This document shows, piece after piece, positions 1 through 64,000 of a DNA stretch of 64,000 nucleotides (positions within the stretch are counted from its first letter, which is position 1; each line of letters starts with the position of its first letter). The position numbers and the translations under genes are program-made. A model generated the notes under the pieces. The model had not been told where the DNA came from. It saw only the letters and a list, made by a program, of their open reading frames with translations, and did no database searches. Source of the stretch: Arthrobacter sp. PAMC25564 (GTDB lineage: Bacteria; Actinomycetota; Actinomycetes; Actinomycetales; Micrococcaceae); assembly GCF_004798705.1 (NCBI RefSeq), contig NZ_CP039290.1:2294001-2358000 (forward strand). The letters are read 5' to 3'.

Positions 1-530
1 CCGGCAATGCCGGCGAAATAGGCCACATCGTGGTGGACCCCGACGGCGCGCCCTGCGGCTGCGGGCTGCGCGGCTGCGTGAAGTCCAGTTGCATACCCAG
101 GGTCCTCGTGGCCCAGGCGGAGGCGGCCGGCATCCTCGGCGGTTCCATGCATCCCGCCGAGGGCACCGACGGACCCGTGATCCAGGAGCGCTTTGCACGT
201 CTCTGCGCAAAGGCCGACGCCGGGGACGAGCACGCCTCGCAGATCATCGAACGTTCCGCCGTGCTGCTGGCCCGCGCCGTCTCAACCGTCACCAATGTCC
301 TGGATGTGGACCGCGTGGTATTCGGCGGCCCATTCTGGTCCTGCCTTGCGGCCAAGTACCTGGAACGGATCCCGGATCTGGTCCGGGAGAACAGCGCCAC
401 CCGGAAGATCCACGCGATCGAAGTAGTCGGCACCGGAGTCGGTGAGGACGTCGGCGCCATCGGTGCGGCCTGCCTCGTGCTCGAGCATACGCTCGCCCCG
501 CGCTCCCAGCGCCTCCTGCTGGGGGGCTAG
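1..530 (+). CDS. ROK family protein, C-terminal part (cut by window edge)
   Basis: The frame is open at the left edge, so only about the last 176 codons are present; it runs through the GTG at 30, which is internal. It starts with the ROK consensus GNAGEIGHI and then the Cys-rich zinc motif CGCGLRGC, both typical of ROK sugar kinases and ROK repressors. The tail (VVFGGP, then VGEDVGAIGAACL) matches the end of the ROK fold. Without the N-terminus I cannot tell a kinase from a repressor with a winged-helix domain. The stop is TAG at 528-530. Confidence 0.85.
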   Translation, partial: GNAGEIGHIVVDPDGAPCGCGLRGCVKSSCIPRVLVAQAEAAGILGGSMHPAEGTDGPVIQERFARLCAKADAGDEHASQIIERSAVLLARAVSTVTNVLDVDRVVFGGPFWSCLAAKYLERIPDLVRENSATRKIHAIEVVGTGVGEDVGAIGAACLVLEHTLAPRSQRLLLGG

Positions 531-549
531 GCCGGACCCGGCCGGGCCG

Positions 550-747
550 TCAGTCGATGTCCTCGATGACGGTTCCGAACGGGAGGGTGTCGTCAACGTG
601 CGCCTGATGGCCGTGCGGAAGCACGAGAATCCGGACACCGTGCAGCTTGTCCGCCGCCGACTGCATGAGAATCGGCCGGACCGTGTTGATGAAACTCTCG
701 CTCTTGCCGGCGAGATACTCCTGGTAACTGACTGGAAGCTGGATCAT
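550..747 (-). CDS. small hypothetical protein
   Basis: A 65-residue reading frame convergent with the ROK gene, with an ATG start at 747. The protein is mildly acidic at its C-terminus (GTVIEDID) and has no signal peptide, membrane segment or motif I recognise. No clear Shine-Dalgarno sequence precedes the start. Its composition looks more like a real protein than the Arg-rich shadow frames around it, but the support is thin. Confidence 0.4.
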   Translation of the reverse strand: MIQLPVSYQEYLAGKSESFINTVRPILMQSAADKLHGVRILVLPHGHQAHVDDTLPFGTVIEDID

Positions 748-867
748 GGCAACAGGATAGCCCTGCGCAGCCGCGATGGGGAGGGCACCTACGGTCCGGT
801 ACGGCGAAGAATATTCTGCCCGGCAGCGAAATGTTCCGTAAAGTTGCGTCTTAATTCGGTGGCCGAG

Positions 868-1152
868 TTGAACGCCCCCACGGCGGGCCCTAGAGTTCTA
901 TACAAGTTACCTCAGTAACGTGTCAGCGATCCTCCGCTGCGGGCCACCCCAGGGCGGCCAAGGAGGGTGTGGGTGCCCCCATGTGGGCCTGACATTTGCT
1001 CACGGACAACTTCGTATCAGGCGTAACAGTCGCGGCTGCGTCCTGCAGGAGTTCTCTCCGTGTTCCCCAACTCAATTCATTGACGGCGAAGCTGCATCCT
1101 AGGGAGCATTCCCGGCGCAGCCTCCGTCAATGGTTCACAGCCAAGGACGCAA
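868..1152 (+). promoter_or_regulatory. putative metF promoter and ~250-nt structured leader
   Basis: TTGAAC (868-873), 17 bp, then TAGAGT (891-896) is a reasonable sigma-70-type promoter. It would give a leader of about 250 nt before metF. The leader can form a stem between ATCCTCC (929-935) and GGAGGGT (962-968) enclosing a GGCC/GGCC pair. I compared it by eye with SAM-I, SAM-IV, cobalamin and T-box consensus elements and none fits. Nothing else is seen between the small ORF at 747 and metF. Confidence 0.4.
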
Positions 1153-2124
1153 ATGTCACCACCAAGCCTTATCGACACCCATCCCAATCTTGCCGGGGCG
1201 GCGCCCGTCGCCCTGTCCTATGAGCTGTTCCCGCCGCGGTCTGCCGCGGCTGCGGAATCGCTCTGGACCACCATCGGCGAACTGGAAACCACGGACCCGG
1301 ACTATGTTTCCGTGACCTACGGCGCCAGCGGCTCCAACCGGAACACCGCCGTCGAGCTGATCAACCGGCTCGTGCAGGAAACGACGCTGCGGCCCCTGGC
1401 CCACCTGACCTGCGTGGGGAACTCCCCGGAGGAACTGGCGGAGATCATCGGCGAGTTGCTCGACGTCGGGGTGCGCGGCATCCTGGCCCTGCGCGGCGAC
1501 CGGCCCAAGGACGGCGGCACCCCTCCGGAGGGGTCGCTGCGCTACGCCCAGGACCTGATCGAACTCATCCGCCGCGTCGAACAGCGCCGCTCGGCGCTGC
1601 TGTGCGCCGGGAAGGTGGCCGTCGGCGTTGCCGCGTACCCCACCCGGCACCCGGAATCCCCGAGTGAGGCGCACGACGTCGAGGTGCTGCTGGCCAAACA
1701 GCGTTCCGGCGCCGACTTCGCCATCACCCAGGTCTTCTTCCACACCCGGCAGTACGCGGACCTGCTGGCCCGCGCCCGCCGGGCCGGCGTCACCATCCCG
1801 ATCATTCCGGGCGTGATGCCGTTGACCAGCATCCGCCGGCTCACCCGCCTCGGCGAGCTGACCGGCGTCGAACCGACCCCGGAACTCATGGGGCGGCTCG
1901 CCGGCGCCGATACCGACGCCGAACGGACCCGGATCGGGGTCAACGCCACCGTTGACCTGGCCAACGCGGCCCTGGACGCCGGCGCCCCCGGCATCCACCT
2001 CTACACCTTCAACGAACACGCCGCCGCGCTCGAGGTGCTGGACAAACTCGCACTGCCCCGGCCGCACCGAACACTGCCGAACGCGTCCCGGCGCACTGCC
2101 AGCCGCATCCGGCTCGCCAGCTAG
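1153..2124 (+). CDS. metF: methylenetetrahydrofolate reductase
   Basis: 323 residues, a normal length for bacterial MetF. It reduces 5,10-methylene-THF to 5-methyl-THF using FAD, supplying the methyl donor for methionine synthesis. The catalytic-region motif SYELFPPRS (Glu24) is near the N-terminus, followed by VTYGASG, LALRGDRP and FAITQVFF, all MetF hallmarks of the FAD/folate barrel. The ATG at 1153 follows AAGGAC at a suitable distance. metE lies 50 bp downstream on the same strand, so product and next enzyme are probably co-transcribed. Confidence 0.95.
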   Translation: MSPPSLIDTHPNLAGAAPVALSYELFPPRSAAAAESLWTTIGELETTDPDYVSVTYGASGSNRNTAVELINRLVQETTLRPLAHLTCVGNSPEELAEIIGELLDVGVRGILALRGDRPKDGGTPPEGSLRYAQDLIELIRRVEQRRSALLCAGKVAVGVAAYPTRHPESPSEAHDVEVLLAKQRSGADFAITQVFFHTRQYADLLARARRAGVTIPIIPGVMPLTSIRRLTRLGELTGVEPTPELMGRLAGADTDAERTRIGVNATVDLANAALDAGAPGIHLYTFNEHAAALEVLDKLALPRPHRTLPNASRRTASRIRLAS

Positions 2125-2174
2125 TCACCACCAACTTCCTCACCCCGCTTCACCGACTACTTCAAGGAACTCCC

Positions 2175-4511
2175 ATGACTGAGCAGAACCCCACCACCCC
2201 GTTCCCGGCCGCGTCCATCCTGGGCTACCCGCGCATCGGCCGCCGCCGCGAACTCAAGAAGGCCGTGGAGGCTTACTGGGCCGGCAAGATCGACGCCGCC
2301 GCCCTCGACGCCGCCGCCAAGGAGATCCAGCTCGGCACCGCCAAGCGCCTCCAGGACCTGGGCCTGACCGAAGCCGCAGCCGTCCCCGGCACCTTCTCCT
2401 ACTACGACCAGGTCCTCGACGCCGCCGCGCACCTCGGGGCCGTGCCCGCCCGCTTCGGCAACCTCCTCGACGCAGCGGGCCAGCTGGACATCGACGGCTA
2501 CTTCACCCTGGCCCGCGGGAACAAGCACCAGCAGCCGCTGGAAATGACCAAGTGGTTCGACACCAACTACCACTACCTCGTGCCGGAAATCGGCCCGGAG
2601 ACCAGCTTCGCGCTGACCTCCAACCGCATCGTCGAGGAATTCGGGTACGCCCTCGCCAACGGAGTGGAGACCCGCCCGTACATCGTCGGCCCGGTCACCT
2701 TCCTGCTGCTGAGCAAGGCCTCCGACGACGCGCCGGCCGGCTTCCAGCCGCTGTCCCGCCTCGAGGACATCCTGCCGGTCTACGCCGCATTGCTGGAGAA
2801 GCTGGCCGCCGCCGGTGCCAGCTGGGTCCAGCTCGACGAGCCCGCCCTCGTGGCGGACCAGGACACCCCCGCCGAGGCGGTACAGGCCGCCGTCGCACGC
2901 TCCTACGAGGCCCTCTCCGCCGTCGCGAACCGCCCGCAGCTGTTCGTCTCCACCCCGTACGGTGCCCTCAACGGCCAGCTCGGCACCCTCGCCGCGACCG
3001 GCATCGATGCCCTGCACCTGGACGTCTTCAAGGGCGCGGTGCCCTCGGCCGCGGCCCTGGCCGCGCTGGGCAGCAAGACCCTGGTCGCCGGCGTCGTGGA
3101 CGGCCACAACATCTGGCGCAACGACCTCGCGGCCTCCGCGGAGAAGATCGCCGAGCTGAAGAAGAGCGTGGCCAAGCTGGCCATCAGCACCTCCACCTCC
3201 ACCCAGCACGTCCCGCACGACGTCGACGAGGAGGTCCAGCTCTCCGCCCAGCTGCGCAGCTGGCTGGCCTTCGCAGACCAGAAGACGGCGGAAGTCGTCA
3301 CCCTGGCCGGCCTGCTCACCGACGCCGCGGCCGTCCAGCCGGCCATCGACGAGGCCACCCGCATCATCGCCTCCCGGCCCGGGGCCGAGGGCGTCCGCCG
3401 CGCCGAGGTCCGGGCCCGCACCGCCGCCCTGACCGACGCCGACTTCAACCGCTCCGCCTATGCAGTCCGGGAAGCGGCCCAGGAGACGGCGCTGCACCTG
3501 CCGCCGCTGCCGACCACCACGATCGGTTCCTTCCCGCAGACCGGTGAAATCCGTACCGCCCGTGCCCGGGCCAACAAGGGCGAGCTGACCACGGCACAGT
3601 ACGAGCAGCTTTTGAAGGACGAGATCAAGCGCGTTGTGGAGCTGCAGGAAGAGCTCGGCTTCGACGTCCTGGTCCACGGCGAGCCCGAGCGCAACGACAT
3701 GGTCCAGTACTTCGCCGAGAACCTCGAAGGCTTCGACGTCACCGTGCACGGCTGGGTCCAGTCCTACGGCTCACGCTGCACCCGCCCGTCCATCCTGTGG
3801 GGCGACGTGACCCGCAGCGCCCCGATCACGGTCGAATGGGCCAAGTATGCCCAGTCACTCACGAACAAGCCGATGAAGGGCATGCTCACCGGTCCGGTCA
3901 CCATCCTGGCCTGGTCCTTCGTCCGCGACGACCAGCCCCTCGGCGAGACCGCCAACCAGGTTGCCCTGGCCCTCCGCGACGAGATCGCCGACCTCGAAGC
4001 CGCCGGCATCAGGATCATCCAGGTGGACGAGCCCGCCCTGCGTGAGCTCCTGCCGCTGCGCAAGGCGGACCAGGCCGCGTACCTGGACTGGTCCGTGAAG
4101 TCCTTCCGCCTCGCCACCGCCGGCGCCGGTGACAGCACGCAGGTCCACACCCACCTGTGCTACTCCGAGTTCGGCGCCATCATCGACGCGATCGACGGAC
4201 TCGACGCCGACGTCACCTCGATCGAGGCCGCCCGCTCCCGCATGGAGGTCGTCCACGACCTCGAGCACCACGGCTTCGGCCGCGGAGTCGGCCCCGGCGT
4301 CTATGACATCCATTCGCCGCGCGTCCCGGGCGAGCAGGAAGTCACCGAGCTGCTCAGCACCGCTGTCAAGCATGTCCCGTCCCGCCAGCTCTGGGTCAAC
4401 CCGGACTGCGGACTGAAGACCCGCGGCTACGCCGAGACCGAGGAGTCCCTGCGCAACCTGGTCGCGGCCACCAAGACGGTCCGCGCCGGACTGCTGGAAT
4501 CCGCCAAGTAA
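2175..4511 (+). CDS. metE: cobalamin-independent methionine synthase
   Basis: 778 residues, full length for 5-methyltetrahydropteroyltriglutamate-homocysteine methyltransferase. The N-terminal half opens with the family signature LGYPRIGRRRELK, and the C-terminal catalytic half with TTIGSFPQTGEIR. Zinc ligands are visible in VHTHLCYSEF (His, Cys) and NPDCGLKTRG (Cys). The start ATG at 2175 follows AAGGAAC. It uses the 5-methyl-THF made by the upstream metF product to methylate homocysteine. The gene ends in front of two strong hairpins. Confidence 0.97.
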   Translation: MTEQNPTTPFPAASILGYPRIGRRRELKKAVEAYWAGKIDAAALDAAAKEIQLGTAKRLQDLGLTEAAAVPGTFSYYDQVLDAAAHLGAVPARFGNLLDAAGQLDIDGYFTLARGNKHQQPLEMTKWFDTNYHYLVPEIGPETSFALTSNRIVEEFGYALANGVETRPYIVGPVTFLLLSKASDDAPAGFQPLSRLEDILPVYAALLEKLAAAGASWVQLDEPALVADQDTPAEAVQAAVARSYEALSAVANRPQLFVSTPYGALNGQLGTLAATGIDALHLDVFKGAVPSAAALAALGSKTLVAGVVDGHNIWRNDLAASAEKIAELKKSVAKLAISTSTSTQHVPHDVDEEVQLSAQLRSWLAFADQKTAEVVTLAGLLTDAAAVQPAIDEATRIIASRPGAEGVRRAEVRARTAALTDADFNRSAYAVREAAQETALHLPPLPTTTIGSFPQTGEIRTARARANKGELTTAQYEQLLKDEIKRVVELQEELGFDVLVHGEPERNDMVQYFAENLEGFDVTVHGWVQSYGSRCTRPSILWGDVTRSAPITVEWAKYAQSLTNKPMKGMLTGPVTILAWSFVRDDQPLGETANQVALALRDEIADLEAAGIRIIQVDEPALRELLPLRKADQAAYLDWSVKSFRLATAGAGDSTQVHTHLCYSEFGAIIDAIDGLDADVTSIEAARSRMEVVHDLEHHGFGRGVGPGVYDIHSPRVPGEQEVTELLSTAVKHVPSRQLWVNPDCGLKTRGYAETEESLRNLVAATKTVRAGLLESAK

Positions 4512-4541
4512 CGGCGGTCTGAATAGGAGAGCTCGCAGAGG

Positions 4542-4579
4542 CTCAAGGGCTAGTGCGGCCTGCCGCACTGGCCCTTGAG
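4542..4579. terminator. long-stem terminator after metE
   Basis: A 17-bp inverted repeat (4542-4558 with 4563-4579) has a CCTG loop and a single T:G wobble. There is no long T-run, which is common in high-GC actinobacteria. It lies between the convergent metE and the PEP-synthase-like gene and could serve both strands. Confidence 0.8.
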
Positions 4580-4592
4580 AAGCGAGCGAACG

Positions 4593-4625
4593 GGCGGCCG
4601 GCCCCCCTCAAAGTGGCCGGCCGCC
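4593..4625. terminator. second convergent hairpin
   Basis: A perfect 11-bp GC-only inverted repeat (4593-4603 with 4615-4625) has an 11-nt loop. It sits 13 bp beyond the metE hairpin and nearest the 3' end of the minus-strand gene, so it probably terminates that transcript. Confidence 0.65.
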
Positions 4626-4658
4626 GTCGTCGGTTCATCAGTGATGCCACTCACTCAC

Positions 4659-7361
4659 TCACGGGTGCTCGATCGTGACGGTGCCGGCGTCGCCGTCGAC
4701 ACGGATCCGCTGTCCGCTGGTAAGCCGCTGGGTGGCCACTCCGGTGCCGAGCACGGCCGGGATTCCGTACTCCCGGGCCACGATCGAGCTGTGACTCAAG
4801 GGGCCGCCGACGTCGGTGACGACGGCGGAGGCCATGGCAAACAGCGAGGTCCAGGCGGGAGTGGTGATGCGGGCGACCAGGACATCTCCGGGCACCATCC
4901 GGGCGAAATCCTGGGGGCCGCTCAAGACACGGGCGGGAGCAGTGACCCGGCCCGGGCTGGCGCCGGCGCCTTTGATTGTGTCGCCACTCTGGTCTTGTGA
5001 GCCTGCCGGCATCATTGCCCCGAAGGCCCGCTCCATCCACCGGCTCTCCGGCAGCAGTTGCGGGACAGCGGCCTTTGCCTGGCCTCGCCACAGCATTTTG
5101 CGCTCCTCGACGGCGGCGGCGCGGACGGGCCGGTCTGCTCCGGTAATTGCCACTGCCGCCGGTGCGCCCGGCCGCTCCGGAACGCCTTGGATGTTCTGGC
5201 TTCCGGGACTTACCAGGGCTGCCGGCCCGGCGAGGCCGAACCCGACGGCGCTTTGCAGCTCCCGGTGGCGCAGCCAGAACACGTCGGCGGGCTCGGCGAT
5301 GACAGCGGAGTCAACCAGCCGTCCTCCGAGCTCGAGCAGCATCTGCCGGATCAGCGGCCAGGCCAGGCCGACGTCGGCCAGGGCATCCTCGCGGATCGGT
5401 GCGGCACTCTGTGCCCACCGGAGCAGCCGGAGGAACGCGGCCCGGCGTCCCGGGCCGAGCCGGGCGATCGTCCGGCTGGTTTGATCCTCGCGGCGTGCGG
5501 CCGACAGCCGCTGGCGCTCGTGCGGGTCATTGCCCTGTCCCCGCAGGTAGAACTTCACCGTCTCCAGCAGCGGCGAGGGATCGTCGGCGGGCACCGGGCT
5601 GACGAAGTCCAGATTGTAGACCGCATGGCCGAACCGGCCGAGGTGGTCCTGGAAGCGGGTATACCATTGCTGCCAGAGTGCCGGGTCCAAACCGGCAGGC
5701 GGGAACCCGGTGCGCTGCGACTCGGCCAGTGCGGCTGTAGCTTGATTGAGGAGCGTCGGGGCCAGCCCGGGAACCTCTCGGGCCCAGACGGTGAGGTCGT
5801 ACAGCGACTTCTCCGCCCGGATGGGTTCGCTGTCGTAGCCGAGGAGGAACGTCTGGGCGGGGGGATCCCCGTCGCGCCGAACGAACTTGTCGTAATACGT
5901 CCGGAAGGAGATTTCGCTGGTTGCAGCGATCGGAATGATGGACTGCACAGCCGTGTAGTACACGGTGCCGGCGTCCAGCAGCGTCTGCACACCCTCCAGC
6001 AGTTCCTCTCCGGAGAGCTCCCCGACGGGCTTCGCGGTCCAGTCCTTGATCACCTCCTCGTAGCGGGGACGCGAGAACTCCCGCCAGCCGGCCACTCCCA
6101 TGTGCGCCTTGCCGCGGGCCAGCGCGCGCAGCGCGGTCAGCGACTTGGCCATCACCCGCCACATTCCCGAGGTGCGGTAGTAGTAATAGGCGTAGCCGTT
6201 AATGGTGGGCAGTCCGACGTCGTCCTGGCGGATGACGTCCTTGCCGACGGCGCCGGCCATCAAGGCCCTCAGCGACCGGGACACCGAGCCGTCTATGAGG
6301 TCGGCGAACAGCGGCGAGAGCGGGTCGGGCAACTGTTCCACGATGCTCGCCCGGAAGTAGAGCCCGTGCGCGTAGGGCACCGGCCAGGTATCCGGGGTGT
6401 CGGCCGCCGGTTCGGGCAGTGCGGTAATGGGCCGCGATTGCAGGATGAAGAACCCGTCACCGGCCCGCGCCCACTCGATGTCCTGCGGCGCCCCGAAATG
6501 ATCCGCAATCCGTGTTCCGTAGCTGGCCAGCTCGGCCGCTGCCCGGTCGTCGAGTACGGGCTGACGACGGCACGCCGCCGGTACCGGCTGCTCCCGGGTT
6601 CCGTGGTCCGCGTAGATAGTCATGACCTCCTTGTCAGCGGTCCGGCGCGACAGCACACGGCCCGTCCCTGCCTCGACGACGACGTCATCCGTGGTCACCG
6701 TTCCGCTGACCACGGACTCGCCCAGTCCCCAGGCGGCACTGATCACGGTCTGGTCGCGGCGCCCGTTCGCCGGATTGGCGGTGAACATGACCCCGGCGGC
6801 CTCAGCTTCGACCATCCGCTGGACCACGACGGCGAGGCCTACCGTGTCCGGGCCGATCCCTTCGCGGGCGCGGTAGGCCATGGCACGCGCCGTCCACAGG
6901 GAAGCCCAGCAATCCCTCACGGCCGCGGCCAGGGCCTCCATCCCGCGGACGTTAAGGTAGGTTTCCTGTTGCCCGGCGAAGCTGGCCCAGGCTAGGTCCT
7001 CGGCCGTCGCGGAGGAGCGCACCGCCACGGCCGTGTCCCCGTTGCCGAGACGCCCGTAGGCAGCGCCGAGTTCTGCTGCGATCCCGCCCGGGATGGTTCC
7101 GCCGCTGAACAGGGCGTGGATCCGCTGCGAGGCATCCTCGTAGTCCTGGGGCGGCGCCTGCGGCGAGAGTGCAGCCAACTCCTGGATTCCGGCCTGGAGG
7201 TGATTGGACTCGACAAAATCCGCATAGGCTGCGGTGTTCAGCACAAACCCCGGAGGAACCGGCACCCCGGCCTGAATGAGGCCGCCCAGTCCGACGCCCT
7301 TGCCGCCGGCCACGGCGACGTCGCCTTGTCCCACATCGCCGATATTGTTGACGTACGTCAT
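4659..7361 (-). CDS. PEP/pyruvate-binding domain protein (PEP synthase or rifampicin phosphotransferase type)
   Basis: 900 residues. Residues ~1-320 are an ATP-grasp PEP/pyruvate-binding domain (GGKGVGLGGLIQAGVPVPPGF; later IEWARAGDGFFILQSRPI). The C-terminus is the swivelling phospho-histidine domain with GPLSHSSIVAREYGIPAVLG, catalytic His at about residue 857. The ~500-residue middle does not resemble the PEP-binding TIM barrel of true PEP synthase or PPDK. That three-part layout is known from rifampicin phosphotransferase and related antibiotic- or metabolite-phosphorylating enzymes. The substrate cannot be told from sequence. The DUF2004 gene lies 35 bp upstream on the same strand. Confidence 0.85.
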   Translation of the reverse strand: MTYVNNIGDVGQGDVAVAGGKGVGLGGLIQAGVPVPPGFVLNTAAYADFVESNHLQAGIQELAALSPQAPPQDYEDASQRIHALFSGGTIPGGIAAELGAAYGRLGNGDTAVAVRSSATAEDLAWASFAGQQETYLNVRGMEALAAAVRDCWASLWTARAMAYRAREGIGPDTVGLAVVVQRMVEAEAAGVMFTANPANGRRDQTVISAAWGLGESVVSGTVTTDDVVVEAGTGRVLSRRTADKEVMTIYADHGTREQPVPAACRRQPVLDDRAAAELASYGTRIADHFGAPQDIEWARAGDGFFILQSRPITALPEPAADTPDTWPVPYAHGLYFRASIVEQLPDPLSPLFADLIDGSVSRSLRALMAGAVGKDVIRQDDVGLPTINGYAYYYYRTSGMWRVMAKSLTALRALARGKAHMGVAGWREFSRPRYEEVIKDWTAKPVGELSGEELLEGVQTLLDAGTVYYTAVQSIIPIAATSEISFRTYYDKFVRRDGDPPAQTFLLGYDSEPIRAEKSLYDLTVWAREVPGLAPTLLNQATAALAESQRTGFPPAGLDPALWQQWYTRFQDHLGRFGHAVYNLDFVSPVPADDPSPLLETVKFYLRGQGNDPHERQRLSAARREDQTSRTIARLGPGRRAAFLRLLRWAQSAAPIREDALADVGLAWPLIRQMLLELGGRLVDSAVIAEPADVFWLRHRELQSAVGFGLAGPAALVSPGSQNIQGVPERPGAPAAVAITGADRPVRAAAVEERKMLWRGQAKAAVPQLLPESRWMERAFGAMMPAGSQDQSGDTIKGAGASPGRVTAPARVLSGPQDFARMVPGDVLVARITTPAWTSLFAMASAVVTDVGGPLSHSSIVAREYGIPAVLGTGVATQRLTSGQRIRVDGDAGTVTIEHP

Positions 7362-7396
7362 GGCCGCCGTCGGGCTTTATTCAGGGAGTCAGGGAT

Positions 7397-7948
7397 TCAG
7401 GACTCCCAGAGGATCTCGTCGTCCACGACGCCGTCCTCATCGGCCGAGGCGACCAGTACCTCGTCGGTGAAGTGCGCGCCGAGGGTGAAGTCCAGGACGA
7501 AGTAGCGCTCGGGCTGGCCGGGGTAGATGCCCACGTGCCCCAGCTTGAGTGCCTTCAGGAAGACATCATTGGTCAGCTGGCTCATGTCCTCGACGCCGAA
7601 GACCTTTTTCAGCTGCTCGTCCTTGATGGCGCTGCAGTGGAAGCGCCGGTATTCCTGCGGGCTGGTGCCTTCTTCTTCCAGTTCCGCGGCGATCATCTCA
7701 CGCACCTGGTCGACGATTTCGGGCAGGAACCGCAGCCGGTAGTCAACCTTGTGCAGGGCCGCCTCATCGAAGTGGTCATGCGCGTTGACGTTCAAGTCAA
7801 GCTCTACGGGATGGCCCGCCAGTTCGTGCTGGGCGGTGAAGTTATGGTCCCTCCCGTGGTTGAGCTGGACCTGTCCGAAGTGCTGGCTCGCTACCTTGCT
7901 CATATCTTCAACATAGTCCTGAAGACCGCCCCATTCCAGCATTCCCAA
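7397..7948 (-). CDS. DUF2004 domain protein
   Basis: 183 residues, soluble and acidic, ending DGVVDDEILWES. The body (HFGQVQLNHG, then VELDLNVNAHDHFDEAAL and RYFVLDFTLG) matches the DUF2004 family as I recall it; no biochemical function is established. A second start at MSKVASQHFG, 15 codons downstream, is possible. It lies just upstream of the PEP-utilising enzyme and may share its transcript. Confidence 0.75.
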   Translation of the reverse strand: MGMLEWGGLQDYVEDMSKVASQHFGQVQLNHGRDHNFTAQHELAGHPVELDLNVNAHDHFDEAALHKVDYRLRFLPEIVDQVREMIAAELEEEGTSPQEYRRFHCSAIKDEQLKKVFGVEDMSQLTNDVFLKALKLGHVGIYPGQPERYFVLDFTLGAHFTDEVLVASADEDGVVDDEILWES

Positions 7949-8066
7949 GGATTTTATCGGGTACCGGGCCGGCCCCGGGGCCAGATGGTGCAGACGGAAC
8001 CGCGGGCCCCGCCCTCACCCGCAAGAACGCCCAATGACGGGATGGCCGACTTCGCCGGCCTATTGG

Positions 8067-9212
8067 TCAGCGCCAGGGTGGCGGGTTGGCCGCGATGATC
8101 TCGGGGGTCAGGACCATGCCTCCGAAGTCGGCGCGTGCCTTTGCCAGTGTGTCCGGGTCCGGGTCGATAGTTGCGTACCAGGGCTCCAGGTCTTTGGCCT
8201 GCACGAGGTGTTTGCCTGCGCCGAGGGGTTCGATGATCCAGTCGGACAGGTCGTTCGCGTGGGCCAGGTGGGCGTCGGTGAGGAGCTGAATTCCGTGCGC
8301 GTCGGCAATGTACTGCGCATCCAGGTGCCTGTTGTAGCGGATCTGCCATTCCTTCACATAGGGCAGCTCGGGCCTGCCGGCGGCAAGCTCACTCCAGCCG
8401 AGGGTGAGGGCATTGCTGTACTGCACAAACGCCAGATCGGTGTCCCCGGGGAACGCGACCATGGCACGGAGAACCTGCGCAAGCCGGTCCTGCCAAGATG
8501 CCGTGTCGTCCATGACCCCGTAGCAGGTTCGGCCCAGGGTGCTCAGCGACGCCCAGGCCAACCGGCGCGGCTCCGAACGCAGATAGGCAACACGAGCCTG
8601 TCCGAACCGCGCGGCACCGTCCGCGAGCGTCGGCCCGACGTCGGGGTTCTTGGTGCGGGTCTGGTAGATGTTTCGCAGCAGGTACACGTCCGCACCGTTG
8701 AACCGGCCCCACGCCGTGGCGGTGTCGGCTATCTTCGATGTCAGGGCGGACGGGACATGCCAGCCACGCTCCTGTTCGTCTGCGTCCAGCAGGGTCAGGT
8801 CAAGGGTCTGGTAGGAAACAAAGGCCGTAAGCTGCCTCGGCAGCTCGAATTCGCCGCTCAGCCAGTCCGGGAAAAACGCCTTCGGTGCGGCAGTGATCTT
8901 CCCGGACATCCCCAGGTCCTGCAGATGCCGGGCGAAGGCATCCAGCCAGGCGCGCACACCCTCCTCGGGGCCGGCTCTGCTCATCAGCGCCGCAGGTCCG
9001 GCGTCGGAGTCCGAGACCCCCTCGGTGAAGACCTCGGCGCCCCACCCGGCGTCCTCGACTGCCTGGTTCGCGACCTCAACCGCGGCCCTGACCGCGTCAA
9101 AAACATCCTTCGAACCGCGGGGCCGGAACTGCAGCCACAGCTCTTCGTACTGGGCCTTCCGCCAGGCATTCGACAACGCGCCCCACACAACCTCGACGCC
9201 GGACTCCGGCAT
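8067..9212 (-). CDS. hypothetical protein
   Basis: 381 residues, soluble, with no signal peptide or membrane segment. I do not recognise the family. Features include an aromatic N-terminal stretch (YEELWLQFRPRG), an acidic mid-region and a C-terminal segment rich in Asp/Ala. Codon use matches its neighbours, so it looks native. It stands alone between the DUF2004 gene and the marR-type gene, with about 120 bp on either side and no operon partner. Confidence 0.65.
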   Translation of the reverse strand: MPESGVEVVWGALSNAWRKAQYEELWLQFRPRGSKDVFDAVRAAVEVANQAVEDAGWGAEVFTEGVSDSDAGPAALMSRAGPEEGVRAWLDAFARHLQDLGMSGKITAAPKAFFPDWLSGEFELPRQLTAFVSYQTLDLTLLDADEQERGWHVPSALTSKIADTATAWGRFNGADVYLLRNIYQTRTKNPDVGPTLADGAARFGQARVAYLRSEPRRLAWASLSTLGRTCYGVMDDTASWQDRLAQVLRAMVAFPGDTDLAFVQYSNALTLGWSELAAGRPELPYVKEWQIRYNRHLDAQYIADAHGIQLLTDAHLAHANDLSDWIIEPLGAGKHLVQAKDLEPWYATIDPDPDTLAKARADFGGMVLTPEIIAANPPPWR

Positions 9213-9354
9213 CCGATCCCCCCTCGTTCACGCGGTACTACCGCTCTCCGGCGAACATACCCCATTCCATTGCGATTCGTCGTTGGGCATCCCGACATCG
9301 GACCGCCTGTGCGGGACAGCGTGTTGGGGGCTGTCCGGGTCGCGCTTGAGGGTT

Positions 9355-9870
9355 TTAGAGGTTGTCCATCGCTTCGCAGGGGCTGGCCCCGGGCTGGGTG
9401 CGGTGGACGTTCCTGGCGAGCCGGCTGATCAGGAGGCCGAGGTCCCGGGCGTCGTCCGCTTCGAGACCGGCAAGGAGGTCGGCTTCAGCCGCGGCGACCC
9501 GCTCCTCGTAGGCGGCCAGCATCTGCCGTCCGCTTGCGGTGGCGATGATTTTCCGGGCCCTTCGGTCGGCCGGGTCCGGAATGCGTTCGACGACGCCGGC
9601 ATCCACCAGGGTGTCGAGCAGGTAGGTCAGCACGGTCCTGTCGATGGCCAGGTGCGCGCCGAGGGCCTGCTGGTTTGGCGGATCCTTGTGAACGACGGCG
9701 GACAGCACCTGGAAGCCCCGGATGCCGGCCGGCATCCCCGCAACGGCTGCCTCGAAGCGGGTCTGGTAGCCGCGAAGGACCATGCCCAGGTCCCATCCCA
9801 GGTCACCCGGGACAGCTGCCGGGACAGCTGCCGTGGCCGTGCCGGGGCGGCCGGATGTGGTGTCGCTCAT
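9355..9870 (-). CDS. MarR family transcriptional regulator
   Basis: 171 residues from the ATG at 9870; a longer open frame upstream runs over the divergent promoter and is rejected. The winged helix is visible in QQALGAHLAIDRTVLTYLLDTLVDAGVVERIPDPADRRARKI, including the DRR wing motif of MarR proteins. It is transcribed divergently from the flavin-dependent oxidoreductase at 9982, with a 111-bp shared intergenic region. That arrangement is typical of a repressor controlling its neighbour and itself. Confidence 0.88.
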   Translation of the reverse strand: MSDTTSGRPGTATAAVPAAVPGDLGWDLGMVLRGYQTRFEAAVAGMPAGIRGFQVLSAVVHKDPPNQQALGAHLAIDRTVLTYLLDTLVDAGVVERIPDPADRRARKIIATASGRQMLAAYEERVAAAEADLLAGLEADDARDLGLLISRLARNVHRTQPGASPCEAMDNL

Positions 9871-9906
9871 GAACACATCATACCGCCAGGCGTGCAGTTG
9901 TTCAGA

Positions 9907-9943
9907 TGTTCTGTTGAGCATATAGTCTGTAAAACAACATAGT
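9907..9943 (+). promoter_or_regulatory. promoter/operator between marR and LLM oxidoreductase
   Basis: TTGAGC (9914-9919), 18 bp, CATAGT (9938-9943) is a candidate promoter for the oxidoreductase. It overlaps an imperfect inverted repeat, TGTTCTGT (9907-9914) and GTAAAACA (9929-9936). That is a plausible MarR operator, but the symmetry is only partial. Confidence 0.4.
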
Positions 9944-9981
9944 TTTTCCGGGCCCCACGGCACTGCACACAGGAGAACATC

Positions 9982-11025
9982 ATGGAACTCGGCGCCTACA
10001 GCTTCGGCGACACCCAACGCAACCCCGACGGGACGCTCCGGCCCACCGCCGAGGCCATCGGAAACCTCTTCGAGGCGATCGTCCTGGCCGACCAGGCGGG
10101 GCTGGACTACTTCGGCGTCGGCGAACACCACACCCTGGACATGCCCGCTTCTTCGCCGGGGACCGTGATCGCCGCCGCGGCGGCCGCCACAAAGCAGATC
10201 AAGCTCGGCAGCGGCGCGAGCATCATCAGCACCGATGACCCGGTCCGGGTCTTCCAGCAGTTCGCCACCGCCGACGCCGTCTCCGGCGGCGGCCGGGTGG
10301 AAATCACCGCCGGCCGCGGATCTTCGGTGGAGACCTTCCCGCTCTTCGGCTACGACCTCAACGACTACGACCGGCTCTACGCCGAAAAACTGGACCTGCT
10401 GATGACCATCAACAACAGCACAACCGAAAACGTCACCTGGTCAGGGACTGTCCGCCCCGCACTCCACGACCTGGCCGTCGTGCCCCGCCCGGTCAACGGC
10501 AGGCTGCCCCTCTGGCTGGCGACCGGTGGCAGTGCCCCGTCCTCGGTCCGCGCCGGAAAGCTCGGCCTGCCGATCTCCTACGGCATCATCGGCGGGGCCC
10601 CGGCACGGTTTGCCCCGCTGGCAGAGCTGTACCGGCAGTCCGCCGCGCAGGCCGGACATACCGGTGAGGATGTCAAGGTCTCCGTGGCGGCCCTCGGCCT
10701 GATCGCCCCGACCAAGACGGAAGCACTCGAGCGCTTCTATCCCGGCTGGTACAACCTCAACATCGAAATGGGCAAACTCCGCGGCTGGCCGGCACCGGAC
10801 AAGCGCCAGTTCCTGGCGCAGGCAGAGGCCCCGGGCGCCTACTACGTCGGCGACCCCGACGAAATCGCCGCACGCATCGTGGACCTCCACGGGCATATGG
10901 GACACATGCGCCACTTCCTGCAGATGGACATCGGCGGCCTGCCCCACGAGCACTTCCTGGAATCCCTGACCCTGCTCGCCACCGAGGTCAAACCCCGCGT
11001 CGAACGCCTCCTGAAGAAGCTGTAG
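9982..11025 (+). CDS. LLM class flavin-dependent oxidoreductase
   Basis: 347 residues of the bacterial-luciferase-like fold, which uses FMN with a flavin reductase partner. The family signature is seen in [18 protein letters not shown] and [32 protein letters not shown]-type text; the C-terminal [13 protein letters not shown] is also typical. The start ATG follows AGGAGA. The substrate is unknown. Divergence from a marR gene suggests induction by a small molecule. Confidence 0.9.
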   Translation: [347 protein letters not shown]

Positions 11026-11070
11026 GGATGCCGGCGAAGGCCCCCGGGAACACGGCCCGTCCCACGGACT

Positions 11071-11090
11071 TCCCATCAGGACTGATGGGA
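11071..11090. terminator. short convergent hairpin
   Basis: TCCCATCA and TGATGGGA form an 8-bp stem with a GGAC loop. It overlaps the last codons of the minus-strand membrane protein and follows the LLM gene, so it may end both transcripts. Confidence 0.5.
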
Positions 11091-11444
11091 TACTCCAGGG
11101 CTCAGCAGCTCTGCCAGCATCGCGCTTAGCGCGGCGGGGATGAGGAAGAGGCCGGCGAAATGCGCATAGAGGCCATCCGGGAGCTCTATGGCCAGCCCGC
11201 CGACGACCACCGCGGGAAGAGCCGTCAGAACCGACACCCAGAGGGGCCTTCGCCGCAGCCTCGCCCACACGCAGGCCCCGGCAAACGCCATGGCTCCGAG
11301 GAGTACCAGCCTGTGGCCCTCAGCGTCGGTGGGTGACCGGGCGATGAAGTTGAACGAGTAGGCCAACCCGGAGGTCATCACCACTCCTGCGAGCAGGACA
11401 AGCAGCGACCACAGCCCATCGGCCCACCTGATACGGGTCCCCAT
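11076..11444 (-). CDS. small integral membrane protein
   Basis: 122 residues with about four hydrophobic segments (LWSLLVLLAGVVMTSGLAYS, LLGAMAFAGACVW, VLTALPAVVVGGLAI and FAGLFLIPAALSAML) separated by an Arg-rich cytoplasmic loop. No family recognised. It is convergent with the LLM oxidoreductase and divergent from the aldehyde dehydrogenase. Confidence 0.65.
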   Translation of the reverse strand: MGTRIRWADGLWSLLVLLAGVVMTSGLAYSFNFIARSPTDAEGHRLVLLGAMAFAGACVWARLRRRPLWVSVLTALPAVVVGGLAIELPDGLYAHFAGLFLIPAALSAMLAELLSPGVSHQS

Positions 11445-11499
11445 GGATTGAGGTTACCCGTTGCCGGCACAACCGTCCGCACCCCGGTACATTGATCGG

Positions 11500-12897
11500 A
11501 TGCAAACAGTTACCCCTGCCGTCGCCCGCGCACGCGAACTCTTCGGCAGCGGAGCCACCCGTCCGCTGGCGTGGCGGCTGGAGCAACTCGGCAGCCTGCG
11601 CCGGATGCTGGGCGAGCGGCGTACGGAATTCATCGACGCCCTGGGCAGCGATCTCGGCAAGCACCGCACCGAGGCCCAGCTGGCCGAAATAGGCTTCGTC
11701 ACGGCCGAAGCCGCGCACCTGGAGCGGCACCTCGAAGGCTGGCTGCGGCCGCGGCCCGTGCCGGTGCCGCTGGCCGTGCAGCCGGCCAAAGCCTGGACCG
11801 AGCTCACGCCGCTGGGCGTGGTGCTCGTGATCGGCCCGTGGAACTACCCGCTGCAGCTGGTGCTCGCGCCGCTGGCCGGCGCCCTGGCGGCCGGCAACAC
11901 CGCGGTGCTCAAACCCAGCGAACACGCCCCGGCCACCTCGGCCGCCCTGGCGCGCTGGATCCCGGAATACCTGGCCGGCGCCGCCGAGGTGGTCGAGGGC
12001 GGCATCCCGGAGACCACCGCGCTCCTGGCCGAACGCTTCGACCACATCTTCTTCACCGGAGGCGAAGCCGCCGCCAAGGTGGTGCTGCACGCGGCAGCCG
12101 AAAACCTCACCCCCGTGACCCTGGAGCTGGGCGGCAAGTCCCCGGCCTATGTGGATGCCAGCACGGACCTGGCGAAGGCAGCCAAGCGGATCGCCTGGGG
12201 CCGGTTCATGAACGCCGGGCAGACCTGCGTGGCGCCGGACTACGTCCTGGCCACCCCCGAGGTGCTGGACGGTCTGGAACACGAGCTCGTCAAAGCCATC
12301 ACCGCACTCTTCGGGACGGATTCCGCCCGGAGCGAGTCCTACGGGCGGATTGTTGATGACCGCCATTTCCAGCGGCTCGCCGCCCTCGCGGACGGCAGCA
12401 CCGTGGTCCACGGCGGGCAGCGGGACGCCGCCACCCGGTACTTCGCGCCGACGCTGCTGCGGCCCGCGCCCGGGGACGCGGTCATGGCGGAGGAGATCTT
12501 CGGCCCGCTGCTGCCGCTGCTCCCGGTCACCGGACGCGGGGAAGCCATCCGGATGATCAACGCCCGCGCCAAGCCGCTGGCGCTGTATGTGTTCAGCAAC
12601 GACGCCGGCACCAGGCGTGAGTTCGCCGAGCGGACTTCCTCGGGGGCGCTGTGCTTTGACATCCCGGCGGCGCACCTGACGGTGCCGGGCCTGCCCTTCG
12701 GCGGGGTGGGCGGCAGCGGCATGGGCGCCTATCACGGGGAAGACTCGGTGCGCACCTTCTCGCACGAGCGGGCCAGCCTGGCCAAGCCGCTCCGGCCGGA
12801 CACCCTGGAGCTGATCTACCCGCCGTACGGCAAAGCCAAGGACCGGATCAGCCGCGCCCTCACGGCGCGGGCCTGGATGCGGCGCCGCAAGCGCTGA
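11500..12897 (+). CDS. aldehyde dehydrogenase (ALDH3-like)
   Basis: 465 residues from the ATG at 11500; the frame extends up to a TTG at 11461, but TACATT at 11488-11493 looks like a -10 box leaving an almost leaderless ATG. The NAD(P)-dependent core is clear: GPWNYPLQL, NTAVLKPSEHAP, FFTGGEAAAK, catalytic Glu in LELGGKSP and catalytic Cys in NAGQTCVAPDY. The length and the short N-terminus fit the class 3 (fatty/aromatic aldehyde) branch. The substrate is not indicated by neighbours. Confidence 0.92.
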   Translation: MQTVTPAVARARELFGSGATRPLAWRLEQLGSLRRMLGERRTEFIDALGSDLGKHRTEAQLAEIGFVTAEAAHLERHLEGWLRPRPVPVPLAVQPAKAWTELTPLGVVLVIGPWNYPLQLVLAPLAGALAAGNTAVLKPSEHAPATSAALARWIPEYLAGAAEVVEGGIPETTALLAERFDHIFFTGGEAAAKVVLHAAAENLTPVTLELGGKSPAYVDASTDLAKAAKRIAWGRFMNAGQTCVAPDYVLATPEVLDGLEHELVKAITALFGTDSARSESYGRIVDDRHFQRLAALADGSTVVHGGQRDAATRYFAPTLLRPAPGDAVMAEEIFGPLLPLLPVTGRGEAIRMINARAKPLALYVFSNDAGTRREFAERTSSGALCFDIPAAHLTVPGLPFGGVGGSGMGAYHGEDSVRTFSHERASLAKPLRPDTLELIYPPYGKAKDRISRALTARAWMRRRKR

Positions 12898-12954
12898 CCC
12901 GGCCCCTTGCGGCAGGGGGACATGCCCAGCCGTGGCCACTGCAGGTGGACATGC

Positions 12955-13875
12955 TCAGTCCTTGCGGGTGGTCCCGAGCTTGTGCAGCGTGTCCGCCAGC
13001 AGCTCAACGAACAGCTGGACCCGGGCCGTCCGCTTCTCGTTGATCAGCAGGGCGAAGACGTTGCGGGCCAGCCGGATCTCCGGAACGTCCAGCACCACCA
13101 CCCCGGCCGGGCGGTGCAGCAGGGCGAGCTCGGGCACCAGGGCGGCGCCGAGTCCGGCCGCCGCCATCTCCAGGCTGGCATGGAAGTCATCGCTGTACGC
13201 CACCACCCGCGGATGCAGGTTGCAGCTGGCAAAGAGGCGCTCGATCACCGTGGCGTCGGACGTGCCCGGGTGGTGGACAATCCACGGCATGTCCGAGAGA
13301 TGGTCCGCGGCCACCTTGGAATCCGTGCCGATGCCCCAGGCCGCCGGCAGCACCACCCGGAAGTCGTCGTCGCCGATCCACTGCCGGTTCACGGTGTGCG
13401 GCCAGGCGAGGCCGGACTGGCCCACCTGGTAGACCAGCGCCACATCGAGCTCGCCGCCGGTCCGCAGCCCCTGGATGGTCTGGGCCGGCTCGGCCACGGA
13501 CACCCGCAGGTCGATCCCGAGGTTCTTCCAGGCCGGATTCTGCAGCATCCGCGGCAGCACGTAGGTCGCCAGGCTGGGGAAGATGCCCAGCCGGAGCTCC
13601 TGGCTCGTCGCGTCATGGGTGCGGGAGGCGGCCGCCATGAGGGCCTCGATGTCGGTAAGGACCTTGGAGGCGTGCCGGGTCATCACGACGGCGGCTTCCG
13701 TGGGCTGGATGCTGCGCGCCGAGCGCTGGAACAGTTTCACCCCGGTGTCCCGTTCGAGGGCGGACATCTGCTGGGACACCGCGGACGCCGTGTAGCCAAG
13801 CGGGGTGGCGGCCGCCGCGAACGAGCCCAGCCGGATCACTTCGACAAGGGTCCGCAGATGGACGGGGTTGATCAA
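12955..13875 (-). CDS. LysR family transcriptional regulator
   Basis: 306 residues. The N-terminal winged helix reads LRTLVEVIRLGSFAAAA, then YTASAVSQQMSALERD and FQRSARSIQPTEAA, the classic LysR DNA-binding text. Residues ~90-300 form the periplasmic-binding-protein-like effector domain. It is divergent from the FAD oxidoreductase operon at 14047, with ~170 bp between, so it is the likely regulator of that lipid operon, though aldehyde dehydrogenase on its other side is also possible. The effector is unknown. Confidence 0.9.
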   Translation of the reverse strand: MINPVHLRTLVEVIRLGSFAAAATPLGYTASAVSQQMSALERDTGVKLFQRSARSIQPTEAAVVMTRHASKVLTDIEALMAAASRTHDATSQELRLGIFPSLATYVLPRMLQNPAWKNLGIDLRVSVAEPAQTIQGLRTGGELDVALVYQVGQSGLAWPHTVNRQWIGDDDFRVVLPAAWGIGTDSKVAADHLSDMPWIVHHPGTSDATVIERLFASCNLHPRVVAYSDDFHASLEMAAAGLGAALVPELALLHRPAGVVVLDVPEIRLARNVFALLINEKRTARVQLFVELLADTLHKLGTTRKD

Positions 13876-14046
13876 GGGCTGCCTTTCGCATGTTCGGTGA
13901 GGCGGGACCGCGATCCCGCTTTATTCTGGCACATTGGTCGGGAGCAGACCGCTTGAAATCCAGACACATCCGGAGCCCCCACGGCTACGAATTGCCCATA
14001 AGACGATTCACCAGGACAATCCGGGCAAGCCAACAGGAGCAGAACA

Positions 14047-15486
14047 GTGTCACAAGCAGCAGGGATTCCGGAGGGCCGGCGGGTAGCCGTGATCGGCAGC
14101 GGCGTGGCGGGACTGACCGCCGCCTACATACTGAACAGGGCGGACCGGGTGACCCTCTTCGAGGCGGACCCGCGGCTGGGCGGCCATGCCCACACCCACG
14201 ACGTCCCGCAACCGGACGGCTCCGTCCTGGGCGTGGACACCGGCTTCATCGTCCACAACGAGCGGACCTACCCCACGCTGCTGCGGCTCTTCGCCGAACT
14301 CGGCGTCGAAACCCAGCCCTCCGAAATGAGCATGTCCATCCGCTGCGACGGATGCGGCCTCGAATACGCCGGCGCCCGGGCCCACGGCCGCGGCATCATC
14401 CCCAGGCCCTCCACCCTGCTGCGCGGCCGGTACCTGCTGATGCTGCTGGAAGTCACGCGCTTCTACCGCCGGGCCCGCGCCCTTCTCGCCGAAGGCGCCC
14501 TGCTCGCCGAAGGCGCCCTTCTCGCCGAAGGCGCACCGCTAGCCGAAGGCGTGGACGGGCAATCAGCCGAGCTGACCCTGGGCGAGTTCCTGGCCCGCGA
14601 AAAGTTCAGCAGCTACTTCAGCTCGCACTTCATGACGCCGATCGTGAGCGCCGTCTGGTCCTGCGACCCCACCACGGCGCTGGCCTACCCGGCCCGCTAC
14701 CTCTTCACCTTCCTCGGCCACCATGGCCTGCTCGGGGTCGCCGGCTCGCCGCAGTGGCGGACCGTCACCGGCGGATCCCGCAGCTACGTGGACAAGCTGG
14801 CCGCCACGCTGCCGGACATCCGCCTCTCCACCCCCGTCACCGGCGTCCGGCGCCACGCCGACGGCGTCGAACTCACCACCGGGCCCGGCCCTGGCCAGTC
14901 CAGCACGGAGAACTTCGACGCCGTCGTGATTGCCACCCACCCGGAGCAGGCGCTGCGCATGCTCTCCGACGCCTCGCCCGCGGAGAAGGATGCCCTGGCG
15001 AACATGCCGTACTCGGTCAACCACACCGTCTTCCACCGCGACGACTCCGTGCTGCCGTCCAGCGGCAACGCCAGGGCCTCCTGGAACTACCGGCTGCCCT
15101 CCTGCGACGCCCGGCCGGACAAGGTCCTGGTCAGCTACGACCTGACGCGGCTGCAGCGGCTCAACCCCGCGGACGGCCGGCCCTACCTCGTGAGCCTGGG
15201 CGAATCCGCACTCATCGCGGACGGCACGGTGCTGGAGCGGATGGTCTACGAGCACCCGCAGTACACCCCGGATTCCCTGAAAGCCCAGCAGCAGATCCTT
15301 GAACTGGGCGACAGCCGGCTGGCCTTCGCCGGCGCCTACCACGGCTGGGGTTTCCACGAGGATGGCGCCCTCTCCGGCGTCAAGGCCGCAGCCCGGCTGG
15401 GGCGGCACTGGGACGGGGCCGCCGTCGTCCCTGGAAACGTCGCCCTTGACCCTGACCTCCAGACCGTCGCTGCGGAGGGCGCATGA
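14047..15486 (+). CDS. NAD(P)/FAD-dependent oxidoreductase of a lipid-modification operon
   Basis: 479 residues. The N-terminus has a Rossmann dinucleotide-binding loop (VAVIGSGVAGLTAAYIL) followed by FEADPRLGGHAHTHD, as in amine-oxidase/desaturase-like flavoproteins. Family members commonly sit beside DUF1365 and cyclopropane-fatty-acid-synthase genes, as here. Proteins of this set take part in making methylated or otherwise altered membrane fatty acids, but the exact reaction is not certain. Residues ~146-169 contain an unusual LLAEGA-type repeat. The stop overlaps the next start (ATGA). Confidence 0.85.
   Translation: MSQAAGIPEGRRVAVIGSGVAGLTAAYILNRADRVTLFEADPRLGGHAHTHDVPQPDGSVLGVDTGFIVHNERTYPTLLRLFAELGVETQPSEMSMSIRCDGCGLEYAGARAHGRGIIPRPSTLLRGRYLLMLLEVTRFYRRARALLAEGALLAEGALLAEGAPLAEGVDGQSAELTLGEFLAREKFSSYFSSHFMTPIVSAVWSCDPTTALAYPARYLFTFLGHHGLLGVAGSPQWRTVTGGSRSYVDKLAATLPDIRLSTPVTGVRRHADGVELTTGPGPGQSSTENFDAVVIATHPEQALRMLSDASPAEKDALANMPYSVNHTVFHRDDSVLPSSGNARASWNYRLPSCDARPDKVLVSYDLTRLQRLNPADGRPYLVSLGESALIADGTVLERMVYEHPQYTPDSLKAQQQILELGDSRLAFAGAYHGWGFHEDGALSGVKAAARLGRHWDGAAVVPGNVALDPDLQTVAAEGA
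14481..14552 (+). repeat. four 18-bp in-frame tandem repeats
   Basis: Units at 14481, 14499, 14517 and 14535 share CTCGCCGAAGGCG and encode about six residues each (LLAEGA three times, then a diverged copy). They lie inside the FAD oxidoreductase gene, between the FAD-binding segment and the GEFLAREKF region. Three units are nearly identical, so slippage could change the copy number without breaking frame. Confidence 0.9.
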
Positions 15487-16214
15487 GCGCACCGGCAGTC
15501 ATCTACCGCACCTCCATTTCGCATGTGCGGCGCACCCCGCTGCACAACGCCTTCACCTACCGCAGCTACAGCTGGTACGTCGACGTCGACCATCTCCCCA
15601 CGGTGCCCCGCCTCCTGAAGCCGCTCGCCGGTTTCTGCGCCGCGGACCATCTGGGCGACCCGGCCGGCACCCTGCGCGGCAACGTTGAGCGTTTCCTGGC
15701 CACCCGGGGGATAGCGCTCGACGGCGGCCGCATCACCATGCTGGCCAGCGCCCGCGTGCTCGGGCACGTGTTCAACCCGCTGTCCCTGTTCTGGTGCCAC
15801 GACGCCGCGGGGGAGTTGCGCTGCGTCCTCGCCGAGGTCCACAACACCTACGGCGAACGGCACTGCTACGTCCTGGAAACGGACGACGCCGGCCGTGCCA
15901 GCGTCCCCAAGGCCTTCTACGTCTCGCCGTTCAACGACGTTGAGGGCCAGTACCGGATGAAACTGCCCGAACCGGACAGCCGGCTCGCGGTGTCGATCGT
16001 CCTGGAACGGGAGGGGCAAAAACCCTTCATTGCCACCATGGACGGCGAACGGCACGAAGCCACCGTGCGGAACATCCTGGCCGCCGCGCTCGCGGTACCC
16101 GTGGCACCGCTGCGCGTTGTCGGCCAGATCCACTGGCAGGGCATTAAGCTGTGGGCACGTCGCCTGCCCATCATCAAACGACCACACCACCCTTCACAGG
16201 AGGCAGTCCAGTGA
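15483..16214 (+). CDS. DUF1365 domain protein
   Basis: 243 residues. The DUF1365 text is clear: YRTSISHVRRTPLHNAFTYRSY near the start, ITMLASARVLGHVFNPLSLFWCHD in the middle, EVHNTYGERHCYVL and KAFYVSPFNDVEGQYR. The protein is cytoplasmic or membrane-associated and its biochemical role is unknown. It overlaps the FAD oxidoreductase by four bases (ATGA) and the methyltransferase start by GTGA, showing translational coupling of all three genes. Confidence 0.92.
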   Translation: MSAPAVIYRTSISHVRRTPLHNAFTYRSYSWYVDVDHLPTVPRLLKPLAGFCAADHLGDPAGTLRGNVERFLATRGIALDGGRITMLASARVLGHVFNPLSLFWCHDAAGELRCVLAEVHNTYGERHCYVLETDDAGRASVPKAFYVSPFNDVEGQYRMKLPEPDSRLAVSIVLEREGQKPFIATMDGERHEATVRNILAAALAVPVAPLRVVGQIHWQGIKLWARRLPIIKRPHHPSQEAVQ

Positions 16215-17536
16215 CTATGACCGAAGCGGGCGGATCAGCCGCCGCACAGCGCGTTCCCGCCGGGGCTCCGTACACGGTCCCGCAGCCGCCCAGCCACGTC
16301 GACGCCGAGGCCTGGCCCGGCATCGCCACGGTGCCCTCGGGCCTGAAGGCCGCCGTGGCCGGCCGCGCCGCCGAAGCCATCTTCAAGGCCGCCGTGCGCC
16401 GGCTGCCGCTGGAGGTCCGATACCCGGACGGAACGGTCCTTGGAAAATCGGGTCCCGTCATGACGATCAACCGGCCGGAGGCTTTCGCCGCCCGGCTCGG
16501 CGACGGCGGACTGATCGGCCTCGGCGAGTCCTACATGGCCGGCGACTGGGACGCGGCGGACCTCACGGCCGTGCTCGAGGTGTTCGCCGGGAGCGTCGGC
16601 AGCCTGGTTCCCGAGCCGCTGCAGAAACTTCGGGCCCTCTACCTGCCGCGCCAGCCGCGCCGGGAACGCAACACCGAGCAGAACACCCGCTCCAACATCT
16701 CCCGGCACTATGACCTCTCCAACGAACTCTTCGCCTCGTTCCTGGACGAGACTATGACCTACTCCAGCGCCCTCTTCCCGGAGTCGGGGGAGACGATGAA
16801 GACCGTCGCCTGGGACGGCTTCGCTGCCGCCCAACGGGCCAAGATCGACCGGCTGCTGGACAAGGCCGGCGTCGGGCAGGGCACCCGGGTGCTGGAGATC
16901 GGCACCGGCTGGGGCGAACTCGCCCTGCGGGCCGCCGCCCGCGGCGCCACCGTCTACTCCGTCACCCTCTCCAGCGAGCAGCAGGAACTGGCCCGCAAGC
17001 GCGTCGCCGACGCCGGATACACCGACGCCGTCACCATCGAACTCAAGGACTACCGCGCCGTCGAAGGCGAGTACGACGCCGTCGTCTCGGTCGAGATGAT
17101 CGAGGCGGTGGGCTTCGAGTACTGGGCCACCTACTTCCAGACGATCGAACGGGTCCTGGCCCCGGGCGGCAAGGTGGCCATCCAGGCCATCACGATCGGC
17201 CACGACCGGCTGCTCGCCACCCGCTCCAGCTACACCTGGGTGCACAAGTACATCTTCCCGGGCGGCGTCATCCCCTCGGTGCGTGCCATCGAGGACATCA
17301 CCGAGAAGCAGACCGGGCTCCGGGTCCGCGAACGCCTCGCCATGGGGGAACACTACGGGCAGACCCTCCGCCTCTGGGAGGAACGTTTCATGGCCCGGGC
17401 CGAGGAAGTCCGCGGCCTGGGCTTTGACGAGATCTTCCAGCGCATGTGGCAGTTCTATCTCTGCTACTCCCGGGCCGGCTTCCAGTCGGGGTACCTTGAT
17501 GTCCAGCAGATCGTGCTGGACAAGCGGGCCGCGTAG
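16211..17536 (+). CDS. cyclopropane-fatty-acyl-phospholipid synthase family methyltransferase
   Basis: 441 residues from the GTG at 16211, chosen because AGGAGG lies seven bases upstream and the start overlaps the DUF1365 stop; an ATG at 16217 is less well spaced. Catalytic text includes SRHYDLSNELFASFLDETMTYSSALF, the SAM-binding loop VLEIGTGWGELALRAA and VVSVEMIEAVGFEYW. The enzyme transfers a methyl(ene) group from SAM to an unsaturated acyl chain of phospholipids. The product could be a cyclopropane or a methyl-branched chain; the flavoprotein partner makes a reduced or further-oxidised product plausible. Confidence 0.92.
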   Translation: MTMTEAGGSAAAQRVPAGAPYTVPQPPSHVDAEAWPGIATVPSGLKAAVAGRAAEAIFKAAVRRLPLEVRYPDGTVLGKSGPVMTINRPEAFAARLGDGGLIGLGESYMAGDWDAADLTAVLEVFAGSVGSLVPEPLQKLRALYLPRQPRRERNTEQNTRSNISRHYDLSNELFASFLDETMTYSSALFPESGETMKTVAWDGFAAAQRAKIDRLLDKAGVGQGTRVLEIGTGWGELALRAAARGATVYSVTLSSEQQELARKRVADAGYTDAVTIELKDYRAVEGEYDAVVSVEMIEAVGFEYWATYFQTIERVLAPGGKVAIQAITIGHDRLLATRSSYTWVHKYIFPGGVIPSVRAIEDITEKQTGLRVRERLAMGEHYGQTLRLWEERFMARAEEVRGLGFDEIFQRMWQFYLCYSRAGFQSGYLDVQQIVLDKRAA

Positions 17537-17587
17537 GAGAGGCGCAGCCGCAGGAACAGGGCTGTCAGAAGCGTCACGCCAGGCAGG

Positions 17588-17613
17588 GCGGACACCCCGG
17601 GGTGTCCGCTTTT
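17588..17613 (+). terminator. Rho-independent terminator of the lipid operon
   Basis: An 11-bp perfect inverted repeat GCGGACACCCC/GGGGTGTCCGC (17588-17609) is followed by TTTT. It lies about 50 bp after the methyltransferase stop. Confidence 0.85.
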
Positions 17614-17695
17614 CCTGTGTCTCCGCACACCTGTTTGCGTGTCCTGGCTCACTGTCCGACACGCCGTCCACGGGGCGACACGCGGGGTGATTAAT

Positions 17696-17781
17696 TGTGG
17701 CTAAGTAGTCCACAGGCTGTGGATTTCGTCCCCGAAAACCGCGGGATCACGGACGTTTTGAAGGCCCCTCCCTGTGGATTA
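17696..17781. promoter_or_regulatory. cluster of DnaA-box-like 9-mers upstream of nrdHIEF
   Basis: Four near-matches to TTATCCACA/TTGTCCACA lie within 86 bp: TGTGGCTAA (17696-17704), TAGTCCACA (17706-17714), TGTGGATTT (17718-17726) and TGTGGATTA (17773-17781). Each is about one or two mismatches from consensus. DnaA is known to regulate nrd genes in E. coli; a role here is inferred from position only. Confidence 0.45.
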
Positions 17782-17807
17782 ACCCTGCGTAAAATGACAT
17801 ACTTGTA

Positions 17808-17866
17808 ATACATCATCTTGGGGTCCAAGCGGGGGCCTTGCACTACATGTAGTATCGACATACAGT
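17808..17866 (+). promoter_or_regulatory. nrdHIEF promoter with paired NrdR-like boxes
   Basis: TTGCAC (17838-17843), 17 bp, TACAGT (17861-17866) is the best promoter before nrdH. Two 16-mers resembling NrdR boxes lie at 17808-17823 and 17840-17855, with centres 32 bp apart, the usual three-helical-turn spacing of NrdR sites. The second contains the perfect palindrome ACTACATGTAGT and overlaps the -35 element, as expected for repression. Confidence 0.6.
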
Positions 17867-17933
17867 TTGAGCACAGCACCGGGGCACGGCAGGATGAGCA
17901 GGAAACCGCCCGCCCCGAGACGCCACAGCGGCG

Positions 17934-17989
17934 ACGCCGTACAAGACAACGCCGCACCAAAGACGCCGTATAAGAAACGCCGTACAAGA
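17934..17989 (+). repeat. four ~13-nt direct repeats in the nrd leader
   Basis: Copies of ACGCCGTACAAGA start at 17934, 17949 (diverged), 17963 and 17977, with a period of 14-15 nt, in the untranslated leader between the promoter and nrdH. They are not in a credible reading frame. They could be direct-repeat protein sites or an RNA feature. Confidence 0.6.
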
Positions 17990-18014
17990 GACTTCAACAA
18001 AGGGGACAGGGACC

Positions 18015-18254
18015 ATGACCGTTACGGTTTACACGAAGCCGGCCTGTGTTCAGTGCAACGCAACATACCGCGCGCTGGACAAGAAAGGCATCACCTACCA
18101 GAGCGTCGACATCTCACAGGATGCGGATGCCCTCGAGCGCCTGAAGTCCCTGGGCTACCTGCAGGCCCCGGTCGTCGTCACGGACCAGGACCACTGGTCC
18201 GGTTTCCGCCCGGACAAGATCGAAGAACTGGCGCAGGCATTCGCCGTCGCCTGA
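18015..18254 (+). CDS. nrdH: glutaredoxin-like protein NrdH
   Basis: 79 residues, the normal size for NrdH redoxin, which reduces class Ib ribonucleotide reductase. The redox site is CVQC (residues 11-14) near the N-terminus, and the family-specific WSGFRPDKI lies near the C-terminus. GGGGACAGGG precedes the ATG. It is the first gene of the nrdHIEF operon. Confidence 0.97.
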   Translation: MTVTVYTKPACVQCNATYRALDKKGITYQSVDISQDADALERLKSLGYLQAPVVVTDQDHWSGFRPDKIEELAQAFAVA

Positions 18255-18308
18255 AACGTTGCGGACGCCGCTACCGGGCGGGAATTCAAGGTAGATGAGG
18301 TGAGTCCC

Positions 18309-18809
18309 ATGGTTGCCCTTACAACTGAAGATCGGGTGGCTGCCAAGGCTGACGGCGGGGAAGCGGTCAGCACGGCGGCTCCCAAGGTGACGCGGAGCCA
18401 CCTTGTCTATTTTTCCTCCACCTCCGAAAACACCCGGCGCTTCGTTGCGAAGCTGGGCATCGACGCTGCACGGATTCCGCTCCACCAGCGGGACGTCCCG
18501 CTGCGGGCGGCCGAACCCTTCGTGCTGGTGGTTCCGACGTATGGTGGCACCGGGGGAGACGGCTCTGTTCCGAAGCAGGTCATCCGGTTCCTGAATGACC
18601 CCGCCAACCGGAAGCTGATCCGCGGAGTGATCAGCGCGGGAAACACAAATTTCGGGGACAACTACTGCATGGCCGGCGACATCATCGCCACCAAATGCAA
18701 CGTCCCGCACTTATATCGATTTGAACTGATGGGGACGCCGGAAGACGTCAGCAAGGTTCAACAAGGATTGGAAGAGTTTTGGACACGACTGTCGAAGACA
18801 CAGCAGTAA
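18309..18809 (+). CDS. nrdI: flavodoxin-like NrdI, activator of class Ib ribonucleotide reductase
   Basis: 166 residues. The core ([34 protein letters not shown] and [19 protein letters not shown]) is the NrdI FMN-binding fold, which supplies the oxidant that assembles the manganese-tyrosyl radical in NrdF. I chose the ATG at 18309 because GAGGTGAG lies at a good distance; a GTG at 18300 sits inside that ribosome-binding sequence. A ~30-residue extension precedes the domain. The 3' end overlaps nrdE by 31 bases. Confidence 0.95.
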
Positions 18810-20995
18810 CCGGGGGCTCCGGCTCCCACGCGGCCGCCGTCGAGCGGCACACCATCCCCGGCGAGAAGCCGGCCATGCCGGCCGCTTACCAGGGTCTGGG
18901 CTACCACGAGCTCAACGCCATGCTGAACCTGTACGGGCCGAACGGCGAGATCCAGTTCGGGGCCGACCGCGAGGCTGCCCACCAGTACTTCCTGCAGCAT
19001 GTGAACAACAACACCGTGTTCTTCCACGACCTCGAGGAGAAGCTCGACTACCTCGTGAAGAACGAGTACTACGAGCGCGAAACCCTCGACCAGTACACGA
19101 TGAACTTCATCCGCGAGCTCTACCAGCGCGCGTACAAGAAGAAGTTCCGCTTCGAGACCTTCCTGGGCGCCTTCAAGTTCTACACCTCCTACACGCTCAA
19201 GACGTTCGACGGCAAGCGCTTCCTGGAGCGCTACGAGGACCGCGTCTGCATGGTGGCCCTGCACCTGGCCCGCGGCGACGAGCAACTCGCCACCCAGATG
19301 GTCGACGAGATCATCGAGGGCCGCTTCCAGCCGGCCACCCCGACGTTCCTGAACGCCGGGAAGAAGCAGCGCGGCGAGCTGGTCTCCTGCTTCCTGCTCC
19401 GCATCGAAGACAACATGGAGTCGATCGGCCGGTCCATCAACTCCGCCCTGCAGCTCTCCAAGCGCGGCGGCGGCGTGGCGTTCGCGCTGACCAACATCCG
19501 CGAGGTCGGCGCGCCGATCAAGCAGATCGAGAACCAGTCCTCCGGCGTCATCCCCGTGATGAAGCTCCTCGAGGACAGCTTCTCCTACGCCAACCAGCTC
19601 GGTGCCCGCCAGGGCGCGGGAGCGGTGTACCTGCACGCGCACCACCCGGACATCTACCGCTTCCTGGACACCAAGCGGGAGAACGCGGACGAGAAGATCC
19701 GCATCAAGACCCTCTCGCTCGGCGTCGTGATCCCGGACATCACCTTCGAGCTGGCCAAGAAGGACGAGGACATGTACCTGTTCTCGCCGTACGACGTCGA
19801 ACGCGTCTACGGGATGCCGTTCTCCGACGTCTCGGTCACCGAGAAGTACTACGAGATGGTGGACGATTCCCGGATCAAGAAGACCAAGATCAAGGCGCGC
19901 GAGTTCTTCCAGACCCTCGCGGAGATCCAGTTCGAATCGGGCTACCCGTACATCATGTTCGAGGACACCGTGAACCGGGAAAACCCGATCGACGGCAAGA
20001 TCATCATGTCCAACCTGTGCTCCGAGATCCTCCAGGTCTCCCAGCCCACCACGTACCACGAGGACCTGTCCTACGACCAGACCGGCAAGGACATCTCCTG
20101 CAACCTGGGCTCGCTGAACATCGCCAAGGCGATGGACTCGCCGGACTTCGGCCTGACCATCGAGACCGCCATCCGTGCGCTCTCGGCGGTCTCGGACATG
20201 TCCAACATCGTCTCGGTGCCCTCGATTGCCCGCGGCAATGACCAGAGCCACGCGATCGGCCTGGGCCAGATGAACCTGCACGGCTACCTGGCCCGCGAGC
20301 GGGTGCACTACGGCTCCGAAGAGGGCATCGACTTCACCAACATCTACTTCTACTCGGTGGTGTTCCACGCAGTCCGGGCTTCCAACCAGCTGGCCATCCG
20401 GACCGGCCAGACCTTCGGCGGCTTCGAGAAGTCCAAGTACGCCTCGGGCGAGTTCTTCGACAAGTACACCAACCAGGAATGGGTCCCGCAGACGGCGAAG
20501 GTTGCGGAGCTGTTCAAGAACATCCACATCCCCACGCAGGATGACTGGCGCGAGCTGAAGGCTTCCGTTATGGAGCACGGCATCTACAACCAGAACCTGC
20601 AGGCCGTCCCGCCGACCGGCTCGATCAGCTACATCAACAACTCCACCTCCTCGATCCACCCGGTGGCGTCCAAGATCGAAATCCGCAAGGAAGGCAAGCT
20701 GGGCCGCGTGTACTACCCGGCGCCGTACCTGACGAACGACAACCTGGAGTACTACCAGGACGCGTACGAGATCGGCTACGAGAAGGTCATCGACACCTAC
20801 GCCGCCGCCACGCAGCACGTGGACCAGGGCCTGTCCCTGACGCTGTTCTTCAAGGACACCGCCACCACGCGCGACATCAACAAGGCCCAGATCTATGCCT
20901 GGCGCAAGGGTATCAAGACCATCTACTACATCCGTCTCCGCCAGCTCGCGCTGGAAGGGACCGAGGTTGAGGGCTGTGTCAGCTGCGCACTTTAG
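18779..20995 (+). CDS. nrdE: class Ib ribonucleoside-diphosphate reductase alpha subunit
   Basis: 738 residues from a TTG at 18779 that overlaps nrdI; the conserved domain begins about 35 residues in, at [16 protein letters not shown]. Active-site and radical-transfer segments include [28 protein letters not shown] and YYIRLR near the C-terminus, ending in the redox pair GCVSCAL that NrdH re-reduces. It reduces ribonucleoside diphosphates to deoxy forms. The N-terminal extension of ~30 residues is low-complexity; an internal start is possible. Confidence 0.96.
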
Positions 20996-21020
20996 TTGTA
21001 GCTTCAACTCAACTGTAACG

Positions 21021-21052
21021 GTACGACGGCGGGCCACCGCCCGCCGTCGTAC
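21021..21052 (+). terminator. perfect hairpin between nrdE and nrdF
   Basis: A perfect 14-bp inverted repeat (21021-21034 with 21039-21052) has a CACC loop in the 95-bp nrdE-nrdF gap. It is followed by CTTAACTTAA, not a T-run. It could partly terminate transcription or protect the upstream mRNA end, setting the NrdE:NrdF ratio. Confidence 0.65.
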
Positions 21053-21063
21053 GCTTAACTTAA

Positions 21064-22065
<1,002 letters not shown>

Positions 22066-22307
22066 TCTCTCTCTTGTGAGATGTCGACCTAGTCCGGGAG
22101 GCTCCACGTCCTACAAATAGTCTGTGCCTTGCAAATAATGCAATTAGACCGCGCGCCTCACCTTGCTTTCGCGTCAGACATTAATTCCGGCGTGTATGTG
22201 GAAGTGGGCGAATCTGGGCAATAACTTGCCACGAAAAAGATAACGACGTAGCACCTGGATCTCGCAATCATTAAGAGAACAAGCCACAACGACGGAACTG
22301 GGGAACC

Positions 22308-23873
22308 TTGGAACGCCGAACCATCACCTTGGAAGAAGCGGTGAGCTTGATTGAACGCGAGGAATCACACTTCTGGGACGTGAAGAGCCAGCAGGCTAAG
22401 GGGTCGGTTATTCAGAAGATCGCCGTTGCTTTAGCAAATGGTGATGGCGGGGAATTTGCGCTCGGAATCGAAGACGTGAAGACGTCAGTCGTAAGCTTGG
22501 AACGCTGGCAAGGCTATGGCTCCATCGAGGAGCTGAACCCCGTCCATCAGGCGTTGTCTCAAGACTGCGAGCCGCCGCTTCCCTACTCAGTGGACTATCT
22601 GGAAATTGAGGGGCAAGAGAACCGGGGGTTCGTGTGCCTGGTGACCATCACGAAGAGTGGAGATGTTCACTACACCGCCGGTGGAAAGGTGTACGTCCGG
22701 CACCACGCTGCGTCCACGGAGATCACCGGGCAAGAGATCGTGAACCTGAGCCTGTCTAAAGGCGCAGTTTCATACGAGGATCAGGAACTGGGCGATTACT
22801 TCCTGGAGGAGGCGGCTGAGGAGCAGGAACTCAAGGACTTTCTTTTGAGCATCAGCCCTGCAATGAGGCCCGAGGACTTCCTTCGGCGTGAGAGGTTGTA
22901 CAACCGAAAAACAGAGGGCATGAAGGTATCGGCGGCCCTGCTCTTCGCCGAACATCCGCAGAGCATTCTCAGCAAGAGATGTGGAATCAAAATAGCTCGG
23001 TATGAAACCGACCTGGAAGAGGCAAATCGGGACTACCTGAAGGGTGTTCCGCGTTCTTTGGAAGGCCCTGCGCGAAGCCTGATCGACCAAGCACTGGATG
23101 CTGTTTCTGAGGAGATTCAAGCGGTCCAAACTAGGGATTCGTCGGGACAACTAGTGCCAACGCGGTATCCGCCTGAAACATTGAAAGAGATCATTGTTAA
23201 CGCGGTCATCCACCGGGACTATAACTTAGCGGATGATATTCTCATTTACATTTTTAATAACAGGGTCGAAGTGCACAGCCCAGGCAAGCTCCCCGGCCAC
23301 ATTACACTCCAGAATATCTTCACCGACCGCGCATCCAGAAATGGCACCGTCGTCCGGCTGCTCAACAAGTATCCTGACCCGCCGAACAAAGACATTGGCG
23401 AAGGTCTTCAGACTGCTTTCGCGAAAATGAAAGAGGCAAAGCTAAAGGATCCTGAGTTTAGGTTTGAGGGTAATTACTTTGTGGTGAGGATTGGGCATAC
23501 GCCTCTGGCCCGGCCAGAAGAACTCATCTTGGAATATTTAGAGAGCCATGACGAGATCACCAATAAAGCAGCGCGGGAGATAACAGGGATTCATTCCGAA
23601 AACCTCGTCAAACAACGGTTTTACAATTTGCAAAAAGCAGGAAGCCTCGAAAAGGTTCCGGGCAAGAAGGGCTCGCTGTCCGCATGGCGGAGAGTGGCCC
23701 TATCGTTGAACGCGGCTCCAGTGGAGCAACCGTCATCTGGGGCGCAGCAGCTTTCGTTTGACCTGGCGGCAGGACAAGACCCAGAGCCCAAGGCAGTAAG
23801 TGCCGCCCGAATCAGTGGACAGCGGCGGCAACCGTCAAAGCAACCACGCAGGAAGCGCCTGAAACTTCAATGA
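22308..23873 (+). CDS. AlbA_2 domain ATP-binding protein (COG2865-like)
   Basis: 521 residues from a TTG at 22308. The N-terminus is an AlbA_2/Schlafen-type domain (ESHFWDVKSQQ, then IAVALANGDGGEFALGIED and GKVYVRHHAA). The middle (LKEIIVNAVIHRDY, IFNNRVEVHSPGKLP and GEGLQTAFAKM) is the GHKL-like ATP-binding segment of this family, followed by a winged-helix region (ITNKAAREITGIHSENLVKQRF) and a basic tail. Such proteins occur in defence islands and as regulators. GC is visibly lower than in nrdF, and it faces the restriction operon. The exact role is unknown. Confidence 0.8.
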   Translation: MERRTITLEEAVSLIEREESHFWDVKSQQAKGSVIQKIAVALANGDGGEFALGIEDVKTSVVSLERWQGYGSIEELNPVHQALSQDCEPPLPYSVDYLEIEGQENRGFVCLVTITKSGDVHYTAGGKVYVRHHAASTEITGQEIVNLSLSKGAVSYEDQELGDYFLEEAAEEQELKDFLLSISPAMRPEDFLRRERLYNRKTEGMKVSAALLFAEHPQSILSKRCGIKIARYETDLEEANRDYLKGVPRSLEGPARSLIDQALDAVSEEIQAVQTRDSSGQLVPTRYPPETLKEIIVNAVIHRDYNLADDILIYIFNNRVEVHSPGKLPGHITLQNIFTDRASRNGTVVRLLNKYPDPPNKDIGEGLQTAFAKMKEAKLKDPEFRFEGNYFVVRIGHTPLARPEELILEYLESHDEITNKAAREITGIHSENLVKQRFYNLQKAGSLEKVPGKKGSLSAWRRVALSLNAAPVEQPSSGAQQLSFDLAAGQDPEPKAVSAARISGQRRQPSKQPRRKRLKLQ

Positions 23874-23970
23874 ATCGCTCGTCTGGCACGGGCGACAGGC
23901 AAAATGATGCGTGTTCGATTTCTCGAATAGGATTCCCCCAGGCGCGGACTGGATGCACGAAGCTGCTCTT

Positions 23971-24945
23971 TTAGCGAGAAACCCTCGCTGGCCTTTCAGT
24001 GTGGACCGGTGCAGAAGATTTTTCATTTCTGACGCCGAATACCACGTGGGCTGACATCGTGTGCTTTGCAGCGTCCTCGATGTGAACCTTTTGGTCGTCG
24101 AAGAAGATGTCTGGTTTCAGCACGCTCAATACAGGGCCCTTTTTAAGTCCACCCAGGAAGAAAGCGTCGTCAACGGTTACCCCCCAAGACTCAAGCGTGT
24201 TGAGTACTCGGAGGTCGGCAGGGCTGTTCCGGGCCGTAACGATGGAAGATCGGAGGCGGCGTTGGTAGGTTGAGTCGGAATCCTTTCTCTGAGTTTCTCG
24301 GGCCTGAATTGCAGCAATGGCCATGAAAAACGGCTTGATGGGTCCATCAATTGCAGGTACGTCCATATTGTCGACTTCATGAATGAGAAAACTCTGGAGA
24401 TCACCCTCCGCATAGACTTTCTCAGACGAGTCATCCGCAAGTACGCCGTCAAAGTCGAACGCGATGGTCAGTGAATGCTCGATCAGGGCAGGTAGCAGGG
24501 GCTCCCGGGCGGGATACACTCTTCCCGCAGGACACCCTAGCTTGATCGCTTCACGTACGTCACTGTCGTTTTCTGACAGGAATAGATCAATTTCGAAGGC
24601 TTCGTGATAAACGTACGGTGAACGCCCCTGTGTGAAGACTGCTCGCGAAATGTCTAGACCGTAATATTTGATGGATGTCATTATCCTACGACCAGTATCG
24701 GGACTATTTCTGGATAGGAGCACTACTTCGACAAGTCTCCTATCGAAGGCGAGATCGTTCAGAGCCAGGATCTTTCTCACAAATTCGAACGCAGTACCGG
24801 GGTTGAGGATTGAGTCCCGATTCTTCAGCTGATAGGCGCGGTATGCGTCCACCCCTTCGTCCGTAAAGATGCAATGCCCTTCGCTCAAATTGAATAGGGC
24901 GCTTGAGGCTATTCCAATTACTAGTACATCATCCAGCTTTGACAT
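23971..24945 (-). CDS. 5'-nucleotidase (cytosolic cN-I-like, PF06189 type)
   Basis: 324 residues. The N-terminal half has the family text VLVIGIASSALFNLSEG and FDRRLVEVVLLSRNSPDTG. The HAD-like core reads LTIAFDFDGVLADDSSEKVY, IDGPIKPFFMAIAAIQ, and ends FFLGGLKKGPVLSVLKP and IFFDDQK, matching bacterial relatives of mammalian cN-I, which dephosphorylates nucleoside monophosphates. Its ATG overlaps the hsdR stop (TAATG), so it is translationally coupled as the last gene of the restriction operon. GC is lower than in hsdR. Confidence 0.85.
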   Translation of the reverse strand: MSKLDDVLVIGIASSALFNLSEGHCIFTDEGVDAYRAYQLKNRDSILNPGTAFEFVRKILALNDLAFDRRLVEVVLLSRNSPDTGRRIMTSIKYYGLDISRAVFTQGRSPYVYHEAFEIDLFLSENDSDVREAIKLGCPAGRVYPAREPLLPALIEHSLTIAFDFDGVLADDSSEKVYAEGDLQSFLIHEVDNMDVPAIDGPIKPFFMAIAAIQARETQRKDSDSTYQRRLRSSIVTARNSPADLRVLNTLESWGVTVDDAFFLGGLKKGPVLSVLKPDIFFDDQKVHIEDAAKHTMSAHVVFGVRNEKSSAPVHTERPARVSR

Positions 24946-27900
24946 TACGCTCGCGCCTCGGCAAACCGCGGGGCCATAGACTCCATCTGCTCCATGACCA
25001 GCTTGATGGCCTCCGGCTGCTTGTCCGGCGGGTAGCCGTTGAGGACCAGGAGCCGCTTGATCGACGAGCGCAGCTTGGCCCGGACATCGTCCCGGACCGT
25101 CCAGTCGGTGCGCACATCGCGCTGCATGACGCCAACGAGCTGCCGCGCGATCTCCGCCAGCTTCCCTTCGCCCTGGACTGCCACGGCCGATTCATTGGAA
25201 GCCACGGCGTCGTAGAACGCCAGCTCGTCCGAATTCAGCGGGGGAGTGAACCGGGATCCCCGGTTGCCTTCGGCGGCCACTTCACGCGCCAGCTCCACCA
25301 GCTCCGCGATCACCTCTGCGGACGTCAGTTGCTGGTTGGTGTACTTCTTCATCAGCTCGGTGATCCGCTCGGAGAACGCCCGCTGCCGGATCACGTTGTT
25401 GCGCGTCGTCTTCGCCGACTCGTCGGCGATCAGCTTCCGCAGGGCCTCGATGGCCAGCTGCGGGTTCCGGGCCTGCTGGGTCTTGGCGATGAACTCCGGC
25501 GTCAGATCGTCCAAGGATGGCTTCGGCATGCCCGCGGCCTCATAGATGTCCAGCACTTCCCCGGAGGAGGTCGCCGACGCGATCAGGTCACCCAGGAGCC
25601 GCTGGATCTCCTCCGGCACCGGCTCGCCGCTGGCCTGCCGGTCGGCCGCGTCGTACTTCGCCATCCAGACGCGGATCTCCTCGTACACCTGGATCTCCGG
25701 CCTCAGCTCGGCCAGCGTATCGGACCCCGAGCACAGCGCCCACGCCCGGGACAGCTGGCTGGAGAACCTGCGGTACTTCGCGGCCAGCGACTCTTCGCCC
25801 TCAGCCGGCCGGTTGCCGGGCGTGCCAGGGCTCCGCAGGTAACTGACGGCCCCGGTGACGGCGTTCAGGAACGCCTTCGGGCCGCCCTTCAGCAGCACAC
25901 CCTTCCAGTCGTAACCGGCCAGCAGCCCCCGCAGGGAATCCACCAGGCCAAGGGCAGCGCCTACCGCTTCATCCACATTCCGCCCCACCGGCTTATTCGT
26001 CCGGTCCGACTGCGTGTATTCGCCCAGCGCCTTGGCCAGGTTCTCCGCCAGCGGCGCATACGCCACCAGCAGCCCGTCCTGCTTGCCGCGGAAGGTGCGG
26101 TTCACCCGGGCCAGGGTCTGCATCAGCAGCGCGCCCTTGAGCGGCCGGTCCAGGTACAGCGTATGCAGGGGCGGGGAGTCGTAACCGGTGAGCATCATGT
26201 CCTTGACGATCACCAGTTCCAGCTCGTCGTCCACATCCTTGAGCCGCTCCTTCACCGTGGCATTCAGCGAGTCGCGGCGCACGTGGTCGGACACCGGCGG
26301 CACATCGGACGCGGTGCCGGAGTAGACCACCTTGATCTTGCCTTTGGCGAGGTCGTCGGAATGCCACTCGGGCCGCAGTTCCACAATCGCCGTGTACAGC
26401 TTCGCGCAAATTTCCCGAGTGCCGCCCACGATCATCGCCTTGCCCGGCGCCTCGATGAACTTGCCCATCCGGGCGCGGCGGTTCTCCCAGTGCGCCACCA
26501 GGTCCGCGGCCAGCGCCGCGGTCCGCTGCGGCGCGCCGTAGACGGCGTTCACGACGGCGACACTCGCCTCGATGCGCGCCCGCTCGGTATCGTCCAGGCC
26601 CAGCGTGGCCTCGTCGGCAGCCTGGTCCAGGACCTCCTCGGTGACGCCGGAAGCCAGTTCCACCTTGATCAGCCGCGGCTCGAAGTACACCGGCACCGTG
26701 GCGCCGTCCTCCACCGCCCGGGAGAGGTCGTAGATGTCGATGTACTCGCCGAACACGTCCTGGGTGTTGCGGTCATCAAAGGAGATCGGCGTCCCGGTGA
26801 ACGCGATCAGCGTCGCGTGCGGCAGCGCGTCGCGGAGGTGCCGGGCGTAGCCGTCCAGGTCGTCGTAGTGGGAACGGTGTGCCTCGTCCACTACCACGAT
26901 GATGTTGCGCCGGTCGGACAGCAGCGGGTGGTCGGTGCCGGCGTCCTTCTCCGACTTGCTGCGGCCGAACTTCTGCAGCGTGGTGAAGTAGATGCCACCG
27001 GTGGTCCGGTTGCTCAGTTCGTCCCGGAGTTCGGAGCGCTTGCGGATCTGCTTGGGGGACTCGGCCAGCAGCAGGCTCCGGTCAAAGCCCTCGAACAGCT
27101 GGCCGTCGAGTTCATTGCGGTCCGTGATGACGACGACGGTCGGGTTCTTGAGCTGGGGGCTCCGGGCCACCAGATTGGCGTAGAGCTCCATCTCCATGGA
27201 CTTGCCCGAGCCCTGGGTGTGCCAGACGACGCCGGCCTTGCCGTTGCTGGCCACCGCCTGGATGGCGCTTCCCACAGCCTTGGTCACGGCGAAATACTGG
27301 TGCGGCTTGGCGATGCGCTTGCTCAGCCCGTCCGGGCCGCCGTCGAACGCGGTGAAATTGCGCGTCAGCTGCAGGAAACGGTCCACGTTGTAGAGCCCGT
27401 TGAGCGCGGTCTCCAGCGCCGTCACGGCCTCGCCGTCTTCCATGAACCCGGGCGCGACGGGCACGCCGTCGTCGTCGACGTTCCACAGCGAGAAGTGGTT
27501 GAGGGGAGTGAACGGCGTGCCGTACTTTGCCTGGATCCCGTCCGAGGCGAGCGTGAACACGCAGAAGCGGAACGCCAGGGGGAACTCGCGCAGGTAGGTC
27601 TGCAGCTGGGCGTGCGCGGCGGCGACGTCGGCCGTGGCGCTGCCGGCCTTCTTCAGCTCGATGATGCTCACCGGCATGCCGTTGCAGTAGAGCACGACGT
27701 CGAAGCGGCGTTTGTAGTCGCCCTGCACCAGGGTGACCTGGTTGACGGCGAGCCAGTCGTTCTGGTCCGGGTCGGCACTGAGCAGGTGGATGGTGGGGTT
27801 GGCCTCGTTGCCGTCCGAGTCGATGTAGCTGAGCCGGTAGCCGTCCACGAGGTAGTTGTGGATCCGGTGGTTCTCGGTGATGGCGTCGTTGGACTTGGGC

Positions 27901-28169
27901 GAGGCGATCTCCGCGAGGGCCTGCTGCAGGTACTGGACCGGGACCGTCGGGTTGAACCGCTGCAGGGCGGCCAGCAGCCGGGGCCGGATCAGCAGCTCGT
28001 CCCAGGAGTCCCGCTCGCCGGTGCCGGGCGTGATGTCCTGCCCGGAAACCGGCCGCCAGCCGAGCGGCTCGGCCAGGAGCTCCAGGGCCATGCCCTCCCA
28101 GTCGGCTTCGGAAAAGGCTACTGTGGGTGCTGCTGTCACGGTGGTTCCCCCTGGTTGACCGGATGTCAC
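24945..28169 (-). CDS. hsdR: type I restriction enzyme motor/nuclease subunit
   Basis: 1074 residues, full length. The N-terminal PD-(D/E)xK nuclease site is visible in RFDVVLYCNGMPVSIIELKK. The helicase core has Walker A in HTQGSGKSMEME, VVITDRNELDGQL, the DEAH box in VVVDEAHRSHYD, and TLIAFTGTPISF. The C-terminal half is the usual helical region. The GTG start overlaps the DUF1016 stop (GTGA), and the stop overlaps the nucleotidase ATG. Cleavage needs HsdM2-HsdS assembly, so the protein is probably inactive unless an HsdM is supplied elsewhere. Confidence 0.95.
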   Translation of the reverse strand: MTSGQPGGTTVTAAPTVAFSEADWEGMALELLAEPLGWRPVSGQDITPGTGERDSWDELLIRPRLLAALQRFNPTVPVQYLQQALAEIASPKSNDAITENHRIHNYLVDGYRLSYIDSDGNEANPTIHLLSADPDQNDWLAVNQVTLVQGDYKRRFDVVLYCNGMPVSIIELKKAGSATADVAAAHAQLQTYLREFPLAFRFCVFTLASDGIQAKYGTPFTPLNHFSLWNVDDDGVPVAPGFMEDGEAVTALETALNGLYNVDRFLQLTRNFTAFDGGPDGLSKRIAKPHQYFAVTKAVGSAIQAVASNGKAGVVWHTQGSGKSMEMELYANLVARSPQLKNPTVVVITDRNELDGQLFEGFDRSLLLAESPKQIRKRSELRDELSNRTTGGIYFTTLQKFGRSKSEKDAGTDHPLLSDRRNIIVVVDEAHRSHYDDLDGYARHLRDALPHATLIAFTGTPISFDDRNTQDVFGEYIDIYDLSRAVEDGATVPVYFEPRLIKVELASGVTEEVLDQAADEATLGLDDTERARIEASVAVVNAVYGAPQRTAALAADLVAHWENRRARMGKFIEAPGKAMIVGGTREICAKLYTAIVELRPEWHSDDLAKGKIKVVYSGTASDVPPVSDHVRRDSLNATVKERLKDVDDELELVIVKDMMLTGYDSPPLHTLYLDRPLKGALLMQTLARVNRTFRGKQDGLLVAYAPLAENLAKALGEYTQSDRTNKPVGRNVDEAVGAALGLVDSLRGLLAGYDWKGVLLKGGPKAFLNAVTGAVSYLRSPGTPGNRPAEGEESLAAKYRRFSSQLSRAWALCSGSDTLAELRPEIQVYEEIRVWMAKYDAADRQASGEPVPEEIQRLLGDLIASATSSGEVLDIYEAAGMPKPSLDDLTPEFIAKTQQARNPQLAIEALRKLIADESAKTTRNNVIRQRAFSERITELMKKYTNQQLTSAEVIAELVELAREVAAEGNRGSRFTPPLNSDELAFYDAVASNESAVAVQGEGKLAEIARQLVGVMQRDVRTDWTVRDDVRAKLRSSIKRLLVLNGYPPDKQPEAIKLVMEQMESMAPRFAEARA

Positions 28170-29230
28170 TCTGAATTATCGCCTGAAAGTTCGGCTTCGA
28201 GTTCGCTGATGCTGGGAAGGCTGGAGGCGAACTCCTCGGGCAGCGACTTCACGATCTCGGATTCCCATTCGGCGATGCCGATCGGTTTGGAGAATCCACG
28301 TAGGGAGTACTCAGCCACCACATTGTTCTTGGTCTTGCACAGCAGCAGCCCGATGGTCGGCTGGTCGTCAGCACGGGCCAGGAGATCGTCCACGGCGGAC
28401 ATGTACATGTTGATCTGGCCCAGATACTCGGGCTTGAAGGCGGTGGCCTTCAGCTCGACCACCACGAAGCAGCGCAGCCTGAAGTTGTAGAACAGCAGAT
28501 CGGCGAAGAACTCGTCCTCGCCGATCGTCAAACGGTACTGCCGGCCCACGAAGGCGAAGCCCTGGCCGAGTTCCAGAAGGAAGTTTTCGACGTGCAGGAC
28601 TAGCTGGCCCTCAAGCTCGCGTTCGTTCCGTTTGCCGGTCATAGACACGAAGTCGAAGACATACGGGTCCTTGAAGGACTGCTGGGCCAGGTCGGAGTCC
28701 GACGGCGGCAAGGTCGCCTTGAAGTTGGTGATCGCCTTGCCGGCGCGCGCGTGGAGCTTGCCTTCGATTTGGTGGACCAGCACGGTCCGGGACCAGCCAT
28801 GTTCGACGGCCGCAGCCGCGTACCAGAGGCGGGTCTCCGGGTCGCTGAGCTTCTCTAGCAGGGCGATTTGGTGGTACCAAGGCAATGTTGCAAGCGGCGC
28901 TTGCAACATTGGAAAGTTCGGCCACGCTTCAGCGAACGACTTCATGTAGCGGAGATTTCGCGGCGAGAATCCTCTTGCCTCAGGAAAGGCCGAGCGGACG
29001 TCAGCCGAGAGCCGCGTGACCACTCTACTGCCCCATCCTTGCGCAGACTCCCGCTTGGCCAACTCGTTGCCAATCGACCAGTAGGACAGCAGCATCTCCC
29101 GGTTGGCGGCTGAAACTGCCCTGGAACGACCCGAACGGACCTCGGTGGATACGGACGCCAGCAGCTCCGGGTACCAATCCGGCATGCTGGACTTCGCGGG
29201 CGTTGATTCAAACGACGCTGCTGATGCCAT
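28166..29230 (-). CDS. DUF1016 / YhcG-type PDDEXK nuclease domain protein
   Basis: 354 residues. The N-terminal DUF1016 domain has LLSYWSIGNELAKRESAQGWGSRVVTRLS-type text and FSPRNLRYMKSFAEAWP. The C-terminal nuclease domain has the PD-(D/E)xK pattern in EDEFFADLLFYNFRLRCFVVVELKATAFKPEYLGQINMY-type sequence (Asp, then Glu-x-Lys). The family is widespread in prophages and next to type I restriction genes. It lies between hsdS (71 bp) and hsdR (GTGA overlap), so it belongs to the operon. Its role is not established. Confidence 0.9.
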   Translation of the reverse strand: MASAASFESTPAKSSMPDWYPELLASVSTEVRSGRSRAVSAANREMLLSYWSIGNELAKRESAQGWGSRVVTRLSADVRSAFPEARGFSPRNLRYMKSFAEAWPNFPMLQAPLATLPWYHQIALLEKLSDPETRLWYAAAAVEHGWSRTVLVHQIEGKLHARAGKAITNFKATLPPSDSDLAQQSFKDPYVFDFVSMTGKRNERELEGQLVLHVENFLLELGQGFAFVGRQYRLTIGEDEFFADLLFYNFRLRCFVVVELKATAFKPEYLGQINMYMSAVDDLLARADDQPTIGLLLCKTKNNVVAEYSLRGFSKPIGIAEWESEIVKSLPEEFASSLPSISELEAELSGDNSE

Positions 29231-29301
29231 GCTGATCGGTTCCTTCCCGGGCGGTCATTTCACCTCGAACGTATCCGCGGGCCCTGACATTCTTGGCGGC
29301 G

Positions 29302-30498
29302 TCACACTGCGGCGGCGACCAGCGCTTCCGCATCCTTGACCCGCAGTTTGCCGGACATGAGTTGGGGGAGGAGCGCGTCGCGGGTGGCGGCCAATTTGGC
29401 GTTCTCCGAAAGCGCGTTTGCGGCTGCCGCATGAAGTGGCTCCGCCAGGGCGACAAACTGCTCCATGACGTGCGGCTCGGCAAGCCGCACTTTGAACTTC
29501 TTAAAATTGCCACGGCTTAATTCAAGAAACGTTGCTCCGTTTGCCAACGAAATAAATTCTTCCACGCGGCTCCGCATTTCGTGGAAGAACCAGAAACGAA
29601 GATCCGGGTCGTGAGGCTGCACGACGATGAACCCCTGATTGACAGCCATCGGCTCCTGGGCCAGCGCGAAGGCGCCAATGGTGGCCCGTGAGGTCATGAG
29701 AATCGCTCCCGGCGGGTAGAGTTCGGAAGCACATGCCGCCAGTCCCGCGTCGGAAATCCGGCGTGATGTAGCGGACAGATATGGCCCCTTGAGCGCAGTC
29801 ACGTCAGTGGGAGTCGCCCACAACACGTCCCCACTCCAGAATTCTGGGATAGAAGTACTCGGGGTGCCGCCACCGCTCACCTTTGCAAGATCTCCAAATG
29901 CTTGCTGGGAGAAGGGTAGATGGCCAACGCGTCGATGAAATTCAGTGGCCGCAAGCTTTTCAGCCGTTCCAGCAAGCGTCGTGTTGGCGGCGATCTTGTC
30001 GTCGAGGGCCCTCACTACTTCTTCAATACCGAGCCTTATGGGTTCTGGTGGTATTGGAATGGGGATCTGCTTGAGATCGGATAGGTTCAGAGTGGCTTGA
30101 ACGGTTGTGTTTAGGACACCGCGGATCGATTCGATCGTCTTGGGTGATTCGAAGCAGAGTTGCAACCATCGGGAGCTGACACCTTCGGGACGGATTACGG
30201 CAATCGCTCGAGCTACATTCCACCCGGCTAACGACTCCGGAACCACTGCCGATTCGCCAACCGTTCCCACCAGCGTAAGTAGAAGCTCGCCGCCTACAAG
30301 CGTCGTACGGCTGTGTGCCCGCGAGATCTCCTCGGCAACTCGCATCGGACTCGACGTATCGATAATCCCGTTTCTGACGTCTTTCACTCGAACAATCGGG
30401 ATGCCGGTGGCCGAGTCATTCCCTGGCTGGACAACTCCATACGAGATCTGTCGTTCCTGCACGAGGTCCACCAAGGGGCTGAAGCGCCAGCCGTTCAC
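29302..30498 (-). CDS. hsdS: type I restriction specificity subunit
   Basis: 398 residues with two target-recognition domains separated by a conserved coiled-coil spacer ([25 protein letters not shown]) and a second repeat at the end ([31 protein letters not shown]). The two-TRD, two-spacer architecture is complete, so a bipartite target is expected. GC is lower inside the TRDs, as usual for these exchanged segments. The GTG start overlaps the hsdM stop (GTGA). Confidence 0.93.
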
Positions 30499-31085
30499 GA
30501 AACCCTCCCCAACTGTTCCCGCACAACCTGGGCCAACCGCTCAGACTCCTCAAACTGTGCAAACAGCTCCTTGGACAACCGTGCGATCTTCTCCTCGATC
30601 GGCTCGCCGTCGTCCTCGACGTCAGCCGCACCGACGTACCTGCCCGGCGTCAGCGCGTAGTCCGCTGCCTTGACCTCCGCGAGGCTGGCCGAATAGCAGA
30701 AGCCGGCCTCGTCGTCGTACGCCAGACCGGCCTCGACCGCCGAAGCGGTGCCGCGCCAGGCGTGGTAGGTGTTGGCGATCTTGGCGATGTCTTCATCGGA
30801 GAGCGCGCGCTCGGCGCGGTCCACCATGTAGCCGAGGTTGCGGGCGTCGATGAACAGCACCTGCCCGGTCCGGTCCACGGACCCGCGCGGGCCGGCGGTC
30901 TTGTCCTTGGCGAAGAACCAGGTGCAGACGGGGATGCCGGTGCTGCGGAAGAGCTGGGTGGGCAGCGCCACCATGCAGGAGACCAGGTCCGCCTCGACGA
31001 GCTGGGCGCGGATCTCGCCCTCGCCGCCGGAGTTGGAGGACATGGAGCCGTTGGCCATGACCACGCCAGCGCTGCCGCCGCGCCC
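30495..31085 (-). pseudogene. hsdM: type I methyltransferase subunit, C-terminal remnant
   Basis: About 195 codons of HsdM C-terminus remain, beginning near [21 protein letters not shown] and continuing with [24 protein letters not shown] and a normal end. The N-terminal ~300 residues, with the SAM-binding and NPPF/Y catalytic motifs, are missing. Upstream of about 31085 the open frame runs into the antisense of an unrelated plus-strand gene, so the listed ATG at 31337 is not a real start. This looks like a deletion junction. Without methylation the system should be silent. Confidence 0.88.
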
Positions 31086-31266
31086 GTTCCGTAGCGTGGA
31101 CCTCGACGGGGACGGCATTCCAGATGAGCCCCAGGCGATCGCCGCGGTCAAGGGCGTCGGCGGTGCAATCGCCGGTGCCGCAGACGCGGTGGGCGGGAAG
31201 GTCACCGGGATGTTCAAGTCCAAGAAGAAAGACAAGACTGAACTGCCGGGAAATCTGAAGGAGTAA
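31085..31266 (+). pseudogene. C-terminal remnant of an unknown gene
   Basis: The plus strand from about 31085 reads [18 protein letters not shown] and then an Ala/Gly-rich segment and a Lys-rich tail ([13 protein letters not shown]), ending at TAA 31264-31266, directly before a strong terminator. The frame upstream is antisense to hsdM, so the 5' part of this gene is gone. I do not recognise the family; DLDGDGIPD is a calcium-loop-like string seen in many surface proteins. Confidence 0.65.
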
Positions 31267-31275
31267 AACCGAAAC

Positions 31276-31305
31276 GGCCCCCACACGCAGACGCGTGCGG
31301 GGGCC
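31276..31305 (+). terminator. terminator of the truncated plus-strand gene
   Basis: A 13-bp stem with one mismatch (31276-31288 with 31293-31305), loop AGAC, is followed by TTAT. It lies 10 bases after the stop of the remnant gene, supporting that the remnant is a genuine 3' end. Between here and 31627 I see no clear gene; a minus-strand frame ending near 31306 may be a remnant. Confidence 0.8.
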
Positions 31306-31627
31306 TTATCGTTGGGCGGACACTTCAAATACTGCACTCTTTGTTAGGAGTTCCTGACAGAGTACGAATTCGTCCACAAAACGGCAGTGCTGCTGCAGTT
31401 CGCCGTGGTCGGTCACCCGGAGGCTGAAGAAGCCAAGCTGGATTCGTGTCGATGCCGCTATGAATGCAATGCCCCGCAAGATGTGTGCGGCGAACGCCCT
31501 GGAGGGCGGCGGCGAGGTAAAGTCTCGTTTTGTGGCGGCCGGGGAGCTGGCCACGCTCAGTGGCCTCGACGCAGCGGAACCGGTGACGGTATGTCCGCTG
31601 AATCGGGCAAGCAGGGGGAGAAACACT

Positions 31628-32320
31628 ATGACCGCAGGCGTCGATACGTCCTTTGACTACCGCTCGGATACTCCGCCCGGAAAGGACCCCGACAAGCACA
31701 GCCCGACCCTGCGCAGGCACCACCAGCTGCTGTGGAGCAAGGATCTGCCCTACGGCGGAGGGCGGTTCGATTTGGCACCGGAGCCGGGCGGGTACCTCGT
31801 GCACCGGTCCGAGCTGGGTGTCTTCCTTCTTGCCAGCGACGCCATCACCACCAGGCTGACGGACAAGGCGTCCAAAGCCATAGCGAAGATTTCGGCCCAT
31901 GAACTGCCCCAATACGGCGGCTACACCGCCGGCAGCGCCCTCGTGTTTCCTGGCAACCGCATCGGCAGAAAAATGGAGATCAATAGTGCACGGGGATTCA
32001 ACCCCAGCATCGCCGACCGCTTCGACGTGACCCTGGAATGCATCCGCCGCCACTATTCAGGTGAGCCGTCGAACAAATTCGGAGAAGTCCTGGACAGGTA
32101 TTCAGACTTCTTCGCCCTGTTCAAGGACTTTGACGGGTACGTTGAATTCTTCCTACTGCAGGACCTCATCAATGAGGATGGCACCATCCGGTTCTTCCAC
32201 CCGTTCGACAACTTCAGGACACCGGCAGTTCCAAAGACCCCCGACGAATACCTCGAGTATTTACAACGCAGCAGGGATTTCATCCGTGCACGCAACAAGA
32301 CGATCGACGCCCAACCCTGA
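31628..32320 (+). CDS. DUF6994-like protein
   Basis: 230 residues from the ATG at 31628, chosen because GGGGGAGA lies upstream; the frame extends 56 codons further but without support. The opening (FDYRSDTPPGKDPDKHSPTLRRHHQLLWS) and SALVFPGNRIGRKMEINSARGF match an actinobacterial family I recall as DUF6994. It is soluble, with a conserved C-terminal FFLLQDLINEDGTIRFF and no known function. Confidence 0.7.
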   Translation: MTAGVDTSFDYRSDTPPGKDPDKHSPTLRRHHQLLWSKDLPYGGGRFDLAPEPGGYLVHRSELGVFLLASDAITTRLTDKASKAIAKISAHELPQYGGYTAGSALVFPGNRIGRKMEINSARGFNPSIADRFDVTLECIRRHYSGEPSNKFGEVLDRYSDFFALFKDFDGYVEFFLLQDLINEDGTIRFFHPFDNFRTPAVPKTPDEYLEYLQRSRDFIRARNKTIDAQP

Positions 32321-32404
32321 CCTTCTGATCAGCAGGCTCGAAAGCTACAGTTGAGTACCCGCTGAAGAGTGGGCGAGTTCGTGAAGCAAGGCGCGTGGGT
32401 ACAA

Positions 32405-32428
32405 GCCACCTCGCTTCTATGAGGTGGC
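32405..32428 (+). terminator. hairpin after the DUF6994-like gene
   Basis: GCCACCTC (32405-32412) pairs with GAGGTGGC (32421-32428), an 8-bp stem with an 8-nt loop, about 85 bp after the stop. The rest of 32321-32758 has no gene that I can see. Confidence 0.5.
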
Positions 32429-32758
32429 CACGAAGATGTGTACCTTTCAGCTATTATCAGGGTGATACTTCACATTGCCTATCAGTTTCGCCAACCTAGG
32501 TCAGTCAGCCGATATGGGCAGTAGTCCACCAAAACCTCGGAATTACGGTGGTCCGCATCTGGTGCTTTTCGCCAAGTGTCCTTGGGTCTCACACTTTCTT
32601 TCTTCTTCTGTTGCCTCCTCCTCTCGGGGGCTAGTTGGCGGTTCGACTTATGGTTGGTTGCCGGAACGGGCCTGGCGATCCAGTGTCGTTGTCGCGCCGT
32701 GTATTAGCTGCGTCCTCAGCGATGCCCCCGGCTTCCTCAGCCCGGGAAGGGATGGATC

Positions 32759-33409
32759 GTGAGCGGATTCGTGGACGCCATTCTGAGCGTCGATCCGGTC
32801 CTTGCGCTGGTGTTGGTGGGTTTGCTGGTGTTTGCCGAGGACGCTTTGTTTGTCGGGTTCGTGATCCCGGGGGAGACCGCGGCGGTCCTGGGCGGGGTGG
32901 TCGCCAGCCGTGGCCATGTGGAGCTGTGGGTGATGATGGTTCTTGTGGTGGTGGCCGCGATCATCGGGGACACGGTTGGCTATGAGGTGGGTAAGCACTT
33001 CGGCGCCCGGGTCTTGAATATGAAGGTCCTGGATAAGCGCCGCGCCCAGCTTGAAAAGGCGCAAGCCTTCCTGCGCAGGCGGGGAGGATCGGCTGTGTTC
33101 CTGGGCCGGTTTACCGCGTTCTTCCGGGCGGTCATGCCGGCATTGGCCGGAACCTCCCGGATGCACTATCCCCGGTTCCTTGTCTTTAATGCCGCCGGCG
33201 GCCTGGTCTGGGGTACAGGGTTTGTGTTGCTCGGTTTTTTGGCCGGCAACTCCTACGAGGCGGTCGCCCAGGCTGCAGGACATGACATCACCGCGGTCGT
33301 GGCGGCGGTCGTGGTCATCGGGTTCATCATCTGGCGGGTCCGCAAGGCGCGCAGGGACCGCTCTGAAGCCGGCGCCGTGACCGATTCCGCGCAGGAGCCG
33401 GAGCAATGA
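32759..33409 (+). CDS. DedA family membrane protein
   Basis: 216 residues from GTG at 32759 after GAAGGGAT. The DedA/SNARE-associated pattern is clear: FAEDALFVGFVIPGETAAVLGG, GDTVGYEVGKHFG, and the signature FLGRFTAFFRAVMPALAGTSRMHYPRF. There are about four or five membrane segments and a charged tail. Some DedA proteins flip undecaprenyl phosphate back across the membrane; the convergent PAP2 phosphatase next door would suit that pathway, but the substrate here is inferred. Confidence 0.92.
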   Translation: MSGFVDAILSVDPVLALVLVGLLVFAEDALFVGFVIPGETAAVLGGVVASRGHVELWVMMVLVVVAAIIGDTVGYEVGKHFGARVLNMKVLDKRRAQLEKAQAFLRRRGGSAVFLGRFTAFFRAVMPALAGTSRMHYPRFLVFNAAGGLVWGTGFVLLGFLAGNSYEAVAQAAGHDITAVVAAVVVIGFIIWRVRKARRDRSEAGAVTDSAQEPEQ

Positions 33410-33506
33410 CCGCCGGCGCGCAGGGCGCCGCCGTTCCCCGGGAGGAGCGAGACCAAGATAACCGCAACTACGCCCACTCGCTGTATCCGTAAGATGCGGC
33501 TTGTTT

Positions 33507-34241
33507 TCAGCTGGTGGCTGTGCGGTGGGATCGTGTCGTGCCTGTCAGCCTCATGATGGTAGCGATTCCGCGCAAGCGGGGCTCGACGAGGTTGTTCCAT
33601 AATGGCAGCCACAGCAAAATGCCCGCGGTGCTGATCAGCAGCGAGCCGATGACGTCGCTGGGATAGTGCACGCCCAGGTACAAGCGGGAAAGCCCGACGG
33701 CGACAGCCAGCAGAACGCCGCCTACGGCGGTGATCGTGCGTTGTGTCCCGGTGCGTGCGAGCACCAGGACGACGGCCCAGGCCAACGACGCGGCAAACGC
33801 TGTGTGGCCGCTGGGGAAGCTGTTGTTGCCGGTCTCCGTTATCAGCGCTTGCGTCGCCTCGGCGGGCGGACTGAGCCGGGCGACGCTGAGCTTGCCTATT
33901 TCCGAGGACAGCCAGCCGACGCTGGTGAGGGATCCGAATGCCAGTGCGGTGAGCGGTTTACGGAGTCCGAACGCCAGGACCAGGCAGGCCAGCAGCAGGA
34001 TGATGATGTTCCCGCCAGGAGAGAAAAGGGTGTTCAAGGCCAGCGCAAGGCCTGACTGTGCGGTGGTCCGGCGAGGAATCAGGCTTTCGTCCCAGGTGAG
34101 GTCCGGTCCGGGGGAGCCGTAGAGTTTTGCCAGGAATCCGATGGTGAGCGCGATGGCGAAAAGGACCGCGGACGCGGGCACCAGCCACCACGAACGCCCC
34201 GGCAGGTGCAGGGGTGGGACGGCGGGTGAAGGCGGCTTCAT
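33507..34241 (-). CDS. PAP2 family membrane phosphatase
   Basis: 244 residues with about six membrane segments. The three phosphatase motifs are present: a KLSVARLSPP-type first motif, NSFPSGHTAFAAS and GLSRLYLGVHYPSDVIGSLL. Family members dephosphorylate lipid phosphates such as undecaprenyl or phosphatidic pyro/phosphates on the outer face of the membrane. It converges on the DedA gene, 97 bp apart. Confidence 0.92.
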   Translation of the reverse strand: MKPPSPAVPPLHLPGRSWWLVPASAVLFAIALTIGFLAKLYGSPGPDLTWDESLIPRRTTAQSGLALALNTLFSPGGNIIILLLACLVLAFGLRKPLTALAFGSLTSVGWLSSEIGKLSVARLSPPAEATQALITETGNNSFPSGHTAFAASLAWAVVLVLARTGTQRTITAVGGVLLAVAVGLSRLYLGVHYPSDVIGSLLISTAGILLWLPLWNNLVEPRLRGIATIMRLTGTTRSHRTATS

Positions 34242-34484
34242 TTATTCTTTCCCTGTGCAGTCGGCGCCGCGGCGCGGGACATGAGCCCGCGTCACTGCAT
34301 GGCGAGCGCCTGCGGCTAGAAGTTTCCCAGTGGTTCTTGGGAAGATGCTGGGAATCACTTGTTGCTTGCCCGCTTTAGGGAACCACCGGCGTTGAGATGC
34401 CGGGCGGCAGGACACATCAAACACCCGCGCCGCGTGGCCGGCCTCTGAGGAGGCATCCGGAGCCGGAGGGGTGCCCGCCTCGCG

Positions 34485-34799
34485 TCAGGCCGTGACGGTG
34501 AGCGTTTCCACCGTGCATTGGGTGGTCCTGCCGGAGCTGAGCCGGTATTCCGCACGAACCTCGACCTCGACCGCAGCCGGGAGGAGGTCTCCGAACTCAC
34601 CGGAAGCACTGCGTTCCCGCGCATACGCGACAGCCTGATCCCTGGCACTGAATTCAGGGGATGAAGCATATGGGCCCGCATTGACGATGTAGAACACCCG
34701 CGTCACCACAGCACCGGCCAGCTCGTGGGTGGAGTCATGAGCCTGATCAAATACCAGGTCGTCCGCCATGCTTGCTCCTCGATTCATCAGGACTCCCAC
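34485..34799 (-). CDS. small hypothetical protein
   Basis: 104 residues; a better start may be the Met at residue 11 (MADDLVFDQAH). Soluble with no motif recognised: FYIVNAGPYASSPEFSARDQAVAYARERSASG suggests a small alpha/beta fold that takes an Ala/Arg-rich helix. The codon pattern is consistent with coding on the minus strand. Confidence 0.5.
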   Translation of the reverse strand: MGVLMNRGASMADDLVFDQAHDSTHELAGAVVTRVFYIVNAGPYASSPEFSARDQAVAYARERSASGEFGDLLPAAVEVEVRAEYRLSSGRTTQCTVETLTVTA

Positions 34800-34893
34800 T
34801 TTACCGCCCTTATCAATCGGCTTCCGGCATGTCCTGATGCCCCGGCCGGTTCAGAAGGCGCCAGATGGCCCCGGCGTTCACGGCTGTTCCGCG

Positions 34894-35049
34894 GGCCCGG
34901 ACGGCTACCAGCTCGGCAACTATCCCCCGAGGTGGGTGGAGTGGAACGGGAAGTTCCGCGACGTCGTCCGTGACTTCTGGCGCGGCAGGCCCGGGGTCAT
35001 TGCCGAGCTCGCGAAGCGCCTCACAGGCTCCGCTGACCTCTACCACCGG
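34894..35049 (+). pseudogene. fragment of glycogen debranching enzyme (GlgX)
   Basis: A 52-codon stretch reads GPDGYQLGNYPPRWVEWNG and FRDVVRDFWRG, then AELAKRLTGSADLY, which is the conserved active-site-proximal segment of GlgX/isoamylase-type debranching enzymes. Normal GlgX is about 700 residues; nothing else of it is visible on either side, and the frame continues into unrelated sequence. It is a relic of an older gene lost from this place. Confidence 0.8.
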
Positions 35050-35105
35050 TGTTCTGTGCAAGGTGGAGCGGTGCCCGACTACCCGTTGGAAGTCGTTGCC
35101 GATGA

Positions 35106-35313
35106 GCCAGGGGGGGCGATCAGGTCCGGCTCTGTGCGTGCCCGCTGGTCGTTCCCCTGCCCGATGGCAGGACTGCCCTGCCCTTCCGCTGGGATTCACA
35201 GGGCAACGACAGTTTCCGGACAGCCGCTGCCGATCTTGGTGCTGCAACGTGGTCTGTGAAGCCGGTGAAACCCGCCGGTCGAAATGCGAGGAGACGATAC
35301 GTTGTCACGTAAG
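35106..35313 (+). other. possible short coding remnant
   Basis: An open stretch without an obvious start reads PLVVPLPDGRTALPFRWDS and GNDSFRTAAADLGAATWSV before a TAA that overlaps the start of the next gene. The amino-acid composition looks protein-like, but I do not recognise it. It may be the tail of another deleted gene. Confidence 0.25.
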
Positions 35314-35844
35314 AAGAACATCACGCTAGGGATCTCAGCCACAGCCTTGGCCCTGGGCCTCGGCTTGGGAGTCACAGGCATGGCTTCAGCGACTACTCCG
35401 ACCCCTACCCCAAGCACAAGCTCCAGCGCCGCCACCGATAATCCGGACAACCACGGGATGCGCGGCGGCCACGGCGCGGACCGGGGACAACTGGCTGCAG
35501 ACCTTGCCTCGAAGCTCGGCGTTGACCAGGCTAAGGTCACGGCCGCTCTCAGGACCTTCCGTGATGCCAACAAGGCCGCCACGAAGCCGGCGGAGGGCAC
35601 CGAGCCTGACCACGCCGCCATGGACGCAGCGATGGCCAAGTCGCTGGCTACGACTCTGGGCATTGACGAGGCGAAGGTCACCACAGCCTTGACAGACATC
35701 CATGGCGCAGAGCAGGCGACGCGCGCGGCTGCTCTGAAGACCAAGCTGGACAAGTCCGTGACCGGTGGCACGCTGACGCAGGCTGAAGCCGATGCCGTTA
35801 CGAAGGCCGTGGAAAAGGGTGTGATCGGTGGCGGCGGTCGTTAA
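35302..35844 (+). CDS. secreted protein with duplicated helical repeat
   Basis: 180 residues from a TTG at 35302 (MSRKKNITLG), chosen because GAGGAG lies eight bases upstream; an ATG at 35284 precedes that sequence. An N-terminal signal peptide ends near GMASA, followed by a Thr/Pro/Ser linker. The mature part has two copies of a ~20-residue helix pair, LASKLGVDQAKVTAALRTF and LATTLGIDEAKVTTALTDI, and a C-terminal Gly-rich end. The function is unknown. Confidence 0.75.
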   Translation: MSRKKNITLGISATALALGLGLGVTGMASATTPTPTPSTSSSAATDNPDNHGMRGGHGADRGQLAADLASKLGVDQAKVTAALRTFRDANKAATKPAEGTEPDHAAMDAAMAKSLATTLGIDEAKVTTALTDIHGAEQATRAAALKTKLDKSVTGGTLTQAEADAVTKAVEKGVIGGGGR

Positions 35845-35882
35845 CATCCACCGCAATACCGTCGCTCCTGCGACATGACGTA

Positions 35883-35917
35883 AAAGACTCCCCGGCGCAT
35901 TGCCCCGGGGAGTCTTT
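35883..35917 (+). terminator. Rho-independent terminator
   Basis: A perfect 13-bp stem AAAGACTCCCCGG/CCGGGGAGTCTTT with a 9-nt loop lies about 40 bp after the secreted repeat protein. The A-rich 5' arm and T-rich 3' arm make it usable in both directions. Confidence 0.9.
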
Positions 35918-35929
35918 CGTTAAGCCGCT

Positions 35930-36210
35930 ACAACGGCCGGGATGTGAAGACCACCTTCTGCGCACGTGCGATCCATGAACGGCGTGCAGCCCGTCAGCGA
36001 CCGCCAGACCGCGTCCGGGCGGCCTCATCTTTGTCGAAGGCATCGACGATCACGGCCCCGCCAGCTTGACCAGGGAGGCGCCGTTGATGAAACTGGCCCT
36101 CCGGCGCCGCAGCCGGAAGGGCAGGGAACGGAAACGGCAGGTCGTAGTGCATCGGCTGCGAAAGCTGATCAGCCGGTAGCGCCGGGGTGGTTCCGGCCGG
36201 TTGCGACGTA
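35930..36210. other. region without a confident gene
   Basis: About 280 bp between two terminators. One plus-strand frame ending at 36179 reads GGLIFVEGIDDHGPASLTRE followed by a very basic tail, which could be a gene remnant. No start or family is recognised. Confidence 0.3.
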
Positions 36211-36234
36211 GGAGGGCTTCCGCGGAAGCCCTCC
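36211..36234 (-). terminator. terminator of the alkaline-phosphatase-type gene
   Basis: A perfect 24-nt palindrome, GGAGGGCTTCCG/CGGAAGCCCTCC, lies 20 bp beyond the stop of the minus-strand phosphodiesterase gene. Confidence 0.75.
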
Positions 36235-36254
36235 GGTGTCGGGCCTGTCTGGGG

Positions 36255-37931
36255 TCAGCGCTGAGGAAGGGCCTTGGTTCCTTCGATCTGCACTGCCTGC
36301 AGTTTGTTTGGGTCCAGGCCGAGGGTTTTGAGGATCGTGGGGGCGATCTGCGTGGTGGCGACGGTGCTGGTCACGGTTCGGGCATTTTCGTCGGTGGCGC
36401 CGGAGATGACGAGGGGCACGTCCCGGTCGTCGGCGGAGGCTCCGCCGTGCTCTGCGATCTTGCCCTGACCGCCGGTGTAGACCACGCCGGTCTGTGCGAT
36501 GCCCAGAACATCGGGGTAGCGGGAGTCGTTGGTGGTCGTTCCGAGGTACTTGGCTACTCCTCCTCCTGCGTAGATCTTGCTGAGTCCCGAGGTTGGAACC
36601 GTCCTGGGGGCGTTGTTGATGTCGTTACCCGCGGCCGGGTGGGATGCGAGGTAATCCTTGGCGAACTGTGCTGCGGCTTCGGAGTGGTCGGAGAGCCATA
36701 GCTGCATGATGTCGTCGTCGGTGGCGAATGCCACCAGGTCCGCGGACGTCGGGTGGGCGGCCTTCCATGCCGCATTGAGGCCGTCGATGACCGCGCCGTC
36801 CGGAACCCGGGTCAGTGCAGCGGGATCCATGGGTGACTGGCCGTGCTTGGCGGACAGGATCACCGTGGTGTCTTTGCTGTGGCCGGTGGATTCCAGTGCG
36901 GACTGAAGCTTGCCGACGGAGGCGTTGATGTAGTCAAGGGCCTTGCTCAGCAGGGGGCCCGGGGTGGCGCCGCCGGGAAGGTAACCGCCGGTCATGCCGT
37001 CGGACGTCGGGAGTTTCTGCGCCGTGGAGACGGACTGGAAGTTCATGCCGAAGATAGCGGGCACGGCGGCGGTCTGGGTCCCGGAGTGGTCTTTGCCGGC
37101 AATTTCGTTCAGCACGGCCTGGACCTTGTACCCGTCGTACTGCTGGGTGGCTGCGTTGTCCTTGGTCCAGTCCCCGTTGAACGGCGAGGGGACGTTCGAG
37201 TTGATTTCTGGGGTGAACAGGTCGTCCACGCCCTTGCCTGAGGGCCCATTGAGGATTTCATAGGCCGGGTGCTTGTCCACCCATGCCGTGGTCAGGCCGG
37301 CGCTCTTGGCGACCTCGAAGACGGTGTTCACCTTCAGGTACTGATGCGGGTAGACCGGCTGGCATGTCGCCGGATCCACCGGGAGGGCGGCCGGATTCAG
37401 GAGAGTTTCCGGGTGTCCCGTCATGTTCAGGATGCTTGCGGGCAGGCCGCTGAGACCTTGTCCGGCATCGAGTGCGAGCGGGTTCTTGTCGGCCGCTTCG
37501 GTGAACGCCACCTCGGCCCCCGGGGCGGTGCTCTTGCAGTCTGTCGTGCCGGCCGGCAACAGGGCGCGGTTGAACGTGTCGTCATAGTAGACCCCGGTGG
37601 TGCCGGGGTTTCCGCCGGTCATCTGGCCGACGAGTCCCGGGAACGAGTCCGAGGGCACCGGTGTCTGGGCGTGGGTGTAACTCGTGCCGTGGTTCACGAG
37701 CGAAGCAAGGGAGGACATCGGGTGGTTCTTGACGTACCAGTCCAGGTCCTTCCGGTGCATGCCATCCACTGAAAGCAGCAGGACATGCTTGGAAGTTTCG
37801 CCCCTGCCGCTCTGGCCGTCATTGCCGTGCTGACCGTTGTCGGCCAGCGCCGGCGCCACTGCCGAACCCGCCATCATGACCGCACCGAGAACCCCGGCTG
37901 CGGCAACCGCGTTTTTCTTAGCTGACTTCAT
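36255..37931 (-). CDS. secreted alkaline phosphatase/nucleotide pyrophosphatase family protein
   Basis: 558 residues from the ATG at 37931, preferred because a signal peptide (MKSAKKN, hydrophobic core, cut near PALA-D) follows directly. Metal-binding text of the type I phosphodiesterase fold is visible: LLLSVDGMHRKDL, the nucleophile region TPVPSDSFPGLVGQMTGG, SAKHGQSPMD and a C-terminal EHGG...DDRDVPLVISG. It probably hydrolyses phosphodiesters outside the cell. The substrate is not evident; no phosphate-transport genes are nearby. Confidence 0.85.
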   Translation of the reverse strand: MKSAKKNAVAAAGVLGAVMMAGSAVAPALADNGQHGNDGQSGRGETSKHVLLLSVDGMHRKDLDWYVKNHPMSSLASLVNHGTSYTHAQTPVPSDSFPGLVGQMTGGNPGTTGVYYDDTFNRALLPAGTTDCKSTAPGAEVAFTEAADKNPLALDAGQGLSGLPASILNMTGHPETLLNPAALPVDPATCQPVYPHQYLKVNTVFEVAKSAGLTTAWVDKHPAYEILNGPSGKGVDDLFTPEINSNVPSPFNGDWTKDNAATQQYDGYKVQAVLNEIAGKDHSGTQTAAVPAIFGMNFQSVSTAQKLPTSDGMTGGYLPGGATPGPLLSKALDYINASVGKLQSALESTGHSKDTTVILSAKHGQSPMDPAALTRVPDGAVIDGLNAAWKAAHPTSADLVAFATDDDIMQLWLSDHSEAAAQFAKDYLASHPAAGNDINNAPRTVPTSGLSKIYAGGGVAKYLGTTTNDSRYPDVLGIAQTGVVYTGGQGKIAEHGGASADDRDVPLVISGATDENARTVTSTVATTQIAPTILKTLGLDPNKLQAVQIEGTKALPQR

Positions 37932-38332
37932 CAAAATATGACCCTTCGCCAATGTGAAAATCACGGAATGATTTGCTTCCCCTTGAGGATTCTTGCCGAT
38001 GGCAGGTCCTTTCCTCCTCTGTTTTCGAGCGACCCAGCCGAAGGTTCACCGCAGGTTCAACCGTGCGTCATGAAACCTTTCGGAAACTCACAGGCAGGTG
38101 CGGTCGGGATCAGTTCCCAGCACGGTGTCGTGGCCATGGTTGCCGCCGGATTTTGGGCCCGCGATTGCGCGACCCGGTGGATGGTGCCGGGCGTGGTGGT
38201 TTGCATTTCCCTGGCCGCCATTTTTACGGGGGATGCTTCGGCGGGCCGCCGGGGCGTGGATGGTTTTCCTGGAAGCTGGCATCCGGCCGGCGGAGTCCTG
38301 CTGTTTGCGGTGAATTCTACTTTCAAATGAGG

Positions 38333-38379
38333 ACGGTCGTTGCAACGCCCCGGAAAATCCTGGATGTTGCAACGACCGT
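38333..38379. terminator. 14-bp inverted repeat downstream of the secreted propeller gene
   Basis: ACGGTCGTTGCAAC (38333-38346) and its exact reverse complement (38366-38379) enclose a 19-nt loop, with TTTGATAAAA beyond. It is the likely terminator of the minus-strand gene ending at 38411. The remaining 37932-38332 holds the phosphatase promoter region and no gene that I can support. Confidence 0.6.
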
Positions 38380-38410
38380 TTGATAAAACGCGCCTCTAAG
38401 GGTTTTGGCC

Positions 38411-39550
38411 TTAGTGAGTCTGGTTGCCGTCCTGCAGCCGGCTGTCCTCGTGTCCCTCGGACTTATCCGCGGCCTGCCCGGTGAATGCCAAGCCCTTGGG
38501 GTGGATGGCTGCCAGTTCCGGGATCGGGGTGAGGGCCCCGGTGGTCAAGTCCAGGGTCGCGAGGTAGGCCGGGGCCGCGTCGGGGACGACGGTCGAGACG
38601 GCCTGGCCGGCCTTGAACGGGCCGGTGACGGAGAAGACCTTGTTGTCTTTGGGATCGGTAACCAGCAGTGTCTGCCCTGTGTGGGCCGCGAACACGGTGT
38701 CATCCAGGGGCTGGGCGACGGCCAGGGTCTGGAGGCTCTGATGGCCGGTGCCGGGGCTGGAAGCGAAGATCAGTTGCTGGTCCGCCTGGGCGTCGAGCAT
38801 GAAGGCGTTCTTGAACCGTGGGGCGGAGTCAGGGACGATCGTGTTGGAGTCCGGGTCGGTCAGGGCCAGAGACTCCGGCTGTCCGGTGTGGTTGCCGTTG
38901 GCGGCGGTGGCCATGGCGGTGGCCATGGCGTTGTCGCCGAAGAGCGGGGTGAGTTTGGCGGTGGTGCCTTGCAGGTCAACGGAGTACGCGGCGGGGCCGG
39001 TGGTGTCGGCCGGGGCGGAGGCGCTGACCAGGATGGTGCCGTCGTTGACGGATATGGCGTCGGTGCCGCCGCCGTGGGTCAGGCCTGAGTATGCGTAGGT
39101 GGTCAGCGGCTTCGGCTGGTCCGGGGTGAGGGTGGAGATGCTGGAGTTGCCATCCTCGTTGGCGGTCAGGAGGAGACGGTTGTGGGCCGGGTCGGCTGTC
39201 AGCCCGTCGACCTTGCCGGTGACCTGCCAGGACTTTCCGGGGGTTCCGTTGAGGCCGTACTGCTGGATGGTGCTGGCGGCCGCTCCGGCCGCGGAGGGCT
39301 CGCCGAGGGGGCCGACCCCGTTCTGGTAGGAGACGTAAATGGAATCGCCCAGCCGGGCGATGTCGTCGGGGGCCGACTCGGTGCCCACGGGGGAGAAGGT
39401 CTTCACGATGTAACCGGCAGGGTTGACCGGCGCCTCGCGGTTTTGTGTCGCGGAGGCAGGCAGGGCGGCGGAGGCCATGGCCGCGGCGGTGACCGCGGCA
39501 CCCATCACGACGAGGGAGGTGCGCTTGAGCTTGTTCGCTGTAACAGACAC
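38411..39550 (-). CDS. secreted protein, probable beta-propeller
   Basis: 379 residues from GTG at 39550 with GAAGGA upstream. The signal peptide (KRTSLVVMGAAVTAAAMASAALPASA) is followed by repeats of a propeller type: DDIARLGDSIYVSY, LTADPAHNRLLLTANED, DTVFAAHTGQTLLVTDPKDNKV and LATLDLTTGALTPI, resembling NHL/lactonase-like strands. No catalytic residues stand out. It is followed on the same strand by the secreted phosphatase, ~480 bp away, with a terminator between. Confidence 0.7.
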   Translation of the reverse strand: MSVTANKLKRTSLVVMGAAVTAAAMASAALPASATQNREAPVNPAGYIVKTFSPVGTESAPDDIARLGDSIYVSYQNGVGPLGEPSAAGAAASTIQQYGLNGTPGKSWQVTGKVDGLTADPAHNRLLLTANEDGNSSISTLTPDQPKPLTTYAYSGLTHGGGTDAISVNDGTILVSASAPADTTGPAAYSVDLQGTTAKLTPLFGDNAMATAMATAANGNHTGQPESLALTDPDSNTIVPDSAPRFKNAFMLDAQADQQLIFASSPGTGHQSLQTLAVAQPLDDTVFAAHTGQTLLVTDPKDNKVFSVTGPFKAGQAVSTVVPDAAPAYLATLDLTTGALTPIPELAAIHPKGLAFTGQAADKSEGHEDSRLQDGNQTH

Positions 39551-39933
39551 GGAAGAGTCCTTCGGTCGGGAGAAAGGGAGGTCCCGGCCAAGGTAGGGCA
39601 GCGGGCTGGGAGACCAGCCATGGAACGGCTAACAGCCGGCAACGCGGGAATGAACAACCAACAACCCTCCCGGCGGCCCGACCCCGATGCCATCGACCGC
39701 CAGAACGGCCGACCGGACGGCTGGACTTTCCGTAGACACCGGCTTGTATGCCCATGGGGGCCTGCCGGTGCGGCCGTGCTTCGCGACGTCGGACTACTTT
39801 TTGGCCGCCAGGGGCAACGCGGCACGCATCATATTCCAAGGCATTGGGACGGGTGGCCCGTTACATTTATTGGGTCCCCGAAGGCCGGGGATTTGGTCGC
39901 TGAACCCGGTATGACTTTCTCGCCCTGTCATTG
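39551..39933. other. intergenic region left of the first IS110 element
   Basis: It contains the ribosome-binding region of the secreted propeller gene and otherwise no gene or repeat that I can support. Confidence 0.4.
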
Positions 39934-39949
39934 ATGATCCGGGGGGTGT

Positions 39950-40080
39950 TGTCGCCGGGTTCGGAGACACTTGCTGACCGCTGATAGGGACACGGCCGGG
40001 CGATAGCGTCCAGGTCTCTTTGTAACGTGGGTGCCGGCATCGGGTGTCGTGACTGCGGCCATATGGTGGTGCAAAGGAGC
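39950..40080 (+). ncRNA. candidate bridge RNA of IS110 copy A
   Basis: The left non-coding segment lies where IS110 elements encode the bridge RNA that guides the recombinase. Blocks CGCTGATAGGGACA and GTAACGTGGGTGCCG are shared with copy B while the sequences between differ, as expected for a scaffold with variable guide loops. ATAGGGACAC (39984-39993) recurs at the right end of the element (41295-41304), compatible with a donor-recognising loop. Confidence 0.45.
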
Positions 40081-40086
40081 GCCGGT

Positions 40087-41286
40087 ATGGAACAGGAATT
40101 CGACATCTTCTGCGGGCTCGATGTCGGCAAGAGCGAACATCATGCAACCGCGCTCAACGCCGCCGGGGAGCGGGTTTTCGACAAACCGCTGCCGCAGGAC
40201 GAAGCACGGCTCCGGATGCTGTTTACCGCACTCCAGGAGCACGGACAGGTCCTGGTGGTGGTCGACCAGCCCAACACCATCGGGGCGCTGCCGGTTGCTG
40301 TGGCCCGGGATTGTGGTTGCGAGGTGGCTTATCTGCCGGGACTGGCCATGCGCAAAGCGGCAGACCTCTACCCGGGAAAGTCCAAGACCGATGCCCGTGA
40401 CGCCTTCATCATCGCGGCCACGGCGCGCGCCATGCCGCACACTCTGCGCGCGGTCGACCGTGACAGCGAGGTCCTCTCGGCGCTGAAGGTGCTCTCCGGA
40501 TTTGATGAGGATCTGACCCACGAATGCACCCGTGCGATCAACCGGCTCCGGTCCCTGCTGCTGCAGATCTTCCCGGCCCTGGAACGGGCCTTTCCCGGCA
40601 CCGTCCTTACCCGTTCCCTGGTCCTGGAAATGCTGATCAGATACGCGGGCCCGACCGGTCTTCGTGCCGCGGGACGGTCGAATGTGCTGCGCTGGGTCCG
40701 CAACCACAGCCGCAAAGACCCGGCCGCGCTCATCGACGCCGTGTTCGCCGCCCTGGGCGAGCAGACGGTAACCGTCGCCGGGACCGAGGCGGTGGAGCTG
40801 GTCATCCCGCGCGTCGCCGCCCAGATCAAGGAACTCAAACGCCAACGGACCATCGTGGCCGAAGAAGTCGAAAAGCTCCTGGACGACTTCCCTCTTTCCC
40901 GGGTCTTGATGTCCATGCCGGGAGTTGGCATCAAGACCGCCGCCACGATACTCCTGACCATCGGCGACGGGAGCAGCTTCCGCACCTCCGGCCACCTCGC
41001 CGCCTACGCGGGCATCGCACCGGTCACTCGACGGTCCGGAACGTCCATCCGTGGCGAATTCCCTGCCCGCTCCGGCAACAAGGAACTCAAGAACGCACTC
41101 TTCCGATCCGCCTGGATCGCCTCCTGCCACGACCCCGTTTCCAAGGCCTACTACGACCGGAAACGCGCCGAAGGGAAGAAACACAACGCCGCCGTCATTT
41201 GTCTGGCACGCCGCCGCTGCGACGTCATCCATGCCATGCTCCGCAACGGCACACTCTACGAGGAAAAAGCTCCCCAAACGGCTTGA
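40087..41286 (+). CDS. IS110 family transposase (copy A)
   Basis: 399 residues from the ATG at 40087, which follows AAAGGAG; the longer frame is in the RNA segment. The N-terminal RuvC-like DEDD domain has FCGLDVGKSEHHA and SKTDARDAFIIAATAR; the C-terminal Transposase_20 domain has LMSMPGVGIKTAATIL and AYAGIAPVTRRSGTSIRGE, with the catalytic Ser region. Both halves are intact, so the protein may be active. Confidence 0.93.
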   Translation: MEQEFDIFCGLDVGKSEHHATALNAAGERVFDKPLPQDEARLRMLFTALQEHGQVLVVVDQPNTIGALPVAVARDCGCEVAYLPGLAMRKAADLYPGKSKTDARDAFIIAATARAMPHTLRAVDRDSEVLSALKVLSGFDEDLTHECTRAINRLRSLLLQIFPALERAFPGTVLTRSLVLEMLIRYAGPTGLRAAGRSNVLRWVRNHSRKDPAALIDAVFAALGEQTVTVAGTEAVELVIPRVAAQIKELKRQRTIVAEEVEKLLDDFPLSRVLMSMPGVGIKTAATILLTIGDGSSFRTSGHLAAYAGIAPVTRRSGTSIRGEFPARSGNKELKNALFRSAWIASCHDPVSKAYYDRKRAEGKKHNAAVICLARRRCDVIHAMLRNGTLYEEKAPQTA

Positions 41287-41414
41287 CCAAAAGCATAGGG
41301 ACACCCCCCCGTTACCTTTCTTATAGCCCCTGAACGAGCAAGAATCGGGGTTGCTGGCCTGTCGGTCCCGGCATGGTTCTTACCCCCAGTCGACCGTATG
41401 ATCCGGGGGGTGTT

Positions 41415-41565
41415 GTCACCGGGGTGCGATAGGCGCCAGGGGATCGCTGATGGGGACAAGACCAGTCGCAGACTCGACCGTGGCAGGCCGGACCGTAACG
41501 TGGATGCCGAGCTCTGGGGCCGCAGGACAGACCGGCGTTCTCTTATTGGGTTTCATGACTGGAGG
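41415..41565 (+). ncRNA. candidate bridge RNA of IS110 copy B
   Basis: Same position and same conserved blocks as in copy A (CGCTGATGGGGACA and GTAACGTGGATGCCG), with different intervening loops. The donor-like block is GATGGGGACA, one base from the right-end CATAGGGACA. It is assigned by position and by comparison of the two copies; no folding was computed. Confidence 0.45.
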
Positions 41566-41570
41566 TAGCG

Positions 41571-42770
41571 GTGATCAAGGACCACCATCTCGTCGATGTC
41601 TTCATCGGCGTCGACGTCGGCAAGACCAACCACCACGCGGTGGCGCTGAACCGGGAGGGCAAGAAGCTCCTCGATAAGGCGCTGCCCCAGGACGAGGCGA
41701 AACTGCGCTCCATCATCGGTTCCCTGACCAAACACGGGACGCTGTTGCTGGTTGTGGATCAGCCCGCGACCATCGGCGCCCTTCCTGTCGCCGTCGCGCA
41801 GGCCGCCGGGATCATGGTCGGCTACCTGCCCGGGCTGGCGATGCGCCGGATCGCCGACCTGCACCCCGGCGAGGCGAAGACCGATGCCCGCGACTCGTTC
41901 ATCATTGCCGAGGCCGCCCGCACCATGCCGCACACCCTGCGCTCGATCGCGGTTGCCGACGAACAGACCGCGGAACTGTCCATGCTCTGCGGCTTCGACG
42001 ACGACCTGGCCCAACAGGCCACCGCAACCTCGAACCGGATCCGCGGGCTCCTGACCCAGATCCACCCCGCCTTGGAGCGGGTCATCGGCCCGCACCTGGA
42101 CCACCCGGCGATGGCCGAGCTGCTGATCAAGTACCCGACCCCGGCGGCCCTGCGTAAGGCCGGCCAGACCAGGGTCGGCGAGTACCTGCGCAAATGGGCG
42201 CCGCGGGCCGGCACGGGCTGGGCTGCAGAAATATTCACCGCCCTGTCCGAACAGACCGTAGTGGTCGCCGGCACCGGTGCCGCCGGCATCGTCCTGCCGC
42301 GCCTGGCCGCACAGCTGGCCCAACTGCGCGCTGCCCGCGCCGAGGTCCTGACCCGGGTCGAGGCCATCGTGGAGGCCCACCCTCTTCACACCGTCCTGAC
42401 ATCCATGCCGGCGGTCGGCGCCAGGACAGAGGCAAGGATCATCACCGAGGTCATCGGTAAGGACTTCAACACCGCCGGACACCTGGCCTCCTACTCCGGA
42501 TTAGCCCCGGTGACGTGGAGATCCGGGACGTCCATCCGCGGCGACCACCCCTCCAGGAAAGGCAACAAAATCCTCAAACGCGCCTTCTTCCTCTCCGCGT
42601 TCGCCGCGCTGAAGGACCCCGCCTCACGGGCGTATTACGACCGCAAACGGGCCGAGGGTAAACGCCACAACCAGGCCCTCATCGCCCTCGCCCGGCGCCG
42701 CTGCGACGTCCTGTTCGCCATGCTCCGCGACATGACCCTCTACGAAGCACCCAAGCCCAAAGCCGCCTGA
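41571..42770 (+). CDS. IS110 family transposase (copy B)
   Basis: 399 residues from GTG at 41571 after GGAGG. The DEDD domain has VFIGVDVGKTNHHAVAL and AKTDARDSFIIAEAAR; the C-terminal domain has LTSMPAVGARTEARII and SYSGLAPVTWRSGTSIRGDHP. It is clearly a different member of the same subgroup as copy A, not a duplicate. Both domains are complete. Confidence 0.93.
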   Translation: MIKDHHLVDVFIGVDVGKTNHHAVALNREGKKLLDKALPQDEAKLRSIIGSLTKHGTLLLVVDQPATIGALPVAVAQAAGIMVGYLPGLAMRRIADLHPGEAKTDARDSFIIAEAARTMPHTLRSIAVADEQTAELSMLCGFDDDLAQQATATSNRIRGLLTQIHPALERVIGPHLDHPAMAELLIKYPTPAALRKAGQTRVGEYLRKWAPRAGTGWAAEIFTALSEQTVVVAGTGAAGIVLPRLAAQLAQLRAARAEVLTRVEAIVEAHPLHTVLTSMPAVGARTEARIITEVIGKDFNTAGHLASYSGLAPVTWRSGTSIRGDHPSRKGNKILKRAFFLSAFAALKDPASRAYYDRKRAEGKRHNQALIALARRRCDVLFAMLRDMTLYEAPKPKAA

Positions 42771-42918
42771 CGCTCCCGCTCCCTGCAGCTGGCGGGCATC
42801 CTCGCCAGCCAACACCCCCTGGCCCCAAACCCGCTGCCACACAGACCAGAAAAATCCACCCCGAACGCTTGACAAAGAACATAGGGACACCCCCCCCGCC
42901 CCGGGAGGATCTCGCCTT

Positions 42919-43290
42919 CTTCGGCGGGGTGGTCTCGTTGAAGTCCACGGCGGCTGCGTCCCGGTAGTACAGGGACGCCTAGCGGAGGGCGAAGAGGGCG
43001 TGGACCAGGAACCAGGAAACGGCGATGCTGCCAGTGCCAGGGCGATGATGCCAGCCTTGGCGGCGCCTTGGGAGTTCCCGGCGTCGAAAAGAATCAGTGC
43101 GACGCCTCCGAAACTGGCAACGGTGGCCGCGAGAATCAGCGCTTCCGCCGTGCCCCGCTCCGGATCCTCACGGCGGGCGGCTGCCGCGGACGGGTTCAGG
43201 GCCCTGATGATTGGACCAAACCCGGAGAAGATAGGTCAGAGCCGCCGCCGTCATCTGTTCACCTGCCGCACCCCGCGGCATGGCTTCGGG
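42919..43290 (-). pseudogene. DUF1345 membrane protein, broken copy
   Basis: Read on the minus strand, pieces match the intact DUF1345 protein at 59259: TAAALTYLLRVWS, then ATVASFGGVALILFDAG, then SWFLVHALFALR and ASLYYRDAAAVDFNETTPPK. They are in different frames, with frameshifts near 43200 and 43025 and an in-frame TAG at 42979-42981. Homology ends about 20 bp from the right end of IS110 copy B; the last ~70 residues are missing. Confidence 0.85.
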
Positions 43291-43637
43291 AGCGGATTAC
43301 CTGACGCTGTTCGAGCCCGTCCGGATCACGATCCCGCGCCGCTCTTTCTCTCTGGTTCAAGCCTGAGAAGCAGGGATCTTGCTGAATTGTGAAGATTGTT
43401 CCGTCGCAGGCGGGGCAAAGTCATGTGGTCAAGGCAGCGCTCTGATTGTTGGAGCCGCGGGGGAATGACCGGCTGTGATGTGTCCTGAGCAGGCACCTGC
43501 CTCGACGGCACGCGTTTGCCGGTTGATTGGAGGGCCGGCTGGGGCCGGCGGGTGCTGCGGCGGGCGGTGGCCGTTACGCTGGAAGCCGTAGTTTTTCAAC
43601 CGCGGGGGTCCCCGCAGATGGACAGCGGGTGCCATGA
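43291..43637. other. intergenic region
   Basis: No gene recognised between the DUF1345 relic and the mechanosensitive channel. Short frames on both strands look like chance. Confidence 0.35.
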
Positions 43638-44261
43638 ATGGTTTTCACGGATAAATGGATCGGCGTCCTTCTCCAGGTCGTGATTACTGTCGGCCTTGGG
43701 GTCGCGACCTGGGCTGTTGCCCGGTCCATCATTTCCCGCATCGTCGGGCGTGTCAGCAACGGTTACGCCATGCTGAAGAGGCCTCACTTCCGGTGGGCGC
43801 AGCCCGTCCTGCGGACCCTGGATCACGAACGCCGGGTCCAGCGGGCGGAAACCATCGGATCCCTGCTGAACAGCATTGTCACCGTCCTTGTCGTGGTGAC
43901 AGTGATCATCTACACACTTGGCGCACTCGAGGTCAACGTCGCGCCGCTGTTGACCAGCGTCGGGATACTGGGCATCGCTATCGGCTTCGGCGCCCAGCAG
44001 CTGATACGTGACTTCCTGGCCGGAATTTTTATCACATTGGAGGACCAATACGGTATCGGCGATGTGATCGAGACCAGCGAAGTCGTGGGAACCGTTGAGT
44101 CTGTGGGCCTGCGCATCACCCGGGTCCGCGCCGGGGACGGCACCATCTGGTACCTGCGGAACGGAGAAATACTGCGCGTCGGCAACCGCTCACAAGGCCG
44201 CTACACGCCCTCCACCGACGGCTCCTCACCGGATGAACCGGGAACCGACGCAGGCCAATAG
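43638..44261 (+). CDS. MscS family mechanosensitive ion channel
   Basis: 207 residues, short for MscS. One N-terminal membrane helix (WIGVLLQVVITVGLGVATWAVA), a second near residue 80, then the pore-lining and beta-domain signature PLLTSVGILGIAIGFGAQQLIRDFLAGIF and EDQYGIGDVIE. The C-terminal alpha/beta domain is reduced to a few strands and an acidic disordered tail. It probably opens on osmotic downshock. The start ATG at 43638 has only a weak ribosome-binding sequence. Confidence 0.88.
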   Translation: MVFTDKWIGVLLQVVITVGLGVATWAVARSIISRIVGRVSNGYAMLKRPHFRWAQPVLRTLDHERRVQRAETIGSLLNSIVTVLVVVTVIIYTLGALEVNVAPLLTSVGILGIAIGFGAQQLIRDFLAGIFITLEDQYGIGDVIETSEVVGTVESVGLRITRVRAGDGTIWYLRNGEILRVGNRSQGRYTPSTDGSSPDEPGTDAGQ

Positions 44262-44348
44262 CCGGGGTCCGGGGAAGATCGGAACGGAAATTCACGTTTA
44301 GGGCGTATCGGTGCTGATTTCGGCTTTGGGCGGTGAAATTTTTCGGAT

Positions 44349-44680
44349 CTAACCGGTGGTCTCGCCAGCGCGCTTGATGGCACGGTAGACGGTTGAACGG
44401 GCTACCGCGGATAGCTCGGAAAGTTCCACCGACGTGTGTCCCCGCTCGTTGAACGGAGACCGGGTGGGCTTCCTGTGTTTTTGAAAGCTTGGGTTCCTTC
44501 CCTCGTAGGCGGCCCTTTGCCTTGGCGACGGCCATCCCTTCTAGGGTCCTTGCCCGGATCAGGTCGGCTTCGAGTTCGGCGACCATGGCCAGGACGTTGA
44601 AGAGAAGCCGGCCAACGGGATCGGTGGGGTCGTGGACGGAGCCGCCAATGCTGAGCTTGACTTTGCGGGGCGCCGCGTCC
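44349..44680 (-). pseudogene. serine recombinase (resolvase/invertase), C-terminal remnant
   Basis: The minus strand reads VKLSIGGSVHDPTDPVGRLL and AELEADLIRARTLEGMAVAKAKGR as in Pin/Tn3-type resolvases. Near 44450 a frameshift occurs, after which the HTH part continues in another frame: NERGHTSVELSELSAVARST, then VYRAIKRAGETTG and a stop at 44349. The N-terminal catalytic Ser region is absent. It is therefore inactive. Confidence 0.82.
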
Positions 44681-44789
44681 GGAACTGGCTCCAACTCCGG
44701 GTTGTGCAGTGCCGAGGCTCTCGCGATAGAGGCGCGGTGGCTGCGACCCCGGCATGCCGGGTTTCGGCGGGGCATGCGTGTCGGGTGCG

Positions 44790-47575
44790 TCAGCCCGGGG
44801 CCCGCCGTTGCCTCTGTGCTTTCCGCCGCCGGCTATATCGCCAGAGTTCGTCGGTTCCCCAGACGACGAGGGGGAAGGGGGCGAGGGCCAGGATCTGCCA
44901 TGGTTCGGGCGGGCGGGTGCCGAATATGTCCTGGAGTGGTGGCAGGGTGACCACGGCGGCGGTGAAGGTGATTTCGAAGGCGATGCCCCAAAGCAGGAGG
45001 CGGTTGCTGGTGAGCCCGATTTGAGCCAGGGATGCGGTCTGGGTGCGTGCGGCGACGGCGGTGCCGATCTGGCAGGCGACGATGCCCAGGAAGCTCATGG
45101 TGGTGGCCTGCATCCAGACCTGGTGCAGGGGGCCGGTGCGGGTGTCTGCGCCGTATTGCCAGCCTCCGAGGACAAGGGGGGTGAGGAAGGCTGTGGTCAC
45201 GAGCAGGGCTGAGACTCCGCCGAGCAGGCCCCAGGCGCGGGCGAGCATGGGTCCGTCGATGACGTTTTGTCCGCGCTGGCGCGGTGGCCGGTTCATGGTT
45301 CCGGGTTCTCCGGGTTCTTCGGGTTCGCGGCCGAGGGCGAGGGCCGGGAGGGTCTCGGTGCCGAGGTCGATCGCGAGGATCTGCATGACGGTGAGGGGGA
45401 GGGGGATGTTGGCTCCGGAAGCGGCGTAGATCAGGAAGGGGACGACCTCGGGGTGGCGTGGGCGAAGATGTAGATGATGAATTTTCGGACATTGTCGTAG
45501 ACGCGTCGTCCGGCTTGGACGGCGCTGACGATGGAGGCGAAGTTGTCGTCGGTAAGGACCATGGTGGCGGCTTCGCGGGCGACGTCGGTTCCGGATTTTC
45601 CCATCGCCACGCCGATGTCGGCATGGCGGAGGGCGGGGGCGTCGTTGACGCCGTCACCGGTCATGGCCACGACCTGTCCCAGGTCGCGCAGGGCATCGGC
45701 GATGCGGAGTTTGGCTTCGGGCGAACTGCGGGCGAAGATCAGTTCTTCTTCGGTGTTGAGAAGTTCATCGAGGTCCTTTTCGGGCATCCGGTCCAGTTCG
45801 GCACCGGTGGTGATGCGGATGCCTCGGTCGCCGATGCCTACCCGGGCGGCGATGCCGCGGGCGGTGAGGCCGTGGTCGCCGGTGACGATGATGAGCCGGA
45901 TTCCTGCGGTGTGGCACCGTGCGACGGCGTCGGGGACTTCGGGGCGGGGCGGGTCGAACATTGCGACGAGTCCGAGGTGGGTCAGGTCTCGTTCGGCTTT
46001 CTCACGGGGCAAACCAGCGTCCTCTTGAGAGGTGAGTTCCCGTTCGGCGATTGCCAGGATCCGCAGGCCTTTCTCGGCCCAGCTGTCCACGATCGAGCCC
46101 GTGGCGGCGCGCTCCGCCTGGGCCAGAGGCCGTGCTCCGCCGCCGTCCGTGGCGATCCAGGTGCATAGGGGCAGGAGTTCCTCGGGGGCTCCCTTGCAGT
46201 GGACGCGGATACCGTCGGGCGTGCGGTCGACGGTGGACATGCGCCGCAGGGTCGGGTCGAAGTGGAACTGGGTGAGCCGTTCGACGGCGTGCCGGTCCGC
46301 GGGCACGCCGAGGGTGACGGCGGCGTGCAACAGGGCCAGCTCGGTGGGGTCGCCGCTTTCGTTGCCTGCGCCGTCAATACCGGCGTTGTTGCATGCGACC
46401 GCGGCCGCGGCCAGCCTCACGGGCGGTGAGCCAGGCCCTGCGAATGGTGGTGCGGCGTCCAGGTCGAGGGACCCGCCGGAAGTCCAGGTATTGGTGACGC
46501 GCATACGGTTCATGGTCAGGGTGCCGGTTTTATCGGTGCAGATGACACTGGTCGAGCCCAGGGTTTCGACCGCGGAGATCTGTTTAACCAGGGCCCCCTG
46601 GCGGGCGAGGATGCGCACGCCGACGGCCAGGGCGAGGGTGATGGTTGGGAGCAGGCCTTCGGGGACATTGGCGACGAGCAGCCCGATCGCGAAGTTCAGG
46701 GTGTCGCTCAGGGAAAGGTGGCCGAGAAGAGTGCCTACGGGGATGAACGCGATGCCCATGGCGACGGCGGCGATGGCTATGATCCGCGCGACCCGGGTGA
46801 CCTGCTTTTCGAGCGGGCTCTGGTCGTGGCCCACGCGTTCGGAGAGCGCGGCGATCCGGCCGAGTTCGGTGTGCATGCCGGTGGCAAAGATCACGGCCAA
46901 CGCATCGCCGCCGGTGCAGCTGGTGCCGCTGAAAACCATGTCCGGCGCCTGAAGCAGCGGTCCCTCCGGCGGCCGGCCCGCCGCGCTCCTGAGGACGGGA
47001 AGGGATTCCCCGGTGAGGGTGGAGACGTCCATTTCCACGGAGCCCTCAAGGAGCCGGGCGTCGGCGCTGACACGATCGCCTTCGCGCACCACCAGCACAT
47101 CGCCCGGGACCAGCAGCCTGGCCTGGACTTGCTTCTCCTCACCGTCGCGCAGGACCCGGGCCTGCGGCGGAAGGTAGGCGGAGAGGGCTTCGACGGCCCG
47201 TTCCGCATGGCGTTCCTGGAGGAAAGCGAACCCCGCGTTGAGGAGGATGACCGCGACGATTGCCCCCGCCAGCGCGGCTGATCCGCTGAAATAGCTCAGC
47301 AGCGCCGCAAGCCAGAGCAGCAGTGCGAGGGGGTGCACCAGCTGCCGGACGATCTGGCGCGGCCACTGCAGGCCTCCACGCCGGGTGATCTCGTTCGGCC
47401 CGTACACCACCAGACGCCGTGCCGCTTCGCGCTCCGACAACCCCGCACGGCTCGCCCGCAGGTCACGAAGCACGCGCTGAACAGGTGCCCGCGGGTCCGC
47501 AGACTCACGAAGTTCCTCCGCACCAGGTGAGGAAGCGGACGCTTCGGGCGGGAATGGATCATCATCCGGTTCCAT
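44790..47575 (-). pseudogene. cation-transporting P-type ATPase with one-base frameshift
   Basis: The frame from 47575 encodes 714 residues with [10 protein letters not shown], phosphorylation motif [13 protein letters not shown], hinge [21 protein letters not shown] and transmembrane [14 protein letters not shown], which places it in the P2 (Ca2+/Na+-like) group. At G-run 45450-45453 one base is missing relative to the expected [16 protein letters not shown]; the C-terminal membrane part continues in another frame from [19 protein letters not shown] to 44790. Restored length is about 928 residues, normal. It is either a recent pseudogene or a sequencing error. Confidence 0.88.
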
Positions 47576-47891
47576 GGCGCCAGTAGAGCGCGAATCAACT
47601 CAAGGCGCCAGAGGCCAAGAGACCACGAGGCCAAGAGGCCAGGCCGAGCCGGCCGGTGCCTGCTGACGGGCGTCGTCACTCTTGCCAGACGGTGCCCACG
47701 GATGCTGTCCAGGGCGACCGCAGGTGGCGATGCTGCTGCAGGCATAAGAGATATGACGCTAATCAGCGGTGAGCGCAGCCATACGATCGCCCGTAATTCC
47801 TGCTCGCAGTGCCCTGCTGGTCCGGACAGCGCCGCCACCGCCGGGGGCGGATGCGAAAGTCGGGACGAGCGAGGCCTCGGTGTCCGGTGTT
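47576..47891. other. intergenic region with short direct repeats
   Basis: It contains GAGGCCAAGAG twice (47611 and 47627) and related GGCCA-rich text just upstream of the P-type ATPase, otherwise no gene that I can support. Confidence 0.35.
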
Positions 47892-48371
47892 TCAGGAGTC
47901 GCTGAGTCCGATTCCTTGATCGTCGAGGCAGGGGGAGCGTTTTCCGGCGGGGGTGCCCATGGAGCGGCGGCATACGCAGCGCGGCCCGTTGGCGGCCGGC
48001 ATCGATGACCAGATGAACCGCTGCATTTTGTTGTAGTTTCCGAAGTCCAGCACGGCGCTGTCCAGTCTCGGGGCCAGTTCATGGCTGACGGCCAGGATGA
48101 TTTCTTCGATGCTGTCCTGGCTGAGTCCGGGATCTAGTTCGGGCCCCGTGGAGGCCGGGGTGGTGAGCCGGCAGCGGAGGGATTTTTTGGGTTCGGTCCG
48201 GGAGAAGTACAGCCCCTGTTTGCGGCAGCCGCCTTTCCCCTGATGGCAATACAGGAAGCCACCGAATACCCCGATCATGGCCAGGGCCTCCGCGGTCACG
48301 GTGAAGCTGCGATGCCCGGGAATCCGGGCCACCACGTCATGCATCGTCACCATCTGATGCTGTTCAGCCAT
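47892..48371 (-). CDS. hypothetical Cys-rich protein coupled to the CDF transporter
   Basis: 159 residues from the ATG at 48371, which overlaps the end of the CDF gene by eight bases. The longer open frame is antisense-like run-on and is rejected. Six cysteines occur, in LYCHQGKGGCRKQG, LRCRL, GPRCVCRRSMG and SPCLDD, suggesting metal binding. No family recognised. Its position as third gene of an ArsR-CDF operon suggests a role in metal handling. Confidence 0.65.
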   Translation of the reverse strand: MAEQHQMVTMHDVVARIPGHRSFTVTAEALAMIGVFGGFLYCHQGKGGCRKQGLYFSRTEPKKSLRCRLTTPASTGPELDPGLSQDSIEEIILAVSHELAPRLDSAVLDFGNYNKMQRFIWSSMPAANGPRCVCRRSMGTPAGKRSPCLDDQGIGLSDS

Positions 48372-49500
48372 GGTGGTGGACGTGCGCCGGGTCATCGGGG
48401 ACCGCCTCGCCGTGGCCGGAGGGAGCGGTGACGGGGCGGATGAAAACGCCGTCCAGGTTCGGGAGAGCATGGCCAAGACGGTGCTCGGCGTCCCGGACGA
48501 TCTGTTCGCCGGTTGAGAGGGGCATATCGGCGATCTGGATGCTGGCGTTGCCCTGGAGGCGGTGGCCGATCCAGCGCAGCTGCAGGGCCGGGACGGCCTC
48601 CACGCCGGGGGTCCCGGCGAGGGCGGACCGGGCGCGGTCCAGGAGGTCGGGGTCGATGCCGTCCATCAGGCGCCGGCCGATGCTCCGCATCGTCCCCCAG
48701 AGCAGGATGATGATGGCAGCCGCGATCAGCAGCCCCACGATCGGGTCGGCCAGCGGGAACCCTAGCCAGACTCCTATGACGCCCAGCACCACGGCAAGAG
48801 AGGTGAAGCCGTCCATCCGGGCGTGGACGCCGTCGGCGACCAGGGCCGCGGAGCCGATCTTCCGGCCGATCCGGATCCGGTAGATGGCCACGGCCTCATT
48901 GCCGGCGAAGCCGATCAGGCCGGCGACGGCGACCCATCCCAGGTTGTGGATGGGCTGGGGGTGGATCAGACGGTCGACCGCTTGCCACCCGGCCACCAGG
49001 GCCGAGAGCGCGACGACGCCGATGATGAAGAGTCCGGCCAGGTCTTCGGCCCGGCCGAAGCCGTAGGTGTAACGCCGGGTCGCGGGCCGGCGGGCCAGCA
49101 GGAACGCGATCCACAGCGGCACCGCCGTCAGGGCGTCGGAGAAGTTATGGATCGTGTCAGCGAGGAGAGCTACGGAGCCGCTGATCAGCACCACGATGAA
49201 TTGAAGGACGGTGGTGCCAAGCAGCATGAAGAGGCTGATTTTCACCGCCCTGACGCCCTGTTCACTCGCCTCAAGGGCATCGTCGACGGAGTCCGCGGCG
49301 TCGTGGGTGTGCGGGACGAATAACCCGTACAGGAAGCCCTTGATCCCCGTCGGATGCTCATGGGAATGGCCGTGCCCGTGCCCGTGCCCGTGCCCATGCC
49401 CATGCCCATGGTCGTGGTCATGCCCGTGGTCGTCGTGTCCGTGAGGGTCTGTTTCGAGCGTGGGGTGTGAGTGGGTGCCGCGGTCGTGGGGGGTGCTCAT
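48364..49500 (-). CDS. cation diffusion facilitator (CDF) family transporter
   Basis: 378 residues. The N-terminus is very His-rich (an alternating HG run plus HSHEH) and the C-terminus ends HVHHHG. Six membrane segments follow, with metal-site motifs DTIHNFSDAL in TM2 and DGVHARMDGF in TM5, the HxxxD pattern usual in zinc-type CDF exporters. A cytoplasmic domain lies at residues ~280-350. The start overlaps the ArsR stop (ATGA), so the regulator and exporter are coupled. It probably exports Zn2+ or a similar ion. Confidence 0.92.
   Translation of the reverse strand: MSTPHDRGTHSHPTLETDPHGHDDHGHDHDHGHGHGHGHGHGHGHSHEHPTGIKGFLYGLFVPHTHDAADSVDDALEASEQGVRAVKISLFMLLGTTVLQFIVVLISGSVALLADTIHNFSDALTAVPLWIAFLLARRPATRRYTYGFGRAEDLAGLFIIGVVALSALVAGWQAVDRLIHPQPIHNLGWVAVAGLIGFAGNEAVAIYRIRIGRKIGSAALVADGVHARMDGFTSLAVVLGVIGVWLGFPLADPIVGLLIAAAIIILLWGTMRSIGRRLMDGIDPDLLDRARSALAGTPGVEAVPALQLRWIGHRLQGNASIQIADMPLSTGEQIVRDAEHRLGHALPNLDGVFIRPVTAPSGHGEAVPDDPAHVHHHG
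49366..49412 (-). repeat. hexanucleotide repeat encoding the His-Gly run
   Basis: About seven units of GCCCGT/GCCCAT encode alternating His and Gly near the N-terminus of the CDF transporter. The repeat is in frame, so slippage would add or remove His-Gly pairs without a frameshift. Confidence 0.8.
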
Positions 49501-49862
49501 GATTGGTCCGCGCTTTCGGAGTGGTGATGTCGGGGTGTTCCCCCGAGGGAGTGTTCGGCCTGGAAGATGGCGTCGGCGACGAGCTGGCGGGCGTGCTCGT
49601 TTTCCAGTCGGTAGAAGACTCGTGTTCCATCCTGCCTGGTGGTCACCAGGCGTGCGAGGCGCATTTTCGCCAGATGCTGGGATACCGATGCCGGGGATTT
49701 ATGGACCACCTCGGCGAGCTGGCCGACGGGAAGTTCGCCGTCGCGCAGGGCAAGAATGATCCGCACCCTTGTGGCGTCAGCCAGCATGGCAAACACTTCG
49801 ACAGCCAGTTCCACGTACTGGCTGTCAGGTTCCCGCCCGCATATCGCTTTATCTGCATCCAT
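49497..49862 (-). CDS. ArsR/SmtB family metal-responsive repressor
   Basis: 121 residues. The winged helix is clear: LADATRVRIILALRDGELPVGQL, then HKSPASVSQHLAKMRLARLV and GTRVFYRLENEHARQLV. The C-terminus is His-rich (TPRHHHSE), a likely metal site as in SmtB/NmtR-type sensors. It is the first gene of an operon with the CDF exporter, overlapping it by ATGA. It should repress the operon until metal binds. Confidence 0.92.
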   Translation of the reverse strand: MDADKAICGREPDSQYVELAVEVFAMLADATRVRIILALRDGELPVGQLAEVVHKSPASVSQHLAKMRLARLVTTRQDGTRVFYRLENEHARQLVADAIFQAEHSLGGTPRHHHSESADQS

Positions 49863-49863
49863 A

Positions 49864-49881
49864 CGTATATTGTTTCATACG
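49864..49881 (-). promoter_or_regulatory. putative ArsR operator/promoter
   Basis: CGTAT (49864-49868) and ATACG (49877-49881) form an 18-bp imperfect inverted repeat immediately upstream of the ArsR start, overlapping a TATACG-type -10 sequence on the minus strand. AT-rich in a GC-rich context, it is a plausible self-operator. Confidence 0.5.
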
Positions 49882-49989
49882 AATAGAATGAGGCATGTCG
49901 GGTGGCGCCGGGGCCGGCTCCTATGCTCCGGAGCCGGTCCAGCGTGTCTGGTGCGTGCAGGGCCCCGGGGCGGACGTTTTGTGGCCTGT

Positions 49990-50019
49990 TTGGCGCGTGC
50001 AGGGAGGGAGGCCTATATT
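49990..50019 (+). promoter_or_regulatory. promoter of the M-box/Nramp operon
   Basis: TTGGCG (49990-49995), 18 bp, TATATT (50014-50019) would start transcription about 10 bases before the riboswitch. Confidence 0.5.
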
Positions 50020-50033
50020 TACTGGGCAAGGTG

Positions 50034-50197
50034 TCGTTCGTTAGCTGAGGCTCCTTCGCGGATACATGCCAGCGACCCCCAACGTCGAGAGACGCCCCGG
50101 GTCAGGACAGGTTCCCCCGGTCTAAGGGGTTGCCCCGATTGGCTCCCGGAACGCCGGGTTCACGCCGTGAAGTGCCAAAGGTCTTACGAGGAGGGGC
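50034..50197 (+). promoter_or_regulatory. M-box (ykoK) Mg2+ riboswitch
   Basis: Conserved M-box segments occur in order: CGTTAGCTGAGGCTCC with GGATAC (50034-50064), CAACGTCGAGAGACGCC (50080-50096), GGGTCA and then GTGAAGTGCCAAAGGTCTTACGA (50167-50189). These match the 5', middle and 3' consensus of the magnesium-sensing M-box. It precedes an Nramp-type gene and an MgtE-domain gene. M-boxes usually turn genes off when Mg2+ is high. Confidence 0.9.
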
Positions 50198-50211
50198 AGT
50201 TGCCGGCCGCA

Positions 50212-50244
50212 GGGTCCGGCCTCCTCCGCGGCGCCGCCGGACCC
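50212..50244 (+). terminator. attenuator hairpin after the M-box
   Basis: GGGTCCGGC (50212-50220) and GCCGGACCC (50236-50244) form a perfect 9-bp stem just after the riboswitch. It is the natural candidate for the expression platform. From 50245 to the gene start I see no other element. Confidence 0.6.
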
Positions 50245-50463
50245 GGAATGGAGGTGGTTACCCGTGAACGATGGTCATAGTCCATCTACCGGTACCGCCT
50301 CCGCGCGGTCCTGAACACAAATTCTTCCCCCGCCGGTCGCTGCTCTGTGCAGGCCGGCATCCTGACCGCTTAGCCAATTCCGGGACCTCTTCCTGTTGCG
50401 CCGGCATCTGTGATGTCCGCGTTCTGCATCCAAAAGGTCTCTACGTTCCGGGAGGACATTCCC

Positions 50464-52221
50464 ATGCCCGCCAACACCCACACCGGTCCCGAGCCCAGCA
50501 CCAATTCCGGGCCGACACCCACACCCCACACTGCCTCATCACCGGCACCATCACCGGCGCCAGCGCCCTCGCCAGTCAGGACTCCAGGCCCGGCAGTGCC
50601 AGCCGGCCCGGCCCCCGCGGCTGTCCTGGACAGCGCCCACATCGGCGACATCAAGGGCGCCTTCGGCACCATCCGGCTCGGTGAGGAATCGCCGGGAAGC
50701 GGCTGGAAGACCCGGGTCAAGACGCTGCTGGCCATTATCGGTCCCGGCCTGATCGTAATGGTCGGGGACAACGATGCCGGGGCCTTCGGGACGTATACCG
50801 AGGCCGGACAGAACTACGGCACGTCGCTGCTGTGGACGCTGCTTTTGCTGGTTCCGGTGCTGTACGTGAACCAGGAAATGGTTCTGCGCCTCGGGGTGGT
50901 TGCCGGCGTCGGACACGCCCGGCTGATCCTGGAACGGTTCGGGAAGTTCTGGGGCGCGTTCAGCGTCATCGACCTGTTCATCCTCAACGCCCTGACCATT
51001 GTCACCGAATTTATAGGCATCAGCCTGGGCCTGGACTATCTGGGCATCCCCAAGGCCGCGGGCGTGCTGGTGGCCGCCGTGGTGATCATCGGCGCGGCCT
51101 CGACCGGGTCATTCAAACGGTTCGAGCGGGTGTGCATGACCCTGGTCGCCGGGTCCTTGCTGCTGGTGCCCATCATCGTCATGGTCCACCCGGACCTGGG
51201 GCAGGTGACCCATGATTTCTTCATCCCCGGGCTCCCTGTCGGTTCAGACCTGTCCACGGTCACGCTGCTGATCATCGGCATCGTCGGCACGACCATCGCC
51301 CCGTGGCAGCTGTTCTTCCAGCAGTCGTACCTGATCGACAAGCGCATCACCCCCCGGTACATGAAGTACGAGAAGGTCGACCTGTGGCTCGGGATCGGGA
51401 TCGTGATCATCGGCGCCGGAGCCATCATGGGGTTCACCGCGGCCACGTTCGCCGGGCACCCTGAATTCGGGAACTTCACCGACGCCGGCGGAGTGGCGGA
51501 CGGCCTGGAAAACTACGTCGGGAAGGCCGCCGGGGTGCTGTTCGCGGTGGCGTTGATCGACGCCTCAATCATCGGCGCGGCCGCGGTCGGGCTCTCCACT
51601 TCCTATGCGCTGGGGGATGTGCTGGGTTTGAAGCATTCCCTGCACCGGAAAATCTCCGATGCGAAAGGCTTCTACGCCGTGTTCGCCGGCATCCTGATCA
51701 TCTCAGCGGTCATCGTCCTGATCCCGGGGGCCCCGCTGGGGCTGATGACCGTCGGCGTCCAGGTCCTCGCCGGTGTCCTGCTGCCCTCGGCCACGGTGTT
51801 CCTGCTGCTGCTGTGCAACGACAAACAGGTCCTGGGCCCCTGGGTGAACGGCAGGGCCACGAACGTCTTCACCGCCCTCATCATCGCAGTCCTGGTGATC
51901 CTCTCCCTCGTCCTGACCGCAGGGGTGCTCTTCCCCGACATGGGCAGCGGGGCGATTATCGGCATCCTCGCGGGCGGGGCAGCCGTCTGCGTCCTGGGCA
52001 CGGCGGCCTACCTGCTCTATGCCAGATTCCGGCCAGGCCCGGGTGCGGCGCCGATCGACCGGACCGGGAGGCAGGACTGGCGCATGCCTCCCCTGGCGCT
52101 GCTGACGGCCCCCAAACTCTCCACCGCCGGCCGGACCGGGCTGACCGTATTGCGGACCTACCTGCTGATCGCCATGATCCTGGTGATCGTCCGTGTGGTC
52201 CAGCTCGCCCTCGGCGGCTGA
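50464..52221 (+). CDS. Nramp-related transporter, probable Mg2+ type
   Basis: 585 residues from the ATG at 50464 after GGGAGG; a Pro/Thr/Ala-rich N-terminal tail of ~75 residues precedes the fold. About 11 membrane helices follow. In TM1 the usual DPGN reads DAGA (residues 104-107), and in TM6 the MPH motif reads APW (279-281), so the Met that selects Mn2+/Fe2+ is Ala. Loss of that Met is known from Nramp-related Mg2+ transporters. With the M-box upstream this points to Mg2+ uptake. The MgtE-domain gene follows 92 bp later. Confidence 0.88.
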   Translation: MPANTHTGPEPSTNSGPTPTPHTASSPAPSPAPAPSPVRTPGPAVPAGPAPAAVLDSAHIGDIKGAFGTIRLGEESPGSGWKTRVKTLLAIIGPGLIVMVGDNDAGAFGTYTEAGQNYGTSLLWTLLLLVPVLYVNQEMVLRLGVVAGVGHARLILERFGKFWGAFSVIDLFILNALTIVTEFIGISLGLDYLGIPKAAGVLVAAVVIIGAASTGSFKRFERVCMTLVAGSLLLVPIIVMVHPDLGQVTHDFFIPGLPVGSDLSTVTLLIIGIVGTTIAPWQLFFQQSYLIDKRITPRYMKYEKVDLWLGIGIVIIGAGAIMGFTAATFAGHPEFGNFTDAGGVADGLENYVGKAAGVLFAVALIDASIIGAAAVGLSTSYALGDVLGLKHSLHRKISDAKGFYAVFAGILIISAVIVLIPGAPLGLMTVGVQVLAGVLLPSATVFLLLLCNDKQVLGPWVNGRATNVFTALIIAVLVILSLVLTAGVLFPDMGSGAIIGILAGGAAVCVLGTAAYLLYARFRPGPGAAPIDRTGRQDWRMPPLALLTAPKLSTAGRTGLTVLRTYLLIAMILVIVRVVQLALGG

Positions 52222-52313
52222 ACCCCTTGGCGGCTGAACAGGCACAGCGTAGATTCCAGATAGGACAGTTATCCCACCCCTTATCCTAGAATTTCCGAAA
52301 GGCACCCCCGAAG

Positions 52314-53600
52314 ATGAGCACCCCCGGCACCACGGCAATACCGGCCATCCGGCTCTCGGCCCTGCTGCGCCGCCCCGTCCTGGACTCCAAAGGCAACCAG
52401 ATCGGGACCCTCGCCGACGCCATCGTCCGCCTCCAAGAAGGTGACTACCCCCGGCTGGCCGGTCTGGTCGTTGCCGTCGGATCCAACCGCTTCTTCGCCC
52501 CGATGGAGAAGCTCGCCGGCATCGAACCCGGCAGCATCCGGCTGCGGACGGCCAAACTTGATCTGCGTCCGTTCACCAGGCGCGAGGGCGAGGTACTGCT
52601 CAAGGAAGATGTCCTTGGCCACCGGCTGATCGACACCGACCACACGGTAATGGTTAAGGCATACGACATCGAACTGCACGACACGTCCACGGGGTGGTCC
52701 GTCACCGGTCTGGACGTGCACAAGCCGCGCTGGTTCGGCATCGACCGGCGGCACGACACGCACCCCTTCCAAGACTGGAACCGGTTCCTGCCCCTCATCG
52801 GTCACGAGGCATCCAGCAAGGCCCGATCCCTGTCCGCCCGGTTCGGGCAGCTGAAACCGGCCGAGATCGCGGACCTCATCGAGGGCTCCTCGGAGAAGGA
52901 ACAGGATGAGCTCCTTGCCCGGGTCCACACGGACCCGGAACTTGAAGCCGACGTCTTTGAAGAACTCGACGAGGACCGCCAGTCGAGAATCCTCAAGGAC
53001 CGCACCGACCAGGAGGTCGCGGACGTGCTGTCCCGCATGCGCGCCGACGACGCCGCCGACGCCGTCATGGATCTCCCGCAGGAACGCCGGACGGGCATCC
53101 TCGCGCTCCTCCCCGGACCCCAGCACACCAAGGTCATGGCCCTGCTCGGCTACCACGACGCCACCGCCGGGGGACTCATGGGCACCGACTACACTGCGTT
53201 GCCGGCCACGGCCACCATTGCCGAGGCACTCGAGAGCATCCGCACCGCCACCACCGAACAACCCGAAGCCCTCACCACGATCTACAGCCTGCACCCGGAT
53301 GGAACCCTCGCAGGGGTGATCGGCCTGGTCCAGGCCCTGCAGGCAGACCCCGCGGCCCTGCTCGGGGACGCCGCCGACCCCGAGCCGGTCAGCGCGACCG
53401 CCGGGGACGACATCATCGACGTCACCACCACCATGGCCGACTACAACATGCTCACCCTTCCCGTCCTCGACGGGCAAGGACGCATCCTGGGCGTCATCAC
53501 CGTTGATGACGCGCTCGAAGCCGCCATCCCCTCCGACTGGACACACCGTGAACCCAACAGGCACACCGCGCGAAACAGCCAGACGGCACCGGGAAACTGA
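52314..53600 (+). CDS. soluble PRC-MgtE_N-CBS protein (channel-less MgtE regulator)
   Basis: 428 residues with no membrane segment. Residues ~12-70 and ~95-150 look like PRC-barrel-type beta domains (LDSKGNQIGTLADAIVRL; DVLGHRLIDTDHTVMVKAYDI). Residues ~175-275 are the MgtE N-domain (LKPAEIADLIEG, RMRADDAADAVMDLPQERR). Residues ~285-405 are a CBS pair starting at ATAGGLMGTDYTALP. MgtE proteins normally carry these as the Mg2+-sensing gate of a channel; here the channel is absent. It follows the Nramp gene, so it may sense Mg2+ for it. Confidence 0.88.
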   Translation: MSTPGTTAIPAIRLSALLRRPVLDSKGNQIGTLADAIVRLQEGDYPRLAGLVVAVGSNRFFAPMEKLAGIEPGSIRLRTAKLDLRPFTRREGEVLLKEDVLGHRLIDTDHTVMVKAYDIELHDTSTGWSVTGLDVHKPRWFGIDRRHDTHPFQDWNRFLPLIGHEASSKARSLSARFGQLKPAEIADLIEGSSEKEQDELLARVHTDPELEADVFEELDEDRQSRILKDRTDQEVADVLSRMRADDAADAVMDLPQERRTGILALLPGPQHTKVMALLGYHDATAGGLMGTDYTALPATATIAEALESIRTATTEQPEALTTIYSLHPDGTLAGVIGLVQALQADPAALLGDAADPEPVSATAGDDIIDVTTTMADYNMLTLPVLDGQGRILGVITVDDALEAAIPSDWTHREPNRHTARNSQTAPGN

Positions 53601-53623
53601 CCGGACATCGCGGGCGAAGCGCC

Positions 53624-54076
53624 ATGAACCAGACACCCGCGACACCGGGCCGGGCATCCAACTACGGCCATACTCCGCGGCCTGACCGCGACCACCGCCC
53701 CGGGCTGCGCACCCTGCTGGTGCCCCGGCTGCTTTCCCGGGGCCTCACCCCGGCCCAGGCAGCCCGGACCACACGCGTACCCGTGCCGCTCGTGAGCCTC
53801 ATCGCCGACCACGAACCCGGCACCCCGACCCCCTCCCGGACATCAGCCCCGCCCCGGCTGACAAGGCCTGCTTCCGTGCCTGTGCCGGTGCGGGGACGAA
53901 AAAAGGCGACCAGAGCGCGGCTGCTGTTCATCGCCGCGATCGCGGCAGGCTGCATCGGCAGCATCCTCTGGCACGAGCCCCTCCTCCCGATCGTCCTGGT
54001 CGCAGCAGGGACCCTGGCCGGCAACAGCCTCCGGGACCTCCTGCCGGCCGGACGCCGGCACGCGCCCAGGACCTGA
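53624..54076 (+). CDS. small HTH-like/two-helix membrane protein
   Basis: 150 residues, 23 bp after the MgtE-domain gene. An N-terminal region contains a helix-turn-helix-like string (LVPRLLSRGLTPAQAARTTRVPVPLVSLI); a basic linker leads to two hydrophobic segments (LLFIAAIAAGCIGSILW and LLPIVLVAAGTLAGNSL). I do not recognise the family. It appears to be the third gene of the M-box operon. The 335 bp that follow, to 54412, show no gene. Confidence 0.6.
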   Translation: MNQTPATPGRASNYGHTPRPDRDHRPGLRTLLVPRLLSRGLTPAQAARTTRVPVPLVSLIADHEPGTPTPSRTSAPPRLTRPASVPVPVRGRKKATRARLLFIAAIAAGCIGSILWHEPLLPIVLVAAGTLAGNSLRDLLPAGRRHAPRT

Positions 54077-54412
54077 AACCGGTCCCGGCCGCTTCTTTCA
54101 AACCGCTGCCCTGGAGCAGTCACGCCGCTGCCCGGCATAGGGCACCGGTCAGCCACACCGGGGACGCCCACGGCGCGGACACGATGGCGTCAGGGGCGAA
54201 CAGTCCCGCCACGGGTCAGGCCGCTGACAGACAGCGTCACCGGTGCGGCCGATGAACGCCTCGCGGGACGGCAGGCGGCTCCATTCGATTTTGAAGCGAC
54301 CTGAATCCGCACCTCACCCACACGTCGCTCGCGTAGGTCTGATCAGGACGCTGGAGAGGCGGCAGTCGATTACGGCGGTACCGGGCTGCGGCCGCGGGTT
54401 CCCGCGTCCAGT

Positions 54413-55819
54413 TCAGTGGCCGGGCATCGGACCGGCTGGGGTCTTCCGGTCCGGACTGGCCACAGTTTCTTCTGCCTCTGTCGTGAGCGGGCCGGTTGCG
54501 TGGGGTCTGCGGGCGGCGTCGCTGATGCGCAGCAGGAGGGCCACGATGATCCAGTTCGCCAGCAGGGAGGAGCCTCCGGCGGAGAGGAACGGGGTGGTCA
54601 GCCCGGTGAGCGGGATGAGACGGGTGACGCCTCCCATGATGATGAAGCATTGCAGCGCCATGGCGAAAGACAGGCCGCAGGCCAGCAGTTTCCCGAACGG
54701 GTCCCGGGTCCCGAGGGCGGCCCGGAACCCGCGGGTGAAGAGCAGTATGTAGAGGCTGACGATGGCAACGATGCCGGCCAGACCCAGTTCTTCCGCGAGG
54801 GAGGCGACGATCATGTCGCTGTTGGCGAAGGGCACCAGGTCCGGGCGCCCCAGGCCCAGGCCTTCGCCGAGCAGGCCGCCGGAGGCCATCCCGAACAGAC
54901 CCTCGACAATCTGGGCGCTCCCGCCCGGGAAGCGTTCGTAGACAACCGGGTCGAAGGCGTTGACCCAGGCGTCGATGCGCAGACTCACATGCGGGAATAT
55001 CTTAGCCGCGGCATAGCCGCCGCCTGCCATGAGGACCAGTCCGAGGAGCAGCCAGCTGCCCCGGCTGGTGGCGACGTAGATCATGACCATGAACAGGCCA
55101 AAGAAGAGAATGGACATGCCCAGGTCGTGCTGGAAGACCAGCACCCCGACGCTGACGGCCCAGGCAGTCACCATCGGCCCCATGTCCTTGACGCGGGGGA
55201 ATTGCAGGGGTCCGATTTTCCTGCCGGCCAGCAGGATCAGGTCCCGGTTGGCGGACAGGTATCCGGCGAAAAAGACCCCCAGGGTGATTTTGACGATTTC
55301 TCCGGGCTGGAACTGCAATGGGCCCAGACGGATCCAGACGCTGGCACCGTTGATGTCACCGGCGGAGACACCGGGAACCAGCGGCAGGATCAGCAGCACG
55401 GCGCTGACGGCCAGGGAAATGAACGTGTACCGACGCAGCAATCGGTGGTCCTTGAGAAACCAGAGGACGGCGGCGGCGATGAGGACGGACACGGCCGTCC
55501 ACTTGAGCTGGTTGCCTCCGGCGTCGGTCCCTGCGGCCGTATCCAGGCTTTGGATCATCGCGATGCCGATGCCGTTCAGGGCCACCACGATCGGAAGGAT
55601 CACGGGGTCCGCGTAGCTCGCCCGCACCCGCAAAACAACATGGAACACCGCAGCCAGAACGGTCAGGGTTCCCGCCTGGAACCAGAACCCCGAACCCAGG
55701 GCCTCGTTCCTGTCCAGGCTGACCATCGCGCTGGCACCGATCCCGATGATCAACGCCACAAGCAGCAAGAGGGCCTCGACATTCCTGCGCGGCTTCACGA
55801 CGGCGTTCTGCTGGCTCAT
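54413..55819 (-). CDS. FtsW/RodA/SpoVE family (SEDS) protein, RodA-like
   Basis: 468 residues, about ten membrane helices. SEDS signatures are GASVWIRLGPLQFQPGEIVKITLG, FANSDMIVASLAEELGLAGI and TPFLSAGGSSLLANW. SEDS proteins polymerise glycan strands from lipid II with a partner penicillin-binding protein. None is encoded here, and the gene is not in a division cluster. It is divergent from a second SEDS gene, with a 349-bp shared region. It may be an accessory copy for stress or growth state. Confidence 0.9.
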   Translation of the reverse strand: MSQQNAVVKPRRNVEALLLLVALIIGIGASAMVSLDRNEALGSGFWFQAGTLTVLAAVFHVVLRVRASYADPVILPIVVALNGIGIAMIQSLDTAAGTDAGGNQLKWTAVSVLIAAAVLWFLKDHRLLRRYTFISLAVSAVLLILPLVPGVSAGDINGASVWIRLGPLQFQPGEIVKITLGVFFAGYLSANRDLILLAGRKIGPLQFPRVKDMGPMVTAWAVSVGVLVFQHDLGMSILFFGLFMVMIYVATSRGSWLLLGLVLMAGGGYAAAKIFPHVSLRIDAWVNAFDPVVYERFPGGSAQIVEGLFGMASGGLLGEGLGLGRPDLVPFANSDMIVASLAEELGLAGIVAIVSLYILLFTRGFRAALGTRDPFGKLLACGLSFAMALQCFIIMGGVTRLIPLTGLTTPFLSAGGSSLLANWIIVALLLRISDAARRPHATGPLTTEAEETVASPDRKTPAGPMPGH

Positions 55820-56168
55820 ATACTGCCTCTTTCCGCGTGGGAAACACTAGTCGGGGCCCGGTTGCCCGGCGGTTGACCGAACAATGAGCCAGGTTGGTAA
55901 CACCGTCTTCGGACCGCGGCAACAGGCGTCGGGCAGGCCCCATTCTACTAGGGACCGGGCCGCCGGCTGGCCGTCCTCTTGTACGGGGTGCAGCGGACCA
56001 CCGGAATCCGGCGCCGGCGCTGAACCTGAGGAACCGTCCGACACGGACGCGCAGCGCCCGAGGTCGGCAATCGGGACGGACAGAGGACGTATCGTTTTTG
56101 GGTGCCGATTGTCCGCGCGACGGACCGGCGCGGGGACCAGAGCCGGACGGAAGCCACGGAGCAATGAG
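55820..56168. other. divergent promoter region of the SEDS pair
   Basis: 349 bp between two divergent SEDS genes. It must hold two promoters, but I could not settle on one. The long frames through it are continuations of the SEDS frames. Confidence 0.4.
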
Positions 56169-57392
56169 ATGATGACCGCAACAAAGAAACCGCTTCCGCA
56201 CAAGACCCTGCCGGGGCGTTGGTCGGGCCGTATCAGAGGGTGGCTGGCGGACGAATCCGCGGACCGTCAGCGGCCGGTCATCCTGGCCGTGGTGCTGACG
56301 CTCGCGGCGATCGGCCTGGTCGAGGTCGCCTCGGCTTCCTCGGTAGAGTCCGTCGCCTCCGGGGTCAACCCCTATGATCTTCCCTTGAAACAAGGCATGT
56401 GGACCCTCGCCGGGGTCGTCATCATGCTGGTCCTTGCAGGGTTGCCGGTCCGTTATATCCGGAAACTGGCATGGCCCATGCTGATCGCCGCCACCATCGC
56501 CCTGGTCCTGGTTTTCACGCCGCTGGGCATGACGGTCAACGGCAACCGGAACTGGCTGAACGTGGGCGGGTTCACCGCCCAGCCCTCGGAGTTTGCCAAA
56601 CTCGCGCTCATCGTCTGGGCTGCCGCCGTGCTGTCCCGGAAGCAGAAATTACTTGGCCAATGGAAGCACGCGGTCATTCCTCTGCTGCCCGTGGGCGCGG
56701 TCATCATGGCACTCGTCGCCCTTGGCCATGACCTGGGCACGACCCTGATCATCATGATGATCCTTGCCGCCACCTTGTTCTACGGGGGCATTCCGATGAA
56801 GGTCTTCGGGGTGGCCGCGGCGGCCTGCGCCGTGGCGGCACTGGTCCTGGCCGCGACCAGCGGCAATCGGATGGGACGGATCTTTTCCTGGCTCGGGATG
56901 GGCTCCACGGAAGACTCGCAGGGACTGGGCTACCAGGCCCTGAACGGCCAATACGCGTTGGCATCCGGTGGCTGGTTCGGGGTGGGACTCGGGCAAAGCC
57001 GGCAGAAATGGAACTGGATCCCCGAAGCGCACAACGACTTCATCTTCACCATCCTGGGGGAAGAACTGGGCCTGGCGGGCACCTTGCTGGTCCTCGGACT
57101 CTTCGCCATCCTCGCTGTCGCCGTGTTCAAGACCATCGCCCGGACCCGGGATGCTTTCGCCCGAATTGTCTCGTGCAGCGTCATCACCTGGATCATCGGA
57201 CAGGCCATCATCAACATCGCCATGGTCAGCGGCCTGCTCCCCGTCATCGGAGTCCCGCTGCCCTTCATCTCCTACGGCGGCTCTGCCATGGTCTCCTCGC
57301 TGGCCGGCATCGGCATGATCCTCGCCGTCACCCGCACCAACCAGAACGCCGAAGACGCCCGGATGTCCCGGCAACCGGCCCGGAGTTCCTAA
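56169..57392 (+). CDS. FtsW/RodA/SpoVE family (SEDS) protein, FtsW-like
   Basis: 407 residues from the ATG at 56169 with GGAG upstream; a much longer upstream frame is rejected because the SEDS fold begins after RQRPVILAVVL. FtsW text includes NGNRNWLNVGGFTAQPSEFAKLA, EAHNDFIFTILGEELGLAG and PFISYGGSAMVSSL. It would polymerise septal glycan from lipid II. Being outside a dcw cluster, it is probably a second FtsW copy. No PBP partner is adjacent. Confidence 0.9.
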   Translation: MMTATKKPLPHKTLPGRWSGRIRGWLADESADRQRPVILAVVLTLAAIGLVEVASASSVESVASGVNPYDLPLKQGMWTLAGVVIMLVLAGLPVRYIRKLAWPMLIAATIALVLVFTPLGMTVNGNRNWLNVGGFTAQPSEFAKLALIVWAAAVLSRKQKLLGQWKHAVIPLLPVGAVIMALVALGHDLGTTLIIMMILAATLFYGGIPMKVFGVAAAACAVAALVLAATSGNRMGRIFSWLGMGSTEDSQGLGYQALNGQYALASGGWFGVGLGQSRQKWNWIPEAHNDFIFTILGEELGLAGTLLVLGLFAILAVAVFKTIARTRDAFARIVSCSVITWIIGQAIINIAMVSGLLPVIGVPLPFISYGGSAMVSSLAGIGMILAVTRTNQNAEDARMSRQPARSS

Positions 57393-57564
57393 GCCCTGCG
57401 CAGTACCGGCAAGTCCGGCCGGGACTCTTGCAGGGGCGGGACCACCGGCCAGAAAGGGCACATTCGGGCAATTGATCCTTGGGCGGCCTTTTCAGCCGCG
57501 GTCCGGATGCCCGCACTCTTGGCTCAGATCGGGGCGGCCGTCGCACACTCACCGGGCAATCTGC

Positions 57565-59127
57565 CTAACCACCCGGATTGGTGGTTTGGCAGGTCTGGTC
57601 GTTTGCGGTCTGGGCGACGACGTCGCTTGGGGCGGGGGTAGGTGGTGCTGGTCTTGTGCCGCTGGTGAAGTCTTCACCGGCGTAGAGCTGTACGCCCTGG
57701 ACACCGGTTACCTGTTGCACGCTCGCGGGCGGGAGCCCGAAGAGTGCGGCGATGTCGGCGGCGACGTCGGCGAAGCCGGGGCCGTAGTAGACCATGGACT
57801 GCGGTCGGGGCTGTGCCTGGATCCGGGCCAGTTTGGTGTAGCCGGCCCCGGTCAGGAGTGCCCCGATGTCGGTGCTCCTGCCGGGCACGCTGGTTCCGTT
57901 GGCGACGGTGACGGGCTGGAGTGCCTTGTCATAGCCCGGCTTTGTTGCCGCCGCCGTGGACGGATCCGCGGAGGGTGTTCCCGGGTCGGTGCCGGGTGGT
58001 GGCTGGCTGAGATCGGCGCTTCGCCGGAGCATGGCGAACAGGTTGCCTGCTGCCGGTTCGTCCAGGCCCAGCCTGTTGGGATCCGACGCCGCAGGGACGG
58101 TGGGGACGGTGATGAAGTTGACTTTGGCCGGGTCGATGTTCTTGAGCCGGTCGGCGAGGGTCAGCATCGTCGGAACAGAGGCGAGACCATCATCGACCGT
58201 CAGGTTCCTGGTAACGGTGTCGGCAACGCCCAGCATCTTCTGCGGGTTGCCCAGGGTGCCGTCGGCCTTGAGTTTCCGGGTCAGGGAAGCGAGGAACGAC
58301 TGCTGGGCCTTGATCCGGCCCAGGTCTCCGCCGTCGGCGAAGGCATGGCGGGTGCGCAGGAATGCCAGGGCCTGGTCGCCCTGGACCTGCGAGGTCCCTT
58401 TGGGCAGGCGGAGGCCGGATTCGGGATCGAAGACGGCGGCGTTGACGCAGACCTCGACGCCGCCGACGGTGTTGGAGAGTTCTTTCACGGCGTTGAAGTC
58501 AGCCATCATGAAGTGGTCGACTTCCATTCCGGTGAGCTTGTTCACGGTGTCCACGGCACAGCCGATTCCGGCGTCGGCCATGGCGCTGTTGATCATCACG
58601 TTGGGGCGCGCGTCGTGGCGCTGGTTCGTCGTGCGGTCCGTGCAGGCCGGGACGTCGACCAGCAGGTCACGGGGGAAACTGATGACGTTGACGTGGTTGT
58701 TGTCCGCGGAAATATCCAGCAGCATCATGACATCGGACTGCCCATAGCCCGAGGACTGGTCGGCGGTCCCGTACTGTCCGTTCTTCCCGCTCCTGGTATC
58801 ACTGCCCAGGACGAGGATCTGCAGGCGGTCCTTGCGGTCGTCGACCGGGCCTTCGGTCCGGAGGCCGCCGGCTCCGAGAGCAGAGCTGGAGATGTTCGAC
58901 TGGAGGCGCCAGAGCCAGTAGCCGCCGAAAACGACAACCCCCAGGAACACCACGGCGACGGCGATGCCGGTGATCTTGAGCCAGCGCGGCCGCCGGCGGG
59001 CCGGGTGATTGCGGCTGTTATCAACCAGCGTGCCCTGACCGGGGTAGGGGACGGGCGCGGAAGGCCCTGATTCCGGGCCAGGTGTGTGGTGACGACCGAG
59101 CAATGTGGCTACCTCTCCCGGGGACAT
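57565..59127 (-). CDS. LytR-CpsA-Psr (LCP) family protein
   Basis: About 520 residues from the ATG at 59127; a start at 59184 adds 19 residues. A cytoplasmic Pro-rich N-terminus leads to one membrane helix (ITGIAVAVVFLGVVVFGGYWLW), then the LCP catalytic domain (LQILVLGSDTRSG, NVISFPRDLLVDVP, VMINSAMADAGI, and DQALAFLRTRHAF), and a C-terminal LytR_C domain after a Pro/Thr linker. LCP enzymes attach secondary polymers to peptidoglycan using undecaprenyl-linked donors. It fits the envelope theme of its neighbours. Confidence 0.9.
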   Translation of the reverse strand: MSPGEVATLLGRHHTPGPESGPSAPVPYPGQGTLVDNSRNHPARRRPRWLKITGIAVAVVFLGVVVFGGYWLWRLQSNISSSALGAGGLRTEGPVDDRKDRLQILVLGSDTRSGKNGQYGTADQSSGYGQSDVMMLLDISADNNHVNVISFPRDLLVDVPACTDRTTNQRHDARPNVMINSAMADAGIGCAVDTVNKLTGMEVDHFMMADFNAVKELSNTVGGVEVCVNAAVFDPESGLRLPKGTSQVQGDQALAFLRTRHAFADGGDLGRIKAQQSFLASLTRKLKADGTLGNPQKMLGVADTVTRNLTVDDGLASVPTMLTLADRLKNIDPAKVNFITVPTVPAASDPNRLGLDEPAAGNLFAMLRRSADLSQPPPGTDPGTPSADPSTAAATKPGYDKALQPVTVANGTSVPGRSTDIGALLTGAGYTKLARIQAQPRPQSMVYYGPGFADVAADIAALFGLPPASVQQVTGVQGVQLYAGEDFTSGTRPAPPTPAPSDVVAQTANDQTCQTTNPGG

Positions 59128-59258
59128 TCGGACCCGCCCATGATACTGGCCGTTGCTGGGAACCCCCGTCAGGCGCGTCGGCACAGTTCACGCCGTCCTG
59201 GGGGTACGACACACCGCATGACCCACGCTGCACGGCGCCCGGATGTCATGATCGTGCG

Positions 59259-59915
59259 ATGACTATTCCTGACTTCAGTACAGCCTTCCACCGCTCCGGC
59301 GTGAGCGTGGCTGCCATGGCCGTTGCCGGGCTGGCCGTCGCCCTGCCAGTTGGAATGTTCCGGTCGTGGGCCTACGCCCCGGCCCTGGGCTGGGCGGCCG
59401 CATCACTGACCTACCTGATCCTGGTCTGGTCCGTCATCGGGCGCCTGGACGCCACCGGCACCGCCGCCCACGCCCGCGCACGTGGGGAGGACCCGGGACG
59501 GGTCGTCTCGGACGTGCTGGTGCTGGTCGCCACCCTGGCCAGCTTCGGCGGCGTCGCACTGATCCTGCTGGAGGCAGGCTCCGCCCAGGGCGGGTCGAAG
59601 GCGGCCATCATCGCCTTGGCCCTCGGCAGCGTCACGCTCTCCTGGCTCCTGGTGCACACCCTCTTCACGCTCCGGTACGCCACCCTCTACTACAGGGAAA
59701 GCGACGGCGTGGACTTCAACGAAAAGAAACCGCCCCGCTACGCGGACTTCGCCTACCTCGCCTTCACCATCGGGATGACCTTCCAGGTCTCCGACACGGA
59801 CCTGACCACGGACGCCATCCGGTACACCGCCCTCCGCCAGGCCCTGCTCTCCTACGTCCTGGGCGCCATCGTCCTCGCCACCGTCATCAACCTCGTCTCC
59901 GGCCTCGTCCACTGA
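59259..59915 (+). CDS. DUF1345 membrane protein (intact copy)
   Basis: 218 residues from the ATG at 59259; upstream in-frame codons lie over the LCP gene's 5' region and are rejected. About five membrane segments and conserved YATLYYRESDGVDFNE, RYADFAYLAFTIGMTFQVSDTDL and the C-terminal LRQALLSYVLGAIVLATVINL define DUF1345. The function is unknown. A broken relative lies at 42919-43290. CATGAT shortly before the ATG suggests a leaderless transcript. Confidence 0.9.
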   Translation: MTIPDFSTAFHRSGVSVAAMAVAGLAVALPVGMFRSWAYAPALGWAAASLTYLILVWSVIGRLDATGTAAHARARGEDPGRVVSDVLVLVATLASFGGVALILLEAGSAQGGSKAAIIALALGSVTLSWLLVHTLFTLRYATLYYRESDGVDFNEKKPPRYADFAYLAFTIGMTFQVSDTDLTTDAIRYTALRQALLSYVLGAIVLATVINLVSGLVH

Positions 59916-60018
59916 CGGGCCGGTTTCTGCGCGCCACGGACGGCGGTGGGACTGGCGGCGGTTCATGGGTCGTAACGGCGCGCGGCCGTCCGGAATCTCC
60001 AGGACGCCGCTTAAGGTT

Positions 60019-60320
60019 CTAGTTCGGGGTTTGGGTTGGGTCGCCGGTTTCGGGTCCGGTGACCCGGGCCCAGACGAGGGAGGCAGCCGCGTCCAGCCAG
60101 ATGAATCTGGTGAGCGGATAGGCCGTGGCGCCGGCGCTGAGATTCACGGCGGTGCGGCCTCCGGGAAGGTAACGGCCAGCGAAAATCAGGACCGCACCGC
60201 GCTTCTCCAGTTCGGCCCGGGCCCGGTGCAGGAGCCGCTCAATCCCTGGCTTGTTCATCCACCGGTATCCGGTGCTGAGGCGCGTGCTGACCCGGTACGC
60301 GATGTTGTCTCCGGTCACTT
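60019..60320 (-). pseudogene. DedA family protein, internal fragment
   Basis: The minus strand reads GDNIAYRVSTRLSTGYRWM, then AELEKRGAVLIFAGRYLPGGRTAVNL and AYPLTRFIWLDAAASLVWA, the DedA core with its FxGRxxPG signature. The N-terminal third and the last ~40 residues are missing: upstream text is unrelated and downstream the frame ends in VTGPETGDPTQTPN. It lies just upstream of, and divergent from, uppP. Confidence 0.82.
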
Positions 60321-60514
60321 CTAAGTTGCCGCTTACATCCCCGGGAGAGACCGGGCTCCCGCCGCGGTCCGCCGATACCGGCCCGTCCCGGCGCTGGCAC
60401 ACAGTTTTCACTCGACGCTGGCTAGCCCGGGCATCCGGCCGGTGCATTCGGGGGCTCGACCGGAATTCCTGCCCCGTTTATCTGCCTGATACCGTCCCCG
60501 GATAAGCTCGCATA

Positions 60515-61426
60515 ATGATAAATATGATCCAGGCTGCTGTCCTTGGCTTCCTCCAGGGCATCACCGAACTCTTTCCCATTTCCAGTCTGGGTCACAGTGT
60601 CATTTTTCCAAAGCTGTTCGGGTGGAACCTGGACCAGAACGCGCCGTCGTTTCTGACCTTCCTCATCGCCACCCATCTGGCCACCGCCATCGTATTGTTC
60701 ATCTTCTTTCTCAAAGACTGGATTGAGATCTTCAAGGGCCTGGGCCGATCCGTGCGGGACCGGAAAATCAGCCCGGCCGACACCTACGCGAAACTCGGCT
60801 GGCTGCTCATCATCGGAACGATTCCCGCCGGTATCCTGGGCCTGGTGTTGGAGAAACCCATCCGTGCGCTGTTCGCATCTCCGCTCATCGCGGCCGCCTT
60901 CCTGATACTTAACGGGCTGGTCCTCTTCACCGCAGAACGCCTGCGGCGGCGCGAGCGGCCACGCGTCACAGCGCATCCGGTGCCCGGTCCGGATTCGGGC
61001 GGTTCCGCCGCGGACGGCCCGGCTTCGGATGCCCGGATCGCCACGACGCTTTCCTGGAAACAGGCGCTGGGTATCGGCGCGGCGCAGGCCGCGGCCCTGG
61101 TGCCGGGTATTTCCCGGTCCGGCTCTTCCATGGTCGGGGGCCTGCTTTCGGGGCTGAACAACGAAAACGCCGCCCGGTTCAGCTTCCTGCTCGCCACGCC
61201 CATCATCGGCGCGGCCGCGGTCCTTAAACTCCCGGAGCTGCTCAGCCCTGCGATGTCCGAGGAGCGTCCGGCCTTCCTCGTCGGAGCCGTCTGCTCCGCC
61301 GTCGCGGCATGGTTCGCCACAAAATTCCTGCTCAGGTTCTTCGAAACCCGGACCTTGACGCCCTTCGCCATCTACTGCGTGGCCGGCGGCGCCATCTACT
61401 TCACGGCGATGCTCATCATCGGATAG
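60515..61426 (+). CDS. uppP: undecaprenyl-diphosphatase
   Basis: 303 residues, about eight membrane helices. UppP/BacA motifs are present: LQGITELFPISSLGHSVI near the N-terminus and VPGISRSGSSMVGG in the second half. It removes a phosphate from undecaprenyl diphosphate to recycle the carrier for cell-wall synthesis and can give bacitracin tolerance. A CATAAT box lies directly before the ATG at 60515, so the ATG at 60524 (leaderless) is equally likely. A charged insert of ~25 residues (PVPGPDSGGSAADG) breaks the middle. Confidence 0.93.
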   Translation: MINMIQAAVLGFLQGITELFPISSLGHSVIFPKLFGWNLDQNAPSFLTFLIATHLATAIVLFIFFLKDWIEIFKGLGRSVRDRKISPADTYAKLGWLLIIGTIPAGILGLVLEKPIRALFASPLIAAAFLILNGLVLFTAERLRRRERPRVTAHPVPGPDSGGSAADGPASDARIATTLSWKQALGIGAAQAAALVPGISRSGSSMVGGLLSGLNNENAARFSFLLATPIIGAAAVLKLPELLSPAMSEERPAFLVGAVCSAVAAWFATKFLLRFFETRTLTPFAIYCVAGGAIYFTAMLIIG

Positions 61427-61672
61427 GCCAACGGGTAGCCCCTGAGGTTCCTTCCCAGGTGACCGTGGTTTCGTGAATACCTGCGCCGACGACTGGCAGG
61501 CTCTCCACCACGACGCCGGTTCCGGCCTCCCGCAGTCAAACCCGGTCCAGGAGCGCCGGCGCTACCGGTGCAGAAGCCCCTCTTCCGGTCATGGGATCCC
61601 CAAGCCCCGCCGGAGGGCAGGCTCTGGCCACCGTTCTTCGTTCCTCCACCTAACCCGAAGAGAGCTGTTCTA
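61427..61672. other. intergenic region
   Basis: No gene or strong hairpin recognised between uppP and the next membrane protein. Confidence 0.4.
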
Positions 61673-62236
61673 ATGTTTCGCAGCCCGTACCTCGTTATCG
61701 CCCTGATCAGTATCTTTTGCCTGCTCGTAATCGTCAGTGCCGTCAGGGCAGTCACGGCGCGATCCTGGACGGCCCGGTTCAACAACGCGCTGACCGCGCT
61801 GGCCGGTGGTGTGATGGCATCTCTTGCCGCAGGTTGGGGCAGCGGGGACATCATTCCCGCGCTGCCGCTCCTCGCAGTGGTGGGGGCCTCCTTCCTTCTT
61901 CAGGCAGCATGCCACGGAGGCCGGGTGTTCCCCACGGCGGACAGAGGTCGCGCGGCAGCGCTCTATTCCGCGTTGATGATGGGGATCGCGGCCTGGGTCG
62001 TCATCTCAGCGGCTAGGGCATCGGGCTCCGTGCAGGAGCATCCGGCCCACGAGCTCGGTGTTATTCTCACGGACCTGACGGGCGCCATCGTCCTGGTCCT
62101 GGCCGGTGCCGGGTGGCTGTTGGCCACCTTCGCCACCCCGGCAGGGACGGGAGCGATACCCGTCCCCAAGACCCGCGGGCTCCAGGAAGTCCTGCTGGCA
62201 GTAGGCCTGGCCGTAGCCCTCTACGCCGTCTCCTAA
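61673..62236 (+). CDS. polytopic membrane protein (DUF5134-like)
   Basis: 187 residues from the ATG at 61673 after GAAGAGAG; an ORF extension upstream lacks support. Six hydrophobic segments, including LVIALISIFCLLVIVSAV, ALTALAGGVMASLAAGW and LYSALMMGIAAWVVISAA. The AACHGGRVFP ... ALYSALMMG layout resembles DUF5134, but I am not sure of the family. The function is unknown. Confidence 0.6.
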   Translation: MFRSPYLVIALISIFCLLVIVSAVRAVTARSWTARFNNALTALAGGVMASLAAGWGSGDIIPALPLLAVVGASFLLQAACHGGRVFPTADRGRAAALYSALMMGIAAWVVISAARASGSVQEHPAHELGVILTDLTGAIVLVLAGAGWLLATFATPAGTGAIPVPKTRGLQEVLLAVGLAVALYAVS

Positions 62237-62668
62237 GGGCAGCAGCCCGGACCCGGGCTGGCCGAAACAACCAGTCAAGGACGTGTGCCCGCCAGCGTCA
62301 TTCCGGTTCCACTCGGCACCTGAAATCACCGGACGCCTGCACCCGTGGGAACGTTCCTTCGTTGGCCCGGAGCCGTGATGCGCCGACTTTCTTCCGGTCC
62401 CAGGACCCGGAAACGGCTGGATCGGCTGGCCCTCGTGCCGCGTTGGGCAATTTGTCGCGGGTCAACGTTGCCGCAATTCTTGCAACGTCAATGACGACGG
62501 CCCCAAGCGGCTGTCTGCGCGGAACTGCGCTTCGATCGCACTCGAGGGCGTGACACCTTGGGGAAGCCCGGCTCAAAAGTGAACACAATATGCCAAGCCT
62601 CCAGACACCGTCCTGCACCAGACTAGCCAGCGGCGGCGGTACTGCGCCTGGGACCGTCCCGGTGGTGT
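62237..62668. other. intergenic region
   Basis: About 430 bp in which no gene, repeat or strong hairpin is recognised. Confidence 0.4.
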
Positions 62669-63619
62669 TCAGGTGCTGATAGTCCGGGGGAGCGGGACGA
62701 AGGTCTCGCCGCGGTCTTTCATGACCGCCAGGGCACGCACGAGGCCGGGGCTGGTGCCGCCGGCGGGGTGGTTGCCGTGGGCGATGACGATGTCCCCGGC
62801 CCGTGCCCGGGAGATCTCGCGGGTGACGGTGGCGGCGGGGAACGTGGCGCCGCCGTCGCCGTTGATGGTGAAACCGACCGGGATGAGATCCAGGGAACGG
62901 ACGACTTGGGCGGAGACCTCGTCCAGATACGCGGTGCCCGGTCTGAAGAAGCGGGGCCGCTGTCCGGTGAGTGCGGTGAGGACGGCGTCGTTGGTCATGA
63001 TCTCGTCGTAGACCTCGCCGGGGTTCCTGGTGCCCGGGATCCCGTAGGCGCTCCGGCCTGTGACGGACAGCGGGCGGTGGGAGGTTCCGTGGTTGGCGAG
63101 TTCGAAGAGCGGGTCACCGGCCAGGTCTTTAGCCAGGGCCTGGTTGGCGGTGGTCCATCGGGAGTTCAGGAACAAGGTGGCGGGGATGTGTAACTGCCGC
63201 AGGACGGCCAAGATGGCCAGATCGGCTCCGTTGCCGTTGGCCCCACCACAAAAGTCAAACGTCAGCGTCACCCCGGCGGCCGCCGGGGGCAGGCGGGTAA
63301 GCACCCCCGGGGCCTCCAGTCCCCAGTACTTCGCAGCCTGTGCGGCATAGGTCTTCGTGACCTCGTCCCGGGTCAACACCGTCCGCGGTTGGGCGGCAGG
63401 CCCGCCCGCCGTGGCCGGGGAGGCAGTTGCTTGCGCGGCGGGGGGAGACCCGATTCCGGCTGCTGCGTTGACGGCTGGTTCCGGGGTGTCACCGAGGGAT
63501 TGTCCTGCCTGGTCCGGGGCGCAGCCGGCCAGTGCCATGGTGGCGGCGGCCAGCAGGAATGACCTCCGGTCCGGGGTCCATGCCACAGCAACTATTCCGA
63601 TCTCTTCACGGTGAATCAT
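62669..63619 (-). CDS. polysaccharide deacetylase family lipoprotein
   Basis: 316 residues; the ATG at 63619 is listed, and a GTG at 63586 (giving MAWTPDRRSF) would suit the signal peptide better. RRSFLLAAATMALAGC is a Tat-like signal with lipobox LAGC, followed by a disordered Ala/Pro/Thr linker. The NodB domain has TLTFDFCGGAN with the catalytic Asp and ANHGTSHRPL with the His-x3-His metal site. A second Asp in TFDF is in place. It probably deacetylates cell-wall or capsular polysaccharide outside the membrane. Confidence 0.88.
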   Translation of the reverse strand: MIHREEIGIVAVAWTPDRRSFLLAAATMALAGCAPDQAGQSLGDTPEPAVNAAAGIGSPPAAQATASPATAGGPAAQPRTVLTRDEVTKTYAAQAAKYWGLEAPGVLTRLPPAAAGVTLTFDFCGGANGNGADLAILAVLRQLHIPATLFLNSRWTTANQALAKDLAGDPLFELANHGTSHRPLSVTGRSAYGIPGTRNPGEVYDEIMTNDAVLTALTGQRPRFFRPGTAYLDEVSAQVVRSLDLIPVGFTINGDGGATFPAATVTREISRARAGDIVIAHGNHPAGGTSPGLVRALAVMKDRGETFVPLPRTIST

Positions 63620-64000
63620 GGGGGAGCGACGCGCTTCCCTGAAGCCCGGCCTGCGACGGCTGCCCCGATGACGAGGCCCGCGGCCGGAGCCGGAGTGAGG
63701 TTGCCGGTGCGAATCCCCGGGGACCGGATACCTCTATCCACTCTGTACCGTGCCTATATTAGGCCATGGCGGGAGAACGGCCGCCCGGAGGAGCGTTGCG
63801 GACACGCCGGTTTAGGGCCGGTATCCCAAACATTCACCGCCATGTAACCCCCTGTCCGGGCGGCGTTGGTTTATCTCACAGGGATGCGCCGGAGACTGCG
63901 GAAATCCGGTAGGTCCGGTAAAGATGGCCGGCTGCCAAGTCGAAAAGCCCTGTCGGACAGCGGCCGGACCATGACGGTCCTGACCCGGCGCTACTCGCTC
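63620..64000. other. right-edge region without a confident gene
   Basis: A GCCTA-TAT-TAGGC inverted repeat (63752-63764) overlaps an AT-rich promoter-like stretch. No gene or RNA is supported. The window ends here. Confidence 0.35.

Follow-up and report, generated by a model that had tools for sequence, protein, structure and literature searches.

An M-box operon of Arthrobacter sp. PAMC25564 with a short upstream open reading frame, a Met-less SLC11 transporter and a separate MgtE-like protein

Introduction

The core arrangement of an M-box riboswitch, an Nramp-related transporter and a separate MgtE-N-like gene has been known since the description of the NrmT operons, for which feedback regulation was proposed (Shin et al., 2014; PMC4072509). 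The available part of that paper describes the MgtE module as gating a channel, but reports that co-expression of one MgtE-N fragment gave no better rescue, and shows no role for the fragment. The NrmT relative of A. capsulatum, which has an MgtE-like neighbor, gave full rescue for Mn2+ and rescue for Mg2+ only at low millimolar Mg2+; it looked Mn2+-transporting, and its MgtE-like fragment was without effect (PMC4072509). A second reference point is EleNRMT (7qia; PMC8806188). On the RNA side, a translational M-box with the short reading frame uORF2/Rv1805A has been described in mycobacteria, and the text available to us names its peptide mycobacteria-specific (PMC12810186).

Organization of the Operon

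The window analyzed here is a stretch of 64,000 nucleotides from Arthrobacter sp. PAMC25564. It contains the following features around the operon:

49497..49862, minus strand, divergent ArsR/SmtB-type metalloregulator, a conserved neighbor (directly divergent in 6 of 11 genus-sample loci carrying the transporter)
49990..50019, plus strand, promoter-like site TTGGCG-18-TATATT, ending 10 bases 5' of the aptamer (consensus match only)
50030..50200, plus strand, M-box Mg2+ riboswitch aptamer (RF00380 over its full length at 117.4 bits, where the gathering score is 44; E = 1.4e-25)
50464..52221, plus strand, SLC11/Nramp transporter P0001, with DNDAGA in TM1 and GTTIAPW in TM6 (Pfam Nramp, E = 1.7e-81)
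52314..53600, plus strand, soluble PRC-MgtE_N-CBS protein P0002 (Pfam MgtE_N 1.3e-19, CBS 2e-10, PRC 8.3e-05)
53624..54076, plus strand, small protein P0003 of 150 aa, with HTH-like helices at residues 28–63 and two hydrophobic helices at 92–139

The three genes are separated by 92 and 23 bp, in the order given in an earlier note on this DNA. The note's other readings agree with the searches as well: the M-box lies far over threshold in the Rfam covariance search, the transporter belongs to the Nramp family and has Ala279 in place of the Mn-selective Met, the second protein carries its Pfam domains and no hydrophobic segment, and the third has both HTH-like helices and two hydrophobic segments. 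Its view that M-box control of Nramp-related Mg2+ importers was known is borne out by the M-box/NrmT association (Shin et al., 2014). In a survey of gene neighborhoods, 31 Micrococcaceae loci could be assessed, and 24 of them keep the order M-box, Nramp and sensor (as we call P0002 below).

Compared with the NrmT operons, as far as the available text describes them, the M-box, the SLC11 transporter and the separate MgtE-N-like gene are common to both, whereas PRC and CBS domains, an HTH-like/membrane third gene, a uORF-type leader and a DxxA motif in TM1 are noted here (PMC4072509). A CDF gene also lies upstream of the operon within the window. A tRNA-Pro call at 54792–54885 is a putative false positive, as these positions belong to an FtsW/RodA-like gene.

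The M-Box Leader and Its Short Reading Frame

No other Rfam model scored above its threshold in the window, and a search of the 4.17-Mb genome turned up no second M-box. In a genus sample it was present, with stricter filters, in 11 of 101 genomes, and the same 11 carry the transporter at E ≤ 1e-60; because the two sets are identical, the association is more than chance. The promoter-like site is the only one in 49500–54400 (shuffled sequences give a mean of 0.4). The same interval has no terminator-like sites, against 1.9 in shuffles. An intrinsic terminator is the usual expression platform of most M-boxes and is not needed for membership of the class.

Between the aptamer and the transporter gene lie four elements. 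The uORF among them had been overlooked in the earlier note.

50188..50196, plus strand, SD-like GAGGAGGGG (SD1), overlapping the 3' strand of P1, from reading the sequence against the Rfam alignment; putative role
50220..50227, plus strand, candidate anti-SD CCTCCTCC, pairing with SD1 in the minimum free energy structure of the free leader; putative role
50250..50257, plus strand, strong Shine-Dalgarno GGAGGTGG of the uORF (SD2), read from the sequence
50264..50314, plus strand, uORF with GTG start and 16 codons, VNDGHSPSTGTASARS, with a strong SD and the core motif in frame

These stand in the order of the mycobacterial translational uORF-type M-box model, with SD1 at the SD1/anti-anti-SD position of the published scheme. 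Shared with uORF2/Rv1805A, as the available text presents it, are SD1 at the aptamer end, a pyrimidine anti-SD, SD2 and a short uORF with Pro7; here, by contrast, the leader is from Micrococcaceae, the cargo is a transporter operon, and switching by pairing exchange is only a candidate mechanism (PMC12810186). Pro7 is present in the uORF of the window (VNDGHSP7) and in 29 of 63 distinct uORFs.

A Shine-Dalgarno sequence plus start was found in 110 of 118 distinct actinomycete M-box leaders. A Gly-Asp/His-Ser core follows the M-box in 77 of the 118 and is in frame in 76 of these 77, at start-to-core distances of 3–27 nt that vary in steps of 3; the core also occurs in 16 of 9,200 random 36-nt windows. 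A stricter peptide motif matched 37 of the 63 distinct uORFs, none of the 63 when read in any other frame, and 43 of 18,400 random positions, where both motifs were derived from the same leaders in which they were counted. Among 17 named M-box leaders holding AGTCCGGG, it is in frame with an SD-linked start in 16, at 12, 15, 18 or 21 nt, with further start codons nearby that are out of frame in some leaders. Ungapped identity is 0.74 in 15 equal-length distinct Micrococcaceae uORFs, compared with 0.34 over the 42 nt that follow and 0.43 on the upstream side, flank values that are lowered by indels. The uORF thus follows M-boxes in several actinomycete groups, Micrococcaceae and Streptomyces-type genomes among them, which contradicts its being specific to mycobacteria, and its function should therefore be sought in general Mg2+ control.

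Folding gave a slight difference in the expected direction: across 68 leaders SD2 openness was 0.285 with SD1 free and 0.232 with P1 holding SD1 (p = 8e-4), with 4 Nramp leaders left out as no SD was located within the search window. With SD1 free, SD2 was more open by >0.1 in 18 of the 68 and less open in 4. The real SD1 did no better than a shuffled one (p = 0.17 overall, 0.60 for the Nramp leaders), and the leader of the window itself gave 0.17 for free SD1, 0.08 for SD1 held in P1 and 0.29 for shuffled SD1. For 26 Micrococcaceae Nramp leaders, SD/anti-SD complementarity equaled or slightly exceeded the largest mean among 100 shuffles, a modest enrichment; it was within the range of 100 shuffles for all 70 leaders together and within that of the shuffles for 19 leaders (L145 onward) that appear to be from Mycobacteriaceae.

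The Transporter

The best PDB match of the transporter is EleNRMT 7qia (E = 4.7e-52), the next structure following at 3.1e-20. TM6 reads T276-T-I-A279 and agrees with the TxxA/T part of the DxxG-TxxA/T signature by which NRMTs are defined, while TM1 reads D104-A-G-A107; we call the protein NRMT-like because TM1 carries DxxA and not DxxG. Both proteins have TxxA in TM6, lack the Met ligand and have Trp for the first His, but Ala107 here corresponds to Gly58 in EleNRMT, and the N-terminal extension is longer here (comparison with the available part of PMC8806188). Trp and Gln occupy the positions of the proton-path His residues, whose roles are taken from the literature. DNDAGA is found in all 32 Micrococcaceae M-box loci with a transporter, and DNDAGG in all 6 members of family f11. 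Mg-type SLC11 transporters with DxxA stand out as a group, some members of which are on plasmids. The reading frame has an alternative mechanical start at 50410.

The MgtE-Like Protein and the Small Third Protein

P0002 matches MgtE cytosolic structures (2yvy, 2oux, 8gpv), with which it shares the MgtE_N and CBS pair and most acidic residues. Unlike MgtE it is a separate protein with an N-terminal PRC part and no channel domain, as seen from the lack of both a Pfam channel match and a hydrophobic segment. The fold overlay is local only, with an rmsd of 13–15 Å over the aligned part. Modeling suggests a second PRC-like barrel.

Residues D213, D245, D249, D366 and D399 align with E59, D91, D95, D214 and D247 of TtMgtE, which we take to be Mg2+-binding sites between the N and CBS domains. 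In 27 homologs D245, D249, D366 and D399 are invariant and D213 is conserved in at least 90%. At the positions of TtMgtE E216 and D226, P0002 has Ile and Asn, a point against the control proposed below.

Of the 80 named transporter relatives kept by the scan, 16 have the sensor gene next to them (13 of 40 labeled Actinomycetota, 3 of 40 labeled Proteobacteria) and 64 do not, so the sensor is not a subunit that must be encoded alongside the transporter.

P0003 turned up in no group other than Micrococcaceae, where 5 of the 24 operons with the sensor encode it. The window's own copy was the only one in a phylum sample (1 of 396), and none was found on plasmids at E ≤ 1e-5. The protein has no Pfam, NCBIfam or PDB-fold match; Foldseek gave none at E ≤ 0.001, and many of its weak top matches are HTH domains. 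The plasmid operon of Arthrobacter sp. FW306-05-C has a small third ORF; it was considered as a relative of P0003 and rejected, as it has no similarity. The earlier note had proposed that the three proteins make up a regulated Mg2+ uptake complex, in which the soluble protein might gate or stabilize the transporter. Its parts and their conserved order hold, but with the sensor gene so often not adjacent and the third gene so often absent, an obligate three-protein complex does not hold as a general rule.

Proposed Control of the Operon

We consider it likely that this is a Mg2+-starvation operon in which an M-box and uORF leader controls the transporter, the sensor and the HTH-like/membrane protein. 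At low cytosolic Mg2+ the aptamer would loosen, the 16-residue uORF would be translated from its strong Shine-Dalgarno, and transcription would continue into the three genes. At high Mg2+, P1 would shut over SD1 and mask the uORF start, and the untranslated leader would be exposed to Rho. The transporter, a Met-less and His-less SLC11 protein near the NRMT importers, would be expected to carry hydrated Mg2+, and the sensor, keeping most of the acidic Mg2+-binding residues of MgtE, would probably tune uptake or Mg2+ buffering after expression.

That Mn2+ or some other divalent metal is the main substrate, with the M-box merely coupling the transporter to general divalent-metal status, seems improbable to us. 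The departure of TM1 from DxxG, the divergent ArsR/SmtB and CDF genes that precede the operon, and the full Mn2+ but limited Mg2+ rescue by the A. capsulatum protein (PMC4072509, in its available part) speak for it. Set against these are the missing soft Met ligand and proton-path His, a separate Nramp in the genome that keeps DPGN and MPH, the M-box in all 11 genus-sample genomes with the transporter, and MgtC-like genes (Pfam on the query) in 20 of the 80 named transporter loci, 10 of which have no M-box.

The other two alternatives are more open, each a serious possibility that falls somewhat short of even. The conserved block of the uORF may be an RNA element surrounding a site where ribosomes land, with the sole task of keeping them on the leader, and may encode no functional peptide. 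The Ser6 codon is AGT in 43 of the 63 distinct uORFs, and codon-position and synonymous/non-synonymous tests showed synonymous change without clear excess: position 3 was not more variable than position 1 in 3 of 4 uORF groups, and the synonymous fraction was below that of another frame in 2 of 4. Together these hint at an RNA-level constraint. Such an element fits poorly with distances that change only by multiples of three, with the frame of AGTCCGGG, and with a reading frame more conserved than its flanks. Similarly, the sensor might never touch the transporter and work on its own for something else, sensing Mg2+ or a nucleotide or buffering Mg2+. Its family is large (4,531 at E ≤ 0.001 of 7,999 scored), a second copy lies elsewhere in the genome, and the transporter often has no adjacent sensor gene, an LCP gene taking its place in 4 of 31 Micrococcaceae loci; the position of the sensor gene, immediately after the transporter gene in 24 of the 31, and homology to an MgtE module that gates a channel, argue for a link between the two.

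On a broader and rather doubtful reading, an ancient actinomycete M-box leader peptide with a Gly-Asp/His-Ser-Pro core could act as a second Mg2+ checkpoint, in which translation or the nascent chain would decide whether RNA polymerase passes Rho into genes for a Mg2+ importer or related functions. The HTH-like/membrane protein of Micrococcaceae would then be a further M-box-linked regulator, tying membrane Mg2+ status to transcription. With this protein and the LCP cell-wall genes, the known range of genes behind M-boxes is widened.

The M-box operon

The earlier note had described an M-box followed by three genes, and this layout was confirmed. A single Rfam match to the M-box was found at 50030–50200 (+), scoring 117.4 bits where the gathering threshold is 44, and the three open reading frames with their intergenic gaps of 92 and 23 bp agree with that description. 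They encode an SLC11/Nramp transporter, a soluble PRC-MgtE_N-CBS protein (a putative sensor, hereafter the sensor) and a third, small protein. The 3′ end of a promoter-like site lies at 50019, 10 bases upstream of the aptamer, and no terminator-like sites were found between 49500 and 54400. A genome search identified only this one M-box.

The operon is real, and in kind it is mostly known already. The association of M-box, NrmT and MgtE-N-like proteins appears in the accessible part of Shin et al. (2014; PMC4072509), where cytoplasmic feedback is suggested and rescue was no better when the fragment from A. capsulatum was co-expressed. What the present analysis adds is the recurrence of a leader uORF across actinomycetes, a group of transporters with DxxA, and unusual cargo genes.

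A CDF exporter and an ArsR/SmtB regulator (48364–49862, −) are divergent from the M-box. Of the 11 genus loci with the transporter, 6 have the ArsR gene in this directly divergent position, so the operon promoter may respond to a second metal sensor. The flanks also contain a P-type cation ATPase gene (45431–47575, −; 714 aa), which lacks a match to the Pfam C-terminal transport domain and is possibly truncated, and two adjacent, divergent genes of the FtsW/RodA family (54413–55819, −, and 55884–57392, +).

A short open reading frame in the leader

Three features were found downstream of the aptamer:
50220 (+), CCTCCTCC
50250 (+), GGAGGTGG
50264–50314 (+), uORF with GTG start, 16 codons

By our own rule, a short uORF was called in 74 of 92 fetched M-box loci (63 distinct over the first 30 nt). 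In nine loci the leader continues directly as a long ORF, which is MgtC-like in some and different in others (L094 checked by Pfam), and the remaining nine gave no call. Positions 4–6 are mostly Gly, Asp/His and Ser. The strict motif [GS][DHG][SK] occurs in frame in 37 of the 63 distinct uORFs, in none of the 63 in either other frame, and at 43 of 18,400 random positions. With the named database loci added there were 120 leaders (118 distinct and complete), and an SD plus start was present in 110 of the 118 and absent in 8. A core nucleotide motif, built from those same leaders, was found in 77 of them and in 16 of 9,200 random 36-nt windows. It is in frame in 76, at 9 nt from the start in 62 and at other multiples of three in 14; the sole out-of-frame leader, L213, has an alternative start in frame. 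The counts here and in the next paragraph are non-independent, as the leaders share descent.

Streptomyces-type uORFs resemble MDCSSPGHSRP. AGTCCGGG is present in 17 named M-box leaders and shares the frame of the SD-linked start in 16 of them (at 12, 15, 18 or 21 nt), the exception being L203 (minus strand). A Mycolicibacterium plasmid uORF reads MSPSDSPYP. For 15 distinct 13-residue Micrococcaceae uORFs, ungapped identity was 0.74, compared with 0.34 over the next 42 nt. The window uORF shares Pro7 with the conserved uORF of the translational mycobacterial M-box, whose peptide is termed specific for mycobacteria in the accessible part of D'Halluin et al. (2026; PMC12810186). We found nothing beyond that paper on M-box and leader peptide in actinobacteria, or on magnesium riboswitch and uORF.

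Three observations speak against a purely peptide reading of the uORF: the Ser6 codon is AGT in 43 of 63, variability at codon position 3 is not above that at position 1 in three of four uORF groups, and just two of the four groups show a higher synonymous fraction in frame than in both other frames. Folding was used to compare the openness of the uORF Shine-Dalgarno (SD2) with the SD-like site at the aptamer end (SD1, partly the 3′ strand of the stem P1) free or with P1 formed. In 68 leaders (the 74 minus 4 without an SD in the script's window and 2 duplicates) openness was 0.285 with SD1 free and 0.232 with P1 formed (p = 8e-4), but the gain over shuffled SD1 (0.264) was not significant (p = 0.17). 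The window values were 0.17, 0.08 and 0.29, respectively. The comparison with shuffled SD1 counts against a proven switch. The free window leader folds with z = −2.48; SD1 pairs with CCTCCTCC and SD2 pairs within the uORF.

The transporter

The transporter has a Pfam Nramp match of 1.7e-81, and among solved structures it comes closest to EleNRMT, an Mg2+ transporter (7qia, E = 4.7e-52; second-best 3.1e-20). TM6 reads GTTIAPW, with Thr276 and Ala279 aligned to EleNRMT Thr224 and Ala227. Trp281 and Gln286 occupy proton-path histidine positions in the 7qia alignment, the roles of these positions being taken from the accessible part of PMC8806188. The same source gives the NRMT motif as DxxG-TxxA/T, whereas TM1 here has DxxA (D104, A107). 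Judged from its sequence, the protein is NRMT-like. DNDAGA was found in all 32 Micrococcaceae M-box loci with a transporter gene and DNDAGG in all six of family f11. All 80 named loci have a DNDAGA copy and one additionally a DNDAGG copy, a sample biased to DNDAGA because its loci were selected by similarity to this transporter. The one other Nramp in the genome is distant (27% identity) and retains DPGN and MPH. In genome G078, a second Nramp-like gene (about 33% identical) lies upstream of the M-box in divergent orientation (L016).

The sensor

Pfam matches of the sensor were MgtE_N (1.3e-19), CBS (2e-10) and, weakly, PRC (8.3e-05), and no hydrophobic segment was found in it. Its AlphaFold2 model (mean pLDDT 80.9, pTM 0.54) has a secondary structure that we interpret as two barrels of the PRC type, a helical MgtE_N domain and paired CBS domains. 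The top ten Foldseek matches were all MgtE structures (best 1.9e-18), but at an rmsd of 13–15 Å, so the domains agree with MgtE while their arrangement does not. On our reading of the alignment numbering, D213, D245, D249, D366 and D399 align with Thermus thermophilus MgtE E59, D91, D95, D214 and D247, which we take to be regulatory Mg2+ ligands; opposite MgtE E216 and D226 the sensor has Ile and Asn. All 27 homologs compared keep D245, D249, D366 and D399, and D213 falls into the 90% class. The sensor belongs to a large family: of 7,999 scored candidates, 4,531 match at E ≤ 0.001. Only one further copy was found in the genome, with 34% identity.

The third protein

The third protein has no Pfam or NCBIfam match; a protein database search at E ≤ 0.001 yielded 12 relatives. 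In the structure model (mean pLDDT 67.2, pTM 0.31), three short helices span 28–63, a block with pLDDT near 90, and longer helices follow at 92–116 and 120–139. Foldseek gave no match at E ≤ 0.001, and the weak matches heading its list include many helix-turn-helix DNA-binding domains. A 12-row profile detected the protein in 5 of 240 family genomes and in 1 of 396 genomes of the phylum sample, the window's own. All five family matches are in M-box operons, four downstream of the sensor gene in an Nramp operon and one (L095) after a full-length MgtE gene with its channel domain. The genus set adds L020, where it again follows the sensor, and L023, where an M-box without recognised cargo is adjoined by a relative on the opposite strand.

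Gene order and distribution

With filters that lose weak matches, M-boxes were found in 11 of 101 genus, 32 of 245 family and 26 of 394 class genomes. Within the genus, the genomes with an M-box are exactly the 11 of 101 with the transporter at E ≤ 1e-60. In Micrococcaceae, 32 of 56 M-box loci have the transporter, one cut by a contig end. The gene order described in the earlier note is conserved: the sensor gene comes next in 24 of the 31 assessable loci, with 67–213 bp between match ends, and the third protein is also present in five of these 24. An LCP (LytR-CpsA-Psr) gene takes the sensor's place in four of the 31, and neither follows in three. LCP cell-wall genes replace or follow the sensor in M-box operons L017, L018, L019, L021, L014 and L015, and L102, L108 and L114 have an M-box without transporter, a short gene and then an LCP gene (L017 and L114 were checked as LCP with Pfam).

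To look beyond the family, genomes were scanned and the best 80 of 529 confirmed transporter relatives kept, 40 labelled Actinomycetota and 40 Proteobacteria in their record titles. Among these, our own nhmmer profile placed an M-box ≤700 bp upstream in 25 and 1, respectively, and a sensor gene lay within 600 bp in 13 and 3, the latter three from MAGs that could be mis-binned. An MgtC-like gene (query assigned by Pfam MgtC) occurs in 20 of these 80, 10 of them without an M-box, and is downstream on the same strand in 17 of the 20. Plasmid records with a transporter relative at E ≤ 1e-60 numbered 43. The nearest relative (91.6%) comes from Arthrobacter sp. FW306-05-C, on a conjugative plasmid that has an M-box and a uORF one residue different from the window's. 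In Actinacidiphila oryziradicis (L203), three M-box matches lie inside 12 kb.
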